From an uncultured Mycoplasmatota bacterium (GTDB lineage: Bacteria; Bacillota_I; Bacilli_A; RF39; UBA660): a stretch of 58,031 nucleotides of DNA. Under the pieces are notes generated by a model. The model saw only the letters and a list, made by a program, of their open reading frames with translations, made no database searches and was not told the origin of the DNA. The position numbers were made by a program, and so were the translations under genes. The DNA lies in NCBI GenBank assembly GCA_948467605.1, contig CAOKET010000007.1, positions 1 through 58,031 on the forward strand, written 5' to 3'. Position 1 is the stretch's first letter, and each line of letters begins with the position of its first letter. This document shows, in pieces, positions 1 to 58,031 of the stretch.

Positions 1-1
1 A

Positions 2-29
2 CATATGATTTCTCATATGCTCTTTTTTT
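2..29 (+). terminator. Intrinsic terminator of the upstream gene
   Basis: A perfect 7-bp inverted repeat (CATATGA / TCATATG, 4-nt loop) is followed by TCTTTTTTT. It probably ends a gene left of the window; in Bacillus this neighbour is rpsU, but that gene is not visible here. Confidence 0.6.
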
Positions 30-81
30 GAGTCTATTTTTATCAAACTAACTCTTAAGCTCTTTTTTAATAGGAGGATTT

Positions 82-522
82 ATGTTAGAAAGATTGGATA
101 ATGAAATAAAAGAGGCATTAAAATCAGGAAATAAGGAATTATTAACTACACTTAGAATGCTTAAAGGTGAAGTAAAACTTGCTAGTATTAATTCTAAAAA
201 TGAAATAACAGATGATGATATAATAACAATCGCTAGTAAACAAATAAAGAATTTAAAGGGAAGCATAGAAGAATTTAAAAAAGGTAATAGAGATGATTTA
301 ATTGAAAAAGCAAATAAGGAGATAGAAATATTATCAAAATACTTACCTGTTCAATTAAGTGATAGCGAACTAGATGAATTAATAGATGATGCTTTTGATA
401 AAGTGAATCCACAATCTATGAAAGATATGGGTAAAATAATGGGTGTATTAATGCCACTAGTTAAGGGGAAGGCAGATATGTCTATTGTTAATTCTAAAAT
501 TAAGGAAAGATTAGAAAAATAA
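82..522 (+). CDS. yqeY: GatB/YqeY domain protein
   Basis: Small soluble protein of 146 residues, the usual YqeY length, helical and lysine/glutamate rich. The C-terminal part (KDMGKIMGVLMPLVKGKADM) matches the tail domain shared with GatB, a subunit of the tRNA-dependent amidotransferase that binds tRNA. The exact role of the stand-alone protein is not settled. A strong AGGAGG lies 5 nt before the ATG. A terminator follows at once, so it is probably transcribed apart from the sporulation genes downstream, although the order yqeY-yqfC-yqfD is that of Bacillus. Confidence 0.93.
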   Translation: MLERLDNEIKEALKSGNKELLTTLRMLKGEVKLASINSKNEITDDDIITIASKQIKNLKGSIEEFKKGNRDDLIEKANKEIEILSKYLPVQLSDSELDELIDDAFDKVNPQSMKDMGKIMGVLMPLVKGKADMSIVNSKIKERLEK

Positions 523-535
523 TATATAAATTATT

Positions 536-563
536 AACCAGGAACATAATACCTGGTTTTTTT
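536..563 (+). terminator. Intrinsic terminator after yqeY
   Basis: AACCAGG and CCTGGTT pair perfectly (7 bp, 9-nt loop) and run into seven Ts. It separates yqeY from the yqfC-yqfD sporulation genes. Confidence 0.85.
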
Positions 564-579
564 AATATAATTAAATAGG

Positions 580-828
580 GTGATAACTATTAAAGACACT
601 ATTAAAAACATATTATTATTTGATAATGATACTATTAAAATAACGTTAACTCCTAATAAGTTACATATAATTAATTATGATGAAATAAAAAGTTTTTCAG
701 ATACTAAAATAATAATTACTTATGATAAAGAAAAGTTAGTAATAAATGGAAAAGGGCTTATTACTAAAAAGTTAATGGATAGTGAAATATTAGTTGAAGG
801 AGTAATTATATCTATAGAACTAGGGTGA
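580..828 (+). CDS. yqfC: YabP/YqfC-family sporulation protein
   Basis: Protein of 82 residues with the beta-rich pattern of the YabP/YqfC family. In Bacillus yqfC is made in the mother cell and sits directly before yqfD, as here (4-nt gap). The start is GTG: the in-frame stop lies only 12 nt upstream and no ATG fits. The purine stretch AGGG touches the start codon, so initiation may be weak or the true start may differ slightly. Family assignment rests on size, pattern and position; sequence conservation is low. Confidence 0.8.
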   Translation: MITIKDTIKNILLFDNDTIKITLTPNKLHIINYDEIKSFSDTKIIITYDKEKLVINGKGLITKKLMDSEILVEGVIISIELG

Positions 829-832
829 TACT

Positions 833-1990
833 ATGAAAAATAATGTAGTATTAAAAATAACAGGAATTAATATAAATAGATTTTTAAGACGACTTATTAA
901 AAATGGTATAAATATATATGATTTAGATAGAGTTTCTAATAAAGAAATAATTATAACAATAAATGTTAATAATTTAGAAAAAGTACAGGAATTAAAGGGA
1001 TCTTATGAAATAAAAATACTTAAATTTATAGGATTAACTAGTATTAAGAATAAAATAAAGAAGAATTCTATTATATCTATATTTTTAATAATTAGTTTGT
1101 TATTTATTTTATTTTTATCTAATTTTATTTTTGAAATAAGAATTTATCATACTAATTCTAAATTAAAAGAGACCTTATTATTTGAACTTAAGAATTATGG
1201 TATTAAAAAGGGAGGGTTTAGAAAGAGTTTTGATGAGATATCTAAGATAAAGAATGAGATATTAGAGAAGTATAAGGATTCAATAGAATGGTTAGAAATT
1301 ACTAGAGAGGGTACTGTTTATAATATTAGGGTCGAAGAGAGAATAATAAATAAAGATACTAAGGATACTACTCCTCAAAATATTATTGCTTCAAAGCCAG
1401 GAATAATAAAAAAGATATATGCTAAAAATGGTGTAATAGTAAAAACTGAGAATGAATATGTATCAAAGGGGGACGTAATAGTATCTGGTTCTATTTACTT
1501 AAATGAAGCATTAAAGGACACTATACGGGCAGAAGCACGTGTATATGCTGAAACATGGTATACAGTTAAACTTGACTTTCCTCTTTATTATAGGGAAGAA
1601 ATAAGTACTAATAATAAGAAAACTGTATTAAATATTAGTTTTTTAAATAAAGATTATAATTTATTTGGTTTTAAAAAATATAGAAATTATAGATCAAAAA
1701 ATAAAATATTATATGAAAGTAATTTACTGCCTTTAAAAATAATGATACAACAACAACAAGAAGTAAACTTAATTGAAAACATTTATAATAAAGAAAGCGC
1801 TATAAATCAGGGAATTCTTTATGCAACTTCTAAGATAGAATCTACATTGGATGAAAATGAGTACATAATTAGCAAAAAAGTTTTGAAAAATGTAGAAAAA
1901 AATAGTACAATATATATGGAAATATTTTTTAAGGTATACGAGGATATAACATCAACTCAAAATATTATTCCACCGGAGGAGCAGTTATGA
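833..1990 (+). CDS. yqfD: Sporulation protein YqfD
   Basis: Membrane protein of 385 residues made for the spore programme. A short N-terminal soluble domain is followed by one clear membrane helix (about residues 80-100), then a large domain with the pattern TREGTVYNIRVEER and later a PGIIKKIYAKNGVIVKTENEYVSKGD stretch, in which a lipoyl/hairpin-like GD turn can be seen. This layout and length are those of YqfD. The RBS is weak (AGGGTGATACT). The stop overlaps the start of the next gene (ATGA), so the two are translationally coupled. Confidence 0.9.
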   Translation: MKNNVVLKITGININRFLRRLIKNGINIYDLDRVSNKEIIITINVNNLEKVQELKGSYEIKILKFIGLTSIKNKIKKNSIISIFLIISLLFILFLSNFIFEIRIYHTNSKLKETLLFELKNYGIKKGGFRKSFDEISKIKNEILEKYKDSIEWLEITREGTVYNIRVEERIINKDTKDTTPQNIIASKPGIIKKIYAKNGVIVKTENEYVSKGDVIVSGSIYLNEALKDTIRAEARVYAETWYTVKLDFPLYYREEISTNNKKTVLNISFLNKDYNLFGFKKYRNYRSKNKILYESNLLPLKIMIQQQQEVNLIENIYNKESAINQGILYATSKIESTLDENEYIISKKVLKNVEKNSTIYMEIFFKVYEDITSTQNIIPPEEQL

Positions 1991-2604
1991 TTAAAGATTC
2001 AATAATAAACGCATTTTCAAGATTATACCCAACTGTACTAATACTTATAGTTATTATTTGTAGTATAAGGATCGCATGGTTAATTAAAAATAATCAAAAG
2101 ATAGTTGTATATAAAGAATTGATTTCATTAGGATTTATATTATATCTATTATTTTTATATAATATAGTTACATATCAAGATGCTTATTCTGTAACAGGTA
2201 CTAGTAATTTTACTCCATTTAGAGAAATACTTAGATATAGGTTTGGAAGTGAGTTATTCTTTAAAAATGTAATAGGTAATATTGTAATATTTATGCCATT
2301 TGGTTATTTTGTATCATATTATTTAAAACCAAAAAGAGTTGGACTTATATGTGTGCTTACTTTAATTGCCTCTGCTACTATTGAGTTTACTCAATTATCA
2401 ATAGGTAGGGTATTTGATATAGATGATATATTACTTAACTTATTTGGTGGTATATTAGGATGTATAATATATATTGCTCTTTGTGCAGTAAAAAATTACA
2501 TTCCATCATTCTTTTATAAAGATGTTTGTCTTAGTATATATGTAATATTAATCGCTGCTCTTTTATGTTTTTACTTTCATAGTATAGGAATAAGACTATG
2601 GTAA
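1987..2604 (+). CDS. VanZ-like membrane protein
   Basis: A 205-residue protein with about five membrane helices. It contains the VanZ pattern NFTPF ... GNIVIFMPFGY ... IEFTQL ... R.FDIDDILLNLFGG. VanZ proteins give modest glycopeptide tolerance in some hosts; for most homologs the role is unknown, so no resistance claim is made. It sits between yqfD and ybeY, where Bacillus has phoH (ybeZ). The GGAGCAG before its ATG lies inside yqfD, with an ATGA overlap. Confidence 0.9.
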   Translation: MIKDSIINAFSRLYPTVLILIVIICSIRIAWLIKNNQKIVVYKELISLGFILYLLFLYNIVTYQDAYSVTGTSNFTPFREILRYRFGSELFFKNVIGNIVIFMPFGYFVSYYLKPKRVGLICVLTLIASATIEFTQLSIGRVFDIDDILLNLFGGILGCIIYIALCAVKNYIPSFFYKDVCLSIYVILIAALLCFYFHSIGIRLW

Positions 2605-3044
2605 AGTATGAGATATTTAATGAAACAAATAAGGAAATCCCTGAAATTAAAGTAATAGATAAAGCAATAAAGTGTGCATGCAAGTATGAAAATTTAAAGT
2701 CAGGTATTTTTAATATTATTATAGTAGATAATGATTATATACATGAATTAAACAAGAATTATAGAAATGTAGATAGACCAACTGATGTAATTACATTTGC
2801 TTTAGAGGATGATGAGATTTCAATTACATATAAATATAGGGTATTAGGCGATATATATATTTCTATAGATAAAGCAATAGAGCAATCTATGGAATATGGG
2901 CATTCGTTAGAAAGAGAACTTGCATTTTTAGCAGTACATGGATTTTTACATTTGTTAAAATATGATCATATGACTAAAGAGGATGAAAAAATTATGTTTT
3001 CAAAACAGGAGGATATATTAAATGAAATCAAAATCACAAGGTAA
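2598..3044 (+). CDS. ybeY: Endoribonuclease YbeY (16S rRNA maturation)
   Basis: Zinc-dependent endoribonuclease that matures the 16S rRNA 3' end and helps ribosome quality control. The metal site H-x3-H-x5-H is intact: H114, H118 and H124 in HGFLHLLKYDH. The ...RPTDVITFAL segment (about residues 60-69) is also typical. Length of 148 residues is normal. It overlaps the VanZ gene by 7 nt and dgkA by 23 nt, so the operon is tightly packed. Confidence 0.96.
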   Translation: MVKYEIFNETNKEIPEIKVIDKAIKCACKYENLKSGIFNIIIVDNDYIHELNKNYRNVDRPTDVITFALEDDEISITYKYRVLGDIYISIDKAIEQSMEYGHSLERELAFLAVHGFLHLLKYDHMTKEDEKIMFSKQEDILNEIKITR

Positions 3045-3420
3045 GGTTATTAAACCAAGAGGAATAAAAAGGTTTATAAATAGTTTTAAATATTCTATTG
3101 AAGGATTAATATATGCTTATAGAAATGAGCAGAGTTTATTTATTCATGTATGTATGACTATACTTGCAATAGCACTTGGTCTGCTACTTGGACTTGAAAG
3201 ATATGAATGGCTATTCTTATTTATAATAATAGGTATTATTTTAGCAGCAGAACTCATGAATACTGCAATAGAAGCAACTATTGATTTGGTTTGTAAAACT
3301 TTTAATATAAATGCTAAGATTGCTAAGGATACAGCGGCTGCTAGTGTATTTATTTTATCTATAGTAGCAATAATTGGTGGTATTTATATCTTTTTACCTA
3401 AGATAATAGCACTATTTTAA
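3022..3420 (+). CDS. dgkA: Undecaprenol/diacylglycerol kinase DgkA
   Basis: Small membrane kinase of 132 residues with three membrane helices. In Gram-positive bacteria this family phosphorylates undecaprenol and so recycles the lipid carrier for cell-wall synthesis. The conserved catalytic stretch AAELMNTAIEATID is at about residues 75-88 (E77, N80, E84). An AGGAGG 12 nt before the ATG lies within ybeY. The order ybeY-dgkA-era is conserved in Bacilli; the cdd gene often found before era is absent here. Confidence 0.93.
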   Translation: MKSKSQGKVIKPRGIKRFINSFKYSIEGLIYAYRNEQSLFIHVCMTILAIALGLLLGLERYEWLFLFIIIGIILAAELMNTAIEATIDLVCKTFNINAKIAKDTAAASVFILSIVAIIGGIYIFLPKIIALF

Positions 3421-3431
3421 GGAGATTATTT

Positions 3432-4316
3432 ATGAAATCAGGATTTGTAAGTATTGTTGGTAGACCAAATGTAGGAAAAAGTACTCTTCTTAATTGTATT
3501 ATTGGTAAAAAAATTGCTATTATTTCTGATAAGGCGCAAACTACTAGAAATAATATTCAAGGGATATATAATGATGATAATACACAGATAGTATTTGTAG
3601 ATACACCAGGTATACATAAACCTAAACAAAGATTAGGAAAATATTTAAATAAAATGGCATATTATTCAATTGATGACTTGGATATTGTATTGTTTTTAGT
3701 TGATGCTAGTGAAGGATTAGGTACTGGAGATAAATTTGTAATAGAAAGATTAAAATCAGTAAATAAACCTGTAATATTAGTATTAAATAAAATAGATAAA
3801 ATGTCTAAGGATGAAATATTAAATAAGATTGTTGAATATAAAGATTTATATGATTTTAAGGAGATTGTTCCTTTATCAGCATTAAAGAGGGATAATGTAG
3901 ATAGATTAATAGAAGTATTGCAAAAGTATTTACCAGATAATATACAATATTATGATAAGGATACGTATACTAATTCTTCACCTAGTTTTGTAATAAGTGA
4001 ACTTATTAGGGAAAAAGTTTTAAATTTAACTGAAGAAGAGGTTCCTCATTCAACAACTTGTATTGTAGAAAAATTTGAAGAAAAATCAAATATTATAAAT
4101 ATAAATGCTTGTATTATTGTTGATAGAGATTCGCTAAAAAAAATAATAATTGGGAAACAAGGAAGCATGATTAAAAAGATTGGTATACAAGCAAGAAGTG
4201 ACTTAGAGAAATTATATGGAAAACAAATATATTTGGAGTTATTTGTTAAAACTATTAAGAACTGGAGAGATAAAGAAAGAACATTACAAGAATTAGGTTT
4301 TAAAGAAATTGAATAA
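3432..4316 (+). CDS. era: GTPase Era
   Basis: Essential GTPase that binds the 16S rRNA 3' end during 30S assembly. Walker A GRPNVGKST is at residues 10-18, followed by the T-loop, VDTPG (G3), NKID (G4) and SALK (G5). The C-terminal KH domain (from about residue 200) carries GKQGSMIKKIG. Length of 294 residues is normal. The RBS AAGGAG lies 8 nt before the ATG. A 10-bp AT-rich inverted repeat follows the stop and brackets the RBS of the next small gene. Confidence 0.97.
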   Translation: MKSGFVSIVGRPNVGKSTLLNCIIGKKIAIISDKAQTTRNNIQGIYNDDNTQIVFVDTPGIHKPKQRLGKYLNKMAYYSIDDLDIVLFLVDASEGLGTGDKFVIERLKSVNKPVILVLNKIDKMSKDEILNKIVEYKDLYDFKEIVPLSALKRDNVDRLIEVLQKYLPDNIQYYDKDTYTNSSPSFVISELIREKVLNLTEEEVPHSTTCIVEKFEEKSNIININACIIVDRDSLKKIIIGKQGSMIKKIGIQARSDLEKLYGKQIYLELFVKTIKNWRDKERTLQELGFKEIE

Positions 4317-4361
4317 ATTTATAAAAATCATCACATATAATATATAGAGAGGATGATTTTT

Positions 4362-4454
4362 ATGGATAAAGATTTATTATGGTTAATGTTTAAGAATACT
4401 GGAAAGGTAGAATATTATTTAAAATATAAGGAACTTGTAGAGAAAGGAAAGTAA
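4362..4454 (+). CDS. yqzL: YqzL-like small protein
   Basis: A 30-residue ORF with a good RBS (AGAGAGG, 9 nt before ATG). Its sequence has W, F, TG, YYLKYKEL spaced as in the YqzL family, and it lies between era and recO exactly where Bacillus has yqzL. Function is unknown in the family. It is shorter than Bacillus YqzL (about 47 residues). The RBS is in the loop of an AT-rich 10-bp inverted repeat (4323-4332 / 4352-4361), which might affect its expression. Confidence 0.7.
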   Translation: MDKDLLWLMFKNTGKVEYYLKYKELVEKGK

Positions 4455-4468
4455 TATAAGTAAGTGAA

Positions 4469-5203
4469 ATGATAGATAAAGTAGAAGGTTTTATAATAAA
4501 TGAACAAAGTTATAGTGAAACAAGTAAAATAATTAATGTTTTTACTAGAAAATATGGAATAATAGGTATCCTTGCTAAAGGTGCTAAAAGAATAAAAAGT
4601 CCATTTTTTAATAAGGTTTCTAAATTTACTTATGCTTCATTTAATATACAATATAAAAAAGGAAAACTTTCTACTTTAATATCAGTTGATGTATTAGATT
4701 ATTTTAAAAATATTAAGTCAGATATTGAGAAAATAACTTATTCATCTATAATATCAGAACTTGTCAGTCAAATATGTAAGAATGAAGTAAATGATAAAAT
4801 ATATGACATTTATAGCATATGTTTAAAAAAGATTGATGAAGGGTTTTCTCCAATAGGAATAACTGACATTTTTAAATTAAGAATGTTACAATTTTTAGGT
4901 GTAGATTTAAAACTTGATTCATGTAGTATTTGTGGGTCTTTAAAGGATATAATTACTGTTTCATGTAGTAGTGGTGGTTATATATGTAAAAATTGCTACA
5001 ACAATGAAAAAATAATAAGTGAAGCAGCAATTAAATTAATAAGGGTCTTTAGATATATTGATATAGAAAAAATAACTAAATTTGATGTCAGTGATATAGT
5101 TTTATTAGAAATATCTAACTTTATTGATGAGTATTATGAAACATATACTGGTATATATTTAAAAAGCAGTAGTTTTTTGAGTATATTAGAGAGGTTGAAT
5201 TAA
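4469..5203 (+). CDS. recO: DNA repair protein RecO
   Basis: RecFOR-pathway protein that loads RecA on SSB-coated single-stranded DNA. It has an N-terminal OB-fold (about residues 1-80, with GIIGILAKGAKRIKSP), a helical middle and a four-cysteine zinc site (CSIC ... CKNC, about residues 150-180). Length of 244 residues is normal. No strong RBS is visible; 14 nt separate it from yqzL, and it lies at the end of the era operon as in Bacillus. Confidence 0.95.
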   Translation: MIDKVEGFIINEQSYSETSKIINVFTRKYGIIGILAKGAKRIKSPFFNKVSKFTYASFNIQYKKGKLSTLISVDVLDYFKNIKSDIEKITYSSIISELVSQICKNEVNDKIYDIYSICLKKIDEGFSPIGITDIFKLRMLQFLGVDLKLDSCSICGSLKDIITVSCSSGGYICKNCYNNEKIISEAAIKLIRVFRYIDIEKITKFDVSDIVLLEISNFIDEYYETYTGIYLKSSSFLSILERLN

Positions 5204-5204
5204 A

Positions 5205-5474
5205 GTAAAAAAATGTGGTAACTTTGCTGGTAAATCATTTTATGATGTTGATACAAACGAGTATACAGATTTTACAAATACAACTAATATTGAAGATGAG
5301 GTACTTCTTTTAAATCTACGTATAAAAAACTATTTTAAAAGATATAAAAAATCTTTAAATAAAAGAGTTCATTAAGAAGTAACAGATTTAATCTGGGATG
5401 AAGAATTAATTTGTAAAGTGTCAAATATAAGTAAACATAAAAAAATAAAGAAAAAGAATAGATTCAAAGATTAG
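5205..5474 (+). pseudogene. Broken small gene after recO
   Basis: One reading frame stays open for 89 codons apart from a single in-frame TAA at 5373-5375, and gives protein-like sequence on both sides (KKCGNFAGKSFYDVDTNEYT ... then EVTDLIWDEELICKVSNIS). No ATG/GTG/TTG opens the frame; only an ATT overlapping the recO stop could. I read it as a decayed gene of unknown family, with lost start and an internal stop. Chance is possible, but two coding-like halves in the same frame argue against it. The 3' end runs into the terminator shared with rarA. Confidence 0.5.
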
Positions 5475-5488
5475 AAATTCTATTCTTT
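5453..5488. terminator. Bidirectional terminator between recO region and rarA
   Basis: AAAGAATAGA and TCTATTCTTT form a perfect 10-bp stem with T-runs on both strands. It lies between convergent transcripts and overlaps the rarA stop codon. Confidence 0.75.
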
Positions 5489-6670
5489 TATTTTATCATT
5501 ATATTGTTTTATACTTTGTTCATATTTATTTTCTTTTGGAATATAGTATTTTTTACCTATTAGGTTTTTAGGCATATACTCTTGTTTTACATATCCATTT
5601 TTATAGTCATGTGGGTATTTGTAATTAATGTATGGTTCTTTTAAATAAGCAGGCATTTCTCCAAAGTTTCCATCTTCTACATCTTTCATTGCTTTATCTA
5701 TTGCTAAGTATGCTGAATTTGATTTAGGGGACGTTGCAAGTTCTATTACAATATTAGATAGAACAATTTTTGCCTCGGGCATTCCAATTCTTTCACATGC
5801 CTCAATTGCTGCCATTACTTTTGGGCCTATACCTGGATTAGCAAGACCAATATCTTCATAAGCAATTACTATCATTCTTCTATAAATGCTATCAAAATCT
5901 TCTGCTAAAATCATTCTAGATAGATAGTGAAGGGCAGCATCTGGGTCACTACCTCTTATAGATTTTTGAAAACCACTTAATACATTATAATAATTACTTT
6001 CATTTTTATCTTCTATGGAAATTGGTTTTGAATTAACATTTTTAACTGATTCAATAGTTATATTTTTATCTGATGTATAATAACATACCTCAAGTAGGCT
6101 ATATGCTGCTCGTAAATCTCCATTTGAAAGTTTTGCAATTAGTTTTATAGAATCATCATCAATATTTATATCTTCTAATGTTTTAACTGCTTTATTTAAT
6201 GCAAATATTATATCTTCTATATTTAGTGTTTTAAGTTCAAATATTTGACATCTACTTCTTATTGCAGGATTAATTGAATGAAATGGATTAGATGTAGTCA
6301 TACCAATTAGAGTTATTAATCCGCTTTCTATATGTGGTAGAAGTAAGTCTTGTTTATCTTTGTTTAATCTGTGTATTTCATCCATTATTAAAATAATTCC
6401 ATCATACATTTTTGCTTCTTCAACTACTGTATCAAAATCTTTCTTATTATTAATTGTTGCATTTAATATTCTATATTTCATATTTATATCATTAACTAGT
6501 GATAATGCTATACTTGTTTTACCAATACCTGGCTTACCATATAAAATCATTGATACTAAATGTTTGTTTTTAACAAGATTAGTAAGTACTTTATTTTCAC
6601 CAACTAAATGTTTTTGACCAATAATGTCATTTAAACTTTTTGGTCTTAATTTTATTGCTAAAGTTTCCAT
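5480..6670 (-). CDS. rarA: Replication-associated recombination protein RarA (MgsA)
   Basis: Clamp-loader-like AAA+ ATPase of 396 residues that acts at stalled replication forks. It begins with the family signature ...LAIKLRPKSLNDIIGQKHLVG, then Walker A GKPGIGKTS (about residues 45-53), Walker B ILIMDEIHR, and a sensor arginine region AIRSRCQ. The C-terminal tetramerisation region (RGSDPDAALHYLSRM ... AYEDIGLANP) is intact. Transcribed divergently from xerD. The RBS (GGTGATTCT) is modest. Confidence 0.96.
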   Translation of the reverse strand: METLAIKLRPKSLNDIIGQKHLVGENKVLTNLVKNKHLVSMILYGKPGIGKTSIALSLVNDINMKYRILNATINNKKDFDTVVEEAKMYDGIILIMDEIHRLNKDKQDLLLPHIESGLITLIGMTTSNPFHSINPAIRSRCQIFELKTLNIEDIIFALNKAVKTLEDINIDDDSIKLIAKLSNGDLRAAYSLLEVCYYTSDKNITIESVKNVNSKPISIEDKNESNYYNVLSGFQKSIRGSDPDAALHYLSRMILAEDFDSIYRRMIVIAYEDIGLANPGIGPKVMAAIEACERIGMPEAKIVLSNIVIELATSPKSNSAYLAIDKAMKDVEDGNFGEMPAYLKEPYINYKYPHDYKNGYVKQEYMPKNLIGKKYYIPKENKYEQSIKQYNDKIKE

Positions 6671-6700
6671 AGAATCACCAAAATAATTTTAACATATAAA

Positions 6701-6729
6701 TTGAAAAACGAAAATATTTACGTTATAAT
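6701..6729 (+). promoter_or_regulatory. Promoter for the xerD-murD operon
   Basis: TTGAAA, a 17-nt spacer and TATAAT give a good housekeeping promoter, 15 nt before the ATG of the recombinase gene. No further promoter of this quality is seen before murD. Confidence 0.8.
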
Positions 6730-6744
6730 TAAATTGGTGATAAT

Positions 6745-7674
6745 ATGAGTGACAAGTGGGAGGAGTTAATAAAAGATATTAATGCCAAAAAATATATGAG
6801 ATATCTAAAAATAGAAAAGGGTTATAGTATAAATACATATAATTCATACTGTAATGATATACATTCGTTAATACTGTTTACTAAGAAAGACACAACTTGT
6901 ATTACTGAGGATGATATTAAAATGTATTTAGAGCATTTGTCTAAAAAGAATATAAAAGAAAAATCTATTGCTCACTCTATGAGTGTACTTAGAGAATTAT
7001 ATAAATTTTATATAAAACATAATATTGTAGAGGTATCACCAATGCAAAATATTAAAACAATTAAAATAGGTGTTTATCTTCCAAATACTTTAACTGAAGA
7101 AGAAGTAATAAAACTACTTGATATAAATTTAGAAACTCCTTTTGATTATAGAAATAAGGCGATGCTTGAGTTACTTTATGCGACTGGTATTAGGGTTTCT
7201 GAATTAATTTCTTTAAAAATTCACGATATTAATTTTGATGAAGCAATGTTAAAGTGTACTGGAAAAGGGAGTAAAGATAGATATATACCACTTGTTGATT
7301 ATTGTTTGAAATATTTAAAAATATATATAGAAAATTATAGACCTAAATTATTGATTAAGGGTGAAAATTATTTTATTTTTGTAAATAATCATGGTAATCA
7401 AATGTCTAGGAGTGGTTTCTTTAAGATAATTCAAAAAATTGCAGAATCAAATGGTATAACTACACATATATCTCCGCATACATTAAGACATACATTTGCA
7501 ACACATCTAGTTAATAATGGTGCAGATCTTAGAACAGTACAAGTATTGCTTGGACATGAAGATATTTCAACAACAGGTATTTATACACATTTGGCCTACG
7601 ATAAAGAAAGATGCGATTACGATAATTATCATCCTAGAAGTAGAAAGGAAAATAGAAGAAATGGGAATATTTAA
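6745..7674 (+). CDS. xerD: Tyrosine recombinase XerD-like
   Basis: Site-specific recombinase of 309 residues, probably one half of the Xer pair that resolves chromosome dimers at dif; the other candidate lies at 38521-39417. An N-terminal SAM-like core-binding domain (residues 15-95) precedes the catalytic domain with all active residues visible: R in ATGIRVSEL, K in GKGSKDRYIPL, H-x-x-R in HTLRHTF, H in LGHEDISTT and Y in IYTH. RBS GGTGA. XerC/XerD naming is by best fit. The last 14 nt overlap the next gene. Confidence 0.88.
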   Translation: MSDKWEELIKDINAKKYMRYLKIEKGYSINTYNSYCNDIHSLILFTKKDTTCITEDDIKMYLEHLSKKNIKEKSIAHSMSVLRELYKFYIKHNIVEVSPMQNIKTIKIGVYLPNTLTEEEVIKLLDINLETPFDYRNKAMLELLYATGIRVSELISLKIHDINFDEAMLKCTGKGSKDRYIPLVDYCLKYLKIYIENYRPKLLIKGENYFIFVNNHGNQMSRSGFFKIIQKIAESNGITTHISPHTLRHTFATHLVNNGADLRTVQVLLGHEDISTTGIYTHLAYDKERCDYDNYHPRSRKENRRNGNI

Positions 7675-9004
7675 AGCATATGATATAAGGGGAATATATG
7701 GTGAGGATTTTGATGAGGTTCTAGCATATAAAATAGGTTATTTTTTACCAAAATTATTAAATACAAATAAGATTTTAGTTGGTATGGATATAAGATTATC
7801 TAGTAAATTATTACATGATAATTTAATAAATGGTGCACTTGATGCGGGTGCATGTGTATATGATTTAGGACTTGCAACAACACCATACGTGTATTATGTA
7901 ACTAGAACATATAATTTTGATGCATCTGTTCAAATAACTGCATCTCATAACAATAAAGAATATAATGGTTTTAAGATATCAACGACCTTATCAATGCCTG
8001 TTGGGTATGATAATGGGTTAAAGGATTTAGAGGAAATGGTTAATAATGATGAGATAATATTAGCCAAAGATAAAGGAGAAGTAGTTCCATTTAATAAATA
8101 TGATGAATATATTAGTTTCCAAAAAAATAATGCTAAAAACTATGATTCATTAAAAATAGGTATAGATTGTTCTAATGGTATGGCAAATCTTTTTATAAAA
8201 GATTTAATACCAAACGCAATATATATAAATGATACATTTGATGGAAATTTTCCAAATCATGAGCCAAATCCATTAAATAAAGAAAATCAAAAACAATTAA
8301 AAGAATTAGTTTTAAAAAATAATTTGGATTTAGGTATTATGTTTGATGGGGATGCAGATAGAGTTGCATTTGTAGATAATAAGGGTGAATTTATTTCACC
8401 AGATTTAATGATAGCACTACTTGCTGAATATTATTTAAAACAAAATAATGGTCAAAATATACTATATGATGTTAGAACAAGTAAAGCAGTTACAAACTCT
8501 ATTAAAGAAAATAATGGTATTCCAAATATTTGGAAAGTAGGGCATGCATTTGCTAAGAGAAAGATGAAAGAATTAGATGCTGTTGTTGGTGGTGAATTAG
8601 CAGGACATTATTATTTTAGGGATTTTGGATACTGTGATAGTGCGATATTAGCATGTTTAATATTACTTAATATAATTTTAGAACTTGATTCTAATGGCAA
8701 AACAATAGCAGATAAAATAAGTGAAATTATGACATATGAAACAACTGGTGAAGTAAACTTTACTATGGAACAAAAAGATGAATGTATAGATGAAATAAAT
8801 AAATATATGAAAGATAAATATGAAGTGATTCAAGAATATACTTTTGATGGTGTTAGATTAGAATTTAAGGACTTTTGGTTTAGTTTAAGAAAATCAAATA
8901 CAGAGCCATATCTAAGATTAGTTTTAGAAGCAACGTCAAAAAAAGTATTAGATGAAAAATTAGAGGAGTTAATGAATATAATTAATAAGTATAAACTTAA
9001 CTAG
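7661..9004 (+). CDS. Phosphomannomutase/phosphoglucomutase
   Basis: Alpha-D-phosphohexomutase of 447 residues that moves phosphate between C6 and C1 of glucose or mannose for glycan precursors. Motifs: phosphoserine loop ITASHNNKEYNGFK, metal loop DGDADR, sugar loop GGELAGHYYF and phosphate-binding RKSNTEPYLRL. An N replaces the usual P after TASHN. The frame is open upstream inside xerD, but homologs start at MGIFKAYDIRG, so I take ATG 7661; the 14-nt overlap suggests coupling. PMM versus PGM specificity cannot be told from sequence alone. Confidence 0.93.
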   Translation: MGIFKAYDIRGIYGEDFDEVLAYKIGYFLPKLLNTNKILVGMDIRLSSKLLHDNLINGALDAGACVYDLGLATTPYVYYVTRTYNFDASVQITASHNNKEYNGFKISTTLSMPVGYDNGLKDLEEMVNNDEIILAKDKGEVVPFNKYDEYISFQKNNAKNYDSLKIGIDCSNGMANLFIKDLIPNAIYINDTFDGNFPNHEPNPLNKENQKQLKELVLKNNLDLGIMFDGDADRVAFVDNKGEFISPDLMIALLAEYYLKQNNGQNILYDVRTSKAVTNSIKENNGIPNIWKVGHAFAKRKMKELDAVVGGELAGHYYFRDFGYCDSAILACLILLNIILELDSNGKTIADKISEIMTYETTGEVNFTMEQKDECIDEINKYMKDKYEVIQEYTFDGVRLEFKDFWFSLRKSNTEPYLRLVLEATSKKVLDEKLEELMNIINKYKLN

Positions 9005-9015
9005 GGGAGATATGT

Positions 9016-10383
9016 ATGCAAGATAAATTTTTAGAATTACGTGATAAATATCCTATTTTCTATTATCATAACTATATAATTGAAGAAAGTGATACACAAA
9101 TAACAATAAGTTTCGATTTTGAAATAAAGGGTTTAACATCATTTGAACCAAAATGGGCTATTGAAAAGCAAGATAATTTTCATTTTGATAAAAATGATTC
9201 TATAATTAATAATATAATATTTAATATTGGTATGGTTGAAGTAATAAGTTATTTAAAAGCAACTTGTTCACCAAAATTGATAGTAGAATGTGGATTATTA
9301 GAAAAAGAACAGATAGATTTTTATAAAAAACTTTATTTTAATGGTTTAGGTGAACTTTTATATAGAAATGGTATTACTACTTCAATTGATGAGCTATTTG
9401 AGATTGAATGTACTTCTAATACAGTATATAGTTCTAAAAATATAAGTGATTTATCTGGTAATTTGGTATTAGTTGGTGGTGGTAAAGATAGTTTGGTATC
9501 ACTAAATTTATTAGATAAGTATAAGAATAGCAACAAATGTTATATATTAAATCCAAGAGTTTCTTGGATAGAAGGCGTTAAGACATCAAATTACGACATT
9601 TCAGACGTTTTTTCTGTTAAAAGGACTATTGACACCAAACTTATAGAATTAAACAAGCAAGGGTATTTAAATGGCCATACACCACTATCTGCACTTCTTG
9701 CTATGTCTAGTTTATTGCCAGCATATTTATTAAAAAAGAAAAATATATGTGTTTCTAATGAATCAAGTGCTAATGAATCAACTGTTAAAAATACAACAAT
9801 AAATCATCAATATTCTAAAAGTTTTGAATTTGAAACTGATTTTAGGAATTATTGTAATAATTTTATATCTAAAGATTTTAACTATTATAGTTTGTTAAGA
9901 CCTTTAAGTGAGTATCAAATTGCTAAATATTTTTCTAAACTTACTAAATTACATCATGTATTTCACAGTTGTAATTTAGGCAGTAAAACTGATGTATGGT
10001 GCCATGAGTGTCCTAAATGTTTATTTATCTTCTTGTTATTTTCACCATTTTTAAGTCAAGATGAATTAAGTAGTATATTTGGTGTTAATATGTTAGAAGA
10101 TATAAAGAATATAGAGGAATTTGAAAATTTAATAGGTGTTACAGATGTAAAATCTTTTGAATGTGTTGGTTCTAGGGCTGAGGTGAATTTTGCTATTAAG
10201 AAGGCAATAAATAATATGAATGCTGATGAACTTCCATTGCTATTAGAAATCTATAAGGAAAGATACTTTGATATAGATGATAATACAATTGATTTTGATA
10301 ATTATTTTGATTCAAATAATTATGTTCCTAGTGAGTTATTAGATGTAATTAAGAATGAGGTAATAAATAATGATAATAGATAG
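9016..10383 (+). CDS. murL: UDP-MurNAc-L-Ala-L-Glu epimerase MurL
   Basis: A 455-residue protein I assign to MurL, which uses ATP to epimerise the terminal L-Glu of UDP-MurNAc-L-Ala-L-Glu to D-Glu. Visible family marks: an ATP-pyrophosphatase-like loop LVGGGKDSL (residues 152-160), SNESSANES (247-255), NHQYSKSFEFE (263-273) and a C-terminal CHECPKC cysteine cluster. The adjacent murD (14-nt overlap) fits the MurL-MurD2 pair described in Xanthomonas. Together they replace glutamate racemase plus classical MurD. RBS AGGGGAGAT. Family known from literature; function here is inferred from motifs and neighbour. Confidence 0.87.
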   Translation: MQDKFLELRDKYPIFYYHNYIIEESDTQITISFDFEIKGLTSFEPKWAIEKQDNFHFDKNDSIINNIIFNIGMVEVISYLKATCSPKLIVECGLLEKEQIDFYKKLYFNGLGELLYRNGITTSIDELFEIECTSNTVYSSKNISDLSGNLVLVGGGKDSLVSLNLLDKYKNSNKCYILNPRVSWIEGVKTSNYDISDVFSVKRTIDTKLIELNKQGYLNGHTPLSALLAMSSLLPAYLLKKKNICVSNESSANESTVKNTTINHQYSKSFEFETDFRNYCNNFISKDFNYYSLLRPLSEYQIAKYFSKLTKLHHVFHSCNLGSKTDVWCHECPKCLFIFLLFSPFLSQDELSSIFGVNMLEDIKNIEEFENLIGVTDVKSFECVGSRAEVNFAIKKAINNMNADELPLLLEIYKERYFDIDDNTIDFDNYFDSNNYVPSELLDVIKNEVINNDNR

Positions 10384-11698
10384 ATTAAAAAGTAAAAAAA
10401 TAGTTATATTGGGTTTTGGTAGAGAGGGAAAATCTAGTTTAAATTACATTAGAAAGTATTTACCTACAGAGATTATAGCAATAGCAGATGATAATATTGA
10501 TAAAATTGATATAGATGATAATTATATTGTTAAGTGTAGTAAAGATTATATAAAAGAGTTAGATGATTATGATATTATATTAAAAAGCCCTGGAATACCA
10601 GTAAAGAATAATAAATATGATAATGTATTATCTAAAATATCTTCACAAACTGATCTTTTTATTGATGAGTATAGGGATAAAATAATTGGAATAACAGGAA
10701 CTAAGGGTAAAAGTACTACTTCTTCTCTTATATATCATATATTAAAAAATAATAATAAAGATGTTATTTTAGCAGGGAATATAGGACTTCCTGTATTTGA
10801 TATAATAGATGATATAAAGGATGATACAACTATTGTTTTTGAACTATCGTCTCATCAATTAGAGTTTGTACACTCATCTCCTCATATTGGAATATTATTA
10901 AACATTTATGAGGAGCATTTGGATCATTATGATTCATTTGAAGCATATCAAAACTGTAAGAAAAATATATTTAAATTTATGAAGAATGATGATTATTTAA
11001 TATATAATCCAGATAATGAATATTTAAATTTAAATAGTAATGCTGATTATAAATTAATTCCTATAACAAATAATAAAAGTATAACTTGTCCTAATTACGT
11101 TAATGATAAAGTAATATATTATGATGGTAGTAAATTGGATTTATCTAGTTTCAATGTAAAATTGTTGGGTGATCATAATTATTTAAATATTTCATTTGCA
11201 TATATAGTATCAAAAATATTTAGAATATCTGATTCAGGTTTTACTACTTCATTAGAGGAGTTCCAACCTCTTCCACATAGGATGGAGTATATAGGTGAAA
11301 GTAGGGGAAATAAGTATTACAATGATTCTATTTCTACTATACCTGAGGCAACTATAAAGGCAATTGAGAGTATAGATAATATTCAGACAGTTATTATTGG
11401 TGGTATGGATAGGGGAATAAACTATAAAAAACTTATAGATTATATTCCTACTTGTAGTGTTAAAAATATTATATTTTTGCCTGATTCTGGTAAAAGAATT
11501 AAAGATAGTTTAGAAAAGAAAGATGTAGATAAAAGTTTATTTATGGTATCTAATTTAGAAGAAGCTGTTAAATTAGCAGATAAAATAACAGAAAATGGGG
11601 GAGTATTGCTATCCCCTGCTGCTGCTAGTTATGGAGTGTATAAGAACTTTGAAGAACGCGGAAATCATTTTAAAGAATGCTTTAATAACTTAAAATAG
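10370..11698 (+). CDS. murD: UDP-N-acetylmuramoyl-L-alanine--glutamate ligase (MurD2 type)
   Basis: ATP-dependent Mur ligase of 442 residues that adds glutamate to UDP-MurNAc-L-Ala in the cytoplasm. It has an N-terminal Rossmann-like domain (VILGFGREGKSSLNYI), the ATP loop GITGTKGKSTTS (about residues 107-118), ELSSHQLEF, NIYEEHLDHY and a C-terminal ligase domain with HRMEYIG and NDSISTIPEAT. Coupling to murL suggests it adds L-Glu (MurD2) rather than D-Glu; this is inference from the pairing. It ends the operon at a strong terminator. Confidence 0.92.
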   Translation: MIIDRLKSKKIVILGFGREGKSSLNYIRKYLPTEIIAIADDNIDKIDIDDNYIVKCSKDYIKELDDYDIILKSPGIPVKNNKYDNVLSKISSQTDLFIDEYRDKIIGITGTKGKSTTSSLIYHILKNNNKDVILAGNIGLPVFDIIDDIKDDTTIVFELSSHQLEFVHSSPHIGILLNIYEEHLDHYDSFEAYQNCKKNIFKFMKNDDYLIYNPDNEYLNLNSNADYKLIPITNNKSITCPNYVNDKVIYYDGSKLDLSSFNVKLLGDHNYLNISFAYIVSKIFRISDSGFTTSLEEFQPLPHRMEYIGESRGNKYYNDSISTIPEATIKAIESIDNIQTVIIGGMDRGINYKKLIDYIPTCSVKNIIFLPDSGKRIKDSLEKKDVDKSLFMVSNLEEAVKLADKITENGGVLLSPAAASYGVYKNFEERGNHFKECFNNLK

Positions 11699-11709
11699 CA
11701 TTCTTTTTT
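11672..11709 (+). terminator. Terminator of the xerD-murD operon
   Basis: AAAGAATGCT and AGCATTCTTT form a perfect 10-bp stem, ending in a T-run. The left arm lies in the last murD codons. Confidence 0.88.
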
Positions 11710-11710
11710 A

Positions 11711-11739
11711 TTGACTATTTAGGAGATTAATTATAATAT
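11711..11739 (+). promoter_or_regulatory. Probable promoter of the 179-residue gene
   Basis: TTGACT is followed 15-17 nt later by TATAAT/TAATAT, directly after the murD terminator and 19 nt before the next ATG. Confidence 0.5.
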
Positions 11740-11757
11740 AGGATAAATGGAGGTAAA

Positions 11758-12297
11758 ATGAAAAGAATAATTATAGAAAATCAAAATAAAATAATAGGGA
11801 AAAATAAAGATGAATACATTAATATAATATCTTATATAAAAATGCATTTTTACTATTACAATGGTAATAAAAAAATTTCTATCAATGAAATTATGGAAAA
11901 TACTGGCACTAGTCAAGAAAAGGTTTTAGAAATATATAATATATTAAAAACTAACAATAAAAATATAAGGAAAAATTCAAAAGGTGAGTTTAAATTGATT
12001 TATAGTGATATTTTATTTATAGACCAAATATTAAAACAATCATATAATTCAAAACTGTCAATTGTTTCTACATTTATTGCACTTTTTGCAATATTTATAC
12101 CAGCATGTGAGAAAATTTTTATAGTACTTTTTGATTATATATCTAATTATATAAGTATAAGCATAAATATCAGTTTAATAATAGAACTACTTTTTCCGAT
12201 TGCCAATATCATTATATATTTTATAGTATTAAATATATTGGAAACTAAGAATGAAATATATTTTAAGTCCCCTATTAATAAAAATATAAAAAAGTAG
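11758..12297 (+). CDS. Unknown membrane protein, 179 residues
   Basis: I do not recognise this gene. Residues 1-90 are soluble and helical, with a stretch that could be a winged-helix unit (KKISINEIMENTGTSQEKVLEIYNIL). Two hydrophobic segments follow (about residues 96-120 and 130-165), then a short basic tail. A good RBS (GGAGGTAA) and its own promoter support it as real. It is alone between terminators. The combination of a DNA-binding-like head and membrane helices might mean a membrane-bound regulator, but this is speculation. Confidence 0.75.
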   Translation: MKRIIIENQNKIIGKNKDEYINIISYIKMHFYYYNGNKKISINEIMENTGTSQEKVLEIYNILKTNNKNIRKNSKGEFKLIYSDILFIDQILKQSYNSKLSIVSTFIALFAIFIPACEKIFIVLFDYISNYISISINISLIIELLFPIANIIIYFIVLNILETKNEIYFKSPINKNIKK

Positions 12298-12755
12298 GGT
12301 AGAGAGTGGTGGTATTACCTACTTTATAAATTATATGTTGTTCTTTTGTTACTTTAAAAATTGTTAAATTAGTTTATTGTTTTAATAAGTGTATTAGCAT
12401 TTTAAATTAATTTGGATGGATAATTATTCATCTTTTTATTTCTCGATTCGTTCTACAGCACTTTAATAATTATAAAAATGGTATAATATTTAATAAATAT
12501 TATAGTATATAAGTTTTATGTATTAAGAATATATTTGTAATAATATTAATAATTTATATTAGAATTTAAATATTGTATATATAATGTTATATAGTTTAAT
12601 TTGAAAACTATGTTTAATTATTATATTTTGAATAGCAATTAATGATCTATATTAATAAATTTAGTATGAATTTTAGTAATAAAATAAACAGTTATTTAAC
12701 TTCCTATAATATATATTATGTTGACTTCTTTAAATAAATATAAAAAGAACTGATT
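12298..12755. other. 458-nt gap between convergent genes
   Basis: Extremely AT-rich with no ORF carrying an RBS. Right after the 179-residue gene AAAGTAGG/CCTACTTT can pair around a 19-nt loop but lacks a T-run. The minus-strand gene has its terminator at the right end. No RNA gene or repeat is seen. Confidence 0.6.
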
Positions 12756-12771
12756 TTATACTACAGTTCTT
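12741..12771 (-). terminator. Terminator of the HTH gene
   Basis: AAGAACTG and CAGTTCTT (8 bp, 11-nt loop) with a T-run on the minus strand. The stop codon lies in the loop. Confidence 0.7.
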
Positions 12772-13523
12772 GATTGGATTTCAGTTATTCTTTGTAATAC
12801 TTCTGATGCATTTTTATCACTTATTTGTGTATATCCAAGTTCTTTTAAAGCCTGTATTCTTGCAGCATTTAATTCTTGGGTTCTACTTAATTTTTCTTCA
12901 CGTTTACGTTCTATATCTTGAACGAATCTTTTATGTGATTCTTCTATTTTAGATTTAGATGCACCACCATTTGCATATAATGTCATAGCAGAAAATAATA
13001 TTCCTTCAAATAGCAATTGATGATCTTTATTAAATTTAAATTCATTTGGATTTGTAAATCCAGTTGTTTTAGATACATACGCTAATATATATTTTAGCTC
13101 TTTAGAGTTATCTAATGATTGAAGAAAATGTTGTAAATAAATACATGTATTCATTCCATCATCAGTATCATCATCTGTTAGTTTTTCTTTTAATAAGTAT
13201 ACTATATCCATTAAAATTTCTTGTTTTTCTCTCTTCAACCCTTTTAGGTCAATACAAGAATCAACGTTAAATAACTTTCTACTTTCTAAATCTAATTTTT
13301 TATCTACAGCAGATATGTATTCATTATCAATTTGAATGTTTTCTATATCCTCTGCAGACTTTATATTTAATAAGTCAAATAATCTTTTCTTTTTATCTTT
13401 TGGCCATTTATTTATATCTCCACTTTCAAGATAATTGTATACCATTTGTCTAGAAACACCTAAATATTTTGACAATTTTACCTTAGAAATTCCTAGGTTA
13501 TGAAGTAATTGTTCTAAATCCAT
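12756..13523 (-). CDS. Helix-turn-helix (Xre-type) protein, 255 residues
   Basis: An N-terminal helix-turn-helix (residues 4-45: LLHNLGISKVKLSKYLGVSRQMVYNYLES) of the Cro/CI type is followed by about 200 helical, charged residues of unknown family. A KR-rich segment (ERKREEKLSRTQELNAARIQ) near the end may be a coiled coil. It has its own promoter, strong RBS (AGGAGGTAGG) and terminator, so it is a single-gene unit. Probably a DNA-binding regulator; targets are unknown. Confidence 0.85.
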   Translation of the reverse strand: MDLEQLLHNLGISKVKLSKYLGVSRQMVYNYLESGDINKWPKDKKKRLFDLLNIKSAEDIENIQIDNEYISAVDKKLDLESRKLFNVDSCIDLKGLKREKQEILMDIVYLLKEKLTDDDTDDGMNTCIYLQHFLQSLDNSKELKYILAYVSKTTGFTNPNEFKFNKDHQLLFEGILFSAMTLYANGGASKSKIEESHKRFVQDIERKREEKLSRTQELNAARIQALKELGYTQISDKNASEVLQRITEIQSRTVV

Positions 13524-13545
13524 TGCTTTCCTACCTCCTATTATA

Positions 13546-13575
13546 ATAATATCACTTGTTAAAATATAATGTCAA
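13546..13575 (-). promoter_or_regulatory. Promoter of the HTH gene
   Basis: TTGACA, an 18-nt spacer and TATTAT on the minus strand; an AGGAGG follows just downstream of the -10. Confidence 0.75.
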
Positions 13576-13591
13576 TAGTTTACATATTAAA

Positions 13592-13623
13592 ATATCAAAT
13601 TATCATTATCGATAATTTGATAT
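13592..13623 (-). terminator. Terminator after mnmA and the 66-residue gene
   Basis: A perfect 13-bp inverted repeat (ATATCAAATTATC / GATAATTTGATAT, 6-nt loop) followed by TTTT on the minus strand. The end of the 66-residue ORF with stops TAA-TGA-TAA lies in its left half. Confidence 0.8.
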
Positions 13624-13806
13624 ATATGGAAGAGATATTAAGACAATGAACATTATAGCAAATAGTAGTATAATCCATATTGTATTTCTTATATCTTTTT
13701 TATCTGGTTTTGCTAAAAGTGTTGTATCTTTTGGTCTTTGTTTTATTTTTCTTGATTTTTTATTTATATATTCAACATTATTGTTAGAAATTTTCTTTTC
13801 ATCCAT
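13606..13806 (-). CDS. Small single-helix membrane protein, 66 residues
   Basis: Residues 1-40 are basic and soluble; residues 41-61 (TIWIILLFAIMFIVLISLPYI) form one membrane helix near the C-terminus. RBS AGAAGGT 8 nt before the ATG. It lies 18 nt after mnmA in the same direction, so it is probably co-transcribed. I do not recognise the family and cannot give a function. Confidence 0.7.
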   Translation of the reverse strand: MDEKKISNNNVEYINKKSRKIKQRPKDTTLLAKPDKKDIRNTIWIILLFAIMFIVLISLPYISNYR

Positions 13807-13824
13807 GAAAAATACCTTCTTTCA

Positions 13825-14934
13825 TTATAAATACCATAACTTATTATTGTCTTTATGTACTTCTTTTATTATTCCACCACCTAGACACATTGAATCTAAA
13901 TATAATACACATATTTGACCTGGTGTTACTGCTTTTATACCACTATATTTTAATTTTATCATATTATTATCTATATATTCAATTTCAACATCATATAGAG
14001 GTGCTCTATATCTAAATTTTGCTTTACATTTAGTAGGTCTTATGTCATTTATAAAATTTACATCTTCAAGTATAGCAGAATCACTATATAGATAAGAATT
14101 GTCTTCACCACTTGCAACATATAAAATATTTTTATCTAGTTTTTTTCCTACTATAAACATTTTATCATTATTTCCGCCTAAATTCAAACCCTTTCTTTGG
14201 CCAATTGTATAATACATTAATCCTGAGTGCTCCCCTACTTTTTCGTTTGTTTCTATATTTATAATGTCTCCAGTATTTGTAGGAAAATAGTTTTTTAAAA
14301 ATTCTTTAAAGTTTCTTTCACCAATAAAACAAATACCTGTTGAATCCTTTTTATTAGCAGTAATAAGTCCATATTCACTTGCTATTTGTCTAACCTTAGT
14401 TTTTTCTAAGTCACCTAGTGGAAATATTACATGCTCTAATTGCTTACTAGATAGCATGGATAAAAAATAAGTTTGATCTTTGTTAGAATCTTTTGCCATG
14501 TATAAATTATTATCTAATATATTTGCATAATGTCCAGTTGCAATAAAATCTGCACCTAATTTTTTTGCTTCTTTGATAAATAAATCAAATTTTATATATT
14601 TATTACACATTACATCTGGATTTGGTGTTCTTCCCTTTTTTAGCTCGTCTAAAAAGTATGTAAATACATAATCCCAATATTCTTTTACAAAATCAACCCT
14701 ATGTAATTGTATACCTATTTTTTTACATACTTCTAAAGCGTCATTGTAATCTTTTTCTTGCGGACATATATCCAGTTCTAATTCTTCTTTTTTCTTGCCT
14801 AAAAAATCATTATTTAATGAACTATCCCAATTTCTCATAAATAGTCCAATTACTTCATATCCTTTATTCTTTAAAAGAATTGCTGCAACTGATGAATCAA
14901 CTCCACCAGACATTCCTACTACAACTTTAGTCAT
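13825..14934 (-). CDS. mnmA: tRNA-specific 2-thiouridylase MnmA
   Basis: Makes the 2-thio group of s2U34 in tRNA-Lys, -Glu and -Gln, using ATP and a persulfide sulfur donor. The PP-loop GMSGGVDSS is at residues 7-15; the two catalytic cysteines are in NPDVMCNKYIKF and TGICFIGE; GHYA and the C-terminal GGGII are also present. Length of 369 residues is normal. The RBS (GGTGAAGTT) is moderate. Adjacent spoIIM points the same way but is about 50 nt upstream. Confidence 0.97.
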   Translation of the reverse strand: MTKVVVGMSGGVDSSVAAILLKNKGYEVIGLFMRNWDSSLNNDFLGKKKEELELDICPQEKDYNDALEVCKKIGIQLHRVDFVKEYWDYVFTYFLDELKKGRTPNPDVMCNKYIKFDLFIKEAKKLGADFIATGHYANILDNNLYMAKDSNKDQTYFLSMLSSKQLEHVIFPLGDLEKTKVRQIASEYGLITANKKDSTGICFIGERNFKEFLKNYFPTNTGDIINIETNEKVGEHSGLMYYTIGQRKGLNLGGNNDKMFIVGKKLDKNILYVASGEDNSYLYSDSAILEDVNFINDIRPTKCKAKFRYRAPLYDVEIEYIDNNMIKLKYSGIKAVTPGQICVLYLDSMCLGGGIIKEVHKDNNKLWYL

Positions 14935-14981
14935 ATAACTTCACCAAATAAATTATATCATGCAAAAATGTATAATTCAAT

Positions 14982-15611
14982 TTAAATTATTGATGATACT
15001 AACTTTAATATTATAGGAGATATAAATACTTCAAATAAACTTGATATTATTACTATTATTAGAGAAATAAATAGTAGTTTATAGTATTTTCCTGCCCATA
15101 TTTTAAAATCCATTTGTTTTTTTAGAATTAAATTTTTTAAAAAATTTATTGACAAATTAAAACTTATTATTGATAGTATAAACATAACTATTATATTTAT
15201 AAGTTGATGTGGAAATAAATATCCAATTGATAATATTATTCCTTTTATATTATATACAGATATTATTCCTCCAATACTAAATCCAAATATAAAACTTTTA
15301 ACAAATATTAGTATGATAATTATTGGAATTCCTATTACTGATATTCCTAATAACCATATTCCAAGAACATTTAATATATTTGAAAATAAGCTGTTTTTTA
15401 ATGCACTAATTGTGTCTACTGCTTCTCCTTTTTTGATAGAGGTAAAAAACGTTGTAATTTGTTCAGTTACCATTGTTTTATCAGGTTTGTCCAAAAGTGT
15501 TATAAAGAATGAACCAAATATTATTCCTAATATTACTAATATTGTGAAGAATATAAATGTGTTTCTTTTTTCGCTTAATATTTTTTTTAATTTTTTTCTA
15601 TATTTATTCAT
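14982..15611 (-). CDS. spoIIM: Stage II sporulation protein M
   Basis: Integral membrane protein of the SpoIIDMP machine, which remodels septal peptidoglycan during engulfment. About 209 residues with five hydrophobic helices; the segment SFIFGFSIGGIISVYNIKGIILSIGYLFPHQLINI is typical of SpoIIM. Start chosen at ATG (MNKYRKK): AGGTGA sits 6 nt before it, while the GTG that opens the longer frame is part of that RBS. No spoIID or spoIIP is nearby. Confidence 0.9.
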   Translation of the reverse strand: MNKYRKKLKKILSEKRNTFIFFTILVILGIIFGSFFITLLDKPDKTMVTEQITTFFTSIKKGEAVDTISALKNSLFSNILNVLGIWLLGISVIGIPIIIILIFVKSFIFGFSIGGIISVYNIKGIILSIGYLFPHQLINIIVMFILSIISFNLSINFLKNLILKKQMDFKIWAGKYYKLLFISLIIVIISSLFEVFISPIILKLVSSII

Positions 15612-15700
15612 ATTTATCACCTAATTAAATATATTAATTATTTTTAAATTTATTCTTTATTTTTAATAATATTTAATATATAATTATTATGGTGATACGA

Positions 15701-15793
15701 ATGAGTAAGAAAACTAACAGAATAATTGGAATAATTATGCTTATAGTTATGTGTGCTTCTATAATATTATCAATAGTAGCATATTTCATATAA
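15701..15793 (+). CDS. Tiny membrane peptide, 30 residues
   Basis: ATG with RBS GGTGA 7 nt upstream and a TATAAT box about 20 nt before it. The product is MSKKTNRI followed by one hydrophobic helix to the end. It faces spoIVB and shares its terminator. Family not recognised; many spore formers have such small membrane peptides, but no role is claimed. Confidence 0.55.
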   Translation: MSKKTNRIIGIIMLIVMCASIILSIVAYFI

Positions 15794-15803
15794 TTTTAAC
15801 TTT

Positions 15804-15832
15804 AAAAAAGGTAACAAAAGTTACCCTTTTTT
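15804..15832. terminator. Bidirectional terminator between the small peptide and spoIVB
   Basis: AAAAAAGGTAAC, a 4-nt loop and GTTACCCTTTTTT. A/T runs flank both sides, serving both convergent transcripts. The spoIVB stop codon lies in the right arm. Confidence 0.8.
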
Positions 15833-16823
15833 AGTTTTCAGCTTCTTCTAACATATTAGTTATAAATATACCATATCCTTTTTTAGGATTATCTACTACT
15901 ACGTGTGTAACAGCACCTATAATCATGTTATTTTGTATTATTGGTGAACCACTCATTCCTTGTACTACTCCGCCTGTTTCATTTATTAATCTTTCATCTG
16001 TTATTTCAAACAATAGATTTTTTGTTTTTTGGTTAGAATTATTATTTATTTTAGTTATTTTGATTGAAAATTCTTCTACTTTATTTCCGTTTATAGTCGT
16101 TAATATTTTTGCATCTCCTACTTTTATTTCATCTTTGTTTGCTACTTTTAAAGTTTGTTTATTTGGCAATTTCCCTGTATATTTACCAAAAACTCCTTTA
16201 TCTGTATTTTCAAAAACTGTTCCATAGATGTTATTTGATGAGAACTTTGCATTTTTTTCACCTGGTGTTCCTCTTTCTGTTTTTATTATATTAGTTATAG
16301 TTGCTTCAAATATTTTACCATCTTTAACTTCTAGTTTTAATCCACTAGATTTTTCTGTTATTTCATGTCCTAAAATACCATAGATTTTGGTTTCTGGATC
16401 TATAAATGTAAGTGTTCCAAGACCAGTTATGCTATCTTTAACATAAAGACCTGTTTTATATACGTTATCTTCTCCAATTACTAATTGTAGTGTTGTATTG
16501 TATGTCTTATTGTTACGTATATATTGTATATCGATTTTATCTTTTGATGATGAAATGATACTTACCATTTCTGATATTGTATTAGTATTTTTGTTGTTTA
16601 TTGCTATAATCGAGTCTCCTATTTTTAATCCAGCATCACTACCTGGATTTTTATTATTTACATCATAAAAACCAACAACTAATATACCTTTTGAATTTAG
16701 GCTTACGCCAATAGGTTCTCCTCCAGGAATTACATAAGATGAATAAGCAAGAGCCATTTGTGGAATAATACTTATAGCAATTAATAAAATTGCTAAATAT
16801 TTTTTTAAATTTTTAAAATTCAT
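15831..16823 (-). CDS. spoIVB: SpoIVB serine peptidase
   Basis: Signalling protease secreted by the forespore that activates pro-sigma-K processing in Bacillus. 330 residues: a membrane/signal segment (residues 9-26), a PDZ domain (about 38-115, with SLNSKGILVVGF and AGLKIGDSIIAINN) and the S55 peptidase domain. The catalytic His is in IYGILGHEI and the Ser in GMSGSPI. RBS AGGAG. Its presence, with spoIIM and dpaAB, supports real endospore formation. It is a monocistronic unit here, not next to recN and spo0A as in Bacillus. Confidence 0.94.
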   Translation of the reverse strand: MNFKNLKKYLAILLIAISIIPQMALAYSSYVIPGGEPIGVSLNSKGILVVGFYDVNNKNPGSDAGLKIGDSIIAINNKNTNTISEMVSIISSSKDKIDIQYIRNNKTYNTTLQLVIGEDNVYKTGLYVKDSITGLGTLTFIDPETKIYGILGHEITEKSSGLKLEVKDGKIFEATITNIIKTERGTPGEKNAKFSSNNIYGTVFENTDKGVFGKYTGKLPNKQTLKVANKDEIKVGDAKILTTINGNKVEEFSIKITKINNNSNQKTKNLLFEITDERLINETGGVVQGMSGSPIIQNNMIIGAVTHVVVDNPKKGYGIFITNMLEEAEN

Positions 16824-16953
16824 TATACACTCCTTTCTTTGTTTTTAACAGGCTCATTATTATTATCAGTTGTTTTAAATATATTATTTTAACAAAAAAA
16901 TACCAAAAGGCATTTATCTTTAAAATATATGAGGTTAATAGTTTTTGCCAATT

Positions 16954-16987
16954 TTTTTAAAAAAATAAATACTAATAATAGTATTAG
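16954..16987 (-). terminator. Terminator of the nusB-xseA-xseB operon
   Basis: AATACTA and TAGTATT (7 bp, 4-nt loop) with a long T-run on the minus strand, just after the xseB stop. Confidence 0.7.
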
Positions 16988-16997
16988 CATTTAATAA

Positions 16998-17225
16998 TTA
17001 ATTATTACTAGTTGTATCAACATCAAAGTCTTTTACACCATTTTCAGTTACAATTTTAGCAACTTTTTCTTCAATATTATTTAGTTCATCATTACAAGAT
17101 TTTACTAAGTTCATTGCTAGAGTATATTTATCGATTGATTCATTTAATGGTACATTTCCCTGCTCTAATTCTTTTACTATACTTTCTAGTTCTAATATTT
17201 TTTCCTCAAAAGTTTTATTTTCCAT
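16998..17225 (-). CDS. xseB: Exodeoxyribonuclease VII small subunit
   Basis: 75-residue helical protein with the family opening FEEKILELESIVKELEQGNVPLNESIDKY. It binds several copies to XseA to form the nuclease that trims single-stranded DNA. It overlaps xseA by 11 nt, and its RBS (GGAGGA) lies in xseA. Confidence 0.95.
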   Translation of the reverse strand: MENKTFEEKILELESIVKELEQGNVPLNESIDKYTLAMNLVKSCNDELNNIEEKVAKIVTENGVKDFDVDTTSNN

Positions 17226-18495
17226 AATTTTCCTCCTCTATATCAATAACTTCTGTTACTATATTTCCATCACTCATATTAATAACCAATTTATCTTTTT
17301 TTGCTACATTTTTTATTGAAGTTATTATTTCATTATCTTTTTTTGTTATAGTATAACCTCTTTTTAGAGTTTCAATTGGATTTAATAGAGTACATTTATC
17401 TATCAAAGAGTTTAGTTTATTTCTTTGTTTTTCATATATTATACTTGGTTTTGTTAAAACATATGAATTGCTTAAATTAAATAGTTTTACTTTTTCTTTT
17501 TCTATATTATTTATTATTATTTTCTGTAGATTATCAGATAATATATCTAATTTTTGCATTTGCATTTCATATAAAGATTTAGGATCTTTTAAAATTTTGT
17601 TAGTTGATAGATTATAAAGTTCATTTTTCTTATATTTAACAAGGTTTATTATAACGTTATTAAGACGTATTTTTACCTGATTTAAGTAGTTTAACATATC
17701 TGTCATATTAGGTACGACTAATTCTGCTGCTGCAGTTGGTGTTGCTGCTCTTAAGTCTGCTACAAAATCTGATATTGCAAAGTCAATTTCATGTCCTACT
17801 GCACTTACTATTGGAATATTACAATCATATATTGCACGTGCTACTATTTCTTCACTAAATGGGAATAAGTCTTCAAATGAACCACCACCACGTCCAACTA
17901 TAAGTACATCTAAATCATACTCTTCTGCTTTTTTGATTTGTTCAGCGATATTTTTAGATGCTTCATTTCCCTGAACAAGTGCTGGAAATAAAAATACTTC
18001 TGCGATTGGAAATCTTCTTTTAATAGTAGTTAGTATATCTCTAATAGCGGCTCCAGTTGGTGCGGTTATTACTCCTATTTTTCTAGAAATTCTTGGTATT
18101 CTTTTCTTTTTTTCTTTTGAGAATAATCCTTCTAGTTCTAATTTCTTTTTTAAATTTTCAAATGCTATATAAAGATTACCAATTCCGTCTTCTAACATTT
18201 CTGTTACATATATTTGATAATCCCCTGTTGCTTCATAAATACTTATTTTACCTCTTACTAATACATTAACTCCTTCAGATGGTTTAAATGTTAATTTTGC
18301 GGCACTACTTTTAAACATTATCGCTTTTATTCTACTTTGATCATCTTTTAGAGAAAAGTATAGATGACCACTAGAATGTGCTTTAAAATTAGAAATTTCT
18401 CCTTTTAAATAAACATTTTGTAAAACTGGATTAGTATCTATTTCATCTTTTAGGTATCTAGTTAATTCTATTACTGATATATAATTATTCTGCAT
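17215..18495 (-). CDS. xseA: Exodeoxyribonuclease VII large subunit
   Basis: Catalytic subunit, 426 residues. N-terminal OB-fold (residues 1-100: VYLKGEISNFKAHSSGHLYFSLKD) is followed by the nuclease domain with GVITAPTGAAIRDI, VGRGGGSFEDLFPF and VSAVGHEIDFAISDFVADLRAATPTAAAEL. A long coiled-coil region follows, and the end carries the NPIETLKRGYTI motif. Overlaps nusB by 11 nt, in the conserved order nusB-xseA-xseB. Confidence 0.97.
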   Translation of the reverse strand: MQNNYISVIELTRYLKDEIDTNPVLQNVYLKGEISNFKAHSSGHLYFSLKDDQSRIKAIMFKSSAAKLTFKPSEGVNVLVRGKISIYEATGDYQIYVTEMLEDGIGNLYIAFENLKKKLELEGLFSKEKKKRIPRISRKIGVITAPTGAAIRDILTTIKRRFPIAEVFLFPALVQGNEASKNIAEQIKKAEEYDLDVLIVGRGGGSFEDLFPFSEEIVARAIYDCNIPIVSAVGHEIDFAISDFVADLRAATPTAAAELVVPNMTDMLNYLNQVKIRLNNVIINLVKYKKNELYNLSTNKILKDPKSLYEMQMQKLDILSDNLQKIIINNIEKEKVKLFNLSNSYVLTKPSIIYEKQRNKLNSLIDKCTLLNPIETLKRGYTITKKDNEIITSIKNVAKKDKLVINMSDGNIVTEVIDIEEENYGK

Positions 18496-18904
18496 TATTG
18501 TCTAACCTAACATTATATATTTTATCTAAAACACTATTAATCATTTTCCTTACATTATCATCAGAAAACTTTTTAGATAATTCAATTGCTTCATTTATAC
18601 ATACAATATCAGGAGTATCAGTAAACTCTAGTTCATATATGCCTAAACGAAGTATCGCCTGATCTGTTTTCCCTAATCTTTCTATATCCCAATCTTTTAA
18701 ATATTTATTAGCAAGTTCATCTATTTTTTTTACATTATCTATAACTCCATGGACTGTTTCTTTAATAAATTCATTATCAATCTCAACTAACTCTTTTATT
18801 ACTTCATCTATATCATAACTCATCTTTGTTTTTTCATATAGTGAAATTTGATAAAGTGCTGTCATTATTATTTCACGTTGTTCACTTCTGTTTAATTTTT
18901 TCAA
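18485..18904 (-). CDS. nusB: Transcription antitermination factor NusB
   Basis: All-helical RNA-binding factor of 139 residues that forms the rRNA antitermination complex with NusE (S10) on boxA. Family marks are SEQREIIMTALYQ at the start and the C-terminal WDIERLGKTDQAILRLGIYEL and INEAIELSKKFSDD. First gene of the operon; RBS GGTGATG. Confidence 0.95.
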   Translation of the reverse strand: MKKLNRSEQREIIMTALYQISLYEKTKMSYDIDEVIKELVEIDNEFIKETVHGVIDNVKKIDELANKYLKDWDIERLGKTDQAILRLGIYELEFTDTPDIVCINEAIELSKKFSDDNVRKMINSVLDKIYNVRLDNNAE

Positions 18905-18941
18905 TTTACATCACCTATATTAAATTTTAACATAATATAAA

Positions 18942-18964
18942 TAAAAAAGCACTATAATAATGCT
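18942..18964 (-). terminator. Probable terminator of the CYTH gene
   Basis: AGCA...TGCT with an AT-rich extension of the stem and TTTTTTAT on the minus strand, 11 nt after the stop codon. Confidence 0.55.
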
Positions 18965-18975
18965 CAATTTAATTA

Positions 18976-19581
18976 TTAATATGTTTTCTTATTAGTATTA
19001 TTTTTAGGATTATATACTGAAAAATAATCAATACCATATAATTTATGTATTGCTTCAGTACCTAGGACAACACATCTTTTTTCTTCTAAACCTAAAGTTT
19101 TTATTAGCGTTTCTATAGTAAATCCATTTTTTTCTATATTTTCAGTATCAATCTCCATAAATGCAGGTATTGCTTCAAAACAATCAATATCAAAATCTAT
19201 ACAATTATCTCCACTACCTAATTCATATGATATTCTTCTTGCATATGTATCTGCAATTACTTTTTCATCATATCTGCATTCTAAAAACTCAATAAATTTA
19301 TCAGAGTTTTTAAGATGAAACTTTATATGTCTTTTCTTTGGTTCATCACTTTGATTTATATGTAAAGTTGCTTTAGTATATCCATCTTCATCAGTAACTC
19401 TTAGAAGTTGATCTAAATCATTAGATGTTCCGTTATCTAGGGTTCTTATGTGTCTAGTATAATCTGCGACTTTTCTAGCACCTAGTTTTTCCATTTTTTT
19501 ATCAATACTTTGTAAATCGTCTAAACTTAAATCTAGTATCTTAATTTCTTTTTCTAATAATCCCATTTTACTTTTTTCCAT
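18976..19581 (-). CDS. CYTH-domain protein
   Basis: 201-residue protein beginning with the triphosphate-tunnel signature ExExK (EKEIK, about residues 11-15), followed by alternating charged beta strands (RVTDEDGYTKATLHI, KKRHIKFHL, CIDFDIDCFEAIPAFMEIDTEN). CYTH proteins act on triphosphate substrates (thiamine triphosphatase, inorganic triphosphatase, class IV adenylate cyclase); which applies here cannot be told. The ATG after AGAGGTG is used; the longer GTG frame would put the start inside the RBS. Single-gene unit. Confidence 0.82.
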   Translation of the reverse strand: MEKSKMGLLEKEIKILDLSLDDLQSIDKKMEKLGARKVADYTRHIRTLDNGTSNDLDQLLRVTDEDGYTKATLHINQSDEPKKRHIKFHLKNSDKFIEFLECRYDEKVIADTYARRISYELGSGDNCIDFDIDCFEAIPAFMEIDTENIEKNGFTIETLIKTLGLEEKRCVVLGTEAIHKLYGIDYFSVYNPKNNTNKKTY

Positions 19582-19621
19582 AAATATCACCTCTAATATT
19601 AATTATTGTAACATGTACAAT

Positions 19622-19657
19622 TAAAAAACAAATTGTTTATTTTTTTACAATTTGTTT
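19622..19657 (-). terminator. Terminator of the 201-residue gene
   Basis: AAACAAATTGT / ACAATTTGTTT, a perfect 11-bp stem with a T-run on the minus strand. The gene's stop codon lies in the loop. Confidence 0.8.
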
Positions 19658-20242
19658 TGGTGATTCATTAGAATTTTCTTTATCTTTATCCCAATATGCA
19701 TGTACATTTTCCCAATCAGGATAGTTTTCATCTGCATATTGTTTTGCTAATGCTTTTAATTTTTCTATATCATCATATGCATCTATAGGAGTTTGACCTG
19801 CAACAAATAAGATTTCTTTTTCGTTTCCAAAGTATATTTCATCTATTAAATGATCTTCATCAGCATATCTTGAGCATACCATATAATGACATTTAAGATA
19901 CATATGTGCCCTTCTGTCGTAAACTGCTGCTTTATAAATCAATGAGCCTCTTATCACTCTATTTTCATCTATTATGTTAGTACACATAGCGTTATCAGTT
20001 TCTTTCATACTCCATCCATCTGGTAACGTTGCATAACATAAGACATCATCACCTGGTATATCTTCAAATATAAAACCTAATTGTTCAAAATGTTCTTTAC
20101 TTGGCCACATTTTTCTTGCCATCATAGTATTACTTATTACATGTTGTTGCCCCTCTTTTTCCATATTTTCAACAATATTATCTTCTCCCTTAATACCACG
20201 AATAAGTGCTGACATTTTGCTTAATTCATTTATACTATTCAT
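19637..20242 (-). CDS. Unknown soluble protein, 201 residues
   Basis: Not recognised. The protein has no membrane segment and is rich in aromatic and acidic residues, with unusual cysteine and tryptophan content for this window (LPDGWSMKETDNAMCTNI, YLKCHYMVCSRYADEDH, YPDWENVHAYWDKDKEN). The composition suggests a folded, perhaps ligand-binding domain. It has a strong RBS (AGGAGG) and its own terminator. A phage or host adaptation origin is possible, but nothing around it supports that. Confidence 0.8.
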   Translation of the reverse strand: MNSINELSKMSALIRGIKGEDNIVENMEKEGQQHVISNTMMARKMWPSKEHFEQLGFIFEDIPGDDVLCYATLPDGWSMKETDNAMCTNIIDENRVIRGSLIYKAAVYDRRAHMYLKCHYMVCSRYADEDHLIDEIYFGNEKEILFVAGQTPIDAYDDIEKLKALAKQYADENYPDWENVHAYWDKDKENSNESPKQIVKK

Positions 20243-20280
20243 ATTAAAATTCCTCCTAGGGAATATATATGCTTTTTAGA

Positions 20281-20313
20281 TTAAAAAAATGATAACAAGA
20301 TTTATTGTTATCA
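20281..20313 (-). terminator. Terminator of mutS
   Basis: TGATAACAA / TTGTTATCA, a perfect 9-bp stem with a 6-nt loop and TTTTTTT on the minus strand. Confidence 0.85.
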
Positions 20314-20325
20314 ATAATATTTATA

Positions 20326-22854
20326 TTACTTTTTTATTTTTTCTTTTAGTTTATAAAGTAAGTTAAGTGCATCTATTGGTGTAAGTGTCATTATATTTGT
20401 ATTTTTTAATTCAATTTCTACTTCACTTTCTTCATGAATAATCTTTTCTATAACTTTTTCAGTAGAAATATTTGATGTAGGAGATGATTCATAGTGATTA
20501 AGTATAACACCTGCCCTGTTTATTACTTTACTTGGCAAATTAGCTAATTTTGCAACATATATACCATAACTTTTATCTACTGCCCCCTCTTTTATTTTAT
20601 GTAGAAATATTATATCTCCATCATTTTCTTCTGCACTTACATGTACATTTTTTAAATGAGTTAGATCATTTTCTAATGCTGTTAATTCATGGTAGTGTGT
20701 AGAAAATATGGTTTTACAACCTATTTCATCGTGTATATATTCTAGTATTGATTGAGCAAGAGCCATACCATCATAGGTTGCTGTTCCTCTTCCTAGTTCA
20801 TCAAATAAGATTAAACTATTTTTAGTAGCATTACTTATTGCATTATTTGCCTCACTCATCTCTACCATAAAAGTAGATTCACCATTTACTAAATCGTCAC
20901 TAGCTCCTATTCTAGTATATATTCCATCAAATATTGGTATTAAGGCGCTTTTACATGGCACAAAACATCCTATTTGAGCCATTATACTAATAATAGCCAT
21001 CATTCTCATATATGTACTTTTTCCAGCCATATTAGGACCAGTTATTAGAAGTATTGAGGTATCATTATTCATTATTATATCATTATCTATAAATGGTTTA
21101 TCTAATACTTTTTCAACTACTGGATGTCTAGCACCAATTATTTCTACTTTATTTTCGTTATTTAATTGTGGCCTTATATAGTTATTTTCTTCACTTATTA
21201 CTGCAAATGTAGATAATACATCTATATCTGCAATAATTTTAGAGTTCTTTTGTAATTCTTTTATATATTTTTTTACTTCATCTCTAATGGTCACAAATAT
21301 TTCATATTCCATATTTATTATTTTTTCTTCGGCACCTAATATTAGAGACTCTTTTTCTTTTAGTATAGGTGTTATATAACGTTCTCCTGTTGCAATTGTC
21401 TGTTTTCTTTCATAACCATATTCGTCTTTTACTAATCCAATACTTCCCTTTGGAATTTCTATATAATAACCAAATACTTTATTGTAACCTACTTTTAAGT
21501 TTTTAATTCCTGTTCTTTCCTTCTCTTCATTTTCTAAACTAGCAATAAAATCTTTACCACCAATTCTTATTTTTTTAAGTTCATCTAATTCATTAGAATA
21601 TCCTGATTTTATTAAAGAACCTTCTTTTAAAGTAATTGGTGCATTTTCATCTATACTTTTTTCTAGTAATTCATATATTTCATTTAAGATAAAAAGATGT
21701 TTATTATATCCAATATCAGAGAGAATAGCATTTATTTCTGGAAACACTTTTATTGAGTTTTTTAATTGCAGTAAATCTTTTGCATTTGCATTACCATAAC
21801 TTATTTTGCCACATAATCTTTCTACATCATAAACTTCATATAAACAATCTCTTAATTCTTCTCTTTTGATAAACTCAAATATTAGTTTTGATACAATATT
21901 ATATCTATACTCTATCTCCTCTTTGTCAACTAAGGGATATTGTATATAGTTTTTTAGGCATCTAGCACCCATTGCTGTTTTGGTTTTATCTAAAAGCCAC
22001 ATAAGAGTATATTCTTTAGTATTTCTACTTATATTATATACTAGTTCTAGATTTTTCTTTGTATTATAATCCATATGCATATACTTGCTATTGTTTACTA
22101 CTTCAACAGGTTGCATATGTGTTAAAGAACGCTTGCTATTATTGTTTAGATAACATAGTAAGTGTTTTATACATTCTATAAATCTAATATCATCTATGTT
22201 TTGATAAAGAGTTTTATATTGTTCTATTTCATCTATAGTATCACTTATATAAATACATATATTAAACTCTTTTTTTAGTTTATTTATAATCCATTTATCA
22301 AAATTGCTTAATACTATTATTTCTTTTAATCCAATATTAAGTATCTCTTTTATTAATGTTTCTTTTGAATTTATAATTGATGTTACAAATATCTTACCTG
22401 TTGTAATATCAGCATAACTTATTATGTAATTGTCTGGTGTAGATATAATACTTCCAATAAAATTAGAATCTGTTTCGCTTATTGAATCGGTATTCATATT
22501 AATACCTCTTGATACAATTTCTAATACTTCTCTTTTTACTATTCCTTTTGCTTTAGGATCAGAGGTTTGTTCACAAACTGCTACTCTATAACCTTTTTCA
22601 ATTAATTTATCAATATAAATATTACCAGCATGAAATGGTACTCCACACATTGGTATTCTTTCATCTAATGATGCATTCTTACCAGTTAATGTAAGTTCTA
22701 GTTCGTGTGATACAGTAATCGCATCTTCAAAAAACATTTCATAAAAATCTCCTAATCTAAAAAATAAAATAATATTTTCATAATTATCTTTTATTTCTAA
22801 GTATTGTCTCATCATAGGTGAAACTTTAGTACGATCAACATCTTTTCTTTCCAT
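20326..22854 (-). CDS. mutS: DNA mismatch repair protein MutS
   Basis: Mismatch recognition ATPase, 842 residues. The mismatch-binding FxE loop is in LGDFYEMFFEDA near the N-terminus. Walker A GPNMAGKSTYMRM, Walker B region LILFDELGRGT and STHYHEL are intact. A longer frame opens 54 nt upstream, but the promoter's -10 box lies inside that extension, so I choose ATG (MERKDVDR) with AAGGG before it. mutL is 17 kb away and not in the same operon, unlike Bacillus. Confidence 0.97.
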   Translation of the reverse strand: MERKDVDRTKVSPMMRQYLEIKDNYENIILFFRLGDFYEMFFEDAITVSHELELTLTGKNASLDERIPMCGVPFHAGNIYIDKLIEKGYRVAVCEQTSDPKAKGIVKREVLEIVSRGINMNTDSISETDSNFIGSIISTPDNYIISYADITTGKIFVTSIINSKETLIKEILNIGLKEIIVLSNFDKWIINKLKKEFNICIYISDTIDEIEQYKTLYQNIDDIRFIECIKHLLCYLNNNSKRSLTHMQPVEVVNNSKYMHMDYNTKKNLELVYNISRNTKEYTLMWLLDKTKTAMGARCLKNYIQYPLVDKEEIEYRYNIVSKLIFEFIKREELRDCLYEVYDVERLCGKISYGNANAKDLLQLKNSIKVFPEINAILSDIGYNKHLFILNEIYELLEKSIDENAPITLKEGSLIKSGYSNELDELKKIRIGGKDFIASLENEEKERTGIKNLKVGYNKVFGYYIEIPKGSIGLVKDEYGYERKQTIATGERYITPILKEKESLILGAEEKIINMEYEIFVTIRDEVKKYIKELQKNSKIIADIDVLSTFAVISEENNYIRPQLNNENKVEIIGARHPVVEKVLDKPFIDNDIIMNNDTSILLITGPNMAGKSTYMRMMAIISIMAQIGCFVPCKSALIPIFDGIYTRIGASDDLVNGESTFMVEMSEANNAISNATKNSLILFDELGRGTATYDGMALAQSILEYIHDEIGCKTIFSTHYHELTALENDLTHLKNVHVSAEENDGDIIFLHKIKEGAVDKSYGIYVAKLANLPSKVINRAGVILNHYESSPTSNISTEKVIEKIIHEESEVEIELKNTNIMTLTPIDALNLLYKLKEKIKK

Positions 22855-22879
22855 AATTAAAACCCTTCCATACTGCATA

Positions 22880-22888
22880 ATTATACCA
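22880..22888 (-). promoter_or_regulatory. Extended -10 promoter of mutS
   Basis: TGGTATAAT on the minus strand, about 26 nt before the mutS ATG, with no good -35. It settles the choice of mutS start. A TTGACA on the plus strand (22893-22898) with an AT-rich -10 may drive ylbJ in the other direction. Confidence 0.6.
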
Positions 22889-22955
22889 TATTTTGACAAT
22901 TTTTTCACGAATAATATATATAAATAAAAATTATAATTATTGTAGAGATGATACT

Positions 22956-23912
22956 ATGAATAAGAAGATATACAATTATTTTGTTATAATTATTTTACTT
23001 TTTATATGCTTTGAAATGTTAACTAATGCTAATCTTATAATAATTGCAGTACAGAATGCTTATAATATTTGGGCATATAGTGTTTTCCCATCTCTTTTTC
23101 CTTTTTTTGTAATATCAAGTATATTAATTGGGCTTAATTTTCCAAGAGTTATTGGCGAAGTAACTAAGCCAATTATGAATAAATTATTTAAGATAAAAAG
23201 TGATACTGCTTTTATATTTATTATGAGTTTGTTATCTGGTAGTCCTAGTAATGCTAAATATACAAAAGAGTTATATTTAAATGGTAGTATTACTTTGGAA
23301 GATGCGAATAAGATATTAATATTTACTCACTTTTCTAGCCCATTATTTATATTAGGTACGATTACATCTTTTTTGGATAATAAAGAGGTTGGATTTTTTA
23401 TACTAGTCATTCATTATTTAACTAATGTAATTATGGGAATAATAATTAGAAATTATAATCCTAGTTGTGATCAAAATAAAGGTATTTCACTAAAAAAAGT
23501 GATTTATGAGGCAAGTAATACTACTGATAATATTAGTTCTATTGTAACTAAATCAATATTTAATTCTATTAATACTATTATAATGATATTAGGTGTAATA
23601 AGTATTTCTACTGTTATGATAACTATAATTAATAGTAATTTTAATTTGAGTAAGTTAACTGAGTGTATAATAAGTGGCTTAATTGAAATGACTAATGGTC
23701 TTAGAACTTTAATGAGTTTAGATATATCTCTTAAATTAAAAACCGCCATATCGATGTTTTTTATATCGTTTGGCGGTCTATCAGTACATTTACAAGTTAT
23801 TTCAATTATAAATGATACTAAAATTAAATATAAATCTTTCTTTATTGCAAGAATTATACATGCTTCAATTGCAACACTCTTATCTTATATTTTATTTGAT
23901 ATTTTTATCTAA
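22956..23912 (+). CDS. ylbJ: Sporulation integral membrane protein YlbJ
   Basis: Membrane protein of 318 residues with about eight helices, required for normal spore cortex or coat in Bacillus. Family stretches: VFPSLFPFFVISSILIGLNF near residue 40, LLSGSPSNAKYTKEL, and FTHFSSPLFILGTI. The start is ATG (MNKKIYNY) preceded by GAGATGATACT; the longer frame would run through the promoter region. The stop overlaps the convergent prepilin gene by 8 nt. Confidence 0.88.
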   Translation: MNKKIYNYFVIIILLFICFEMLTNANLIIIAVQNAYNIWAYSVFPSLFPFFVISSILIGLNFPRVIGEVTKPIMNKLFKIKSDTAFIFIMSLLSGSPSNAKYTKELYLNGSITLEDANKILIFTHFSSPLFILGTITSFLDNKEVGFFILVIHYLTNVIMGIIIRNYNPSCDQNKGISLKKVIYEASNTTDNISSIVTKSIFNSINTIIMILGVISISTVMITIINSNFNLSKLTECIISGLIEMTNGLRTLMSLDISLKLKTAISMFFISFGGLSVHLQVISIINDTKIKYKSFFIARIIHASIATLLSYILFDIFI

Positions 23913-24819
23913 TTGTATATGGATTTGATATATTTCCATTACCAGATACATATATTACATTTGATTTAAGTTCAATAGTTGGTTTTATCAATGAACTATA
24001 TTTGTTATAATCTTTATTTCCATTTGTAGTTATACCTGTATTGTCATTTGAATCAATAAGCCAAAATTCATCTGTACCTTTTATATTGTTTGGCAAACTA
24101 GAATATTCGGTATTCATAAGTAGTGATAAACTAGATTCTTTAATTAAATCTTTAGATGATTCTGATACATCATACATGTACCAATATTGCATACTAGTAA
24201 GGACATAACTTGAAGTATAAGAACCATTTTGTCCAAATACACTGTTTCCAATATTATCATTTAATAATAATTTTATACTTCCATCTTTATTTATACCTAT
24301 TATTCTCCATAATTGATTATTTAGACTTACATAGTTATTATCAGTATTCATATAATAACTTTTAGAATTGGAATCATATATAATATTTGTATTATCACAA
24401 TAGTTTTTAGGTGTATCAATGAAATCTCTTGATATTGTTAAATCTGAATTTTCATAATAAACTTCTATATATTTTTCTATATTTATATTTTTGTTATTTG
24501 TAGGATCTATTAGATTTGATTCTTTTAATAAATTAGCATCTACTAGGTCTTTTAATTTTATATAAATTTTGCTACAATCGTTGTCATTTAAAACTCTTAC
24601 AGGTAGATGATTAAATTCTCTTCCTACTACATAATTTTCATAGTTATCATTTAAATATAATCTAACTGCTTGTTTTATTTCTGTTATTAAAACATCATAT
24701 TGTTCATCTCTATTGCTTTTTACAATAGAGTATGCACTCGTTACAACTATTGCTGCTATTACTGACATAACTATAATCACAGCAAGTAATTCTACTAAAG
24801 TAAATCCTTTATTTTTCAT
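23905..24819 (-). CDS. Prepilin-like secreted protein
   Basis: 304 residues starting with the class III/type IV prepilin signal KGFTLVELLAVIIVMSVIAAIVVTSAY (cleavage after G5, E at +5), so it is exported and held in the membrane by its N-terminal helix. The C-terminal half contains a WRIIGINKDGSIKLLL module that I have seen associated with surface proteins of uncultured Bacilli; its role is unknown. The start overlaps rnfB by 11 nt, so it is in the rnf transcript. No pilin assembly genes are in the window. Confidence 0.85.
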   Translation of the reverse strand: MKNKGFTLVELLAVIIVMSVIAAIVVTSAYSIVKSNRDEQYDVLITEIKQAVRLYLNDNYENYVVGREFNHLPVRVLNDNDCSKIYIKLKDLVDANLLKESNLIDPTNNKNINIEKYIEVYYENSDLTISRDFIDTPKNYCDNTNIIYDSNSKSYYMNTDNNYVSLNNQLWRIIGINKDGSIKLLLNDNIGNSVFGQNGSYTSSYVLTSMQYWYMYDVSESSKDLIKESSLSLLMNTEYSSLPNNIKGTDEFWLIDSNDNTGITTNGNKDYNKYSSLIKPTIELKSNVIYVSGNGNISNPYTIR

Positions 24820-25069
24820 AAAAAAACTCCTTTATTATTTCTTGATATTTTTCTTTTGATAGTGGCCTACATTTTTTTAGTAAAGTTTTGTCTTTGATTG
24901 CATTATTTGCCATTCCTTTACAACTTCCAAAACCACAGGCATTACAATTATATCCTGGTAGCATTTTTTCTATTTTTTCTATATTTATATTGCTTGAGTC
25001 ATTTGAAATTAACATTATTGTAATTCCTGATATAAAACCCAAAGTTGTCAAAATTAAAATACCTATCAT
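24809..25069 (-). CDS. rnfB: Minimal RnfB: TM anchor plus one Fe-S site
   Basis: Only 86 residues, against roughly 190-330 for usual RnfB. Residues 2-21 form the membrane anchor; C42-x2-C45-x4-C50-x16-C67 is the N-terminal 4Fe-4S site typical of RnfB (LPGYNCNACGFGSC). The two ferredoxin-type 4Fe-4S motifs that normally follow are missing; the stop is clean and is followed by an overlapping gene, so it does not look like a recent frameshift. A good RBS (AGAGGAG) is present. Expected role: pass electrons from ferredoxin to the membrane subunits. Confidence 0.83.
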   Translation of the reverse strand: MIGILILTTLGFISGITIMLISNDSSNINIEKIEKMLPGYNCNACGFGSCKGMANNAIKDKTLLKKCRPLSKEKYQEIIKEFFYEK

Positions 25070-25121
25070 ATCTTTATCTCCTCTATTATAACATAATTTT
25101 AAATTAATTATAAAGTTTTAC

Positions 25122-25241
25122 TTACTTATTCTTATTTAAACAACTATTACATTTATCACATTTAGTGCATTTATTATTGTTTTTATTTGTAGTAAATATT
25201 AATACTATAAATAAAACTATTATAATCAAGAATGCTATCAT
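25122..25241 (-). CDS. 39-residue membrane peptide with CxxCxxCxxC
   Basis: Starts in an ATGA overlap with rnfA and stops 52 nt before rnfB. Residues 2-17 are a membrane helix; residues 25-34 read CTKCDKCNSC, four cysteines at exact two-residue spacing, and the tail is basic. The shape resembles the small Cys-rich proteins found beside FeoB. Placed inside the rnf operon next to a shortened RnfB, it could bind a metal or Fe-S cluster and serve the complex; this is inference. Confidence 0.75.
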   Translation of the reverse strand: MIAFLIIIVLFIVLIFTTNKNNNKCTKCDKCNSCLNKNK

Positions 25242-25804
25242 ATACTAAAATTCATAAATATCATAGATGTTATACCTGCAATGATGAATGCTACTGGATA
25301 ACCTTTAAAACAACTTGGAACATTTTTATTTACTTTTTCTATAATGCTTGAAAATATATATAAAACTAACATAAAACCTATTGATGATGATATAGTAAAT
25401 ACTATCATTTGAATAAAATTATAATTATTTGATATATTTAATAGAACAGTTCCCATAACAGCACAGTTTGTAGTGGTAAGTGGTAAGTATATTCCTAATG
25501 ATTTATAAATTGAATTGAATCTTTTTTTCATAATTATTTCTATTATTTGAACTAAGGTTGCAATTAAAAGAATTGTTATTATTGTTTTTAAATAAGTAGT
25601 ATTTGTGTTTACTAATAAATATTTGTATATAAAATATATTAAAATACTTGATATTAGATTTACAATTAATACACATATTCCTATTCCAAGAGCATTTTTT
25701 CTACTATTAGTACTTCCTACTAATGGACATAATCCTAAGTTTTTACTCAATATTATATTTTGTGCGAAAATACTAACTATTATAATTTTTATTAAATCAC
25801 TCAT
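25238..25804 (-). CDS. rnfA: Rnf complex subunit RnfA
   Basis: 188-residue membrane subunit with six helices. It has the paired features of RnfA/RnfE: NIILSKNLGLCPLVG near the start and LPLTTTNCAVMG in the middle, each with the conserved cysteine that binds the intramembrane Fe-S cluster shared with RnfE. Overlaps rnfE by 8 nt and the Cys-rich peptide gene by 4 nt. Confidence 0.94.
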   Translation of the reverse strand: MSDLIKIIIVSIFAQNIILSKNLGLCPLVGSTNSRKNALGIGICVLIVNLISSILIYFIYKYLLVNTNTTYLKTIITILLIATLVQIIEIIMKKRFNSIYKSLGIYLPLTTTNCAVMGTVLLNISNNYNFIQMIVFTISSSIGFMLVLYIFSSIIEKVNKNVPSCFKGYPVAFIIAGITSMIFMNFSI

Positions 25805-26420
25805 TTTTAGTTTTCTCCTTTACTTTGTTAAATATTGCAATTATTATTCCTAATATTATGAATCCACCTGCAGATATTTGAAATAAATTTATTGGAAAAT
25901 ATGTTGAGTTTGGTACTATTCTATAAATCATTCTTGGTAAGTTTAAGATTTCACTTGTTTTATCTATTAATGTAATTGTATTATTGCCTAAAAACTCTCT
26001 TATTAGCCCAATAAACGAAATTACTAGTAAGTACCCTATTCCAATAGTTAAAGCGTCTATTATGCTTTTAAAAACTGTATTTTTGCTTGCATAAGATATT
26101 GCTCTTCCAAATATTACACAGTTTACTGTTATTAGTGATAAATATAGTCCAATTGAATTATATAAATCTGGTATAAATTTATTTACTAGTATTTCAATTA
26201 CTGTAACTAAGGTTGCTATTATCAATATGTATGATGGAATAATTATGTTTTCTGGTATTAATTTTCTTATTAATGAAATTATTGTGTTTGATAGTAAAAG
26301 TACAACTAAAACACATATTCCCATTAAATATGCTGCCTCAAAATTATTACTTACTGCTAAAATTGGGCATAATCCTAGACATAAACTTAATACTATATTA
26401 TTTTTAAATATATTTTTCAT
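25797..26420 (-). CDS. rnfE: Rnf complex subunit RnfE
   Basis: 207-residue membrane subunit, homologous to RnfA, with NNIVLSLCLGLCPILAVSNN and LSLITVNCVIFGRA. The conserved cysteines that hold the shared Fe-S cluster with RnfA are visible. A strong RBS (AGGAGG) lies inside the preceding 33-residue ORF, whose stop overlaps its start. Confidence 0.94.
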   Translation of the reverse strand: MKNIFKNNIVLSLCLGLCPILAVSNNFEAAYLMGICVLVVLLLSNTIISLIRKLIPENIIIPSYILIIATLVTVIEILVNKFIPDLYNSIGLYLSLITVNCVIFGRAISYASKNTVFKSIIDALTIGIGYLLVISFIGLIREFLGNNTITLIDKTSEILNLPRMIYRIVPNSTYFPINLFQISAGGFIILGIIIAIFNKVKEKTKNE

Positions 26421-26518
26421 ATTGTACCTCCTATAAACTTATTCATTAAATAAATTATTAAAGAGCATATAAATGCGATTAGAGTAAGTATAATAACTGA
26501 TTTATATTTATTTTTCAT
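26417..26518 (-). CDS. 33-residue membrane peptide between rnfDG and rnfE
   Basis: Linked on both sides by overlaps: TAATG with the rnfDG stop and ATGA with the rnfE start. GGGGGG lies a few bases before its ATG. The product is MKNKYKS, a membrane helix (residues 8-25) and a short tail. In usual operons rnfG sits at this place, and rnfG begins with one TM helix, so this may be a remnant of an original rnfG N-terminus or a small structural subunit. Both readings are inference. Confidence 0.7.
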   Translation of the reverse strand: MKNKYKSVIILTLIAFICSLIIYLMNKFIGGTI

Positions 26519-27921
26519 TATGCCCCCCTGTGATGCTTAGAAAGAGCATTTATTGTTTCTTTTAAATATTTTGATGTAAATGTAGCACCGCTAACTGAAT
26601 CTACTTTACTAGTATCTCCATTACTAGATACTAAACTATCAATAAGACCAGAGGATACTACTTTTGGTATAAATTCTGATTCTTGATGTTCTAATATTTC
26701 TATTGAATTAATATTATCTTTATTAAATGTAACTTTTAATTTTATTTTTCCAGAATATCCTTTACTATATAATGTATAAGTTGTTTTATCGTTATTTTTA
26801 ATTGTTTCTATTATTTCTAATGAAGGTGTATCTTTTTTACTAGTTTTTACTTTTGATAAACCAATGTATAAAGATAGTGTTATAACTAGTAATATTAGTA
26901 TTACTAAAGGTATAATACATTTCTTTATATTAAATTTTACTTTAACTCCAATATTATCTAATATTGCTACTAATAGATTTACAGATAATATTGATAACAT
27001 TACTCCTTCTACTAATCCTGGTATTAGAGATCTGCATATTACAGTTATTATTCCCATTAGGATTCCAGATACTATTTGTCCAAAACTTGTTATTGGTGTT
27101 GTGACTGGATCTGTTGCCATAAAAATAGCACCAAATAGCAATCCACCAGAGAATATATGTAACAATGGATACCATAATCCCATATTGTTAGTAAGTGCTA
27201 TTATTGTTGTCATTATAAATACAGTTAGAATATAAGTACATGGAATTTTATATTTAATTACTTTAGTTATTGTTAAATAGATAAATCCTATTATACATAG
27301 TAGTCCACTTATTTCTCCAAGTGCTCCACCTTTAAATCCCAATATTAAATCAAATATTGAATTATATGGCAATACTAAATCATTGTATGTACCAACATAA
27401 TCAAACCCCTTTAGATTAGCAAGTGGTGTTGCAGTGCTTATCGCATCTAGTGATGATGTTAATGTGCTAGAATAACATACAAAGATAAATAGATATCCAA
27501 CTAAGGCTGGGTTAAATATATTTTTACCAAATCCACCAAACACTATTTTTCCAAAAATAACGCCAAAACATACTGCCATTATGAGTAAAATAAGCGGTGT
27601 GTTAACTGGTACTATTAAAGATAAAAATAATCCGGGGAATATACTATATGAATAAAATGAATATTCAAATGGTTTTTTATTTTTTATAATTAGTGCATAG
27701 ATTACTTCTATTAAAAATGAAGTTAGAGTACCTACTAATATAAGTAATAATGGTTTAAACATTTCTATTAGCGATATTGCTTTTAGATTATATAGTCTAA
27801 TACCATTATAATAAAATGAAAATAAAATAATTGGTACTAATGCAATTAGAAGATTCCTCATCATTTTTGTAGTACTATTTTTTGATTTTATGAATGGACC
27901 ATTTTCAGTAATTGTTTTCAC
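26518..27921 (-). CDS. rnfD: RnfD-RnfG fusion subunit
   Basis: 467 residues. Residues 1-330 are RnfD: about ten helices, FMN attachment motif STATP (162-166; T165 expected to bind FMN) and MATDPVT (268-274). Residues 336-355 are a further helix, and about 360-467 are an RnfG-type FMN-binding domain with the second attachment motif SGATFTS (444-450). The RnfG part is shorter than a full RnfG. The fusion explains the lack of a separate rnfG. Overlaps rnfC by 4 nt. Confidence 0.92.
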   Translation of the reverse strand: MKTITENGPFIKSKNSTTKMMRNLLIALVPIILFSFYYNGIRLYNLKAISLIEMFKPLLLILVGTLTSFLIEVIYALIIKNKKPFEYSFYSYSIFPGLFLSLIVPVNTPLILLIMAVCFGVIFGKIVFGGFGKNIFNPALVGYLFIFVCYSSTLTSSLDAISTATPLANLKGFDYVGTYNDLVLPYNSIFDLILGFKGGALGEISGLLCIIGFIYLTITKVIKYKIPCTYILTVFIMTTIIALTNNMGLWYPLLHIFSGGLLFGAIFMATDPVTTPITSFGQIVSGILMGIITVICRSLIPGLVEGVMLSILSVNLLVAILDNIGVKVKFNIKKCIIPLVILILLVITLSLYIGLSKVKTSKKDTPSLEIIETIKNNDKTTYTLYSKGYSGKIKLKVTFNKDNINSIEILEHQESEFIPKVVSSGLIDSLVSSNGDTSKVDSVSGATFTSKYLKETINALSKHHRGA

Positions 27922-29183
27922 TTTTTATCACCTCTTAATACTTGTTTTGCTTCTATTACTTTGTCTCTTAAAAGTATTTTAGATGGACAAATATATGAAC
28001 AAAGTCCACATTCTATACATTTATTAGGCTGTAGTTTTAATAATTCGTCTTTATTTTCAAGATTTTCCATTATAAGTACTGGACATAGTTTACTAGGACA
28101 TACATCACTACATTTACCACATTTTAGACAATTTACTTCTTTATTGTAAACTTCTTCATCACTTAGAATAATTGAATTTACATTTTTAGTTATAACTATA
28201 TCTAATGAGGAAACAGTTTTTCCCATCATTGGTCCTCCAACTATAACTTTTAGTTTTTTTGTTTCTTTCATTCCAATAAAGTCAATAAGTTCTTTTATAG
28301 TTGTACCTATTTTTATAAGAATATTAGTATCTTTTACTAAATTTCCACTTACTGTAATTATTCTTTCTATGCTAGGTTTATTGTATTTTAGTGATTCATA
28401 TATAGCATATATAGTTGAGACATTATTTACAACTATTCCTTTTTCTATTGGTAAATTGTTATATTCTATATGCATTATATCTTTTATTAAGTTTTTCTCC
28501 CAACCAGCAGGATAGTAATTTTTAGTAAAAAATAATTCTATATTTGGATATGTACCTATATACTTATCAAACTCAAACTTTAAATCGCTATATATATCTT
28601 TTATTGCTATATAACATTTACTTATATTGTTTATTTCCATTATACTATCAACTGCTTCTAGTATCTCTTCGCAATTATTTAATATTAAAGTATGATCTGA
28701 TGAAATAAATGGTTCACACTCTACTGCATTTACAATTAAAGTATTAATATTGTCTGATTTATACTTAAAATATGTTGGAAAACCTGCTCCCCCCATACCT
28801 ATAATACCTGCATTTTGAATATTATCTATAAATTCTTCTTTAGAATAATCAGATATTTTCTTTATATTTTTTTCATTATATTTTGTATTTTCCTTAAAAT
28901 CATTTTCTATTACAATACATTTTACAAGTTCATTATTGTAAAGTCGCATCTTTTTAATTTCTTTAACTGTTCCACTTACTGATGAATGTATTTTTAGTGT
29001 AAAATTTTCATTAAAACTGCCTACTACTTGACCCTTATATACATATTCATCTACTTTTACTTCACATACTACATTTGTATTATTTTGAACAATTAGTGGT
29101 ATATATACGAAATGTGGTTTTAAGAATTTTTGTAATGTATAATTATGTTCTGCTCTTTTACTAACTAGTTGTAATTTCTTCAT
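27918..29183 (-). CDS. rnfC: Rnf complex subunit RnfC (NADH side)
   Basis: Peripheral subunit of 421 residues that exchanges electrons with NAD(H). N-terminal biotin/lipoyl-like fold with KIHSSVSGTVKEI, then the nucleotide/FMN-binding region GIIGMGGAGFPTYFK (about residues 127-141) and AVECEPFISSDH. Two 4Fe-4S motifs lie at the end: CLKCGKCSDVCPSKLCP and CIECGLCSYICPSK. First gene of the operon; RBS GGAGGAT. Much shorter than proteobacterial RnfC but normal for Bacillota. Confidence 0.95.
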   Translation of the reverse strand: MKKLQLVSKRAEHNYTLQKFLKPHFVYIPLIVQNNTNVVCEVKVDEYVYKGQVVGSFNENFTLKIHSSVSGTVKEIKKMRLYNNELVKCIVIENDFKENTKYNEKNIKKISDYSKEEFIDNIQNAGIIGMGGAGFPTYFKYKSDNINTLIVNAVECEPFISSDHTLILNNCEEILEAVDSIMEINNISKCYIAIKDIYSDLKFEFDKYIGTYPNIELFFTKNYYPAGWEKNLIKDIMHIEYNNLPIEKGIVVNNVSTIYAIYESLKYNKPSIERIITVSGNLVKDTNILIKIGTTIKELIDFIGMKETKKLKVIVGGPMMGKTVSSLDIVITKNVNSIILSDEEVYNKEVNCLKCGKCSDVCPSKLCPVLIMENLENKDELLKLQPNKCIECGLCSYICPSKILLRDKVIEAKQVLRGDKK

Positions 29184-29271
29184 ATTATCCTCCTACTATA
29201 ATGTATTATACAATAATTAGAGGGTAAAAACAAAATTTATTTATAATTTTTAGTAAAAATTTTAATAAATA

Positions 29272-29298
29272 TAAAAAAAGAAAACAATACAGTTTTCT
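29272..29298 (-). terminator. Terminator of yqeG-yqeH
   Basis: AGAAAAC / GTTTTCT (7 bp, 6-nt loop) with TTTTTTT on the minus strand; the yqeH stop lies at its right edge. Confidence 0.75.
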
Positions 29299-30316
29299 AT
29301 ATAATACAATTTCTTCTATATATATCTACTTCTTTTGGTAAATATATTCTTATATTGCATGGAGAGGATATTTTTATCCAACCAAGTCCGTTTATTACAA
29401 TATCTTCTCTTGATTTAATATCAAAATTATGACATTTTAAATCTCTAAGTTGATTATTTGTACTAATATTTGCCTTGTTAATTTTTATATCATTTGAAAT
29501 ATATATAACAATATCATTAATACTTTTTGGATCAATTATTTCATAATCTATTCTTGCTAATGAACCAATTAATATACTAGAGTTAGTTTTCATTTGATAT
29601 ATAATTGGCTTAATAGTCTTTTTAGGTACAATTTTCTTTAGTGTTTTGAAATCTACTAAATTTATATAACTATTATTAGATAATATACCTGGAGTATCTA
29701 TTAAAGTTAGATATTCGCTTATATTAATTGTAAGTGTATCTAGTGTTGTAGATGGAAGTATAGATGTCGTTATATTAGCATTTTTGTCTCCAAAGTTTGT
29801 AATACATCTATTTACAAATGTACTTTTACCTACATTTGTATTTCCTACAATATATACATTATTTGATTTTTTATGCATTTTAATTAGCTGATATAATCTA
29901 TCAAAATTATAATTCTTTTTACTACTTATAACTATAGAATCAACTATATTTATTCCTTGATTATTAAAATAATTTAGTATCTTCTTATCTAATATAGATT
30001 TTGGTAATATATCTTTTTTTGTTATTACTAATATAACTGGATTATCTAAGTATCTATATATTTCATCTATATCTTTATCAATATTAAATAAGTCTATCAT
30101 ATATAGCACTAAATCACCAGTTTGACCTATGTTTTTAAGTATATTGATAAAATCAGAGTTCTTTTTATCTATATATTTATAATCGCCATAATATTTTATT
30201 CTGAAACATCTTTTACAAATTTCTGCTTTAGAATATTTATTTTCTTCTACATATCCTTCTTTATCTTCATATAGGCACTGCATAGTAGCGCCACATCCAA
30301 CACATTTTTTATTCAT
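29297..30316 (-). CDS. yqeH: Circularly permuted GTPase YqeH
   Basis: Ribosome-assembly GTPase (30S) of 339 residues. An N-terminal zinc finger CVGC ... CKRC is followed by a GTPase domain with permuted motif order: ITKKD (G4), then GNTNVGKST (G1) and DTPG (G3). Start ATG (MNKKCVGCG) after AAGGGG; the longer TTG frame covers that RBS. Overlaps yqeG by 8 nt, as in the Bacillus order yqeG-yqeH. Confidence 0.94.
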   Translation of the reverse strand: MNKKCVGCGATMQCLYEDKEGYVEENKYSKAEICKRCFRIKYYGDYKYIDKKNSDFINILKNIGQTGDLVLYMIDLFNIDKDIDEIYRYLDNPVILVITKKDILPKSILDKKILNYFNNQGINIVDSIVISSKKNYNFDRLYQLIKMHKKSNNVYIVGNTNVGKSTFVNRCITNFGDKNANITTSILPSTTLDTLTINISEYLTLIDTPGILSNNSYINLVDFKTLKKIVPKKTIKPIIYQMKTNSSILIGSLARIDYEIIDPKSINDIVIYISNDIKINKANISTNNQLRDLKCHNFDIKSREDIVINGLGWIKISSPCNIRIYLPKEVDIYRRNCII

Positions 30317-30830
30317 AATAATTCCCCTTTTCAAATAACTTATTCTTTTTTAGTTTTTTGAATATTGCTTTTTCAATTAATCTGTTAAACTTAGTAAAAA
30401 TACCATCATTCTTGCTAATTGGATTTACTAAGATTGTAGTTATATTTACTTTATTACCACCAAGAATATCTGTTAGAAGTTGATCACCTACTATTGCAAT
30501 TTCTGATTCACTATACCCATATATATCCATTACTTTTAAAAATTTGCCCCTAAGCGGTTTTCTTGATAAATATGCAGCATCTACCATTAATCCTTCTTTA
30601 AATGGCCTTATTCTTTGTTTATGGCTGTTAGAGAAAATTATTATTTTAAACTTTTTTTCTTTTAATTCGTTAATAAAATCAATTAGTTTTTGTGATGGTG
30701 ATTTTACTTTATCAGGTGCTAGTGTGTTATCTAAATCAAATAATATACATTTTATTCCCATTGATTTTAATTTGTCATAATTTATTGTATAGATACTTTT
30801 TTGATAAATATCTGGTAAAAATTTATCCAT
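30309..30830 (-). CDS. yqeG: YqeG-family HAD phosphatase
   Basis: Haloacid-dehalogenase IIIA phosphatase of 173 residues; substrate unknown in bacteria. Motif I is FDLDNTLAP with nucleophile D and acid D; motif II is IFSNS; motif III/IV is IAIVGDQLLTDILGG. Start ATG (MDKFLPD) with AGGAGTG before it; the longer frame would read through the promoter at 30853-30881. Confidence 0.93.
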   Translation of the reverse strand: MDKFLPDIYQKSIYTINYDKLKSMGIKCILFDLDNTLAPDKVKSPSQKLIDFINELKEKKFKIIIFSNSHKQRIRPFKEGLMVDAAYLSRKPLRGKFLKVMDIYGYSESEIAIVGDQLLTDILGGNKVNITTILVNPISKNDGIFTKFNRLIEKAIFKKLKKNKLFEKGNYYE

Positions 30831-30852
30831 ATTAAACACTCCTATATTAAAT

Positions 30853-30881
30853 AATATACCATAAAAGTAATTTAAATACAA
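30853..30881 (-). promoter_or_regulatory. Promoter of yqeG-yqeH
   Basis: TTGTAT, 17-nt spacer, TATATT on the minus strand, about 23 nt before the yqeG ATG. Confidence 0.6.
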
Positions 30882-30884
30882 ATA

Positions 30885-30913
30885 AAAGAAAAGAAGATTA
30901 TTTATCTTCTTTT
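30885..30913 (-). terminator. Terminator of the repeat-rich membrane protein gene
   Basis: AAAAGAAGAT / ATCTTCTTTT, a perfect 10-bp stem with a 5-nt loop; the gene's stop codon is in the loop. Confidence 0.75.
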
Positions 30914-32793
30914 ACTCTTGATTCATCTGTCAATTTCCATCCAGAAAGTTCTTTTTCTGTTGACCATGTTGCTTCTATTTTTTTATCAGTTTGAGTATAT
31001 CCTGCTGGTAATTTTGTTACCCAGTCAGTATATTTATATTCTGTTGTTTCCCCTACTTTTTCTTTTTTACCAGTTTTAGTCCATCCTTCTTTAGTTAAAT
31101 CAGATGTTGACCATATTTTTTCTGTTTTATCTTTAGTTTCAGTAAATTTTTCATTTACTTCTTTTTTGTCAGTTTGAGTATATCCTGCTGGTAATTCTTT
31201 TACCCAGTCAGTATATTTATATTCTCCTGCTTTTACTAATTTTTTATTACCAGTTTTAGTCCATCCTTTTTTTGTTAAATCTTCTATTGAGTATTGTGTT
31301 TTAATTTCAGTTCTATATCCTATTGTTTTTTCCTCTCTTGTTGTTTTAGCAGTTTGAGTATATCCTGCTGGTAATTTTTTTACCCAGTCAATATAATCAT
31401 ATTTTGCATCTTGAACTAACTTTTTGTTATTAGTTTTAGTCCATCCTTTTTTTGTTAAATCCTCTGTTGAGTATTTATATTCAACACTTACTTTTTCATC
31501 TATTTTAGTATATCCTGCTGGTAAACTTGTTACCCAATCAGTTTCTATAGAATTACTAGATACTAATTTACTCTTTCCTGTTGCAACCCAAGATCCACCT
31601 GGATGTTTAGTTGACCATGTTGTTTCAGTAGTTGTTGTTTGTGTTGGTGCGTTAGGAGTACATATAGTATAATTATAAGTTGTTACTTGTTTTTGTATTG
31701 TTTTAGGTTTTTTTGTACGAGTTTGTACTATATATTTATATACTATTTGAGATTGTGGACAGCTACTCTTGTTACATACTCCTGTTTGAATTGTATAACC
31801 ATTACTTACAGTTCTACTTGTATCAGTTGCTGTTGTTGGTCTTGGAGTAGTTGATTGGAATGAACTTGATGTTGTCCATGGACCATATTCATAACCATCG
31901 TTTACAGTTATTGTCTTAGTACTTGATGAACAACTTGCTCCTGATGGACAACTTGATTGATTGTATTTAGTTGTACAACTAGGTGCTGATGGTTTTGTTA
32001 TTGTTACAGGCATTGCATATTCATATGTATATACGTTATTAGTTATTCTACCTTTATATAAAGTTGTAGTCTTTTTGTATTCATTTTCGTATATAGCATC
32101 TGATATTTTCTTTTGACCTTTATAATAATCTACTTTATTAATTATCTCATAAGGAACTCGTTCTGATTTTGAATATTCATATTCATATGTATCCTCTGAT
32201 ACTTTTATTTTACCTTTGTAATAAACTACTGGTTTTTCAACTATATATTCTTCTTTTGTAGTTTTACTATATTCATACTTATATAAATCTGTTGTAACTA
32301 ATTTTCTACCTTTAAATAGTTCTCTTTCAAATTTATATTCTAGTACTGATACAACTGTCTCACATTTTCCGTCTACACATAGGTCATGACAACCTAAATA
32401 TACGATAATGTAATCAGTTTGACCTTTACAACTTAAAGTAACTTTAAGTTCATATTCATCATTTTCTAATTTTGTTACTTGAACATATGATTTTTCAGTA
32501 TCACAATATTCACCATTCTTATCTGTAAATGGTAGTAGTAATTTCATATCTAACATTTCTTTTAATGTTAATTTATGTTTTTCTCCTACTTCTTTTGGTA
32601 ATCTTTGAACTGTATAATAGTCCTCTGCTACCTCTTTCATCATCATTATATTATTATTAAATATAGCATCGTAGAATGGTTTTGTATTCTTTGATGGATA
32701 TAACCATAATAATAAGAATATAAATAATGCTATAAATAATAGTTTAAGAATTATATTTCTTAATAATCCCCCGTTATTATTTTCTGTATACAT
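30898..32793 (-). CDS. Membrane-anchored protein with C-terminal repeats
   Basis: 631 residues: one membrane helix near the N-terminus (about residues 12-27), a small globular part with cysteines (CDTEKSYVQV ... LSCKGQTDYIIVYLGCHDLC), a Thr/Ser/Tyr-rich middle, and from about residue 425 at least four imperfect repeats of 45-65 residues marked by DLTKKGWTKT ... YTDWVKELPAGYTQT. Low-complexity Lys/Thr/Glu content suggests a surface protein made of small domains. It has its own promoter and terminator. Family not recognised; no LPXTG motif is present. Confidence 0.85.
   Translation of the reverse strand: MYTENNNGGLLRNIILKLLFIALFIFLLLWLYPSKNTKPFYDAIFNNNIMMMKEVAEDYYTVQRLPKEVGEKHKLTLKEMLDMKLLLPFTDKNGEYCDTEKSYVQVTKLENDEYELKVTLSCKGQTDYIIVYLGCHDLCVDGKCETVVSVLEYKFERELFKGRKLVTTDLYKYEYSKTTKEEYIVEKPVVYYKGKIKVSEDTYEYEYSKSERVPYEIINKVDYYKGQKKISDAIYENEYKKTTTLYKGRITNNVYTYEYAMPVTITKPSAPSCTTKYNQSSCPSGASCSSSTKTITVNDGYEYGPWTTSSSFQSTTPRPTTATDTSRTVSNGYTIQTGVCNKSSCPQSQIVYKYIVQTRTKKPKTIQKQVTTYNYTICTPNAPTQTTTTETTWSTKHPGGSWVATGKSKLVSSNSIETDWVTSLPAGYTKIDEKVSVEYKYSTEDLTKKGWTKTNNKKLVQDAKYDYIDWVKKLPAGYTQTAKTTREEKTIGYRTEIKTQYSIEDLTKKGWTKTGNKKLVKAGEYKYTDWVKELPAGYTQTDKKEVNEKFTETKDKTEKIWSTSDLTKEGWTKTGKKEKVGETTEYKYTDWVTKLPAGYTQTDKKIEATWSTEKELSGWKLTDESRVKEDK
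30950..31560 (-). repeat. Tandem repeats coding the C-terminal domains
   Basis: DNA encoding four LPAGYT-containing units and the GWTKT segments between them. Copies are close enough in DNA (for example TTACCCAGTCAGTATATTTA recurs) to recombine, so copy number may vary between strains. Confidence 0.75.
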
Positions 32794-32821
32794 ATTAAAA
32801 CCCCCTTTTTAATTGCTGTAT

Positions 32822-32850
32822 ATAGTATCATAACTTTTTTGATATGTCAA
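32822..32850 (-). promoter_or_regulatory. Promoter of the repeat-rich protein gene
   Basis: TTGACA, 17-nt spacer, TACTAT on the minus strand, followed by AAGGGGG and the ATG. Confidence 0.75.
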
Positions 32851-32917
32851 CTTTTTTTGACAATTTTTTTAATGTATACTACTTGTGATTTCTTGATGTT
32901 ATGATATAATACCACAA

Positions 32918-33199
32918 TTAGATGATTTTGTCAACACTTAATTTTACTATTGTTATTCCTAAATTAGAATTATCTTTTTTATATTCTTTTACATATTTGT
33001 TCCTACTTAATACATATTCGGTTTTTTTGGATAATATGCCTTCCCCTATGCCATGAATTATAATTATGTGTTCTTTTTTTAATTTTAAATTTTCATTTAT
33101 AAAATCGTTTATATAAACTTCTGCAATATCACTAGTCATTCCATGAAGATCTATCGTAGGATAATTTTTATAAAATATATTTTCTTTATAATTTTTCAT
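32918..33199 (-). CDS. Stand-alone Smr domain protein
   Basis: 93-residue protein that is almost only an Smr domain: DLHGMTSDIAEVYINDFI near the N-terminus and IIHGIGEGILSKKTEYVL. Smr domains nick or bind nucleic acids and form the tail of MutS2. Here it is not fused to a MutS2 core. Overlaps the sugar-kinase gene by 14 nt and is probably co-transcribed with it. Role is unknown. Confidence 0.87.
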   Translation of the reverse strand: MKNYKENIFYKNYPTIDLHGMTSDIAEVYINDFINENLKLKKEHIIIIHGIGEGILSKKTEYVLSRNKYVKEYKKDNSNLGITIVKLSVDKII

Positions 33200-34082
33200 A
33201 TATATTCATAACTTCTTCTAAATCTGGAATAGAATTTCTTGTTCCGATTGTTCTAGTTGATAATGCTCCTGCGATATTTGAAATTTTAATTGATTTTTCT
33301 AAATCATATTTCTTTGCTATACAATATGCGAATGCTCCATGAAAAATATCACCTGCTCCAGTTGAGTCTACTGCATTAACTTTAATACTTGGCATAATCT
33401 TTAATTCGTTTTCAAATAAATATAGTGACCCCCTATCTTCTAGAGTTACTATTATTTCATTTTTAAAATCTTCTTTTAGTTTTTTATATATTTCTTTAAT
33501 ACTTTCATTATTATTAAAATCAAATTTTAAATTTGTATAATTTTCAGCAAATGTTTTTGAGCATATAAGATAGTCTACTTTTTTACTTAAATTTATAACT
33601 TCATCATTTACTTTATTAGCATCTATTATAGTTATTGCATTAGAAAATTTTTCAATTAAATAGTTAGATATTTCTGCTTCTTCTCCATCCATTAAAATTA
33701 TATCTGGATTATCTTTTATATTATTTATATTTAATTTTAGATTTTTATCTCTATTTGTAATTATTGTTCTACTTCCATTTTTAGTATTTGGTATAATTAA
33801 ACTTAAAGTAGTTTTAGCATTTTTACATATAGTCATATAATAAGTGTTTACATTAGCATTTTTAAATTCGTGTTTTATTCTTTTGCCAAATTCATCGTCC
33901 CCAATAGCACCAATAAAAGATGCATCTATTTTCCAAATACTTAAAAGATATGCAGCATTTGATGGAGAACCTCCCCCACACTCTATTCTATCATTTGATC
34001 TATATTTAAAATTTTCTTCTGGATATTTATCCATAGGCATTGTTATATCATATGAAACATTACCAATACAAAAAATTTTCAT
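33186..34082 (-). CDS. PfkB-family carbohydrate kinase
   Basis: Ribokinase-like sugar or nucleoside kinase, 298 residues. The N-terminal GG switch is at ECGGGSPSNAAYLLS, and the C-terminal ATP/catalytic motif is DSTGAGDIFHGAFAY, with the catalytic D in GAGD. The substrate cannot be read from the sequence. Start ATG (MKIFCIGN) follows AAGGGTGATAGT; the longer frame adds residues that overlap the RBS. The TATAAT at 34111-34116 could be its -10. Confidence 0.9.
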   Translation of the reverse strand: MKIFCIGNVSYDITMPMDKYPEENFKYRSNDRIECGGGSPSNAAYLLSIWKIDASFIGAIGDDEFGKRIKHEFKNANVNTYYMTICKNAKTTLSLIIPNTKNGSRTIITNRDKNLKLNINNIKDNPDIILMDGEEAEISNYLIEKFSNAITIIDANKVNDEVINLSKKVDYLICSKTFAENYTNLKFDFNNNESIKEIYKKLKEDFKNEIIVTLEDRGSLYLFENELKIMPSIKVNAVDSTGAGDIFHGAFAYCIAKKYDLEKSIKISNIAGALSTRTIGTRNSIPDLEEVMNIYEKL

Positions 34083-34137
34083 ACTATCACCCTTATTATT
34101 CATAAAAGTATTATACTATAATAATTATAATTTTTGC

Positions 34138-34167
34138 ATAAAAAAAGAGTAACTTTACCTACTCTTT
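34138..34167 (-). terminator. Terminator of ppdK
   Basis: AAAGAGTA / TACTCTTT (8 bp, 8-nt loop) with TTTTTT on the minus strand; the ppdK stop lies in the stem. Confidence 0.8.
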
Positions 34168-36795
34168 ACACATGTTCATTAATTTTATTTGAGCGTGTGC
34201 TGCTGCTAAACGCGCAACTGGTACTCTATATGGTGAACAAGATACATATGTTAAACCTACTCTATTACAGAATTCTATACTATTTGTATCTCCTGCATGC
34301 TCACCACAAATTCCAAGTTCTATGTCTGGTCTTGCTTGTTTACCTTTTATAATTGCAAGTTCTATTAATTTTCCAACTCCATGTTGATCTATTTTTTCGA
34401 ATGGATCAAAGTCAAAAATATTCTTTTTATAATAATCATTTAGATATTTACTAGCATCATCTCTTGAAAAACCATAAGATAGCTGTGTTAAGTCATTTGT
34501 ACCAAATGAGAAAAATTCTGCTTCTTTAGCAATTTCATCCGCTAAAAGTGCTGCTCTTGGTATTTCAATCATTGTACCAATATGATACTTTAATTCTGTA
34601 TTGTATTCATTAATAATTTCATTAGCAGTTTTTACTACTATATCTTTTACATATTTTAATTCTTTTATATCACATATTAGGGGTATCATTATTTCTGGTT
34701 TTACTTCTATTCCTTCTTTTTTTACATTTAATGCTGCTTCTATTATTGCTTTTGTTTGCATTATTGCAATTTCTGGATATGTAATATCAAGTCTGCATCC
34801 TCTATGCCCCATCATAGGATTGAATTCTTTTAAAGATTCTACTCTGGTTTTTAAACTTTCAAATGATGTACCTAATTCCTTAGATAAATCTTCTATTTCT
34901 TTATCAGTATGTGGTAAGAATTCATGTAATGGTGGATCTAAGTATCTTACTGTTACTGGTAGTCCATTCATTTCTCTAAATAGGCCTTCAAAATCACTTC
35001 TTTGCATTAGTAATAATTTATCTAAAGCAATTTGTCTTTGTTCACTATTTTCAGATGCTATCATCTGACGCATTGCAAATATTCTATCTTCTTCAAAAAA
35101 CATGTGTTCTGTTCTACATAGACCAATTCCTTCTGCTCCAAAGGCTTTAGCCTGTTTTGCGTCTTTTGGTGTATCTGCATTAGTTCTTACCTCTAATGTT
35201 CTTATATTATCTGCCCAGTTCATTAGAGTTTCAAAATTTCCACTTATAGATGGATCTACAGTTTTAATTTTCTCACCATATACATTTCCAGTTGAACCAT
35301 CTAATGATATATAATCAAGTGAATTAAATACTTTGCCATTTTTTGTTTTAATAGTTTTATTTACTTCATCTACTTCTATATCACTGCAACCACAAATACA
35401 ACAAGTTCCCATTCCTCTTGCAACAACTGCTGCATGAGATGTCATACCACCTCTTACTGTAAGTACTCCATTTACAACATTCATTCCTTCAATATCTTCA
35501 GGTAAAGTTTCTAATCTAACTAAGATTAAATCTTTTTCGCCAGAATTGTGTAATTCAACTGCCTCTTCTGCAGTAAACACAAGTTTACCAGTAGCAGCAC
35601 CAGGAGATGCGGCAAGTCCCTTTGCAATAACATTACTATTTTTTAGGCTATCTATGTCAAAAGAAGGATGCAATAGTTGATCTAATTGTCTTGGCTCGAC
35701 TTTAAGTAATGCTTCTTCTTTTGAAATCATACCTTCTTTTTCTAAATCAACTGCAATTTTTATTGCTGCTTGAGCTGTTCTTTTACCATTTCTAGTTTGC
35801 AACATATAAAGTTTTCCATTTTCTATTGTAAACTCCATATCTTGCATATCCTTATAATGATTTTCTAGAATTTTTGAATATTTTAAAAACTCTTCATAAA
35901 CGCTTGGCATTATATCTTTTAAAGTATCAATTGATTGAGGTGTTCTTATTCCTGCAACAACATCTTCACCTTGAGCATTTATTAAATATTCTCCATATAA
36001 CCTATTTTCTCCAGTTGATGGATTTCTTGTAAATGCAACTCCAGTACCAGAGTTTTCTCCACTATTTCCATATACCATTTCTTGTACGTTTACAGCAGTT
36101 CCCCAAGAGGATGGTATATCGTTTAATCTTCTATATGTAATTGCTCTTTCATTCATCCAAGATCTAAATACTGCTTTTACTGCTTCAATTAATTGCACTT
36201 TTGGATCTTGCGGAAATTCTTCACCTGATATTTCTTTATAATTTGCTTTGAATTTTTCGGTTATTTCTATCATATCATTTTCAGTTAAATCTAGGTCATT
36301 AACAATATTTTTTTCTTCTTTTATTTTATCAAAATACTTTTCAAAAGAAGATTTTGGATATTCTTTAACTACATCTGCAAACATTTGTATAAATCTTCTA
36401 TACGAATCATATGCAAATCTTTTATTGGTTGTAATAGCAGATAATCCCTCAACTACTTTATCATTCATTCCTAAATTTAATACTGTATCCATCATGCCTG
36501 GCATAGACGCTCTAGCACCGCTTCTTACAGATACAAGTAATGGATTTGTTGGATCTCCCAACTTTTTACCAGTTTTATTTTCAAGTTCTGTTACTTTATC
36601 AAATATTTGAGATATTATTTCATCTGATATTTCATTATTATTATCATAATAATTATTACAAGCTTCTGTTGTTACAGTAAAGCCATTTGGAACAGGCAAT
36701 CCAATTTTAATCATTTCTGCTAGATTAGCGCCCTTTCCACCCAATAATTCTTTCATATCTTTATTGCCTTCATCAAAAGCATATACATATTTCAT
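34159..36795 (-). CDS. ppdK: Pyruvate phosphate dikinase
   Basis: Interconverts pyruvate + ATP + Pi and PEP + AMP + PPi; in anaerobes it often runs toward pyruvate and saves ATP. 878 residues with all three domains: ATP-grasp (GGKGANLAEM; SVRSGARASMPGMMDTVLNLG; NPSTGENRLYGEYL), the swivelling phosphohistidine domain (GGMTSHAAVVARGMG) and the PEP/pyruvate barrel (GLCRTEHMFF, MGHRGCRL, GTNDLTQ, catalytic Cys in GICGEHAGD). Preceded by two genes that derive from its ATP-grasp part. Confidence 0.98.
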   Translation of the reverse strand: MKYVYAFDEGNKDMKELLGGKGANLAEMIKIGLPVPNGFTVTTEACNNYYDNNNEISDEIISQIFDKVTELENKTGKKLGDPTNPLLVSVRSGARASMPGMMDTVLNLGMNDKVVEGLSAITTNKRFAYDSYRRFIQMFADVVKEYPKSSFEKYFDKIKEEKNIVNDLDLTENDMIEITEKFKANYKEISGEEFPQDPKVQLIEAVKAVFRSWMNERAITYRRLNDIPSSWGTAVNVQEMVYGNSGENSGTGVAFTRNPSTGENRLYGEYLINAQGEDVVAGIRTPQSIDTLKDIMPSVYEEFLKYSKILENHYKDMQDMEFTIENGKLYMLQTRNGKRTAQAAIKIAVDLEKEGMISKEEALLKVEPRQLDQLLHPSFDIDSLKNSNVIAKGLAASPGAATGKLVFTAEEAVELHNSGEKDLILVRLETLPEDIEGMNVVNGVLTVRGGMTSHAAVVARGMGTCCICGCSDIEVDEVNKTIKTKNGKVFNSLDYISLDGSTGNVYGEKIKTVDPSISGNFETLMNWADNIRTLEVRTNADTPKDAKQAKAFGAEGIGLCRTEHMFFEEDRIFAMRQMIASENSEQRQIALDKLLLMQRSDFEGLFREMNGLPVTVRYLDPPLHEFLPHTDKEIEDLSKELGTSFESLKTRVESLKEFNPMMGHRGCRLDITYPEIAIMQTKAIIEAALNVKKEGIEVKPEIMIPLICDIKELKYVKDIVVKTANEIINEYNTELKYHIGTMIEIPRAALLADEIAKEAEFFSFGTNDLTQLSYGFSRDDASKYLNDYYKKNIFDFDPFEKIDQHGVGKLIELAIIKGKQARPDIELGICGEHAGDTNSIEFCNRVGLTYVSCSPYRVPVARLAAAHAQIKLMNMCKE

Positions 36796-36835
36796 AATAT
36801 ATTCTCCTCTTTCTATTCTTATAAGTAATTATAAC

Positions 36836-36864
36836 ACAAAAAAACATATATTTTGTATATGTTT
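36836..36864 (-). terminator. Terminator of the 406-residue ppdK paralog
   Basis: AAACATATA / TATATGTTT (9 bp, 5-nt loop) with a T-run on the minus strand. A near copy lies at 38130-38155. Confidence 0.75.
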
Positions 36865-38083
36865 AGATTTGTTTACGTTTAATTTTACTTTTGTAAGTTT
36901 TTCTTTTTGACTTATATAATCCATCTAGAATACTAATTTGTTTAATAAATTCATATGTTCTTTGAAGTTTGACTAATATATGCTCCTTATTTGGTACATC
37001 TTCAAAGTTAAATAGAATACTTTCTATTTCCTTCATAGCCATTTGTTGTTGCTTCTTTAATTGTAATTCTTCATCTCTTATATCTTCTGCTAATTTCGTT
37101 GCCGCTTGTATAGTTTTATCACTTTCTTTTATTCTTTTGATGAATAATTTATCATTTGCTATTACAAATTCTATACGCAAAATATCTCTATAATATTTTT
37201 CAATATATTTTGAATAATTAAATAATTCTTCATACTTTTCCATTAATAAAATTTTAGCGTTAATTAATGAATTTTTATTGTAATAACCTTTTTCTTTACT
37301 GTAAAAATAAGAATCTATTTCATTAAAAATAAAACATAATTCATTTTTACCAGTAAAAGTATTCCGTGTTAATACTTCTCCTCGTATTGACTTTCCACCT
37401 AACATAGGTACTATTTCTTCTTGAATATTTATTGATAGTTTTCCGTTGATATTTTCTTTAAATTTAGGAATACAAAATATTGCTTTTATAATCTCCATTA
37501 GTTGTTGTTTTGGATTTTGTGGAAAATCACTATAAAAAGTATCCCTATATTTAGTTTTTGTTTGGTTTAGAAGGCCTTTTAGATATTGTATTCTATCATC
37601 TCTTCTAGGACGGTATTCTAGTCTTTCAGAATTTATATTATTATCAAATGAATTTGTTTCATAGTTCCCTTTTTTTATCTCAGTAAATCTAGAAATTTGT
37701 TTATTATATAAATCATATACAAACATCGTATCAATATTAGAATTAAATAATCTTTCTACTATTTCATCATTTAAACCTATAGTTATTATCTCATTTTGTT
37801 TTGTTTGATCTAAGTTTAATGATAATAGTAATGGATTATCTACTTTGCCAAAACATTTGCCTGTTTTATTTTCTAACTCAGTTATTTTTTCAAATACTTG
37901 AGATATTACTTCATCTATCACCTCACTATTATTTAAAGAATTTTTAACTGCTTCTGTTGTTATAGTAAATCCGTCTAATATTGGTAATCCATGACTATTC
38001 ATTTTTGATAGTTTATATCCAACTTCACCTAATAATTCTTTTTTATTTTTACTGTCTTCATCAAATGAATATACATATTTCAT
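36863..38083 (-). CDS. Degenerate PPDK N-domain paralog, 406 residues
   Basis: Clear paralog of the ATP-grasp half of the neighbouring ppdK (MKYVYSFDE..., GLPILDGFTITTEA, VFEKITELENKTGK, NPKQQLMEIIKAIF). It ends before the phosphohistidine and PEP domains. Key ATP-site residues are lost: GGKGANLAEM has become GEVGYKLSKM, and SVRSGARASMPGMMDTVLNLG is replaced by LSLNLDQTKQNEIITIGLN. The frame is intact over 406 codons with a good RBS (AAGGAG), so it is maintained or very recent. Probably a pseudoenzyme, perhaps a regulator of PPDK; function is inferred only. Confidence 0.88.
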   Translation of the reverse strand: MKYVYSFDEDSKNKKELLGEVGYKLSKMNSHGLPILDGFTITTEAVKNSLNNSEVIDEVISQVFEKITELENKTGKCFGKVDNPLLLSLNLDQTKQNEIITIGLNDEIVERLFNSNIDTMFVYDLYNKQISRFTEIKKGNYETNSFDNNINSERLEYRPRRDDRIQYLKGLLNQTKTKYRDTFYSDFPQNPKQQLMEIIKAIFCIPKFKENINGKLSINIQEEIVPMLGGKSIRGEVLTRNTFTGKNELCFIFNEIDSYFYSKEKGYYNKNSLINAKILLMEKYEELFNYSKYIEKYYRDILRIEFVIANDKLFIKRIKESDKTIQAATKLAEDIRDEELQLKKQQQMAMKEIESILFNFEDVPNKEHILVKLQRTYEFIKQISILDGLYKSKRKTYKSKIKRKQI

Positions 38084-38190
38084 AATTTTTTTTCTCCTTC
38101 TATTTTCTTACTAATTATAGCCTATAATACAAAAACATATATTTTTTGTATGTTTAATTTGTTTTGCGTTTTACTTTGATTTTTGATTTA
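38084..38190 (-). repeat. Duplicated intergenic/3'-end segment (copy of 36796-36900)
   Basis: The stretch before the 406-residue gene together with the 3' end of the 117-residue gene resembles the stretch before ppdK together with the 3' end of the 406-residue gene. Both hold TTCTCCT..TTCTATT, TAATTATA, a run of As, CATATATTTT, GTATGTTTA and the codons of a similar basic tail. This points to tandem duplication of the locus. Confidence 0.65.
38130..38155 (-). terminator. Terminator of the 117-residue gene
   Basis: AAACATA / TATGTTT with a 9-nt AT loop and a short T-run; near copy of the terminator at 36836-36864. Confidence 0.6.
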
Positions 38191-38507
38191 TTATCTAATT
38201 TACTATAGTCTAAATAATATGGTGTTTGAAATATTCCATCAATAACATCAATTTTTTCTTGATAGCATCTTATTGATCCTATTAATATATCATCACAAAA
38301 TATTTCATAATTTAATAATTTATTTCTAATTCCTTTTATTAACCTTTTTCGTGATTGCCTTGTTTTGCCACTTTCATCTTCAATTTCTAATTTTAATGAT
38401 TTCTCTTTAGGTTCTTCTTTTTTTGGTAATTGATACATATTTAATTTTCCGTTTTCTTCGATAAATTCTATAATATTTCCATTAAATTCATATACATATT
38501 TTTTCAT
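38154..38507 (-). CDS. Very short ppdK-derived protein, 117 residues
   Basis: Ends resemble the 406-residue paralog while the middle is missing: the start MKKYVYEFNGN matches MKYVYSFDED, IIEFIEENGKLNMYQ matches the ATP-grasp end of PPDK (MEFTIENGKLYMLQ), and IDVIDGIF ... KSKIKVKRKTN matches ISILDGLY ... YKSKIKRKQI. I read it as a further internally deleted copy that keeps an open frame and a good RBS (AGGAGAAAAAT). Basic C-terminus (several Lys/Arg). No catalytic residues remain. Function unknown. Confidence 0.75.
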   Translation of the reverse strand: MKKYVYEFNGNIIEFIEENGKLNMYQLPKKEEPKEKSLKLEIEDESGKTRQSRKRLIKGIRNKLLNYEIFCDDILIGSIRCYQEKIDVIDGIFQTPYYLDYSKLDNKSKIKVKRKTN

Positions 38508-38520
38508 ATTTTTCTCCTAT

Positions 38521-39417
38521 TTATTGGTCTTTCTTAGATCTAGGGTGGGAAGAAAGATATACACTCCTTAAATGTTCTTTAGAAAGATGTGTATATATAC
38601 TTGTTGTACTTAAATTTTTATGTCCTAATAGTTCTTTTACAGTAGTTAATTCTGCACCTTCATTTAATAGATGTGTTGCAAATGTATGTCTTAATGTATG
38701 TGGGGTTACATGAGATTTTATTCTTGATTTTGATGTTTGCAAATTTATTATATTTCTTATACTTCTAGTGGTTAGAACACCACCACGTGAATTTAAAAAC
38801 AAATAATCACTTGAACTATCAGATATAAATTTTTTCCTTCCTTCATTAATATATTTTTTTAACTTTTCTTCACCATATTCACCAAACATTACAATTCTGG
38901 TCTTTTTTCCTTTACCCAAAGTTTTTATTGTTTTACTACTAAAATTAATATCACTTAATTTAATATTAACTAATTCACTAACTCTAAGACCAGTATCATA
39001 TAATAATTCAACTATTAATTCATTTCTTTGATTAGTTGGATTATCATTTTCTTCTATATTTAATAATTCTTCTATTTCATTTGTATATAAATAGTTAGGG
39101 AGTTTTTTATCTTTCTTTAATGATGCAACACTACTAAATGGATTGCTTTCAATATATTTTTCTTCACACATATACTTGTATAATCCTCTTAGAGAACTCA
39201 GTATTCTATTTATAGTATTTTTTGAGTATTTATTATTATAAAGATAAAGCAAATAATCTTGTATTTCTTGATAAGATATATTTTTATAATTTATATTATT
39301 TTTTATTAAATATTCTTTATAATTTCTAATATCTTTTACATAATTATTTATAGTATTATCAGAATATTTTTTTTGAAATTTTAATACATCTATATATTCT
39401 TTTAGTATATTATTCAT
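38521..39417 (-). CDS. xerC: Tyrosine recombinase XerC-like
   Basis: 298-residue Xer recombinase: core-binding domain (residues 1-90), then the catalytic domain with R in TGLRVSELVN, K in GKGKKTRIV, HTLRHTFATH, GHKNLSTTSIYTH and the nucleophile Y. With the 6745-7674 gene it probably makes the XerCD pair that acts at dif. 1 nt separates it from the 257-residue gene, and 13 nt from the 117-residue gene, so these are likely one transcript. Confidence 0.88.
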   Translation of the reverse strand: MNNILKEYIDVLKFQKKYSDNTINNYVKDIRNYKEYLIKNNINYKNISYQEIQDYLLYLYNNKYSKNTINRILSSLRGLYKYMCEEKYIESNPFSSVASLKKDKKLPNYLYTNEIEELLNIEENDNPTNQRNELIVELLYDTGLRVSELVNIKLSDINFSSKTIKTLGKGKKTRIVMFGEYGEEKLKKYINEGRKKFISDSSSDYLFLNSRGGVLTTRSIRNIINLQTSKSRIKSHVTPHTLRHTFATHLLNEGAELTTVKELLGHKNLSTTSIYTHLSKEHLRSVYLSSHPRSKKDQ

Positions 39418-39418
39418 A

Positions 39419-40192
39419 TTATTTTCTTAAACTTTTAGTTTTTTCTAATAACTCGGGTAATAATATTCCATACTCATTATTATTTGCTAGTGCAATTAAT
39501 GAGTTAAATTCTGATAATTCATTTTCATGTAATTTCTTAATAATAAATAAAGATCTTTTTTTGTAATATGTTTGTTCTAAATTTTTCAAAAGTTTTTCTA
39601 ATAATTCATCTCTGCTTTTTATATTTCGTATTTTAAAGTTTAAATTATTGTAATATCTATATGTATCATCATCTAACCACATTCCATTTTGCTTTTTTTC
39701 ATCCAATTCTTGATATTGTAATGATTCATCAAATAAATTACCTTTCATTATATCAGACTGTATTCTTAATATATCATGTATTATATTTTTATTGTCGGGA
39801 TCTGTTTCTATTTTTTTATTATATAAACTTAATGTTTGATATAAATTCTCTTCTGATGATATTGTAATATATTTATCATCTAATTTGTATTGACTATATA
39901 GAACTGGTAATACTATGGTTTTTGATGAATGCTTAGTTGTAATAAAAAAGTTAAAACCATTATATTCATCATCAAGTAAATAACTAGGTGGTAACTCTTC
40001 AGATATTTTTGATAATAAATGTTTTACTTCTACATTTAAATTATTATTTGATATTAGGCATCTTAATAAATCAAATTTTGATATTTCACTTTTAGTAATG
40101 CCGTCTATCTCTTTTAAGTTTTTCTTTAGTATCTCAATACATTTTCCTTCATAAATTAAACAAAGGGAAGAATTTTGATAGTTTATACCCAT
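39419..40192 (-). CDS. Unknown protein, 257 residues
   Basis: Not recognised. Soluble, with no membrane segment, rich in Leu, Lys, Asn and Glu; mostly helical in its second half (DELLEKLLKNLEQTYYKKRSLFIIKKLHENELSEF). The start is ATG with AGGAGG close upstream (TAGGAGGTAAAAATATG). Sits between mutL (11-nt gap) and xerC (1-nt gap), so it belongs to a DNA-repair/recombination transcript. A link with mismatch repair or Xer recombination is only guilt by position. Confidence 0.8.
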   Translation of the reverse strand: MGINYQNSSLCLIYEGKCIEILKKNLKEIDGITKSEISKFDLLRCLISNNNLNVEVKHLLSKISEELPPSYLLDDEYNGFNFFITTKHSSKTIVLPVLYSQYKLDDKYITISSEENLYQTLSLYNKKIETDPDNKNIIHDILRIQSDIMKGNLFDESLQYQELDEKKQNGMWLDDDTYRYYNNLNFKIRNIKSRDELLEKLLKNLEQTYYKKRSLFIIKKLHENELSEFNSLIALANNNEYGILLPELLEKTKSLRK

Positions 40193-40203
40193 ATTTTTAC
40201 CTC

Positions 40204-41949
40204 CTAATTAGCGCGTTTAAACATTTTTTCTAGTTCATATATACTATAGTGTATTATTGTTGGTCTTCCGTGAGGACAAGAGTAAGCATTTTTACATCTT
40301 CTAAGTTCTTCTATTAAACTTTTAGCCTCATCTAAACTTATATATGTGTTACCTTTTATTGAAGCTTTACAAGCAAGAGTTGCTGCTAAGTGATCATTAA
40401 ATTTTTTTAGTTCGAAATTTTTTTCTTTTTTTACTACTAAATCTATTATCATTGGTATAGTTTGTTCTACATCCTTTAACCATGTTGGGTGTTCAGTTAC
40501 TTTTATTGTATTTATTCCAAATTCTTCAACTTTAAGACCTATATTATTTAATGTGTCTATATTTTCTTTAATTATTACAAATTCGTTGTTTGCTAGTTCA
40601 AGAGTTATTGGAATTAATAATCCTTGCCTTTCGTTTTCTCCGCTATTTAGTTTTTCTAAATATAACTCATAGTTAACTCTTTCTTTTGCAGCATGTTGAT
40701 CTATCATATACATACCTAATTCATTTTCGCATATTATATATGTACCATGTACTATTCCAACTGGATATAATGGAGGAACTTCTTTAGTTTTTTCAGGTAT
40801 TACATTTAGATCATCTAAGTCAAGTGTTGGTATATTAACACTTTCTTTTCTTTCAATTTTAGGCTCTGATACAAAGAATTTTTCATTTTCTATTATTGGA
40901 GTAAATTCTATATGTTTTAAGTTTTCTGTTGTTGTATCTTCTTTTACAACAGCATCAGGTATTAAATTTATTTTATAAAGTGCTGATTTAATAGTTTTAT
41001 TTATTAATTCTTTTAATGTATCTATTTTGGAAAATTTAATATCTGCTTTAGTTGGATGAATATTGATATCTATTAAAGAAGAATCTACTTCGATTTTTAA
41101 AACGACAATTGGATATTTATCATCTGGTTTAAATGTATGATAACTGTCATTAATACATTTATTTATTTCTTGATTTTTAACTACTCTATTATTTACTAAT
41201 GTTGTTATATGAGATCTTGTTGATCTAGTTATTTCTGGATATGTTATATAACCTGATATAGCATAATCATCATTCTCATTTTTTATCTCTATCATTTTTT
41301 TAGTGACATTAATTCCATATATATTATTAATTACTTTAAGAAGATTATTACTGCCATCTGTTTTGAATAATTCTTTTCCATCATTTATAAGAGTAAATCG
41401 TATATTTGGATAAGATAGGCTTATTTTATTTATATATTCACATATGTTGGCTAGTTCTGCATATAGTGAACTTAAATGTTTTAATCTAGCAGGTGTATTA
41501 TAGAAAATACTTTTTACTGAAATTGTTGTACCTTTTCTATAATCTCCAACTTCTTCCTTTAGGATTTCTCCACCTTTTATATTTATTGTAGTTGATATTT
41601 CACCATCACAAGTAGTCAGTATTACTTCTGATATTGATGCGATTGACGGAAGTGCTTCACCTCTAAAACCAAGTGTTTTAATATGATATAGTTCTTGGGA
41701 TTCAGTTAGTTTACTAGAAGCATGTGGTAAAAAACACTTTTTAGCATCTATCTTATCCATACCACACCCATTATCAGTTACCTTTATTTCTTTAAAACCT
41801 GATTCTTTAAGTTCTATTTTTATCTCATCACTTTTAGCATCTATACTGTTTTCTACTAATTCTTTTACAACAGATACTAAACTTTGGACTACCTCACCAG
41901 CTGCTATTTTATTTGCTAGTTCTGTATCCATTACTTTTATAATACTCAT
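40204..41949 (-). CDS. mutL: DNA mismatch repair protein MutL
   Basis: 581 residues. N-terminal GHKL ATPase (GEVVQSLVSVVKELVENSIDA; DNGCGMD; TLGFRGEALPSI; GTTISVKSIFYNTPARLKHL). The C-terminal domain carries the endonuclease motif DQHAxxExxxxE (DQHAAKERVNYE) and CPHGRPT, so this MutL is expected to nick DNA itself, as usual in species without MutH. RBS GAAGTGATT is weak. Confidence 0.97.
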   Translation of the reverse strand: MSIIKVMDTELANKIAAGEVVQSLVSVVKELVENSIDAKSDEIKIELKESGFKEIKVTDNGCGMDKIDAKKCFLPHASSKLTESQELYHIKTLGFRGEALPSIASISEVILTTCDGEISTTINIKGGEILKEEVGDYRKGTTISVKSIFYNTPARLKHLSSLYAELANICEYINKISLSYPNIRFTLINDGKELFKTDGSNNLLKVINNIYGINVTKKMIEIKNENDDYAISGYITYPEITRSTRSHITTLVNNRVVKNQEINKCINDSYHTFKPDDKYPIVVLKIEVDSSLIDINIHPTKADIKFSKIDTLKELINKTIKSALYKINLIPDAVVKEDTTTENLKHIEFTPIIENEKFFVSEPKIERKESVNIPTLDLDDLNVIPEKTKEVPPLYPVGIVHGTYIICENELGMYMIDQHAAKERVNYELYLEKLNSGENERQGLLIPITLELANNEFVIIKENIDTLNNIGLKVEEFGINTIKVTEHPTWLKDVEQTIPMIIDLVVKKEKNFELKKFNDHLAATLACKASIKGNTYISLDEAKSLIEELRRCKNAYSCPHGRPTIIHYSIYELEKMFKRAN

Positions 41950-41983
41950 ATAATCACTTCTCTTCTAATTTACTTTATCAATT

Positions 41984-42835
41984 TTAATTATCTTTGCCTA
42001 ATTTTAAAGATACAATTATACCTACTGCTAAGGTTACAATTGATAACATCATTATTGGTATTTCTACTGAATTAAATGAAGTTTGATAAAGGATTGCTAC
42101 TGGGGAAGCAATTATTAAACCTAGAATACTTGCAAAAACGTAAGATGGGCATTTTTTAAGTAAATATTCTATTAATTTTGCTATTGCTATTATTCCTATT
42201 ATAACCCCTATTCCAAATGGTAATAATATTCCAATAGAATTTAAGATACTATCCATATTAAATGATAATAATGCTTTAATAAATTCTTTTATTGTTCCAG
42301 TTATTGGTTGATAGTATCCAAGTAGAGTTAACATCATTGAACCACTTACCCCTGGAATTACCATTGTAGCGGCTGCTACTACACCTATTAGAAATAATTT
42401 AATTACTTCTGTAAAATTAAGTATAATTGATGTACTTGATGTATCCCCTGTTTTAGAACTTCCCATAAATATTACTATACTTGCAAATATTATAAATAAT
42501 ACGATATGTAAAATATCTATTTTCTTTGATTTCATACCATTATATATTATTGGTATTCCTCCTAATATAAGTCCAATGAATAAAAAATTTGTTGGTATTG
42601 GAAATTTTTCAAAAAGGAAAGTTATTACAAATGAAAATATTCCTATTCCTAAAATCATACCTATTCCATATGGAAGTAAAGTCTTTATACTATTTTTAAA
42701 ATCTTTAAACATGTTTGTTATAGAACCTATTATTTTACTATAAATTCCCATAGAAACTGCTAAGGTTCCTCCACTTACTCCTGGTATAATATTTGCAACT
42801 CCTATTATAATTCCTTTTAAAATTTCTTTTATCAT
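41984..42835 (-). CDS. DUF368 membrane protein (undecaprenyl-phosphate transporter family)
   Basis: 283 residues with eight or so membrane helices. Two GVSGGT/PGVSGS motifs (ANIIPGVSGGTLAVSMGIY near residue 17 and ATMVIPGVSGSMMLTLLGYY in the middle) are the family signature. Members (PopT) were shown to return undecaprenyl phosphate across the membrane in cell-wall recycling. RBS AGGAGG. Follows tex closely (8-nt gap). Confidence 0.9.
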   Translation of the reverse strand: MIKEILKGIIIGVANIIPGVSGGTLAVSMGIYSKIIGSITNMFKDFKNSIKTLLPYGIGMILGIGIFSFVITFLFEKFPIPTNFLFIGLILGGIPIIYNGMKSKKIDILHIVLFIIFASIVIFMGSSKTGDTSSTSIILNFTEVIKLFLIGVVAAATMVIPGVSGSMMLTLLGYYQPITGTIKEFIKALLSFNMDSILNSIGILLPFGIGVIIGIIAIAKLIEYLLKKCPSYVFASILGLIIASPVAILYQTSFNSVEIPIMMLSIVTLAVGIIVSLKLGKDN

Positions 42836-42843
42836 ATATCCTC

Positions 42844-44988
42844 CTAAATATTTGGTTTTACTAGCGAAAGTGAGACTTTTTGTTTTTCTAAATTTATGCT
42901 ATCGACGTAACAATCAACTATATCACCAACACTTACAACTTCCATTGGATGTTTAATATATTTGTCGCTACATTTTGAAATATGTGCAAGTCCATCATCA
43001 TGCAAACCTATATCAATAAATGCTCCAAAATCAACTACATTTCTTACTGTGCCTTGCAATTTCATACCAACACGCAAATCTTCTATGTGTAATATATCAC
43101 TTTTTAGAAGTGGACGTGGCATATCATCACGGGGATCTCTTGTAGGATTTTTTAAACATTTTATTATATCTTCTAATGTATAATAATCTATTCCTAATTC
43201 TTTGCATTTTTCATTTATATCAATATTTTCTAATTTGGATTTACATTTTTCAGTTCCAATTTCATCTAAAGGTATTTCTAACCTTTCTAGAAATTTAACT
43301 GTACTTGGATAACTTTCTGGATGTATTGAAGTCTGATCTAAGATAAAATCTCCATCTACAATTCTTAAGAATCCTATTGATTGTTCAAATACTTTATCTG
43401 ATAATATTTTCTTTAGGGATTCTCTAGATAGTATTTTTCCATTTTTATTACGATAATCTATTATTTTTTCAATTGTTTTACTAGTTAGTCCTGATACGTA
43501 TTTTAATAATGAAGAAGATGCGGTGTTTACGTTTACACCTACACTATTTACTGCCTTTGATACAACGAAATCTAGGCTTTCTTTAAGTTTATTTTGTGCA
43601 ACATCGTGTTGATATAATCCAACTCCAATTCCACTAGGTGGTATTTTTACTAATTCTGATAGAGGATCTTGAAGGCGTCTTCCAATTGATACAGCACTTC
43701 TTTCATTAGGTGAAAGGTCAGGAAACTCTTCTTGTGCTAGTTTTTCTGTACTATAAATTGAGGCTCCTGCTTCACTTACAATAATGTACTCTACTTTTTT
43801 TGGTATTTCTTTTATTATATTAACAATGAAGGATTCGCTTTCACGAGATGCAGTACCATTACCTATTGCTATTATATCTACATCGTATTTTGCAATCAAT
43901 GCCTTAACTACTGCTTTACTTTGCTCTTCTTCTTGTTTAGAAAATGGCTTTATAACAGTAGATGTTAAATATTTCCCTGTTTTATCTATTACGGCTAATT
44001 TACATCCATTAGTAAATCCTGGATCAAATGCAAGCACTATTTTTTCTTTCATTGGTGGTTGTAGAAGTAAATTTTCTAAGTTTTTGCTGAAGTTTTCTAT
44101 TGCAGCATTATCTGCTTTTTCGGTTAGATCACTTCTTATCTCTCTTTCTATAGATGGATATATCAATCTTTTTACACTATCTTTTATAGCATTTCTTACT
44201 TCATAGGCAACAAAACTTGCTTCATTTTTTATTATTTTACTTTCTAAGTAATCTATTATTTTATCTTGAGATACATCTATAGATACTGTGAGTACTTTTT
44301 CATCTTCTGCGCGATTTATTGCTAAAATTCTATGTGGTTTTATATAGTTTATTGCTTCATTATATGAATAATACATTTCATATACTTTTTTATCATCAGG
44401 ATTATCTTTCTTTACTTTAGTAGATAAGCTTCCATTTCTATATACATAAGTTCTAATCCACTTTCTATATGAAGCATTATCACTTATCCATTCTGCTATT
44501 ATATATTTAGCACCCATTATTGCTTCTTCATATGTCTTTACATTATCATTTAGAAATTTTTCTGATATTTGTTCAAGTGTACCTTTTTCTGGAAATGACA
44601 TAATTATTTTAGCAAGTGGTTCTAATCCATTTTTAATTGCCTCAGTTGCTTTAGTTTTTTTCTTTTCTTTATATGGTCTATATAAATCCTCTACTTCGAC
44701 TAATTTAGTTGCAGACATTATTTTTTCACGTAGTTCATCGGTTAATAAATCTTTTTCATCTATTAATCTAATTACATCTTCTTTTCTTTTTAGGAGATTA
44801 ACTTGATATTCATAAACATCACTTATTTTTCTAATAGAGTCTTCGTCTAGTGAACCAGTTTGTTCTTTTCTATATCTTGCTATAAAAGGAATTGTGTTTC
44901 CATCACTTAACATTTCAAGAACTGCTGTTGTTTGACTTGTCTTTATATTTAATTCATCACTTATTTCTTTTATTATTGTTTGATTCAT
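42844..44988 (-). CDS. tex: Tex-family S1 RNA-binding transcription accessory protein
   Basis: 714 residues with full Tex layout: helical N-terminal domain (ISDELNIKTSQTTAVLEMLSDGNTIPFIARYRKEQTGSLDE), a YqgF-like fold (LAFDPGFTNGCKLAVID), helix-hairpin-helix regions (NTASSSLLKYVSGLTSKT) and a C-terminal S1 domain (GMKLQGTVRNVVDFGAFIDIG). Binds nucleic acids and transcription complexes; the exact role in this phylum is not fixed. First gene of a tex-DUF368 pair. Confidence 0.95.
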   Translation of the reverse strand: MNQTIIKEISDELNIKTSQTTAVLEMLSDGNTIPFIARYRKEQTGSLDEDSIRKISDVYEYQVNLLKRKEDVIRLIDEKDLLTDELREKIMSATKLVEVEDLYRPYKEKKKTKATEAIKNGLEPLAKIIMSFPEKGTLEQISEKFLNDNVKTYEEAIMGAKYIIAEWISDNASYRKWIRTYVYRNGSLSTKVKKDNPDDKKVYEMYYSYNEAINYIKPHRILAINRAEDEKVLTVSIDVSQDKIIDYLESKIIKNEASFVAYEVRNAIKDSVKRLIYPSIEREIRSDLTEKADNAAIENFSKNLENLLLQPPMKEKIVLAFDPGFTNGCKLAVIDKTGKYLTSTVIKPFSKQEEEQSKAVVKALIAKYDVDIIAIGNGTASRESESFIVNIIKEIPKKVEYIIVSEAGASIYSTEKLAQEEFPDLSPNERSAVSIGRRLQDPLSELVKIPPSGIGVGLYQHDVAQNKLKESLDFVVSKAVNSVGVNVNTASSSLLKYVSGLTSKTIEKIIDYRNKNGKILSRESLKKILSDKVFEQSIGFLRIVDGDFILDQTSIHPESYPSTVKFLERLEIPLDEIGTEKCKSKLENIDINEKCKELGIDYYTLEDIIKCLKNPTRDPRDDMPRPLLKSDILHIEDLRVGMKLQGTVRNVVDFGAFIDIGLHDDGLAHISKCSDKYIKHPMEVVSVGDIVDCYVDSINLEKQKVSLSLVKPNI

Positions 44989-45029
44989 TTTATCTTACCT
45001 CATAATTAATTGTAACATATTTAAGTATT

Positions 45030-45080
45030 TAAAAAAAGAAAAAAATCACAAATATCATATTTAAACGATACTTGTGATTC
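45030..45080 (-). terminator. Terminator of the 180-residue gene
   Basis: AATCACAA..TATC / GATA..TTGTGATT gives 12 paired bases with one mismatch and a 10-nt loop, then a long T-rich tract on the minus strand. Right next to the stop codon. Confidence 0.8.
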
Positions 45081-45083
45081 ATA

Positions 45084-45626
45084 TTACATTTCATCATCCA
45101 TATATATAGTCTCTATTTCAATAATGTTCATATCATCATCTAGTGAAACAGTTTCTACTTCCTCAATAGGTTCTTTATTATCCTCTATAACATATTCATC
45201 ATTAATAATTACTGTTTTCTTACTTGTTAAACTTTTATCTATTTTTTTTATTTCTAATACATTATTTATATGTGTTATTTGACTAGTAGATAATAATATA
45301 ATCGATATTAAAACTAATAAACTAGTTATAATATTTGGAAATAACATTAATGTTGATATTGATATAAATAGTAATATAAGCATTATAAGTCTAGCTTTTT
45401 TATTGAAGGTTTCTTTACTAAATAATTCTTTTTTTCTTTCTAAATTCTGATATTTTTGTTGAGTGCTGATAATACCATTAAGTAATTCAATATAACTATC
45501 TTTTTTTTCTATTACTATATCTTTATTATCGCCTGTTTTAATTTTTATTGTTTTATTATCTATTTCATAATTTACAATTATATTAGATTTATTAACATTA
45601 TCTATATATTCAAACATATCTTTCAT
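45084..45626 (-). CDS. Unknown two-helix membrane protein, 180 residues
   Basis: Not recognised. Residues 1-75 are soluble and Lys/Asp/Ile-rich, two close membrane helices follow (about 80-115), and the acidic C-terminus (EPIEEVETVSLDDDMNIIEIETIYMDDEM) contains an imperfect internal repeat VETVSLDDDM / IETIYMDDEM. RBS AAAGGGGG. It has its own terminator and lies between tex and dpaB. Both ends are expected on the same side of the membrane. Confidence 0.78.
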   Translation of the reverse strand: MKDMFEYIDNVNKSNIIVNYEIDNKTIKIKTGDNKDIVIEKKDSYIELLNGIISTQQKYQNLERKKELFSKETFNKKARLIMLILLFISISTLMLFPNIITSLLVLISIILLSTSQITHINNVLEIKKIDKSLTSKKTVIINDEYVIEDNKEPIEEVETVSLDDDMNIIEIETIYMDDEM

Positions 45627-45710
45627 AAAAAACCCCCTTTTTATTGGTGCATATTATAGCACAATATAAATAATTTGTAAATAATAAAATTTATATTTTT
45701 ATATAAAATG

Positions 45711-45736
45711 TAAAAAAAGAAGAGTTATTTCTTCTT
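45711..45736 (-). terminator. Terminator of dpaAB
   Basis: AAGAAGA / TCTTCTT stem across the dpaB stop, with a T-run (TTTTTTT) on the minus strand. Confidence 0.65.
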
Positions 45737-46309
45737 AACATATTCCCTTATTACGGGTTGTATTTGTTTGTTTTCAAGTGCTTCTTCAATAGTTGGAATT
45801 AATTTGTCGTAATGTGATATTAATGAATTTGGTTTATTTTCATAGTCATCTTGACCAAATGGTACAAAGAAAACACCTTTTCTATTATATAGATTCATAA
45901 TATTTGCCCCATTTGCAGACAAAGCGTCATTTGTTGATATTGCAAGAACTACTGGACTTCCATTTCTAAGTGTTGCTTTTACTGCTAAATTTACTGGATT
46001 GTCAGTTATACCATTTGCCATTTTAGCAATAAAGTCACCAGTTGCTGGCATAACAACCATAACATCCATCTTATTTGCAGGTCCAAACCTTTCTGCTTCT
46101 ACTATATTAGAAACTATTTTTTTACCAGTAATTTGTTCTATTTTTTTAGCAATATCAGAACCCTTACCAAATCTAGTATCATATTTTAATACATTTTCAC
46201 TTACTACTGGATATACATCATATCCCAAAGACACTAACTCAATTAAACTTTTTAATACTTCATTTAAAGTACAAAAAGATGCGGTTATTGCAAAACCTAC
46301 TTTTTTCAA
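45725..46309 (-). CDS. dpaB: Dipicolinate synthase subunit B
   Basis: 194-residue flavoprotein-like subunit (SpoVFB) of dipicolinate synthase, which makes the spore-core chelator DPA from a lysine-pathway intermediate. Family motifs: GFAITASFCT at the start, FGPANKMDVMVVMPATGDFIAKMANGI, and the AVKATLRNGSPVVLAISTNDALSANGANIMNL stretch. 3 nt after dpaA in the same direction. Confidence 0.95.
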   Translation of the reverse strand: MKKVGFAITASFCTLNEVLKSLIELVSLGYDVYPVVSENVLKYDTRFGKGSDIAKKIEQITGKKIVSNIVEAERFGPANKMDVMVVMPATGDFIAKMANGITDNPVNLAVKATLRNGSPVVLAISTNDALSANGANIMNLYNRKGVFFVPFGQDDYENKPNSLISHYDKLIPTIEEALENKQIQPVIREYVKKK

Positions 46310-46312
46310 AAT

Positions 46313-47101
46313 TTATCCCCCAATCTCTTTTTGTATTTTTTTTAATAATATTTTTCCTGAACGTGACGGGTTATATTTTGCTGGGATTCCTGGATATATT
46401 CCATAATTTTTAAAAGTTTCTCTCACTTCTTTACTAGCGCCATATGGAGGTGATGAAACATCTATTATTTTTGCATTACTTCCTTTTAACATATCAGAAG
46501 TAATAATATTTTGTGGTACTGTATTTATTATGCAGTCACTCTCAGCAAAGACAATTTTCATTGTATTAGGATTACATGTATAAAAACACCTACGTTTAAG
46601 AATACAATAATCACTATATTCTTTTACACCAAATATAACATTATACCCTTTTAACTTTTTATCAAGGCGTTTTCCAAGATTTCCATATCCTAAAATACAT
46701 ATATTATTAAAATCATAATTCTCTAATTCATTTACAATACCATCTACTGTTATATCATTGTTCTCATTATTTACTTTTTCATCTGCTAGAAAACTAATAA
46801 GATTTCTACCATTAATCATACTTTTTAAAGTATCATTTACAATACCCGTATATATTATTAAATCATCTTTTGCAGATTTAAAAAAATCTTTATCTAACCT
46901 TTTTAATCCATTTAAAGTTTTTATCTCATAATCATTACTTATACCACTTACAGGCAATATAACTACATTATATTTTTTAATATCTATATCTTTTAAATTA
47001 ATACTATCATTAAAGCCAAATGTATCTACATTGTGATTGAGTTTTAGCCCATTTATTAAAACATTATATCTTTCATCTCCACCTAAAATTAAAATTTTCA
47101 T
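46313..47101 (-). CDS. dpaA: Dipicolinate synthase subunit A
   Basis: 262-residue NAD(P)-binding subunit (SpoVFA). Shows a mixed Rossmann fold with ICILGYGNLGKRLDKKLKG (nucleotide loop) and a C-terminal SPPYGASKEVRETFKNYGIYPGIPAKYNP, typical of DpaA (shorter than the roughly 300 residues of Bacillus). Divergent from asnB across an 85-nt gap. In Bacillus this operon needs sigma-K; I did not find a clear sigma-K box here. Confidence 0.93.
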   Translation of the reverse strand: MKILILGGDERYNVLINGLKLNHNVDTFGFNDSINLKDIDIKKYNVVILPVSGISNDYEIKTLNGLKRLDKDFFKSAKDDLIIYTGIVNDTLKSMINGRNLISFLADEKVNNENNDITVDGIVNELENYDFNNICILGYGNLGKRLDKKLKGYNVIFGVKEYSDYCILKRRCFYTCNPNTMKIVFAESDCIINTVPQNIITSDMLKGSNAKIIDVSSPPYGASKEVRETFKNYGIYPGIPAKYNPSRSGKILLKKIQKEIGG

Positions 47102-47186
47102 TTACCATCACCAATATTAGTATATTGTAAAATAAGTAGTTGGTTCCATGTTTAATAACTTAACATATAATATAAAGGTGATTGAT

Positions 47187-48995
47187 ATGTGTGCAATATT
47201 AGGATGGATCAATTCTAAGGAAAAAATAAATGATAAGCAAGAAGTATTTAAAGATATGCTTGATTTAATGAGTTATAGAGGTAAAGATAACACTGGATAT
47301 TATTTTTTAGATAATATTCTTTTAGGTCATAAGAGGTTAGCAATTATTGATTTAGAAAATGGTAATCAGCCAATGCATTATAATGAATATACAATTGTCT
47401 ATAATGGAGAGATTTATAATGCTTCTAACTTAAGAGAAACATTAGAAAATAATGGTTATACATTTGATACTACATGTGATACAGAAGTAGTATTAAAAGC
47501 ATACGTTTATTATAAAGAAAAAGTCATGGAAAAATTAGAAGGTATATATGCGTTTGCTATATATAATGAAAAAGAAAAATCAATATTTTTAGGAAGAGAT
47601 AGATTTGGTGTAAAACCATTATATTATACATTACACAATAATAATTTCATATTTTCATCATCAATTAAAAGTATTTTAAAAAGTGGTGTTATAAAGCCAG
47701 AACTTGGATTAAAAGAATTAGGTGAAATAATAAGTTTAGGACCATCTAAAAGATTAGGTAGTGGCGTATTTAAAAATATATGTGAATTAAGACCAGCACA
47801 CTATATGATAGTTAAAAAAAATAAAATAAAAATAAAAAGATATTGGAATGTAAAAACAAAAGAATTTAATGATACTTTTTTAGAATCAACTAAAAGGGTT
47901 AGAGAATATTTAGAAGATTCAATAAAAAGGCAAATGGTAAGTGATGTAGACATTGCAACACTGCTTAGCGGTGGACTTGATTCTAGTATTATAAGTGCCG
48001 TTGTTGCATTAAATAAAAGGGATCAACTAACTACTTATTCTATAGATTATGAAGGAAATGATAAGTTTTTTAAAGGAAATGATTTTCAAGTATCATTAGA
48101 TGAAGATTTTATAAATATAATGTCTAGAAAATTTAATACTAATCACAATATGAAAGTAATTACTCAAGAAGACGTTGTTAATTATTTAGAAAAAACTCTT
48201 TATTTAAGAGATTATCCTGGAATGATAGATATTGATTCTTCCCTACTTTGGTTTTCAGAGGAAATATCTAATGATTATAAGGTTATTCTAAGTGGTGAGG
48301 TTGCTGATGAAATATTTGGTGGTTATCCTTGGTTTTATAAAGATAAATTAAATGATAGAAGTGAATTTCCATGGATTAATAATATAGATTATAGACAAAA
48401 TCTATTAAATAAAAATATTACTAAAAAAATCAATATACATAAAATAGTAAAGAGTGAGTATAAAAAGACAATAAAAGAATTGCCAAAAAAAGATAGAAAA
48501 GATAAATATAAAAAATTATTTTATATAAATATGACTCACTTTATGACTACTTTATTAGATAGAAAAGATAGAATGACTATGGGCGCTACTATAGAAGCAA
48601 GAGTTCCTTTTGCAGATACTAAATTAATTGAATATTTGTGGAATGTACCTTTTTCATATAAATATAGAAATAATACTGAGAAATATATCTTAAGAGAAGC
48701 ATTTAAAGATATTCTTCCTAAAGAAGTATTAACTAGAAAGAAAAATCCTTATCCTAAAACTCATAATCCTATATTTTTAGATATGGTAAAGAAATTATTA
48801 AAATCACGCCTTGAAAATAAGGAAAGTATTATATATAAAATATTTAATATTGATGAGATTAATAAATTACTTAGTGATGATCATGATTATGATATTCCAT
48901 GGTTTGGACAATTAATGACTAAACCACAACTTATTGCTTATCTTTATCAATTTGATTTATGGATTGAAAAATATAATATAAAAATAAATATATAA
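47187..48995 (+). CDS. asnB: Glutamine-hydrolysing asparagine synthetase
   Basis: Makes asparagine from aspartate, glutamine and ATP. 602 residues. The start must be ATG 47187, because the glutaminase nucleophile Cys has to be residue 2 (MCAILGW); the frame is open 39 nt further up. Glutaminase domain with RGKDNTGYY, HKRLAIIDLENGNQPM, YNGEIYN and RDRFGVKPLYY; synthetase PP-loop LLSGGLDSSIISA. RBS AAAGGTG. A terminator follows at once. Confidence 0.96.
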   Translation: MCAILGWINSKEKINDKQEVFKDMLDLMSYRGKDNTGYYFLDNILLGHKRLAIIDLENGNQPMHYNEYTIVYNGEIYNASNLRETLENNGYTFDTTCDTEVVLKAYVYYKEKVMEKLEGIYAFAIYNEKEKSIFLGRDRFGVKPLYYTLHNNNFIFSSSIKSILKSGVIKPELGLKELGEIISLGPSKRLGSGVFKNICELRPAHYMIVKKNKIKIKRYWNVKTKEFNDTFLESTKRVREYLEDSIKRQMVSDVDIATLLSGGLDSSIISAVVALNKRDQLTTYSIDYEGNDKFFKGNDFQVSLDEDFINIMSRKFNTNHNMKVITQEDVVNYLEKTLYLRDYPGMIDIDSSLLWFSEEISNDYKVILSGEVADEIFGGYPWFYKDKLNDRSEFPWINNIDYRQNLLNKNITKKINIHKIVKSEYKKTIKELPKKDRKDKYKKLFYINMTHFMTTLLDRKDRMTMGATIEARVPFADTKLIEYLWNVPFSYKYRNNTEKYILREAFKDILPKEVLTRKKNPYPKTHNPIFLDMVKKLLKSRLENKESIIYKIFNIDEINKLLSDDHDYDIPWFGQLMTKPQLIAYLYQFDLWIEKYNIKINI

Positions 48996-49020
48996 AGGGA
49001 CAGTAAAATGTTCTTTTTTT
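48996..49020 (+). terminator. Terminator of asnB
   Basis: AGGGACA / TGTTCTT (7 pairs, two of them G-T) with a 6-nt loop and a run of Ts. Confidence 0.65.
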
Positions 49021-49056
49021 ATTTATCTATGTTATTATATTCTTAGGTGATAAATT

Positions 49057-49215
49057 ATGGAAAATATAATGTTTGATGATAGAACAGAACTTGCCATTAA
49101 TCTTGTTAAATTAGCAGGAGAAAAAATTCTAGAAATATCAAAAAGTGGAAATGACTCAGAAGAAACTAAAATGCATTTAAATTTAGGAATATTTGGTTTA
49201 TCACTATTTAAATAA
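49057..49215 (+). CDS. Small acidic protein, 52 residues
   Basis: ATG with RBS AGGTGA; product MENIMFDDRTELAINLVKL ... GIFGLSLFK, helical and soluble with a hydrophobic end. Not recognised. It starts just after the asnB terminator and stops 31 nt before the convergent acetyltransferase. It may be real or a remnant of a longer gene. Confidence 0.5.
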   Translation: MENIMFDDRTELAINLVKLAGEKILEISKSGNDSEETKMHLNLGIFGLSLFK

Positions 49216-49246
49216 ATTTTTTTGATAATCGTTTGCTCAATTATTT

Positions 49247-49990
49247 CTATTTAATTAACTTTTCAAATGAGTTTGCATTTAATATAGTATTTGAAACAAA
49301 CTCTCCTTTATAAAAATTTGCCCAATTATTAAAAATACAAGGTGTGTTTTTGGCTTTTTCTAAAGAATCAATTTTAATGAAGTTAATATTAATATTTTTT
49401 TCTTTTGCATATTTTGTTAATTCTTTTACTTCGTATTCTACATATGGGCATTCATTACTATAATAAATAGTAAAATCTTCACTATCTATTCTCATAGATC
49501 TAGCACTATCATTAAATTTAGGAGTATCATTATTATCAAATTTTAGTGCTAATAATTCGTAATCTTGAGTACTATCCACTACTTTAAATCCATAATGTTC
49601 AAAGAACTTCTTTTCTCCAATAAATGGTTTTTTCTTTTTAGAAGTTAAAGTGCATATACCATTCATGTCTTTTTCTTTAGAATCATTTATAGCATATTCT
49701 AATAACTCTTTTGCAATGCCTTTTCCTTTAAAACTTCCCGCTACCCATAAACAGTAGATATATTCATAATTTTTACCACTAATAGGTACCCAAGCGGTTT
49801 CTATTGGTTCATACTCAATAAAAATTTTACCTCTAGCATTTAGTTTTCTAAATACATGTCCATCTTTTAATTTACTTCTAATCCATTCTTTTTTCATATC
49901 TACACCATTTTGATGTTTCGGATCACCAATAGCACAACATATATGTTCCTCATCAATGTTTTCTAATGTTAAATTTATATATTCATTCAT
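49247..49990 (-). CDS. GNAT acetyltransferase with YoaP-like C-terminal domain
   Basis: 247 residues. An N-terminal GNAT fold binds acetyl-CoA (motif A: CLWVAGSFKGKGIAKELLEYA, about residues 81-102, with the G-x-G pocket). The C-terminal segment after about residue 170 (DFTIYYSNECPYVEYEVKELTKYA ... CIFNNWANFYKGEFVSNTIL) resembles the small domain at the end of Bacillus YoaP. Acceptor unknown. RBS GAGGAG 10 nt before the ATG. A single gene with no clear partner. Confidence 0.85.
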   Translation of the reverse strand: MNEYINLTLENIDEEHICCAIGDPKHQNGVDMKKEWIRSKLKDGHVFRKLNARGKIFIEYEPIETAWVPISGKNYEYIYCLWVAGSFKGKGIAKELLEYAINDSKEKDMNGICTLTSKKKKPFIGEKKFFEHYGFKVVDSTQDYELLALKFDNNDTPKFNDSARSMRIDSEDFTIYYSNECPYVEYEVKELTKYAKEKNININFIKIDSLEKAKNTPCIFNNWANFYKGEFVSNTILNANSFEKLIK

Positions 49991-50087
49991 CTTACTTTAA
50001 CTCCTCTACAAACTTATCTGTTTATTTTAATTATATTAGATAAAAGAGCAAACCATAAATATAATTTGCTCGCTTAATCATAATTAG

Positions 50088-50696
50088 TTATTTACTTATT
50101 ACTTTTTTATGCCAAGTTTTTTTATTGCATTTTGGGCATTTCATTTTTCTTGTCCTATTAATATGTGTTGCAAATAATACTTTTTTATATGTTGGTACAT
50201 ATTTATAATGGCAATTATCACATTCATAATAACCTGCTATTTGCTCAATTCTTATTGTATAACAAATACCAATTGCAAATGGAATGATTCCAACAATAAT
50301 TAATACTACTCTTAACCAATCTTGCATACTAACAAATGCTGCAATAAATATGAAAGCAAACATATTAATAGATATAGTTACTCCTATAAATATTTCTATT
50401 AACAATAACTCTTTGTCTCTTTGCTCTTTAATTTTTGTCATTTCAAGTAAATTTTCTTCTAATTTTTTTTCATTATTCTTCATATCCACAATTTCACCAC
50501 TAAACAGATCATTTATGGTAATATCAAGTATTTCACATAATTCAAGCATATTGTTAGCATCAGGTAGGCAAATGCCATTTTCCCATTTTGAAATTGATCT
50601 ATCAGTTATATTTAACTTTTCTGCTAGTTCGCTTTGAGTTATATTTTTTTCTTTCCTTTTTAAACTTATAAATTCACCTATTTTAATTTGATCCAT
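50088..50696 (-). CDS. Xre-family regulator with TM helices and zinc ribbon
   Basis: 202 residues. Residues 8-62 form an Xre helix-turn-helix (FISLKRKEKNITQSELAEKLNITDRSISKWENG). Two membrane helices lie at about 105-150. The C-terminus is a zinc ribbon with CDNC (Cys pair) and CPKC (Cys pair). This makes a membrane-tied transcription regulator, probably answering to the envelope or to metal/redox state (inference). RBS AGGAG. Confidence 0.85.
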   Translation of the reverse strand: MDQIKIGEFISLKRKEKNITQSELAEKLNITDRSISKWENGICLPDANNMLELCEILDITINDLFSGEIVDMKNNEKKLEENLLEMTKIKEQRDKELLLIEIFIGVTISINMFAFIFIAAFVSMQDWLRVVLIIVGIIPFAIGICYTIRIEQIAGYYECDNCHYKYVPTYKKVLFATHINRTRKMKCPKCNKKTWHKKVISK

Positions 50697-50808
50697 ATAG
50701 TTTTCTCCTTTCTTGATTTAACTATATAATAAATCATAAAAATATAACACGAACTAAAAGTTGAGTTTAGTGAAATGTATCTTATTAGTTTTTTAAATTA
50801 GTAAATTA

Positions 50809-51141
50809 CTATTTTTCTCTACAATGACATTCTGGATTTGTGCAAGTACAATTAGGATTATAACCACTAGCACATTCAGAGTCACATGTACATTTCCATC
50901 TTTTTAAAGTTGGAAATAATTTTTTACAATGTTCTTTCATTTCTTCATTAGTCATCCCTGCTTGTTTACCATACTTTGAACACATTTCTATATATTCTTC
51001 TATTGTAACTTTATCTATAAACTCTCCATTTTCAAAACAATATTTACAATAGTCTTCATTAATACTTCCATCTTTATTTATACCTAATTGTTCGCTTGAT
51101 ATTATAGGCATACCACAACTTTGACATATTTTATTTTCCAT
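50809..51141 (-). CDS. Zinc-ribbon protein with Cys-rich tail
   Basis: 110 residues starting at ATG (MENKICQSCGMP) after GGAGG. N-terminal zinc ribbon CQSCGMP ... YCKYC, a helical middle (VTIEEYIEMCSKYGKQAGMTNEEMKEHCKKLFP), and a C-terminal tail with seven Cys and one His in 22 residues (CTCDSECASGYNPNCTCTN). The N-terminal part resembles the putative zinc ribbon family often seen near regulators. Metal binding is likely; the role is unknown. Confidence 0.8.
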   Translation of the reverse strand: MENKICQSCGMPIISSEQLGINKDGSINEDYCKYCFENGEFIDKVTIEEYIEMCSKYGKQAGMTNEEMKEHCKKLFPTLKRWKCTCDSECASGYNPNCTCTNPECHCREK

Positions 51142-51209
51142 TTTTAATTCCTCCAATTATTTTTTATAAATTATTATTTATATAATTTCAATAATATTTC
51201 ACGAAAATC

Positions 51210-51335
51210 TTAATTCACATTTCCTAATTCTACAACCTCAAACTTTTTAGAATTATGATTATATACTATTTTAGTTATACTTGTATTTGCTAAATGCCCT
51301 ATTTTTTCTTTTGTTTGTTCAAATAGATAGATTAT
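51210..51335 (-). pseudogene. 3' remnant of a lost gene
   Basis: A 41-codon frame without a start (opened by TGA), reading YLFEQTKEKIGHLANTSITK then IVYNHNSKKFEVVELGNVN and a stop. It resembles the C-terminal strand pattern of a histidine-phosphatase-type protein (ANTSIT...Y....F), but this match is weak. Lies at the left edge of the accessory island, so it may be a gene cut by insertion of the restriction-modification pair. Confidence 0.4.
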
Positions 51336-51371
51336 TCAAGTTAAAATCTTTAAATTGTCATTTGCTGTAAA

Positions 51372-52325
51372 TTATAATTTTGCGTTGTTCACTCTATTAG
51401 ATATATCATTAAAAAAATCTTCTATTTCTTCATTCATAACAAAAGGTTGATTAAGGCTAGTTAATTTCATATTTTCAATATGTTTTTTGAAGTATTCTTT
51501 TGAATTTATATTACTATCACACATTATGCAATTTCTTTTTTCTTCTATACATACACGCCCCGTTGTTCCACTACCTGAAAAAAAATCTAATACTATTGAA
51601 TCTGGATATGATAAGGATTTAACAAATCTTCTTATTATTTCTAATGGCTTTTGTGTAGGATGACCAACCCTTTCTAAAGAATTACCATTTAATCTTCCAA
51701 TTTCCCAAACATTAGTAGGATTTTTACCTTTTCTAACATTGTCAGGATTTAATCTTTTGTCTTTTAATGCAAGTTCTAAATCAGCATCTGAATATTTTAC
51801 TCTAACAGAGTCTAAATCAAAATAATATTTATCAGTTTTTGTTAGCCATATAACTTCTTCATGTCTGTTAGCGAAATAGCGGTGTGCTGACATTCCATTT
51901 TTATAATACCAAATAATTGTATTAACAAGTCTAAATTTCGTATTATGTCGGCAGTGATAAATTATTTCAATCAAATCTCCACCTTTAGCTGATTGAAATT
52001 GTGTTCCACCAAAAATAACCATATTTCCATTTTTAGAAAGCACTCTATATGATTCATCAAGCCATTTTGATGCCCACTCAATATAATTTTCATAAGTATC
52101 CCACGATTCCAAATCTAGATTATAAGGAGGATCAATTAAAATTAAATCAATTGAATCATTTGGAAGTGATTTTAACAAATCTAGGCAATCCTTATTAAGT
52201 AATATACAATTAGTTTTTTTTGGAATTGAAAAATCTATACTTGTTTTATGTTTAATATTATTTGAGTTCATTTTATTTATTGACATCAATGCAGAATTAT
52301 TATGTGATTTATTATGTATTGCCAT
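51372..52325 (-). CDS. Type II adenine-N6 DNA methyltransferase, RsrI-like (GAATTC)
   Basis: 317 residues. The motif order is that of the beta class: catalytic DPPY at residues 65-68 comes before the AdoMet motif FSGSGTT near residue 245. The sequence follows M.RsrI over long runs (ANRHEEVIW; NPTNVWEIGRLNGNSLERVG; HPTQKPLE) and even the N-terminus (MAIHNKSHNN) is similar. It should methylate the adenine of GAATTC to protect against the adjacent nuclease. Spaced 29 nt after the restriction gene. RBS AGAGGT. Specificity is inferred from similarity known to me. Confidence 0.92.
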   Translation of the reverse strand: MAIHNKSHNNSALMSINKMNSNNIKHKTSIDFSIPKKTNCILLNKDCLDLLKSLPNDSIDLILIDPPYNLDLESWDTYENYIEWASKWLDESYRVLSKNGNMVIFGGTQFQSAKGGDLIEIIYHCRHNTKFRLVNTIIWYYKNGMSAHRYFANRHEEVIWLTKTDKYYFDLDSVRVKYSDADLELALKDKRLNPDNVRKGKNPTNVWEIGRLNGNSLERVGHPTQKPLEIIRRFVKSLSYPDSIVLDFFSGSGTTGRVCIEEKRNCIMCDSNINSKEYFKKHIENMKLTSLNQPFVMNEEIEDFFNDISNRVNNAKL

Positions 52326-52354
52326 TAATATTTACCTCTTTATCTTTCTATGTT

Positions 52355-53194
52355 TTAATTATTATTGTAGTTTTTTAATTGCTGGAATAAATCTTTACCT
52401 AACATTTTTAAAGATGTTCTAGCAATATCAAGCATTATTTCTATCATATCAGAATCAAGCCAATGTTCTCCGTTTGGTTGAGCATATATAGAAGCGGCCT
52501 GAAGCATTATGTTTAAATTATTACTTGAAACAAATTTATTTTCACATAAATTTGTATTTATCGGTAATCCGAAATTTGCAGCAGTTAGTCTATCAAGACG
52601 ATTAAGTCCACCTGCATTATATTTTAAAGTAATGATTCTCCCATCAGGCCTTACTACTTCAACATCATGCGTAAGAAAATTAGATCCCTCTAAAAAAAGT
52701 ACATAAGGGAAATATGTTTCAGCAAGCATAAAATTTGCTATTTCAGATATATTTTTATGTGAACGTTCAATGGCATTACCAGCAATCATAGTATCCTGAT
52801 TGTTCTTTTTACCTACAAGTTTGCCTAGTCTTATATTTTCTATATCTTTCCCCTGATGTTTAGCTTCTGAAACTAAAACTACTCGCCAATTTCCATTATC
52901 ATCTTTAACTTCTATAATTCCACCGTCAGGTTTAATATTTGCATTCTCAACAAATAATGTTTGCCCTAATTGCGAATCAACTTTTTTTAATGCCTCATTA
53001 ATCTCTTTTTTTAGCAGATCTCGTCTATATCTAAATTCAAACATAGGAAATTCTTTTTCAAGTATTTTCATTACACGTGTAGAATTGCTATATACTTCTA
53101 CATCATGCTCCTGTGCTTGTTGACCAAATATACCAATTACACCTTGTGATTCTTTATGTTGAATTGTTAATCTTTCAGTTTGATTCTTTTTCAC
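52355..53194 (-). CDS. Type II restriction endonuclease, EcoRI family
   Basis: 279 residues, almost the same length as EcoRI (277). The PD-D/ExK site is intact: D90 (KPDGG), E110 and K112 (SEAKHQGK), the equivalents of EcoRI D91, E111 and K113. The recognition region IAGNAIERSHKNISEIANF matches EcoRI, including the residues that read GAATTC, so the same specificity is expected. GTG start with TAGGAG upstream. GAATTC sites occur in this window (for example 1063 and 1812), so host DNA needs protection by the methylase. Probably transferred horizontally; its closest known relatives are proteobacterial. Confidence 0.94.
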   Translation of the reverse strand: MKKNQTERLTIQHKESQGVIGIFGQQAQEHDVEVYSNSTRVMKILEKEFPMFEFRYRRDLLKKEINEALKKVDSQLGQTLFVENANIKPDGGIIEVKDDNGNWRVVLVSEAKHQGKDIENIRLGKLVGKKNNQDTMIAGNAIERSHKNISEIANFMLAETYFPYVLFLEGSNFLTHDVEVVRPDGRIITLKYNAGGLNRLDRLTAANFGLPINTNLCENKFVSSNNLNIMLQAASIYAQPNGEHWLDSDMIEIMLDIARTSLKMLGKDLFQQLKNYNNN

Positions 53195-53284
53195 GTTATC
53201 ACTACTCCTAATAAATTTAAATATGCATCACTTTTATAATCTAATTATACACCACTTTGAAGCAATTTAATAGTTCATACGTAA

Positions 53285-53711
53285 AAAAAAGAACTACTTA
53301 TAAAAGTAATTCAATTTTACTCACAAACTGATAAATCAAATCGCACAATAAAAGTCATACCATTTTTAATGACTTTATTGAAAAAAATAATTGAAGATGA
53401 TAAATCTGAAGATGGATATATTTTCCTACATACAATAAAACTTACCACTCTAAAAAGAAAATGTGATAATATGTTAAAAAAAAACTGGCTTTGAAAAAAA
53501 AGATTTAATAAGAATACACGACTTGAGACATTCATTTGCATCATATTGTATTAATTTAGGTGTAGAAATTCAAATATTAAGTGAATATATGGGGCACGAA
53601 AATATATCTATTACATGGGATACTTATGGACACTTATACCCAAACTCTCAATCAAAATTATTAACTAAAATTGATAAGTTTAGTACAAAACAAGACCAAA
53701 AACAAGACTAA
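53285..53711 (+). pseudogene. Tyrosine recombinase/integrase remnant with frameshift
   Basis: Only the C-terminal catalytic part remains. Frame one (from 53285, no start) reads YSQTDKSNRTIKVIPFL ... EDGYIFLHT and stops at TGA 53492. Shifting one base within the A9 run at 53476-53484 gives KTGFEKKDLIRIHDLRHSFASYC, GHENISIT and TYGHLYPN, the H-x-x-R, H and Y box of phage or ICE integrases. Missing N-terminus plus frameshift mark a dead integrase. It shows that this region once carried a mobile element. Confidence 0.85.
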
Positions 53712-53721
53712 GCAAAATAAA

Positions 53722-53742
53722 AACCCTTATATTATAAGGGTT
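53722..53742 (-). terminator. Terminator at the end of the RT operon
   Basis: AACCCTTATA-T-TATAAGGGTT, a perfect 10-bp arm palindrome, followed by TTTATTTTG on the minus strand. It lies 94 nt after the reverse-transcriptase stop and probably ends that transcript. Confidence 0.7.
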
Positions 53743-53835
53743 AAAATACATTTGGAGCGAATGGCGTAGATATCTACAACTTTTTCACTTCTTAACGATT
53801 TGATACATAAAATATCAATCACTGATAATATTCTA

Positions 53836-54783
53836 TCACATTTTTAATTTTTTAAAACTATTATTTTTTATTTTTTGTTGTAAATCATTATATTTACTTC
53901 TATCAAATAAATGAGCATTGTTAATTAATCCCAAAATACTATTAATTTCATTCTGTGTATAACATTCCTGTTTTAATAACTTTGCAATTTTATATCTTGT
54001 TTTATTAGGAATAAATAATTCATGATTTTTAATTACACATCCAGTTATTTTCTTGTAGTCATTTGTCATATAGGTTTTAGTTTTATCCTCATTAACAATT
54101 TGCCCATATTTTATAATTATTCTTTTTGCTTTTTGTACTAAAGTATTAGGTATTTTATGTTTGCTTGAAAAAATAATATCATCAACATAAAATGAAACTA
54201 TACAATTATTATTTTTAGCTAATCTGTTTAGTTCATCAAACATATCAACATTAGCCAGATAAGATAAAATGCTACTTATTGGAGAACCTGATGGCAAATG
54301 ATTGGTATATCTTATACCTTTTTCGGCAATAAAATTTTTAACCTCTGTAGACATTATATTTGTAATATCTACACTAGATAAGTCTGTTAATATGGAGGCA
54401 ATATCTGATGATACTTTTAATTTATTATGATAAAAGTTGTATATTTTTTCTCGACAAGTATTAGGAAAAAACTTACTTAAATCCATTTTTAAAAAATAAT
54501 TTGACTCTATATGGTAATATGCATTATCTATATATGATCTTCCCTTAATTCCTGAAAATACATTATTTGGAAATTCAATTAAATCAAATTGCTTTTTAAT
54601 CCTTTTTTGAATTGTTTTAATCCCTTCTTTAGGTGCTTCTATTAACCTTCGTTTAGGAATTTTTTCAATATATGGCTTATATTGTAAATTGAAAGCATTT
54701 CTATTCTTTGTTTTAACTTTTATGATTACATTTAAATCTCTTTTCCTTTTTAATCCATAAAAAGGGCATTTGCTAAAATCCAT
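53836..54783 (-). CDS. Retron-type reverse transcriptase
   Basis: 315 residues. All retron RT marks are visible: the NAxxH element (NAYYH, residues 87-91), DLSKFFPN (catalytic D101), LPSGSPISS (163-171), the catalytic FYVDD (198-202, YxDD) and the region Y motif ITG (246-248; usually VTG), then a thumb with NAHLFDRS. The alignment order is that of retron-Eco1 RT, and no endonuclease or maturase domain is attached, which argues against a group II intron. RBS TGAGGTGA. Co-oriented behind a structured leader and a small TM protein; likely copies part of that leader into msDNA. Confidence 0.9.
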   Translation of the reverse strand: MDFSKCPFYGLKRKRDLNVIIKVKTKNRNAFNLQYKPYIEKIPKRRLIEAPKEGIKTIQKRIKKQFDLIEFPNNVFSGIKGRSYIDNAYYHIESNYFLKMDLSKFFPNTCREKIYNFYHNKLKVSSDIASILTDLSSVDITNIMSTEVKNFIAEKGIRYTNHLPSGSPISSILSYLANVDMFDELNRLAKNNNCIVSFYVDDIIFSSKHKIPNTLVQKAKRIIIKYGQIVNEDKTKTYMTNDYKKITGCVIKNHELFIPNKTRYKIAKLLKQECYTQNEINSILGLINNAHLFDRSKYNDLQQKIKNNSFKKLKM

Positions 54784-54794
54784 AGTTCACCTCA

Positions 54795-54854
54795 TATAAA
54801 AACAATTACTTTTGTAAAAACATTCACTAAAATGTACTTACAAAAATAATTGTT
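54795..54854 (-). terminator. Long hairpin between the 67-residue gene and the RT
   Basis: Arms 54801-54817 and 54838-54854 pair at 16 of 17 positions; ACAT/ATGT extends the stem inside. On the minus strand the stem is followed by TTTTT and then the RT's RBS. It looks like an intrinsic terminator or attenuator that would lower RT relative to the small protein; an alternative is a structured RNA or RT template. Confidence 0.6.
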
Positions 54855-54856
54855 AA

Positions 54857-55060
54857 TTACTTAGAGTTATGTTTTTTTGTTACAGCTTTAGCAAATTGCT
54901 TGATTAACTGGTACCCGAACCAAACAAATGCTAAAATTTTAAAATTAATTTTAAATTCACCATTACAACTAACGCTAACGCTAAAATCAAATGTCAGTCC
55001 TAAAGATAGGATAACCAAATATTTGTGTTCTTCCACAAATTTTACTATTTTGGATACCAT
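54857..55060 (-). CDS. Small two-TM protein, candidate retron effector
   Basis: 67 residues with two hydrophobic segments (about 13-31 and 39-58), a short polar turn (CNGEFK) between them and a basic tail (KKHNSK). Strong RBS (AAGGAGG, about 10 nt before ATG). It lies between the structured leader and the RT on the same strand. Some retrons (for example the Eco6/Ec48 type) use a two-TM effector that harms the membrane when triggered by phage. Membership here is inferred from size, topology and position; no sequence match is claimed. The first segment is only moderately hydrophobic. Confidence 0.72.
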   Translation of the reverse strand: MVSKIVKFVEEHKYLVILSLGLTFDFSVSVSCNGEFKINFKILAFVWFGYQLIKQFAKAVTKKHNSK

Positions 55061-55088
55061 ATAAGTATACCTCCTTTCATAATTATTA

Positions 55089-55410
55089 GCACATCAAACT
55101 CTATTCGCGACTAAAGTTTTCAGTGTGCCCCATACCTTATAATTATTGGAGATATCGTGCTAGACACTTAATATAATAATTAACAATTTCCTGCCCCATA
55201 TTTAATGATTGATATAGGGCTATTTATTTCTTTATTATAACTACACTTAAGATAACAACATAAATAACACTTATAATATTGTGTTGATTAGTGTATTTGT
55301 TATTTTGTCTGTGCTGTTTTAAAAGAAAGCGAAGATAAAATCTTCTCGTCAATTTCTTGACCATAATTTGGGGCTTTGGATTGATTAGATCCGTGAGCAC
55401 CTTTAAGACT
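55089..55410 (-). ncRNA. Candidate retron ncRNA (msr-msd) leader
   Basis: About 320 nt without a credible ORF between a strong promoter and the 67-residue gene, with many stems on the transcribed strand: GTCAA-gaaa-TTGAC, GAAGAT-ttt-ATCTTC, a long imperfect hairpin of about 67 nt (55237-55303; ATAAC, TACACT and CAACA pair with their complements), GCCCTATAT/ATATGGGGC, and a stem 55089-55128 closed by GCACA/TGTGC. Short stems first and a long one later is the msr-msd order. I could not find a clear a1/a2 repeat by eye, so the ends and the branching G are not assigned. Confidence 0.5.
55126..55200. repeat. Imperfect direct repeat inside the leader
   Basis: TGCCCCATA occurs at 55126-55134 and 55192-55200 with related AT-rich sequence after each copy. 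The second copy pairs in a local stem; the first is at the base of the promoter-distal stem. An alternative pairing switch is possible. Confidence 0.45.
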
Positions 55411-55416
55411 AACAAC

Positions 55417-55445
55417 ATTATACAATTTTTGGCATTTTTTGACAA
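55417..55445 (-). promoter_or_regulatory. Promoter of the retron-like operon
   Basis: TTGTCA, exactly 17 nt, then TATAAT on the minus strand. It is among the best promoter matches in the window and predicts a transcript starting near 55410, giving about 350 nt of leader before the first coding sequence. Confidence 0.8.
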
Positions 55446-55549
55446 TATTTATTAAGCATGTTTTCTTACAATCTCTAAGAAAATCCTGTAATAAAGTAGT
55501 AAATAATGCAAAAATATAGTATAATTTTTATTATAAAGAGGTGAATAAC

Positions 55550-57508
55550 ATGAGGAAGAAAGCTGAAGCATGTAAAATATGGCTAGAAATTTGTCATAAT
55601 TGTAAAAATCATGAAGAAATGTTTGCAGGTTGCTTTTCTGCTGTATGGGAAGACACATTAAAATATATTGAAAAAGCCAATAATCCAGAAGATAAATTCT
55701 CTTTAGCAACATTATCTAAAGATACTAAAGCAGTACAATCTTTATATGATTCAATTAGTTTAAATGATTATCAAAAATCTTTAATAAAAGAATTATTAGA
55801 AAAAAATGAAGAGTTATTGCTTACATTAAATCCTTATGTATTAGATTCTAAATATGATTTTTTAAACTCTGTAATTGATGAATTAGTTGTAGATACAATA
55901 ATTCAAGATAAATTATTAAGTCTTGACGACTATGAATTATCTGTTTTAAAAAGAATTACTGAGTATTGTATCGAATATGGAGTCAACCCAAATAATATAA
56001 TATCAATAATAATCAATAATATAGGCTTTTCCTCAATTCCTGGTAGAAATAATGAAAAATGGCTAGATAGATTTGATTCTTTTTTCAAATTGTTACAAAG
56101 TTATGAAAATACTAATGGTAAAATAGATAAAAAAATGCTAGGAAATGTTGCTGTTATACTAAAAACAGGTATTTGCTTTCCAACAACAATTGATGAGATA
56201 GTTAATTATAATGATGTGGTAAAAAATGTTTTAAAAGAACAGGTTGATAATAAAGCTATTTCACTCGAAGAATTAAAAGAAAATATAATTTGGATTTTAT
56301 TTGCTATGGATTTAAGAGATGCTAATTTCTTTGTTAAAGCTTTTAATATGGATGGAGCTCCATCAGAGTATTATACAAGTCCAGGTTTTATAGAATTATT
56401 GGCTTTAAAAATGTTGCTAGAAACTGACGATATAGAAAAACTAAAAAATGTAGCTAATGAGTTTATTAATAATCCTGATTACGAAATAAACTTATTCAAT
56501 AATAACTTGATGGAAGAAAATTTATTATTACTTTATGCTAAGGAGTTTAATAAGTGTAAGCCAAGATTTAATGATGATAGCTTAATTAACACAATAGATG
56601 GAATTAGATTTTATGATTCTGGAGAAGATTTTTATGCTATAGTTAAAACATTAGGAGCTTTTTCTGACGATGGCAAAAGTTCAGAAAATTATTATGAAGA
56701 ATGGAATAACAAAAGATATAGAAGCCATGTAAATGCAGTAAGCCTTATCAGAAATGACAATCTTGCTTTTGCAGAACAAGATGGAAATGTTCATATTAAA
56801 TTTGGGTTTTTAAATTTTGATGAAAAAAGATTTTTAGGTGGTGGAATTAAAGATATAAATAGTACTCCAGATAGTAGAGCTATGGGAGTAAAAATATATT
56901 CGAAATTATATTTTCCAGATGAATTTGTTAATCATACACGCGAATGGCATAATGAATTGGATTATGAAAGAAAAAATAGTGATACATCATCTGTTGAATT
57001 TAAGAAAAATCCAGATTTTATTATTTTAGATCAAGAAGTTGAAGATATCACTACAATGACTCCAGAAGAAAAAAAGCAATATGATGAATTAGTATCTAAT
57101 TCAATAAAAGCCTCTAAAGATTTTGGAAATATTCCAATATTAGTAATTAATAGAGAGAAAATTGCAAAAAATGAAATAAATACTATTAGAACAATGTTAG
57201 ATAATTATAATCTTACTCATAATATAGAATTATTAAGAAGAATAATTATTAGGTTCAATAATAATAGAAATGGTTGTAGAGGTCCTCAACACAGATATAT
57301 TCGAGAAAATTATTTTTCAAATGAGTATTTTGAAAAACTATTATCTGAAATTGATGATAATATTTTAGATGAACATAGGCAAGAATTTGAGAATTTAGTA
57401 TTAGCTGAAAATAAAAAAATGGCTAAATGTTCGTATGATGATACAACTTTAGATTTACCAATAACGGCAAATAAAGATAGTCAAAAAAGAGGTGGATTAA
57501 ATGTCTGA
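55550..57508 (+). CDS. Large unknown protein (652 residues) beside the retron-like locus
   Basis: Not recognised. Soluble with no signal or TM. The N-terminal 350 residues are helical (a HEAT-like all-alpha look). The C-terminal 300 are more conserved-looking: GAFSDDGKSSENYYEEWNNK RYRSHVNAVSLIR, HTREWHNELDYERK, NPDFIILDQEVEDI and DFGNIPILVINREK. Start ATG after AGAGGTGA; the in-frame GTG 9 nt upstream is part of the RBS. Transcribed divergently from the retron-like operon with 139 nt between start and its leader promoter. It may be a separate defence or effector gene; no function is claimed. Confidence 0.85.
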   Translation: MRKKAEACKIWLEICHNCKNHEEMFAGCFSAVWEDTLKYIEKANNPEDKFSLATLSKDTKAVQSLYDSISLNDYQKSLIKELLEKNEELLLTLNPYVLDSKYDFLNSVIDELVVDTIIQDKLLSLDDYELSVLKRITEYCIEYGVNPNNIISIIINNIGFSSIPGRNNEKWLDRFDSFFKLLQSYENTNGKIDKKMLGNVAVILKTGICFPTTIDEIVNYNDVVKNVLKEQVDNKAISLEELKENIIWILFAMDLRDANFFVKAFNMDGAPSEYYTSPGFIELLALKMLLETDDIEKLKNVANEFINNPDYEINLFNNNLMEENLLLLYAKEFNKCKPRFNDDSLINTIDGIRFYDSGEDFYAIVKTLGAFSDDGKSSENYYEEWNNKRYRSHVNAVSLIRNDNLAFAEQDGNVHIKFGFLNFDEKRFLGGGIKDINSTPDSRAMGVKIYSKLYFPDEFVNHTREWHNELDYERKNSDTSSVEFKKNPDFIILDQEVEDITTMTPEEKKQYDELVSNSIKASKDFGNIPILVINREKIAKNEINTIRTMLDNYNLTHNIELLRRIIIRFNNNRNGCRGPQHRYIRENYFSNEYFEKLLSEIDDNILDEHRQEFENLVLAENKKMAKCSYDDTTLDLPITANKDSQKRGGLNV

Positions 57509-57575
57509 AAAAGAGAAAAATCAAAAAACTTTTTATGAGATGTGTTTGAAAATTATTTCCATATTAAAAAAATAA
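57501..57575 (+). CDS. 24-residue ORF overlapping the large unknown gene
   Basis: ATG overlaps the previous stop by 8 nt, with AGAGGTGG upstream; encodes MSEKEKNQKTFYEMCLKIIS and a few more residues. Could be a real coupled peptide or a decayed gene start. The strong terminator follows. Confidence 0.4.
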   Translation: MSEKEKNQKTFYEMCLKIISILKK

Positions 57576-57591
57576 ATATTTAACCAATAAT

Positions 57592-57632
57592 AAAAGATGA
57601 TATGGAGCATTATCGCTCAATATCATCTTTTT
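57592..57632. terminator. Strong bidirectional terminator
   Basis: AAAAGATGATAT-GAGC ... GCTC-ATATCATCTTTT gives 16 base pairs with flanking T-runs on both strands. It ends the unknown gene on the plus strand and the coiled-coil ORF on the minus strand, whose last codons lie inside it. Confidence 0.9.
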
Positions 57633-58020
57633 CTATCACTGATTTATTCTTATTATTTGCATTTCTGTTATCTTGAAGAAGATTGAAATCTTCATCATCT
57701 AAAGCCCCATGCTCATATAATTCTTTAGCAAATTCCATATATTTTTCCTTATCTTTATTTCTATAAATTCTATCCATAAGAAAGTGAACAAGATTGTAAA
57801 TTAAATTTTTAAGATGTTCAAGTACAGATTTTAGTGAATGATTTTCTTCTTTTAAATCATTAATTTCATTATCTTTTGACTTGATTTTTTCATTTAAATT
57901 ATCAACATCAGAATTGAGTTCTTCATTGTTTTTTAATAATAATCTAATTCGATCACGATTGTTAAGAAGTTCGCTTTTGATATGAACCCCGTTTCTTGGA
58001 CAAAAAAAGGAAACGAGGTT
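57610..58020 (-). pseudogene. Coiled-coil C-terminal fragment, possibly of a Mob/Pre relaxase
   Basis: A 136-codon frame, opened by TAA at 58021-58023 with no usable start before an internal ATG at 57777. The product is a long coiled coil (LNEKIKSKDNEINDLKEENH SLKSVLEHLKNLI) followed by KEKYMEFAKELYEHGALDDEDF. Such ends occur on plasmid/ICE relaxases of the Mob/Pre or MobP kind, but the fragment alone does not prove it. It appears truncated at its 5' end, next to an inverted repeat. A decayed mobile-element gene fits with the dead integrase nearby. Confidence 0.55.
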
Positions 58021-58022
58021 TT
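57985..58022 (+). terminator. Inverted repeat at the right edge
   Basis: AACCCCGTTTC / GAAACGAGGTT pair at 10 of 11 positions with a 14-nt loop and end in TTTT. AACGAGG is then followed by ATGTCA at 58026, which could open a plus-strand gene outside the window. The element may be a terminator or an element boundary. Confidence 0.5.
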
Positions 58023-58031
58023 ATTATGTCA

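Follow-up and report, generated by a model that had tools for sequence, protein, structure and literature searches.

A small cysteine-rich membrane protein encoded beside rnfA in Bacilli, a candidate Fe-S accessory protein of the Rnf complex

Described accessory proteins and the rnf locus of the window

The role of RseC in Rnf systems is disputed, and we know of no described mechanism by which the intramembrane [2Fe-2S] cluster of Rnf is inserted. RseC is needed for Rsx/Rnf function and is encoded beside rnf in Bacteroidota-type loci. In E. coli, RseC was shown to assemble an O2-sensitive Fe-S cluster on its CX2CX5C patch, function requires at least two of the patch cysteines, and the protein interacts with RsxB and RsxD (PMC11729352). 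In C. ljungdahlii, deletion of rseC abolishes autotrophy, and RseC was read as a regulator (PMC9124969). For the sister pump, NQR, the maturation factor NqrM is apparently required for the insertion of the intramembrane [2Fe-2S] cluster, and in described Rnf complexes the C-terminal domain of RnfB accepts electrons from ferredoxin (PMC12174285).

In the present study, an rnf operon was analysed in a stretch of 58,031 nucleotides (the window) from a 1.38-Mb genome of 44 contigs (Table 1). The initial annotation had marked an overlooked 39-residue Cys-rich membrane peptide in this operon, coupled to rnfA by an ATGA overlap and located before a shortened rnfB, and each of these points was confirmed: the gene is real, conserved and tied to Rnf. 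Its product, MIAFLIIIVLFIVLIFTTNKNNNKCTKCDKCNSCLNKNK, starts at the ATG at 25241 on the minus strand, and this ATG overlaps the TGA stop codon of rnfA; rnfB follows after a gap of 52 nt and has its own AGAGGAG. The AlphaFold2 model consists of a single helix, with pLDDT of about 92 to 81, followed by an unstructured tail. Because the basic residues come after the helix, the protein is expected to be oriented N-out/C-in, with a cytosolic Cys patch. The four evenly spaced cysteines described earlier are present in the window peptide, but family-wide only three are invariant and their spacing varies.

Table 1. Features of the rnf operon in the window
Feature	Position	Strand	Basis or remark
Small Cys-rich membrane protein gene, 39 aa	25122..25241	minus	ORF read and conserved in relatives
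TM helix, residues 3-22 of the small protein	25176..25235	minus	AlphaFold2 model
Cys patch C25-x2-C28-x2-C31-x2-C34 of the small protein	25140..25169	minus	three of four positions family-wide
rnfA, 188 aa, PF02508	25238..25804	minus	ATGA overlap with small gene
rnfB, short, 86 aa: TM helix and one [4Fe-4S] domain (PF04060)	24809..25069	minus	
Shine-Dalgarno-like AGAGGAGA before rnfB	25077..25084	minus	sequence
rnfE, 207 aa, PF02508, without Cys tail	25797..26420	minus	
33-aa TM ORF, probably the freed RnfG N-terminal helix	26417..26518	minus	kept in most loci examined in the family of the window genome
RnfD-RnfG fusion, PF03116 and FMN_bind PF04205	26518..27921	minus	
rnfC, 421 aa	27918..29183	minus	

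Several other features of the locus were observed. RnfG appears to be split and rearranged, with its FMN-binding domain fused to the C-terminus of RnfD and a free TM peptide (28-37 aa) resembling its N-terminal helix just before rnfE, a layout that recurs through most loci examined in the family of the window genome. A prepilin-like gene (KGFTLVELLAV) follows rnfB at 23905-24819, and the minus strand at 30898-32793 encodes a probable surface protein of 631 aa with an N-terminal TM segment and WVxxLPAGYTQT-like repeats.

Conservation and genomic distribution of the small gene

A single RnfA sequence used as the query for related loci gave no match; an RnfA alignment worked and was applied as the anchor to 60 relatives, 386 genomes of the family of the window genome (f1), 395 genomes of the class and 80 named loci. 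Most of the genomes are MAGs. The rnfA-rnfB junction was inspected in the fetched loci, and 217 distinct loci were scored. The initial annotation had proposed searching this junction in relatives and had made its case depend on conservation of the ORF and its cysteines. Such a search found an ORF of 32-82 aa, with a TM segment and then a Cys patch, at 91 of 131 distinct loci with a short RnfB (a count that includes three hand corrections of automatic calls), and the three cysteines are kept. The ORF was also present wherever RnfB is of the tandem-FeS type (four loci, 183-192 aa), and at none of the 40 loci with a long RnfB. During hand curation, L079 and L251 were removed as false positives and L019 and L258 were added as false negatives. 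In 89 of 98 scored ORFs the start was offset by -4 to +1 nt relative to the rnfA stop (-4 in 32, -1 in 31, 0 in 8 and +1 in 18), and the commonest offsets to rnfB were -4 (35) and -1 nt (15); the window departs from its family in having a gap in place of the latter overlap. Six changes on the RnfA tree, built from 178 loci, suffice to account for the presence of the ORF. Moreover, pS was 0.47 against a pN of 0.19 for pairs within genera or families, and the small gene is under purifying selection.

Within the family f1, the small gene lies beside rnfA in 53 of the 56 genomes that have rnfA; the f1 profile matches 52 of them, and the remaining one (G151, L142) was recognised by eye. The three without the gene are G139, G143 and G152, the last of which (L281) has rnfA, rnfE and rnfDG, lacks the small ORF and yielded no rnfB, and may be an incomplete assembly. 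No full-length match to the f1 profile was found in about 330 f1 genomes without rnfA, where the matches were partial, being either TM-only pieces of longer ORFs or fragments that cover the Cys patch incompletely. Class-wide, the gene was found in 187 of 212 rnf-positive genomes and in 4 of 183 rnf-negative genomes, counts that are uncorrected for kinship; the class profile alone gave 181 of the 212, and six f1 genomes were added through the f1 profile or by eye. Some rnf-positive genomes have no detectable form of the protein.

The families without the ORF in the operon (f3, f5, f22 and part of f16) encode the small protein elsewhere in the genome; linked or not, the protein thus accompanies Rnf. 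These unlinked copies (L320-L339) recur in housekeeping contexts, with gene names read from the sequences: beside aspS and a dCMP-deaminase-like gene, or between phosphoglucomutase-like and uracil-DNA-glycosylase-like genes, and one copy (L323) adjoins a heavy-metal ATPase-like gene. In the fully read rnf operons lacking the slot ORF, no alternative small Cys-rich TM ORF was found. The presence of unlinked copies in genomes without the operon ORF suits a factor acting in trans.

All members have a single TM helix, a run of basic residues and three cysteines (CxxC-xn-C) in common. The f1 peptides are 32-46 aa long and in the alignment typically show Y-x-KKN followed by CxxCxxC, and the forms of other Bacilli families have 50-82 aa with N-K-K-T-P-x-P-x-G-C-E and, further on, CxxC-x4-C. 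Residues P30, C40, C43 and C48 (numbered as in the first sequence) do not vary among 25 class sequences, nor in a 26-sequence alignment that includes unlinked copies. The f1 and class forms gave an hhalign value of 90%, mainly from the TM part; judging from this TM-weighted match, the shared slot and the common layout, the short f1 forms are probably orthologous to the longer ones. Pfam and NCBIfam scans returned sub-threshold matches only, and neither database has a model covering this family of many genomes. On the sequence evidence, the small protein represents a widespread, undescribed family that is almost confined to Bacilli having Rnf.

RnfB length, RnfE tails and RseC

The RnfB of the window matched PF04060 only and lacks the C-terminal ferredoxin domain. 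Its profile aligned to residues 7-88 of the 333-aa RnfB of A. woodii and likewise to the start of the C. tetanomorphum and A. vinelandii proteins, so that the window protein consists of the TM helix and the first, flexible cluster domain. Foldseek with its model returned weak matches to corrinoid Fe-S proteins only, and the sequence search placed the protein on RnfB. In many Bacilli the RnfB that serves Rnf is no more than a helix with one cluster; a literature search of CC-licensed papers found no mention of a short RnfB or of the small ORF. Tandem FeS domains (LP..NC..CG..GC) were seen in the RnfB, 183-192 aa, of some genomes of the family f8 (L219, L231, L241 and L243). In G086 (L137, L289), 2 kb separate the small ORF from rnfB, and a prepilin-like gene similar to that of the window stands between them; a loss of rnfB in this genome was considered and rejected, since rnfB is found behind that gene.

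The Cys patch is not peculiar to the free protein. Where an operon has a long RnfB and no small ORF, the last helix of RnfE is often followed by a C-terminal Cys patch (GCGSCPMAASC, GCENCPMAKSC, SCEGCPNASSC and GCGCCAMAKFC are examples). Such C-termini (L047, L058, L059, L062, L075, L097, L102 and L340) were found in Clostridia, Synergistota, a Pseudodesulfovibrio and one Bacilli genus, and no description of them was found in the literature searched. In g206, a Bacilli genus of which G521 was examined, RnfB is long, no match to the small protein was obtained and RnfE carries GCSGCPNVHICKKEVC. Alignments with the solved RnfE chains 7zc6, 9eri and 8ahx stop at the last helix or slightly beyond, and the 7zc6 and 9eri chains are too short to hold the tail. 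In Bacteroidota-type loci, rseC adjoins rnf and encodes SACAGCHAAGFC-like patches. Among the named loci, RseC occurred in 20 and the RnfE tail in 15, never together in one locus, and the named loci with the small protein had neither. A further 38 named loci had neither RseC nor the Cys tail within the DNA examined, although a few of them carry the small ORF; RseC may therefore be encoded elsewhere or not be needed there. RseC scored over the cut-off in none of 60 Bacilli relatives and was detected in the E. coli, Bacteroides and Thermotoga controls.

These data bear on the earlier suggestion that the peptide replaces part of RnfB, an idea that is now weakened. Equally short-RnfB operons exist without the peptide (the gene then usually lies elsewhere), two f1 genomes (L152 and L163) lost it with no corresponding change in RnfB, and Rnf with a full-length RnfB often has a like patch on RnfE, or RseC. 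On these observations, the Cys patch goes with Rnf and not with the shortening of RnfB. The RnfA tree holds too few independent pairs to correlate the small gene with RnfB length.

Candidate roles and comparison with known systems

The reading that we prefer, and to which we give about an even chance, is that the small protein is an Rnf-dedicated Fe or Fe-S accessory protein, most likely maturing the cluster of RnfA and RnfE. Its single TM helix would anchor, close to RnfA/RnfE, a short tail on the cytosolic side whose cysteines number three (four in the window peptide), and this membrane-anchored patch plausibly binds iron or Fe-S. The tail would most likely hold iron or a labile Fe-S cluster at the cytosolic face and serve to insert or maintain the [2Fe-2S] cluster that RnfA and RnfE share within the membrane, a role like the one proposed for NqrM in Na+-NQR and the one that RseC may have in other Rnf systems. 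The position beside rnfA and the coupling to it argue for this role, as do the co-occurrence with rnf in f1 and in the class, the unlinked copies where the operon lacks the gene, the pS and pN values, and the invariant CxxC...C after the TM helix and basic residues. The absence of RseC above the cut-off from the Bacilli relatives, the mutual exclusion of RnfE tail and RseC in the named loci and the absence there of both where the small ORF is present are also consistent with it, together with the Fe-S cluster of RseC (PMC11729352) and the [2Fe-2S] role of NqrM (PMC12174285). On the other hand, homology to NqrM or RseC was not detected, the orthology of f1 and class forms rests on position and layout, and some rnf-positive genomes, as well as the 38 named loci described above, do not fit easily.

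The tight coupling to rnfA and rnfB would also suit a stoichiometric subunit. Such a subunit could carry electrons, a permanent Fe-S cluster relaying them from ferredoxin or the short RnfB to RnfA/RnfE and offsetting the missing RnfB domain; the location between the two genes, often coupled to both, and the restriction of the free gene within operons to those with a short or tandem-FeS RnfB point in this direction. We consider it rather unlikely, however, as full-length RnfB coexists with a like RnfE tail or with RseC, L152 and L163 keep a short RnfB after losing the gene, the gene is unlinked in many genomes, and a tail of 10-20 residues has variable Cys spacing and no predicted fold. An unlikely role is that of a structural or docking subunit, whose helix would pack on RnfA/RnfE and whose Cys tail (Zn, Fe or a disulfide) would position the flexible RnfB domain. 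Translational coupling to both genes and the cofactor-free extra subunit RnfH in one Rnf structure (PMC12174285) favour it, but a mere scaffold would not usually keep three invariant cysteines, and unlinked copies are again difficult to accommodate. A redox or metal sensor or a thiol-disulfide protein controlling rather than building Rnf is suggested by the CxxC motifs, by the lowered rnf transcription after rseC deletion in C. ljungdahlii (PMC9124969) and by the copy beside the heavy-metal ATPase-like gene; the strict tie to rnf and the lack of any DNA-binding or catalytic part make it very improbable. Finally, the ORF is short, AT-rich and of low complexity, as a chance ORF without function might be, but the conserved slot, start and stop overlaps, cysteines, purifying selection and co-occurrence with rnf refute this explanation and leave it practically no weight.

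FeoB_associated (PF12669), the best sub-threshold Pfam match, likewise has a single TM segment and then a Cys-rich tail; however, all members scanned scored below the gathering cut-off, none exceeding 27 bits (23.9 bits for the best member, 15 bits for the window ORF), the search of f1 genomes gave no match over the cut-off, and the small gene adjoins rnfA or lies in housekeeping loci without a recognised feoB. No match to PF04060/Fer4 was found in the small ORF. NqrM (DUF539, PF04400) shares one TM helix, a basic juxtamembrane stretch and a Cys-rich tail, and is dedicated to NQR as the small protein is to Rnf. Unlike NqrM, the small protein has no GSCGG motif, and its gene is linked to rnfA and not to nqr/apbE. 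Where NqrM combines one TM helix with four conserved cysteines, the small protein has the one helix and three invariant cysteines, with a fourth in some families only. No PF04400 match over 22 bits was obtained in the window genome, and PF04400 was not among the families listed for the 25 class members. Although hhalign gave 82-84% for the two families, shuffled soluble columns reached the score in 4/100, 7/100 and 16/200 trials, and the case for homology to NqrM did not clearly stand up to this control.

RseC resembles the small protein in being a membrane protein with a three-Cys patch, cytosolic in RseC and expected to be so in the small protein, but it has about 140 aa and two TM helices with the CX2CX5C patch before them, whereas the small protein has one TM helix with the patch after it. 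The spacing in the small family ranges from CxxC-x2-C to CxxC-x5-C, mostly CxxC-x4-C or CxxC-x2-C, and no PF04246 match over the cut-off was obtained. The tests run place the small protein outside PF04400, PF04246 and PF12669; it may share function with NqrM and RseC without shared ancestry. The RnfE tail is a further likeness within the same complex, with CxxC-x5-C right after a TM helix (CGSCPMAASC, compared with CHDCPMNRRC in the small protein of G001), the difference being that it is part of RnfE whereas the small protein is free.

In conclusion, a micro-protein that tracks Rnf class-wide, and whose Cys patch elsewhere appears fused to RnfE, provides a concrete and testable factor. It is possible, and we propose it tentatively, that Rnf broadly needs a membrane-anchored cytosolic CxxC-xn-C Fe-S patch in three interchangeable forms, namely the RseC N-terminus, the RnfE C-terminal tail and the free micro-protein of Bacilli, and that NqrM provides the same for NQR.

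Follow-up and report, generated by a model that had tools for sequence, protein, structure and literature searches.

Ec48-like retrons carry an effector with two TM segments, and retron types were reportedly defined by Mestre in 2020. Type I toxin–antitoxin systems use a small membrane peptide, the translation of which is held down by a nucleic acid. Known type VI loci carry a gene for an HTH protein of about 100 aa before the gene for the reverse transcriptase (RT). According to PMC8541194, a type VI retron consists of an RT, a DNA-binding protein and small auxiliary proteins; among the literature matched, this was the only source with the phrase 'type VI retron'. In a retron RNA two inverted repeats, a1 at the 5′ end and a2 at the 3′ end, pair to close the molecule, and DNA synthesis is primed from the 2′ OH of an adjacent guanosine (excerpts of PMC8989520 and PMC13158370). 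The same excerpts describe, as established in other retrons, that priming takes place beside the repeats and that RNase H removes the template. In the literature that we searched, a small ORF that overlaps a retron RNA is nowhere described, a statement limited to the papers covered because the original type classification lay outside them.

We analysed a stretch of 58,031 nucleotides (the window) from an uncultured Mycoplasmatota bacterium. Its minus strand carries, from 55445 to 53722, a promoter, a structured leader, a 67-aa ORF, an A/U hairpin, an RT gene and a terminator-like hairpin (Table 1). An earlier sequence-only reading had described an operon of promoter, leader, small ORF, hairpin and RT, and its coordinates were correct. 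The promoter, which it had called strong, is indeed the best of 15 promoter-like sites in the window. As 15 sites is the chance level, it is the position of this site that carries weight and not the count. The locus is a bacterial retron and probably a phage-defence element.

Table 1. Features of the retron-like locus, in positions of the window
Feature	Position	Strand	Basis or remark
Sigma-70-type promoter, TTGTCA-17-TATAAT	55417..55445	(-)	11/12 consensus letters
a1 repeat, 17 nt, transcript 5′ end	55398..55414	(-)	Best duplex partner of the leader 5′ end is in the small ORF
msr candidate, short stem-loops	55285..55397	(-)	Folds in window and L007, strongly conserved; limits predicted
Example stem-loops of the msr candidate	55361-55348 and 55345-55331	(-)	
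Predicted msd: anti-Shine-Dalgarno, Shine-Dalgarno, start codon and small-ORF nt 1-52	55009..55160	(-)	Prediction; upstream end tentative
Anti-Shine-Dalgarno ATATCTCC	55148..55155	(-)	Pairs with 55074-55067 in RNAs ending before a2
Shine-Dalgarno GGAGGTAT of the small ORF	55067..55074	(-)	Mostly paired
Basic, hydrophobic peptide of 67 aa; candidate effector at the membrane	54857..55060	(-)	Conserved ORF, GGAGG ribosome site
a2 repeat within small-ORF codons 18-23	54992..55008	(-)	Duplex search and fold
25-bp A/U hairpin and U-run between small ORF and RT	54801..54854	(-)	Possible attenuator or processing site
Type VI retron RT, 315 aa	53836..54783	(-)	Profile scores, tree
Terminator-like hairpin 3′ of the RT gene	53722..53742	(-)	1 found, 0.3 expected

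The RT gene encodes the motifs NAYYH, YVDD and ITG at the retron positions, all three as noticed earlier. With PADLOC models the protein scored 225.7 bits against RT_VI and 113 bits against the second model, and among the matches listed (25 of 40) all were to RT models of the retron set. The best retron model of NCBIfam (St85) gave 107.6 bits, which is below its own cutoff of 235. Thirteen solved sequences matched, with Ec83 as the top hit; ten carry the name of a retron protein, and the names of the other three say just RNA-directed DNA polymerase. The PADLOC models and the named structures therefore agree with the earlier identification as a retron, and in the tree that had been proposed as a check the RT falls among type VI retron RTs. 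A group II intron RT was rejected: model TIGR04416, which has a cutoff of 300, gave 24.9 bits, less than the 107.6 bits of the retron model. A DRT2 reading was likewise discarded, with 26 bits for the Drt2 model, and no DGR model was present among the PADLOC, Pfam and NCBIfam matches listed.

A search of 84,980 species genomes, by a method that detects close relatives only, yielded a single close relative of the RT, L007, which is 74% identical. RT matches were obtained in 74 of 385 genomes of the same order, and the 73 besides the window's own were at most 35% identical. Viral contigs queried with the window RT alone gave no close relatives; when queried with RT alignments they gave L083, L127 and L128, with RTs 42–45% identical to that of the window (L084 is identical to L083 where compared). 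These three, L007 and the window form one group in the RT tree (SH-aLRT 98), placed weakly beside type VI loci of Firmicutes that have an HTH gene. In all five RTs about 22 inserted residues precede the LPSGSP motif, unlike in those of HTH-type VI retrons; a seemingly similar insertion was read by eye at the same position in L014, a distant HTH-less locus. Further type VI-related RTs, most of about 400 aa, were seen in L002, L003, L005, L014, L028 and L044–L049. These have small hydrophobic ORFs just upstream, some of which overlap the RT start, and RT_VI was the best model for those scanned (L002, L005, L014, L028 and L046). They are possibly more variants on the same theme.

No HTH ORF lies between the small ORF and the RT in the window, L007, L083, L127 or L128, and no HTH_VI gene adjoins the RT in the window. 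The small ORF that precedes the HTH or RT gene in type VI loci is present in this clade. HTH proteins are encoded elsewhere, a 202-aa protein 3 kb downstream in the window (37.4 bits) and a 79-aa protein upstream of the leader in L007 (best PADLOC match HTH_VI, 32.1 bits); partners adjacent to the RT score 90–120 bits with HTH_VI. With such a score the L007 protein may be a partner that was displaced, or else a generic protein of the Cro/C1 kind. Three type VI-like RT loci in viral contigs (L086, L093 and L096) were labelled HTH in the RT tree, and these labels are unsupported because the one upstream ORF scanned in each is not HTH. The HTH may be in another ORF, or these may be further HTH-less forms.

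HTH-type VI retrons, such as those of Shewanella phage MuM16-1, Staphylococcus plasmids and E. coli P2-like prophages, have the same RT class as the window. They share with it the order promoter, structured leader, small ORF and RT, an a2 repeat within the ORF (see below) and a small basic peptide, and differ in having an HTH gene between the small ORF and the RT. Of 19 HTH-type loci examined, 18 have the small ORF between leader and HTH gene, and in the remaining one the record stops within the locus; in several the start was picked by its ribosome site. The order of ncRNA, small protein and RT, for which a new subtype had been suggested, is thus not in itself new; what holds of that suggestion is that a type VI clade without HTH is unusual. 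The window element is possibly a new, HTH-less variant of type VI retrons, and its principle of control is possibly new as well.

The leader RNA of the window folded better than all of 100 shuffled sequences (z -2.3), and that of L007 gave z -4.2, so the structured leader described earlier was recovered. No Rfam family matched at the gathering threshold. When leader DNA was searched for in 97 relatives, the only long match was the window itself, with short pieces in 13 other genomes. Loci of the Peduovirus group contain the motif TTAGTGAG after a1, which we take to resemble the branch site of Eco1; no motif of this type was found in the window leader.

The transcript start (55414-55398) pairs over 17 bp with 55008-54992, within codons 18-23 of the small ORF. 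Shuffling gave p values of 0.008 in a duplex search and 0.005 in an unanchored leader search, and 0 of 300 shuffles were as good when the search was anchored at the promoter. In L007 the orthologous site is that RNA's own best a1 partner, with 15 bp (p 0.106 in the duplex search, 0.285 unanchored and 0.017 promoter-anchored). The differences between the two loci in a1 and a2 are one-sided only, and pairing is kept. When the whole window RNA is folded to minimum energy without constraint, the a1/a2 helix closes the structure, and in the full RNA the pairing probability is 1.00 for the window and 0.76 for L007. The RNA 5′ of the RT is therefore structured and closed by a 17-bp a1/a2 helix, as in retrons, and this anatomy is fairly well supported at the level of sequence. 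It follows that the leader, taken earlier to be non-coding and to lie side by side with an effector gene, is structured as claimed and extends into the ORF, where its predicted 3′ repeat lies, so that the two overlap.

Because a2 is inside the small ORF, the predicted template includes the Shine-Dalgarno sequence, start codon and first codons of that ORF, and translation and a1/a2 pairing exclude one another. Making msDNA and making peptide thus look mutually exclusive. The msd in Table 1 is placed from the position of a2 and canonical retron priming, and is accordingly a prediction.

To see how far this layout extends, we compared transcript nucleotides 1-32 with small-ORF nucleotides 1-120 in 20 type VI loci with a nameable -10 box, some of the boxes being picked by hand; L072, L073, L100 and L105 have no clear promoter and were outside the test. 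Individually most loci were weak, with a shuffle p above 0.15 in 12 of the 20 and of 0.05 or below in five. For a permutation test, L007, L127 and L101 were removed as relatives of the window, L083 and L075. In the 17 divergent loci that remained, the transcript 5′ end fitted its own small ORF better than those of other loci (p 0.00035, or 0.003 with the window left out). The best helix started at nucleotides 1-9 and ended at nucleotides 12-19 of the 32-nucleotide window in 15 of 17 loci, compared with 26% of cross pairs, and 13 of 17 loci compared with 12% of cross pairs had in addition a start within the first 40 nucleotides of the ORF; these position limits were fixed after the data had been seen. 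A helix search over whole leaders without an anchor gave p below 0.05 in two of 19 loci only, the window and L073; in the latter the helix does not lie at the 5′ end. This mostly non-significant outcome for single loci is why promoters served as anchors in the test above.

Compensatory changes in the a1/a2 helix were observed in three families. Between L127/L128 and L083 one C-G pair is replaced by U-A inside the coding sequence; in L127 the top-scoring helix differs from the 8-bp helix assigned by homology to L083. Between L069 and L097 there is likewise one change from C-G to U-A within the coding sequence, and L077, a third relative, has a mismatch at the helix end. L154 differs from eight P2-like relatives by two compensated pairs, G-C to A-U and U-A to G-C, and in its a2 ACC has become ACT, which leaves the protein unchanged. 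Five of 500 shuffles were as good as the P2-like compensation, a figure to be read with caution since the changes occurred in one lineage and the helix has one mismatch in four of the nine sequences. Codons 5-12 of the P2-like small ORF are variable in 7 of 24 columns, as against 81 of 126 elsewhere (L151–L153 were left out of the alignment, being identical to other rows in that stretch). Together these comparisons support the recurrence of a2 within the ORF in HTH-type VI retrons, often weakly at any single locus. L154 itself (2761-4190) is a diverged type VI retron on the E. coli C5 chromosome, about 2 kb from yeiP.

The ribosome site of the small ORF was examined for pairing. In the full window RNA the bases of GGAGGTAT have a probability of 0.06–0.29 of being unpaired, and in a shorter stretch of 0.00–0.05, paired with ATATCTCC. 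The minimum-energy fold of the full RNA pairs the Shine-Dalgarno sequence elsewhere than with ATATCTCC, and partly. By reading, the Shine-Dalgarno sequence of L083 and L127 is in another helix, formed by CTCTTTGTTATT and AATAACAAGGAG, and its probability of being unpaired is 0.00. In the P2-like group TCCTTATG pairs with CATAAGGA, an invariant helix enclosing two stems, and in the E. coli/Peduovirus group the stems within the Shine-Dalgarno hairpin (helices 3 and 4) have six pairs changed on both sides.

For a statistical comparison we used 23 of the 39 small-ORF loci, excluding near-copies, L097 and also L100, which lacks a clear ribosome site. The ribosome site was more paired than the shuffle mean in 21 of the 23 (0.239 and 0.424; Wilcoxon 2e-5, with loci that are not fully independent). 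The site of L075 equalled its shuffles, and those of L073 and L105 were more open. For the window and L007 alone the pairing was ordinary, 0.25 and 0.28 of shuffles being as low. Accessibility at the small-ORF start did not differ significantly from that at the HTH start (0.22 vs 0.38, 13 loci, p 0.11) or the RT start (0.21 vs 0.36, 14 loci, p 0.14). The folds therefore suggest a tendency of the small-ORF ribosome site towards structure.

The 67-aa ORF has a homologue in L007 with a dN/dS of 0.50. Values for small ORFs were 0.12–0.54 in 12 of 15 pairs and 1.12 in one pair with few changes, and could not be computed in two, which points to purifying selection on the codons in most pairs. The peptides are basic, with a net charge of +1 to +12. 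Those of the window clade have 59–69 residues and hydropathy maxima of 1.65–2.53; those of HTH-type VI loci mostly have 47–55 residues and maxima of 0.61–1.71. In the window the best 19-residue segment reaches 1.65, which is borderline, and the second 1.13. The ORF had been described as two-TM: it is hydrophobic as stated, two TMs is a generous count, and a second such segment is only possible. The peptide matched nothing in Pfam, NCBIfam, PADLOC or PHROG. As a conserved small peptide encoded beside the RT, it is a candidate effector, presumably acting at the membrane. The locus would then share an RT, an RNA and a small hydrophobic protein with Ec48-like retrons, as these are generally known, and differs from them in its class VI RT and in a peptide that fits no model.

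These properties of the peptide bear on whether it is an effector at all. It could instead be a regulatory leader or a partner of the RT without toxicity, the translation of which opens a1/a2, so that ribosome traffic switches msDNA synthesis, for example during host shut-off by phage. The mutual exclusion of translation and a1/a2 pairing would suit such a switch. We nevertheless consider it distinctly unlikely, as a pure leader need not be conserved as protein, which the dN/dS values indicate, and need not encode hydrophobic segments, which are clear or borderline in the window clade.

The reading that we judge to have slightly better than an even chance is that of a type VI retron without HTH in which the ncRNA is also the mRNA of the peptide, and in which reverse transcription followed by RNase H silences the peptide. 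A single transcript from the promoter would carry the retron RNA, with a2 inside the coding sequence. In a resting cell the RT would bind the RNA closed by a1/a2, prime just 5′ of a2 and copy into DNA the first codons of the peptide, then the start codon and then the ribosome site. Host RNase H would strip the copied template, leaving an RNA unable to start translation, and the peptide would not be made. A phage that blocked reverse transcription, or destroyed its product, would leave intact RNA to be translated, and the putatively toxic peptide would harm the membrane and cause abortive infection. We infer that the msDNA, if it reaches the anti-Shine-Dalgarno sequence at 55155, would be about 147 nt, which is inside the range of 40–160 described for retron DNA (excerpt of PMC8989520).

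Under the logic described as the rule in other retrons (excerpts of PMC12548924 and PMC13158370), the peptide would always be made and be held inactive by the complex of RT and msDNA, and the overlap with a2 would be mere compactness. Peptides as basic as these could bind RNA or DNA, as such sequestration at the level of protein would have it. We rate it as somewhat unlikely here, because the ribosome site, which has a tendency towards structure, is part of the predicted template, and because, with RNase H acting in its usual way, no copied molecule would keep its start codon.

If silencing by reverse transcription does operate, it could apply beyond the window clade. Type VI retrons overall would be toxin–antitoxin switches on one RNA, with reverse transcription as the antitoxin and the window clade as a stripped-down form without HTH. 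Infection would be sensed as a failure of reverse transcription, and an effector complex would be unnecessary. We put forward this extension tentatively, as a real possibility short of an even chance. The proposed locus would work like type I toxin–antitoxin systems (excerpt of PMC8309996), except that the antitoxin would be reverse transcription of the toxin's own mRNA, and the RNA has no Rfam match. In DRT2-type defence RTs (excerpts of PMC12039810 and PMC11100668) RT activity is likewise tied to the production of a toxic protein; there the RT makes the gene, whereas here it would remove the start of the message. If the retron RNA is indeed the peptide's message, retron immunity would extend to cases where a toxin is kept silent because reverse transcription uses up the start of its mRNA. 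The sharp prediction is an msDNA antisense to the first codons of the peptide. A match to the P2-like relative is present in 99 of 5,426 complete E. coli genomes and covers at least 80% of the query in 98, so the model is testable in E. coli; in the four loci fetched, the annotation of the P2-like small ORF reads hypothetical protein.

The hairpin noted earlier between the small ORF and the RT is present, with 25 nested pairs and z scores of -7.9 in the window and -7.0 in L007. Two pairs are changed on both sides between these two sequences, a result equalled by 120 of 500 shuffles. When looked for in L083 and L127 the hairpin was not found, and among these relatives it was seen in the closest, L007, only. 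It may tune the level of RT or mark a site of RNA processing.

Next to the retron, 53369-53711 (+) is a probable remnant of a tyrosine integrase: the C-terminal piece, 53523-53711, matches Phage_integrase and the neighbouring piece matches nothing. This remnant suggests arrival on a mobile element. The relative locus L007 adjoins (1211-3376) a Mob/Pre plasmid recombination enzyme and a PemK-like toxin, and is thus probably on a mobilisable element. The broken integrase, together with the existence of only one close relative, would also fit a decaying, inactive retron left on a mobile-element remnant. Such decay is very improbable, given that the RT and the ORF, like the promoter and the RNA structure, appear intact and have been conserved in both the window and L007.

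On the other side of the integrase remnant, 51372-53194 (-) encodes an EcoRI-family restriction endonuclease (Pfam EcoRI, 449 bits) and an N6/N4 DNA methyltransferase, which with the retron make up a small defence island. Divergent from the retron, 55541-57508 (+) encodes a 655-aa protein with no PADLOC or Pfam match, possibly an unknown defence gene. The host had been taken for a spore former, and genes for YqfD, SpoIIM and SpoIVB were found at 833-1990, 14982-15620 and 15831-16823, retained in a genome of only 1.38 Mb (91% complete). Elsewhere in the window a 406-aa ORF, 36863-38083 (-), looks, by reading, like the N-terminal portion of the 878-aa ORF next to it, 34159-36795, which we take to be a pyruvate phosphate dikinase.
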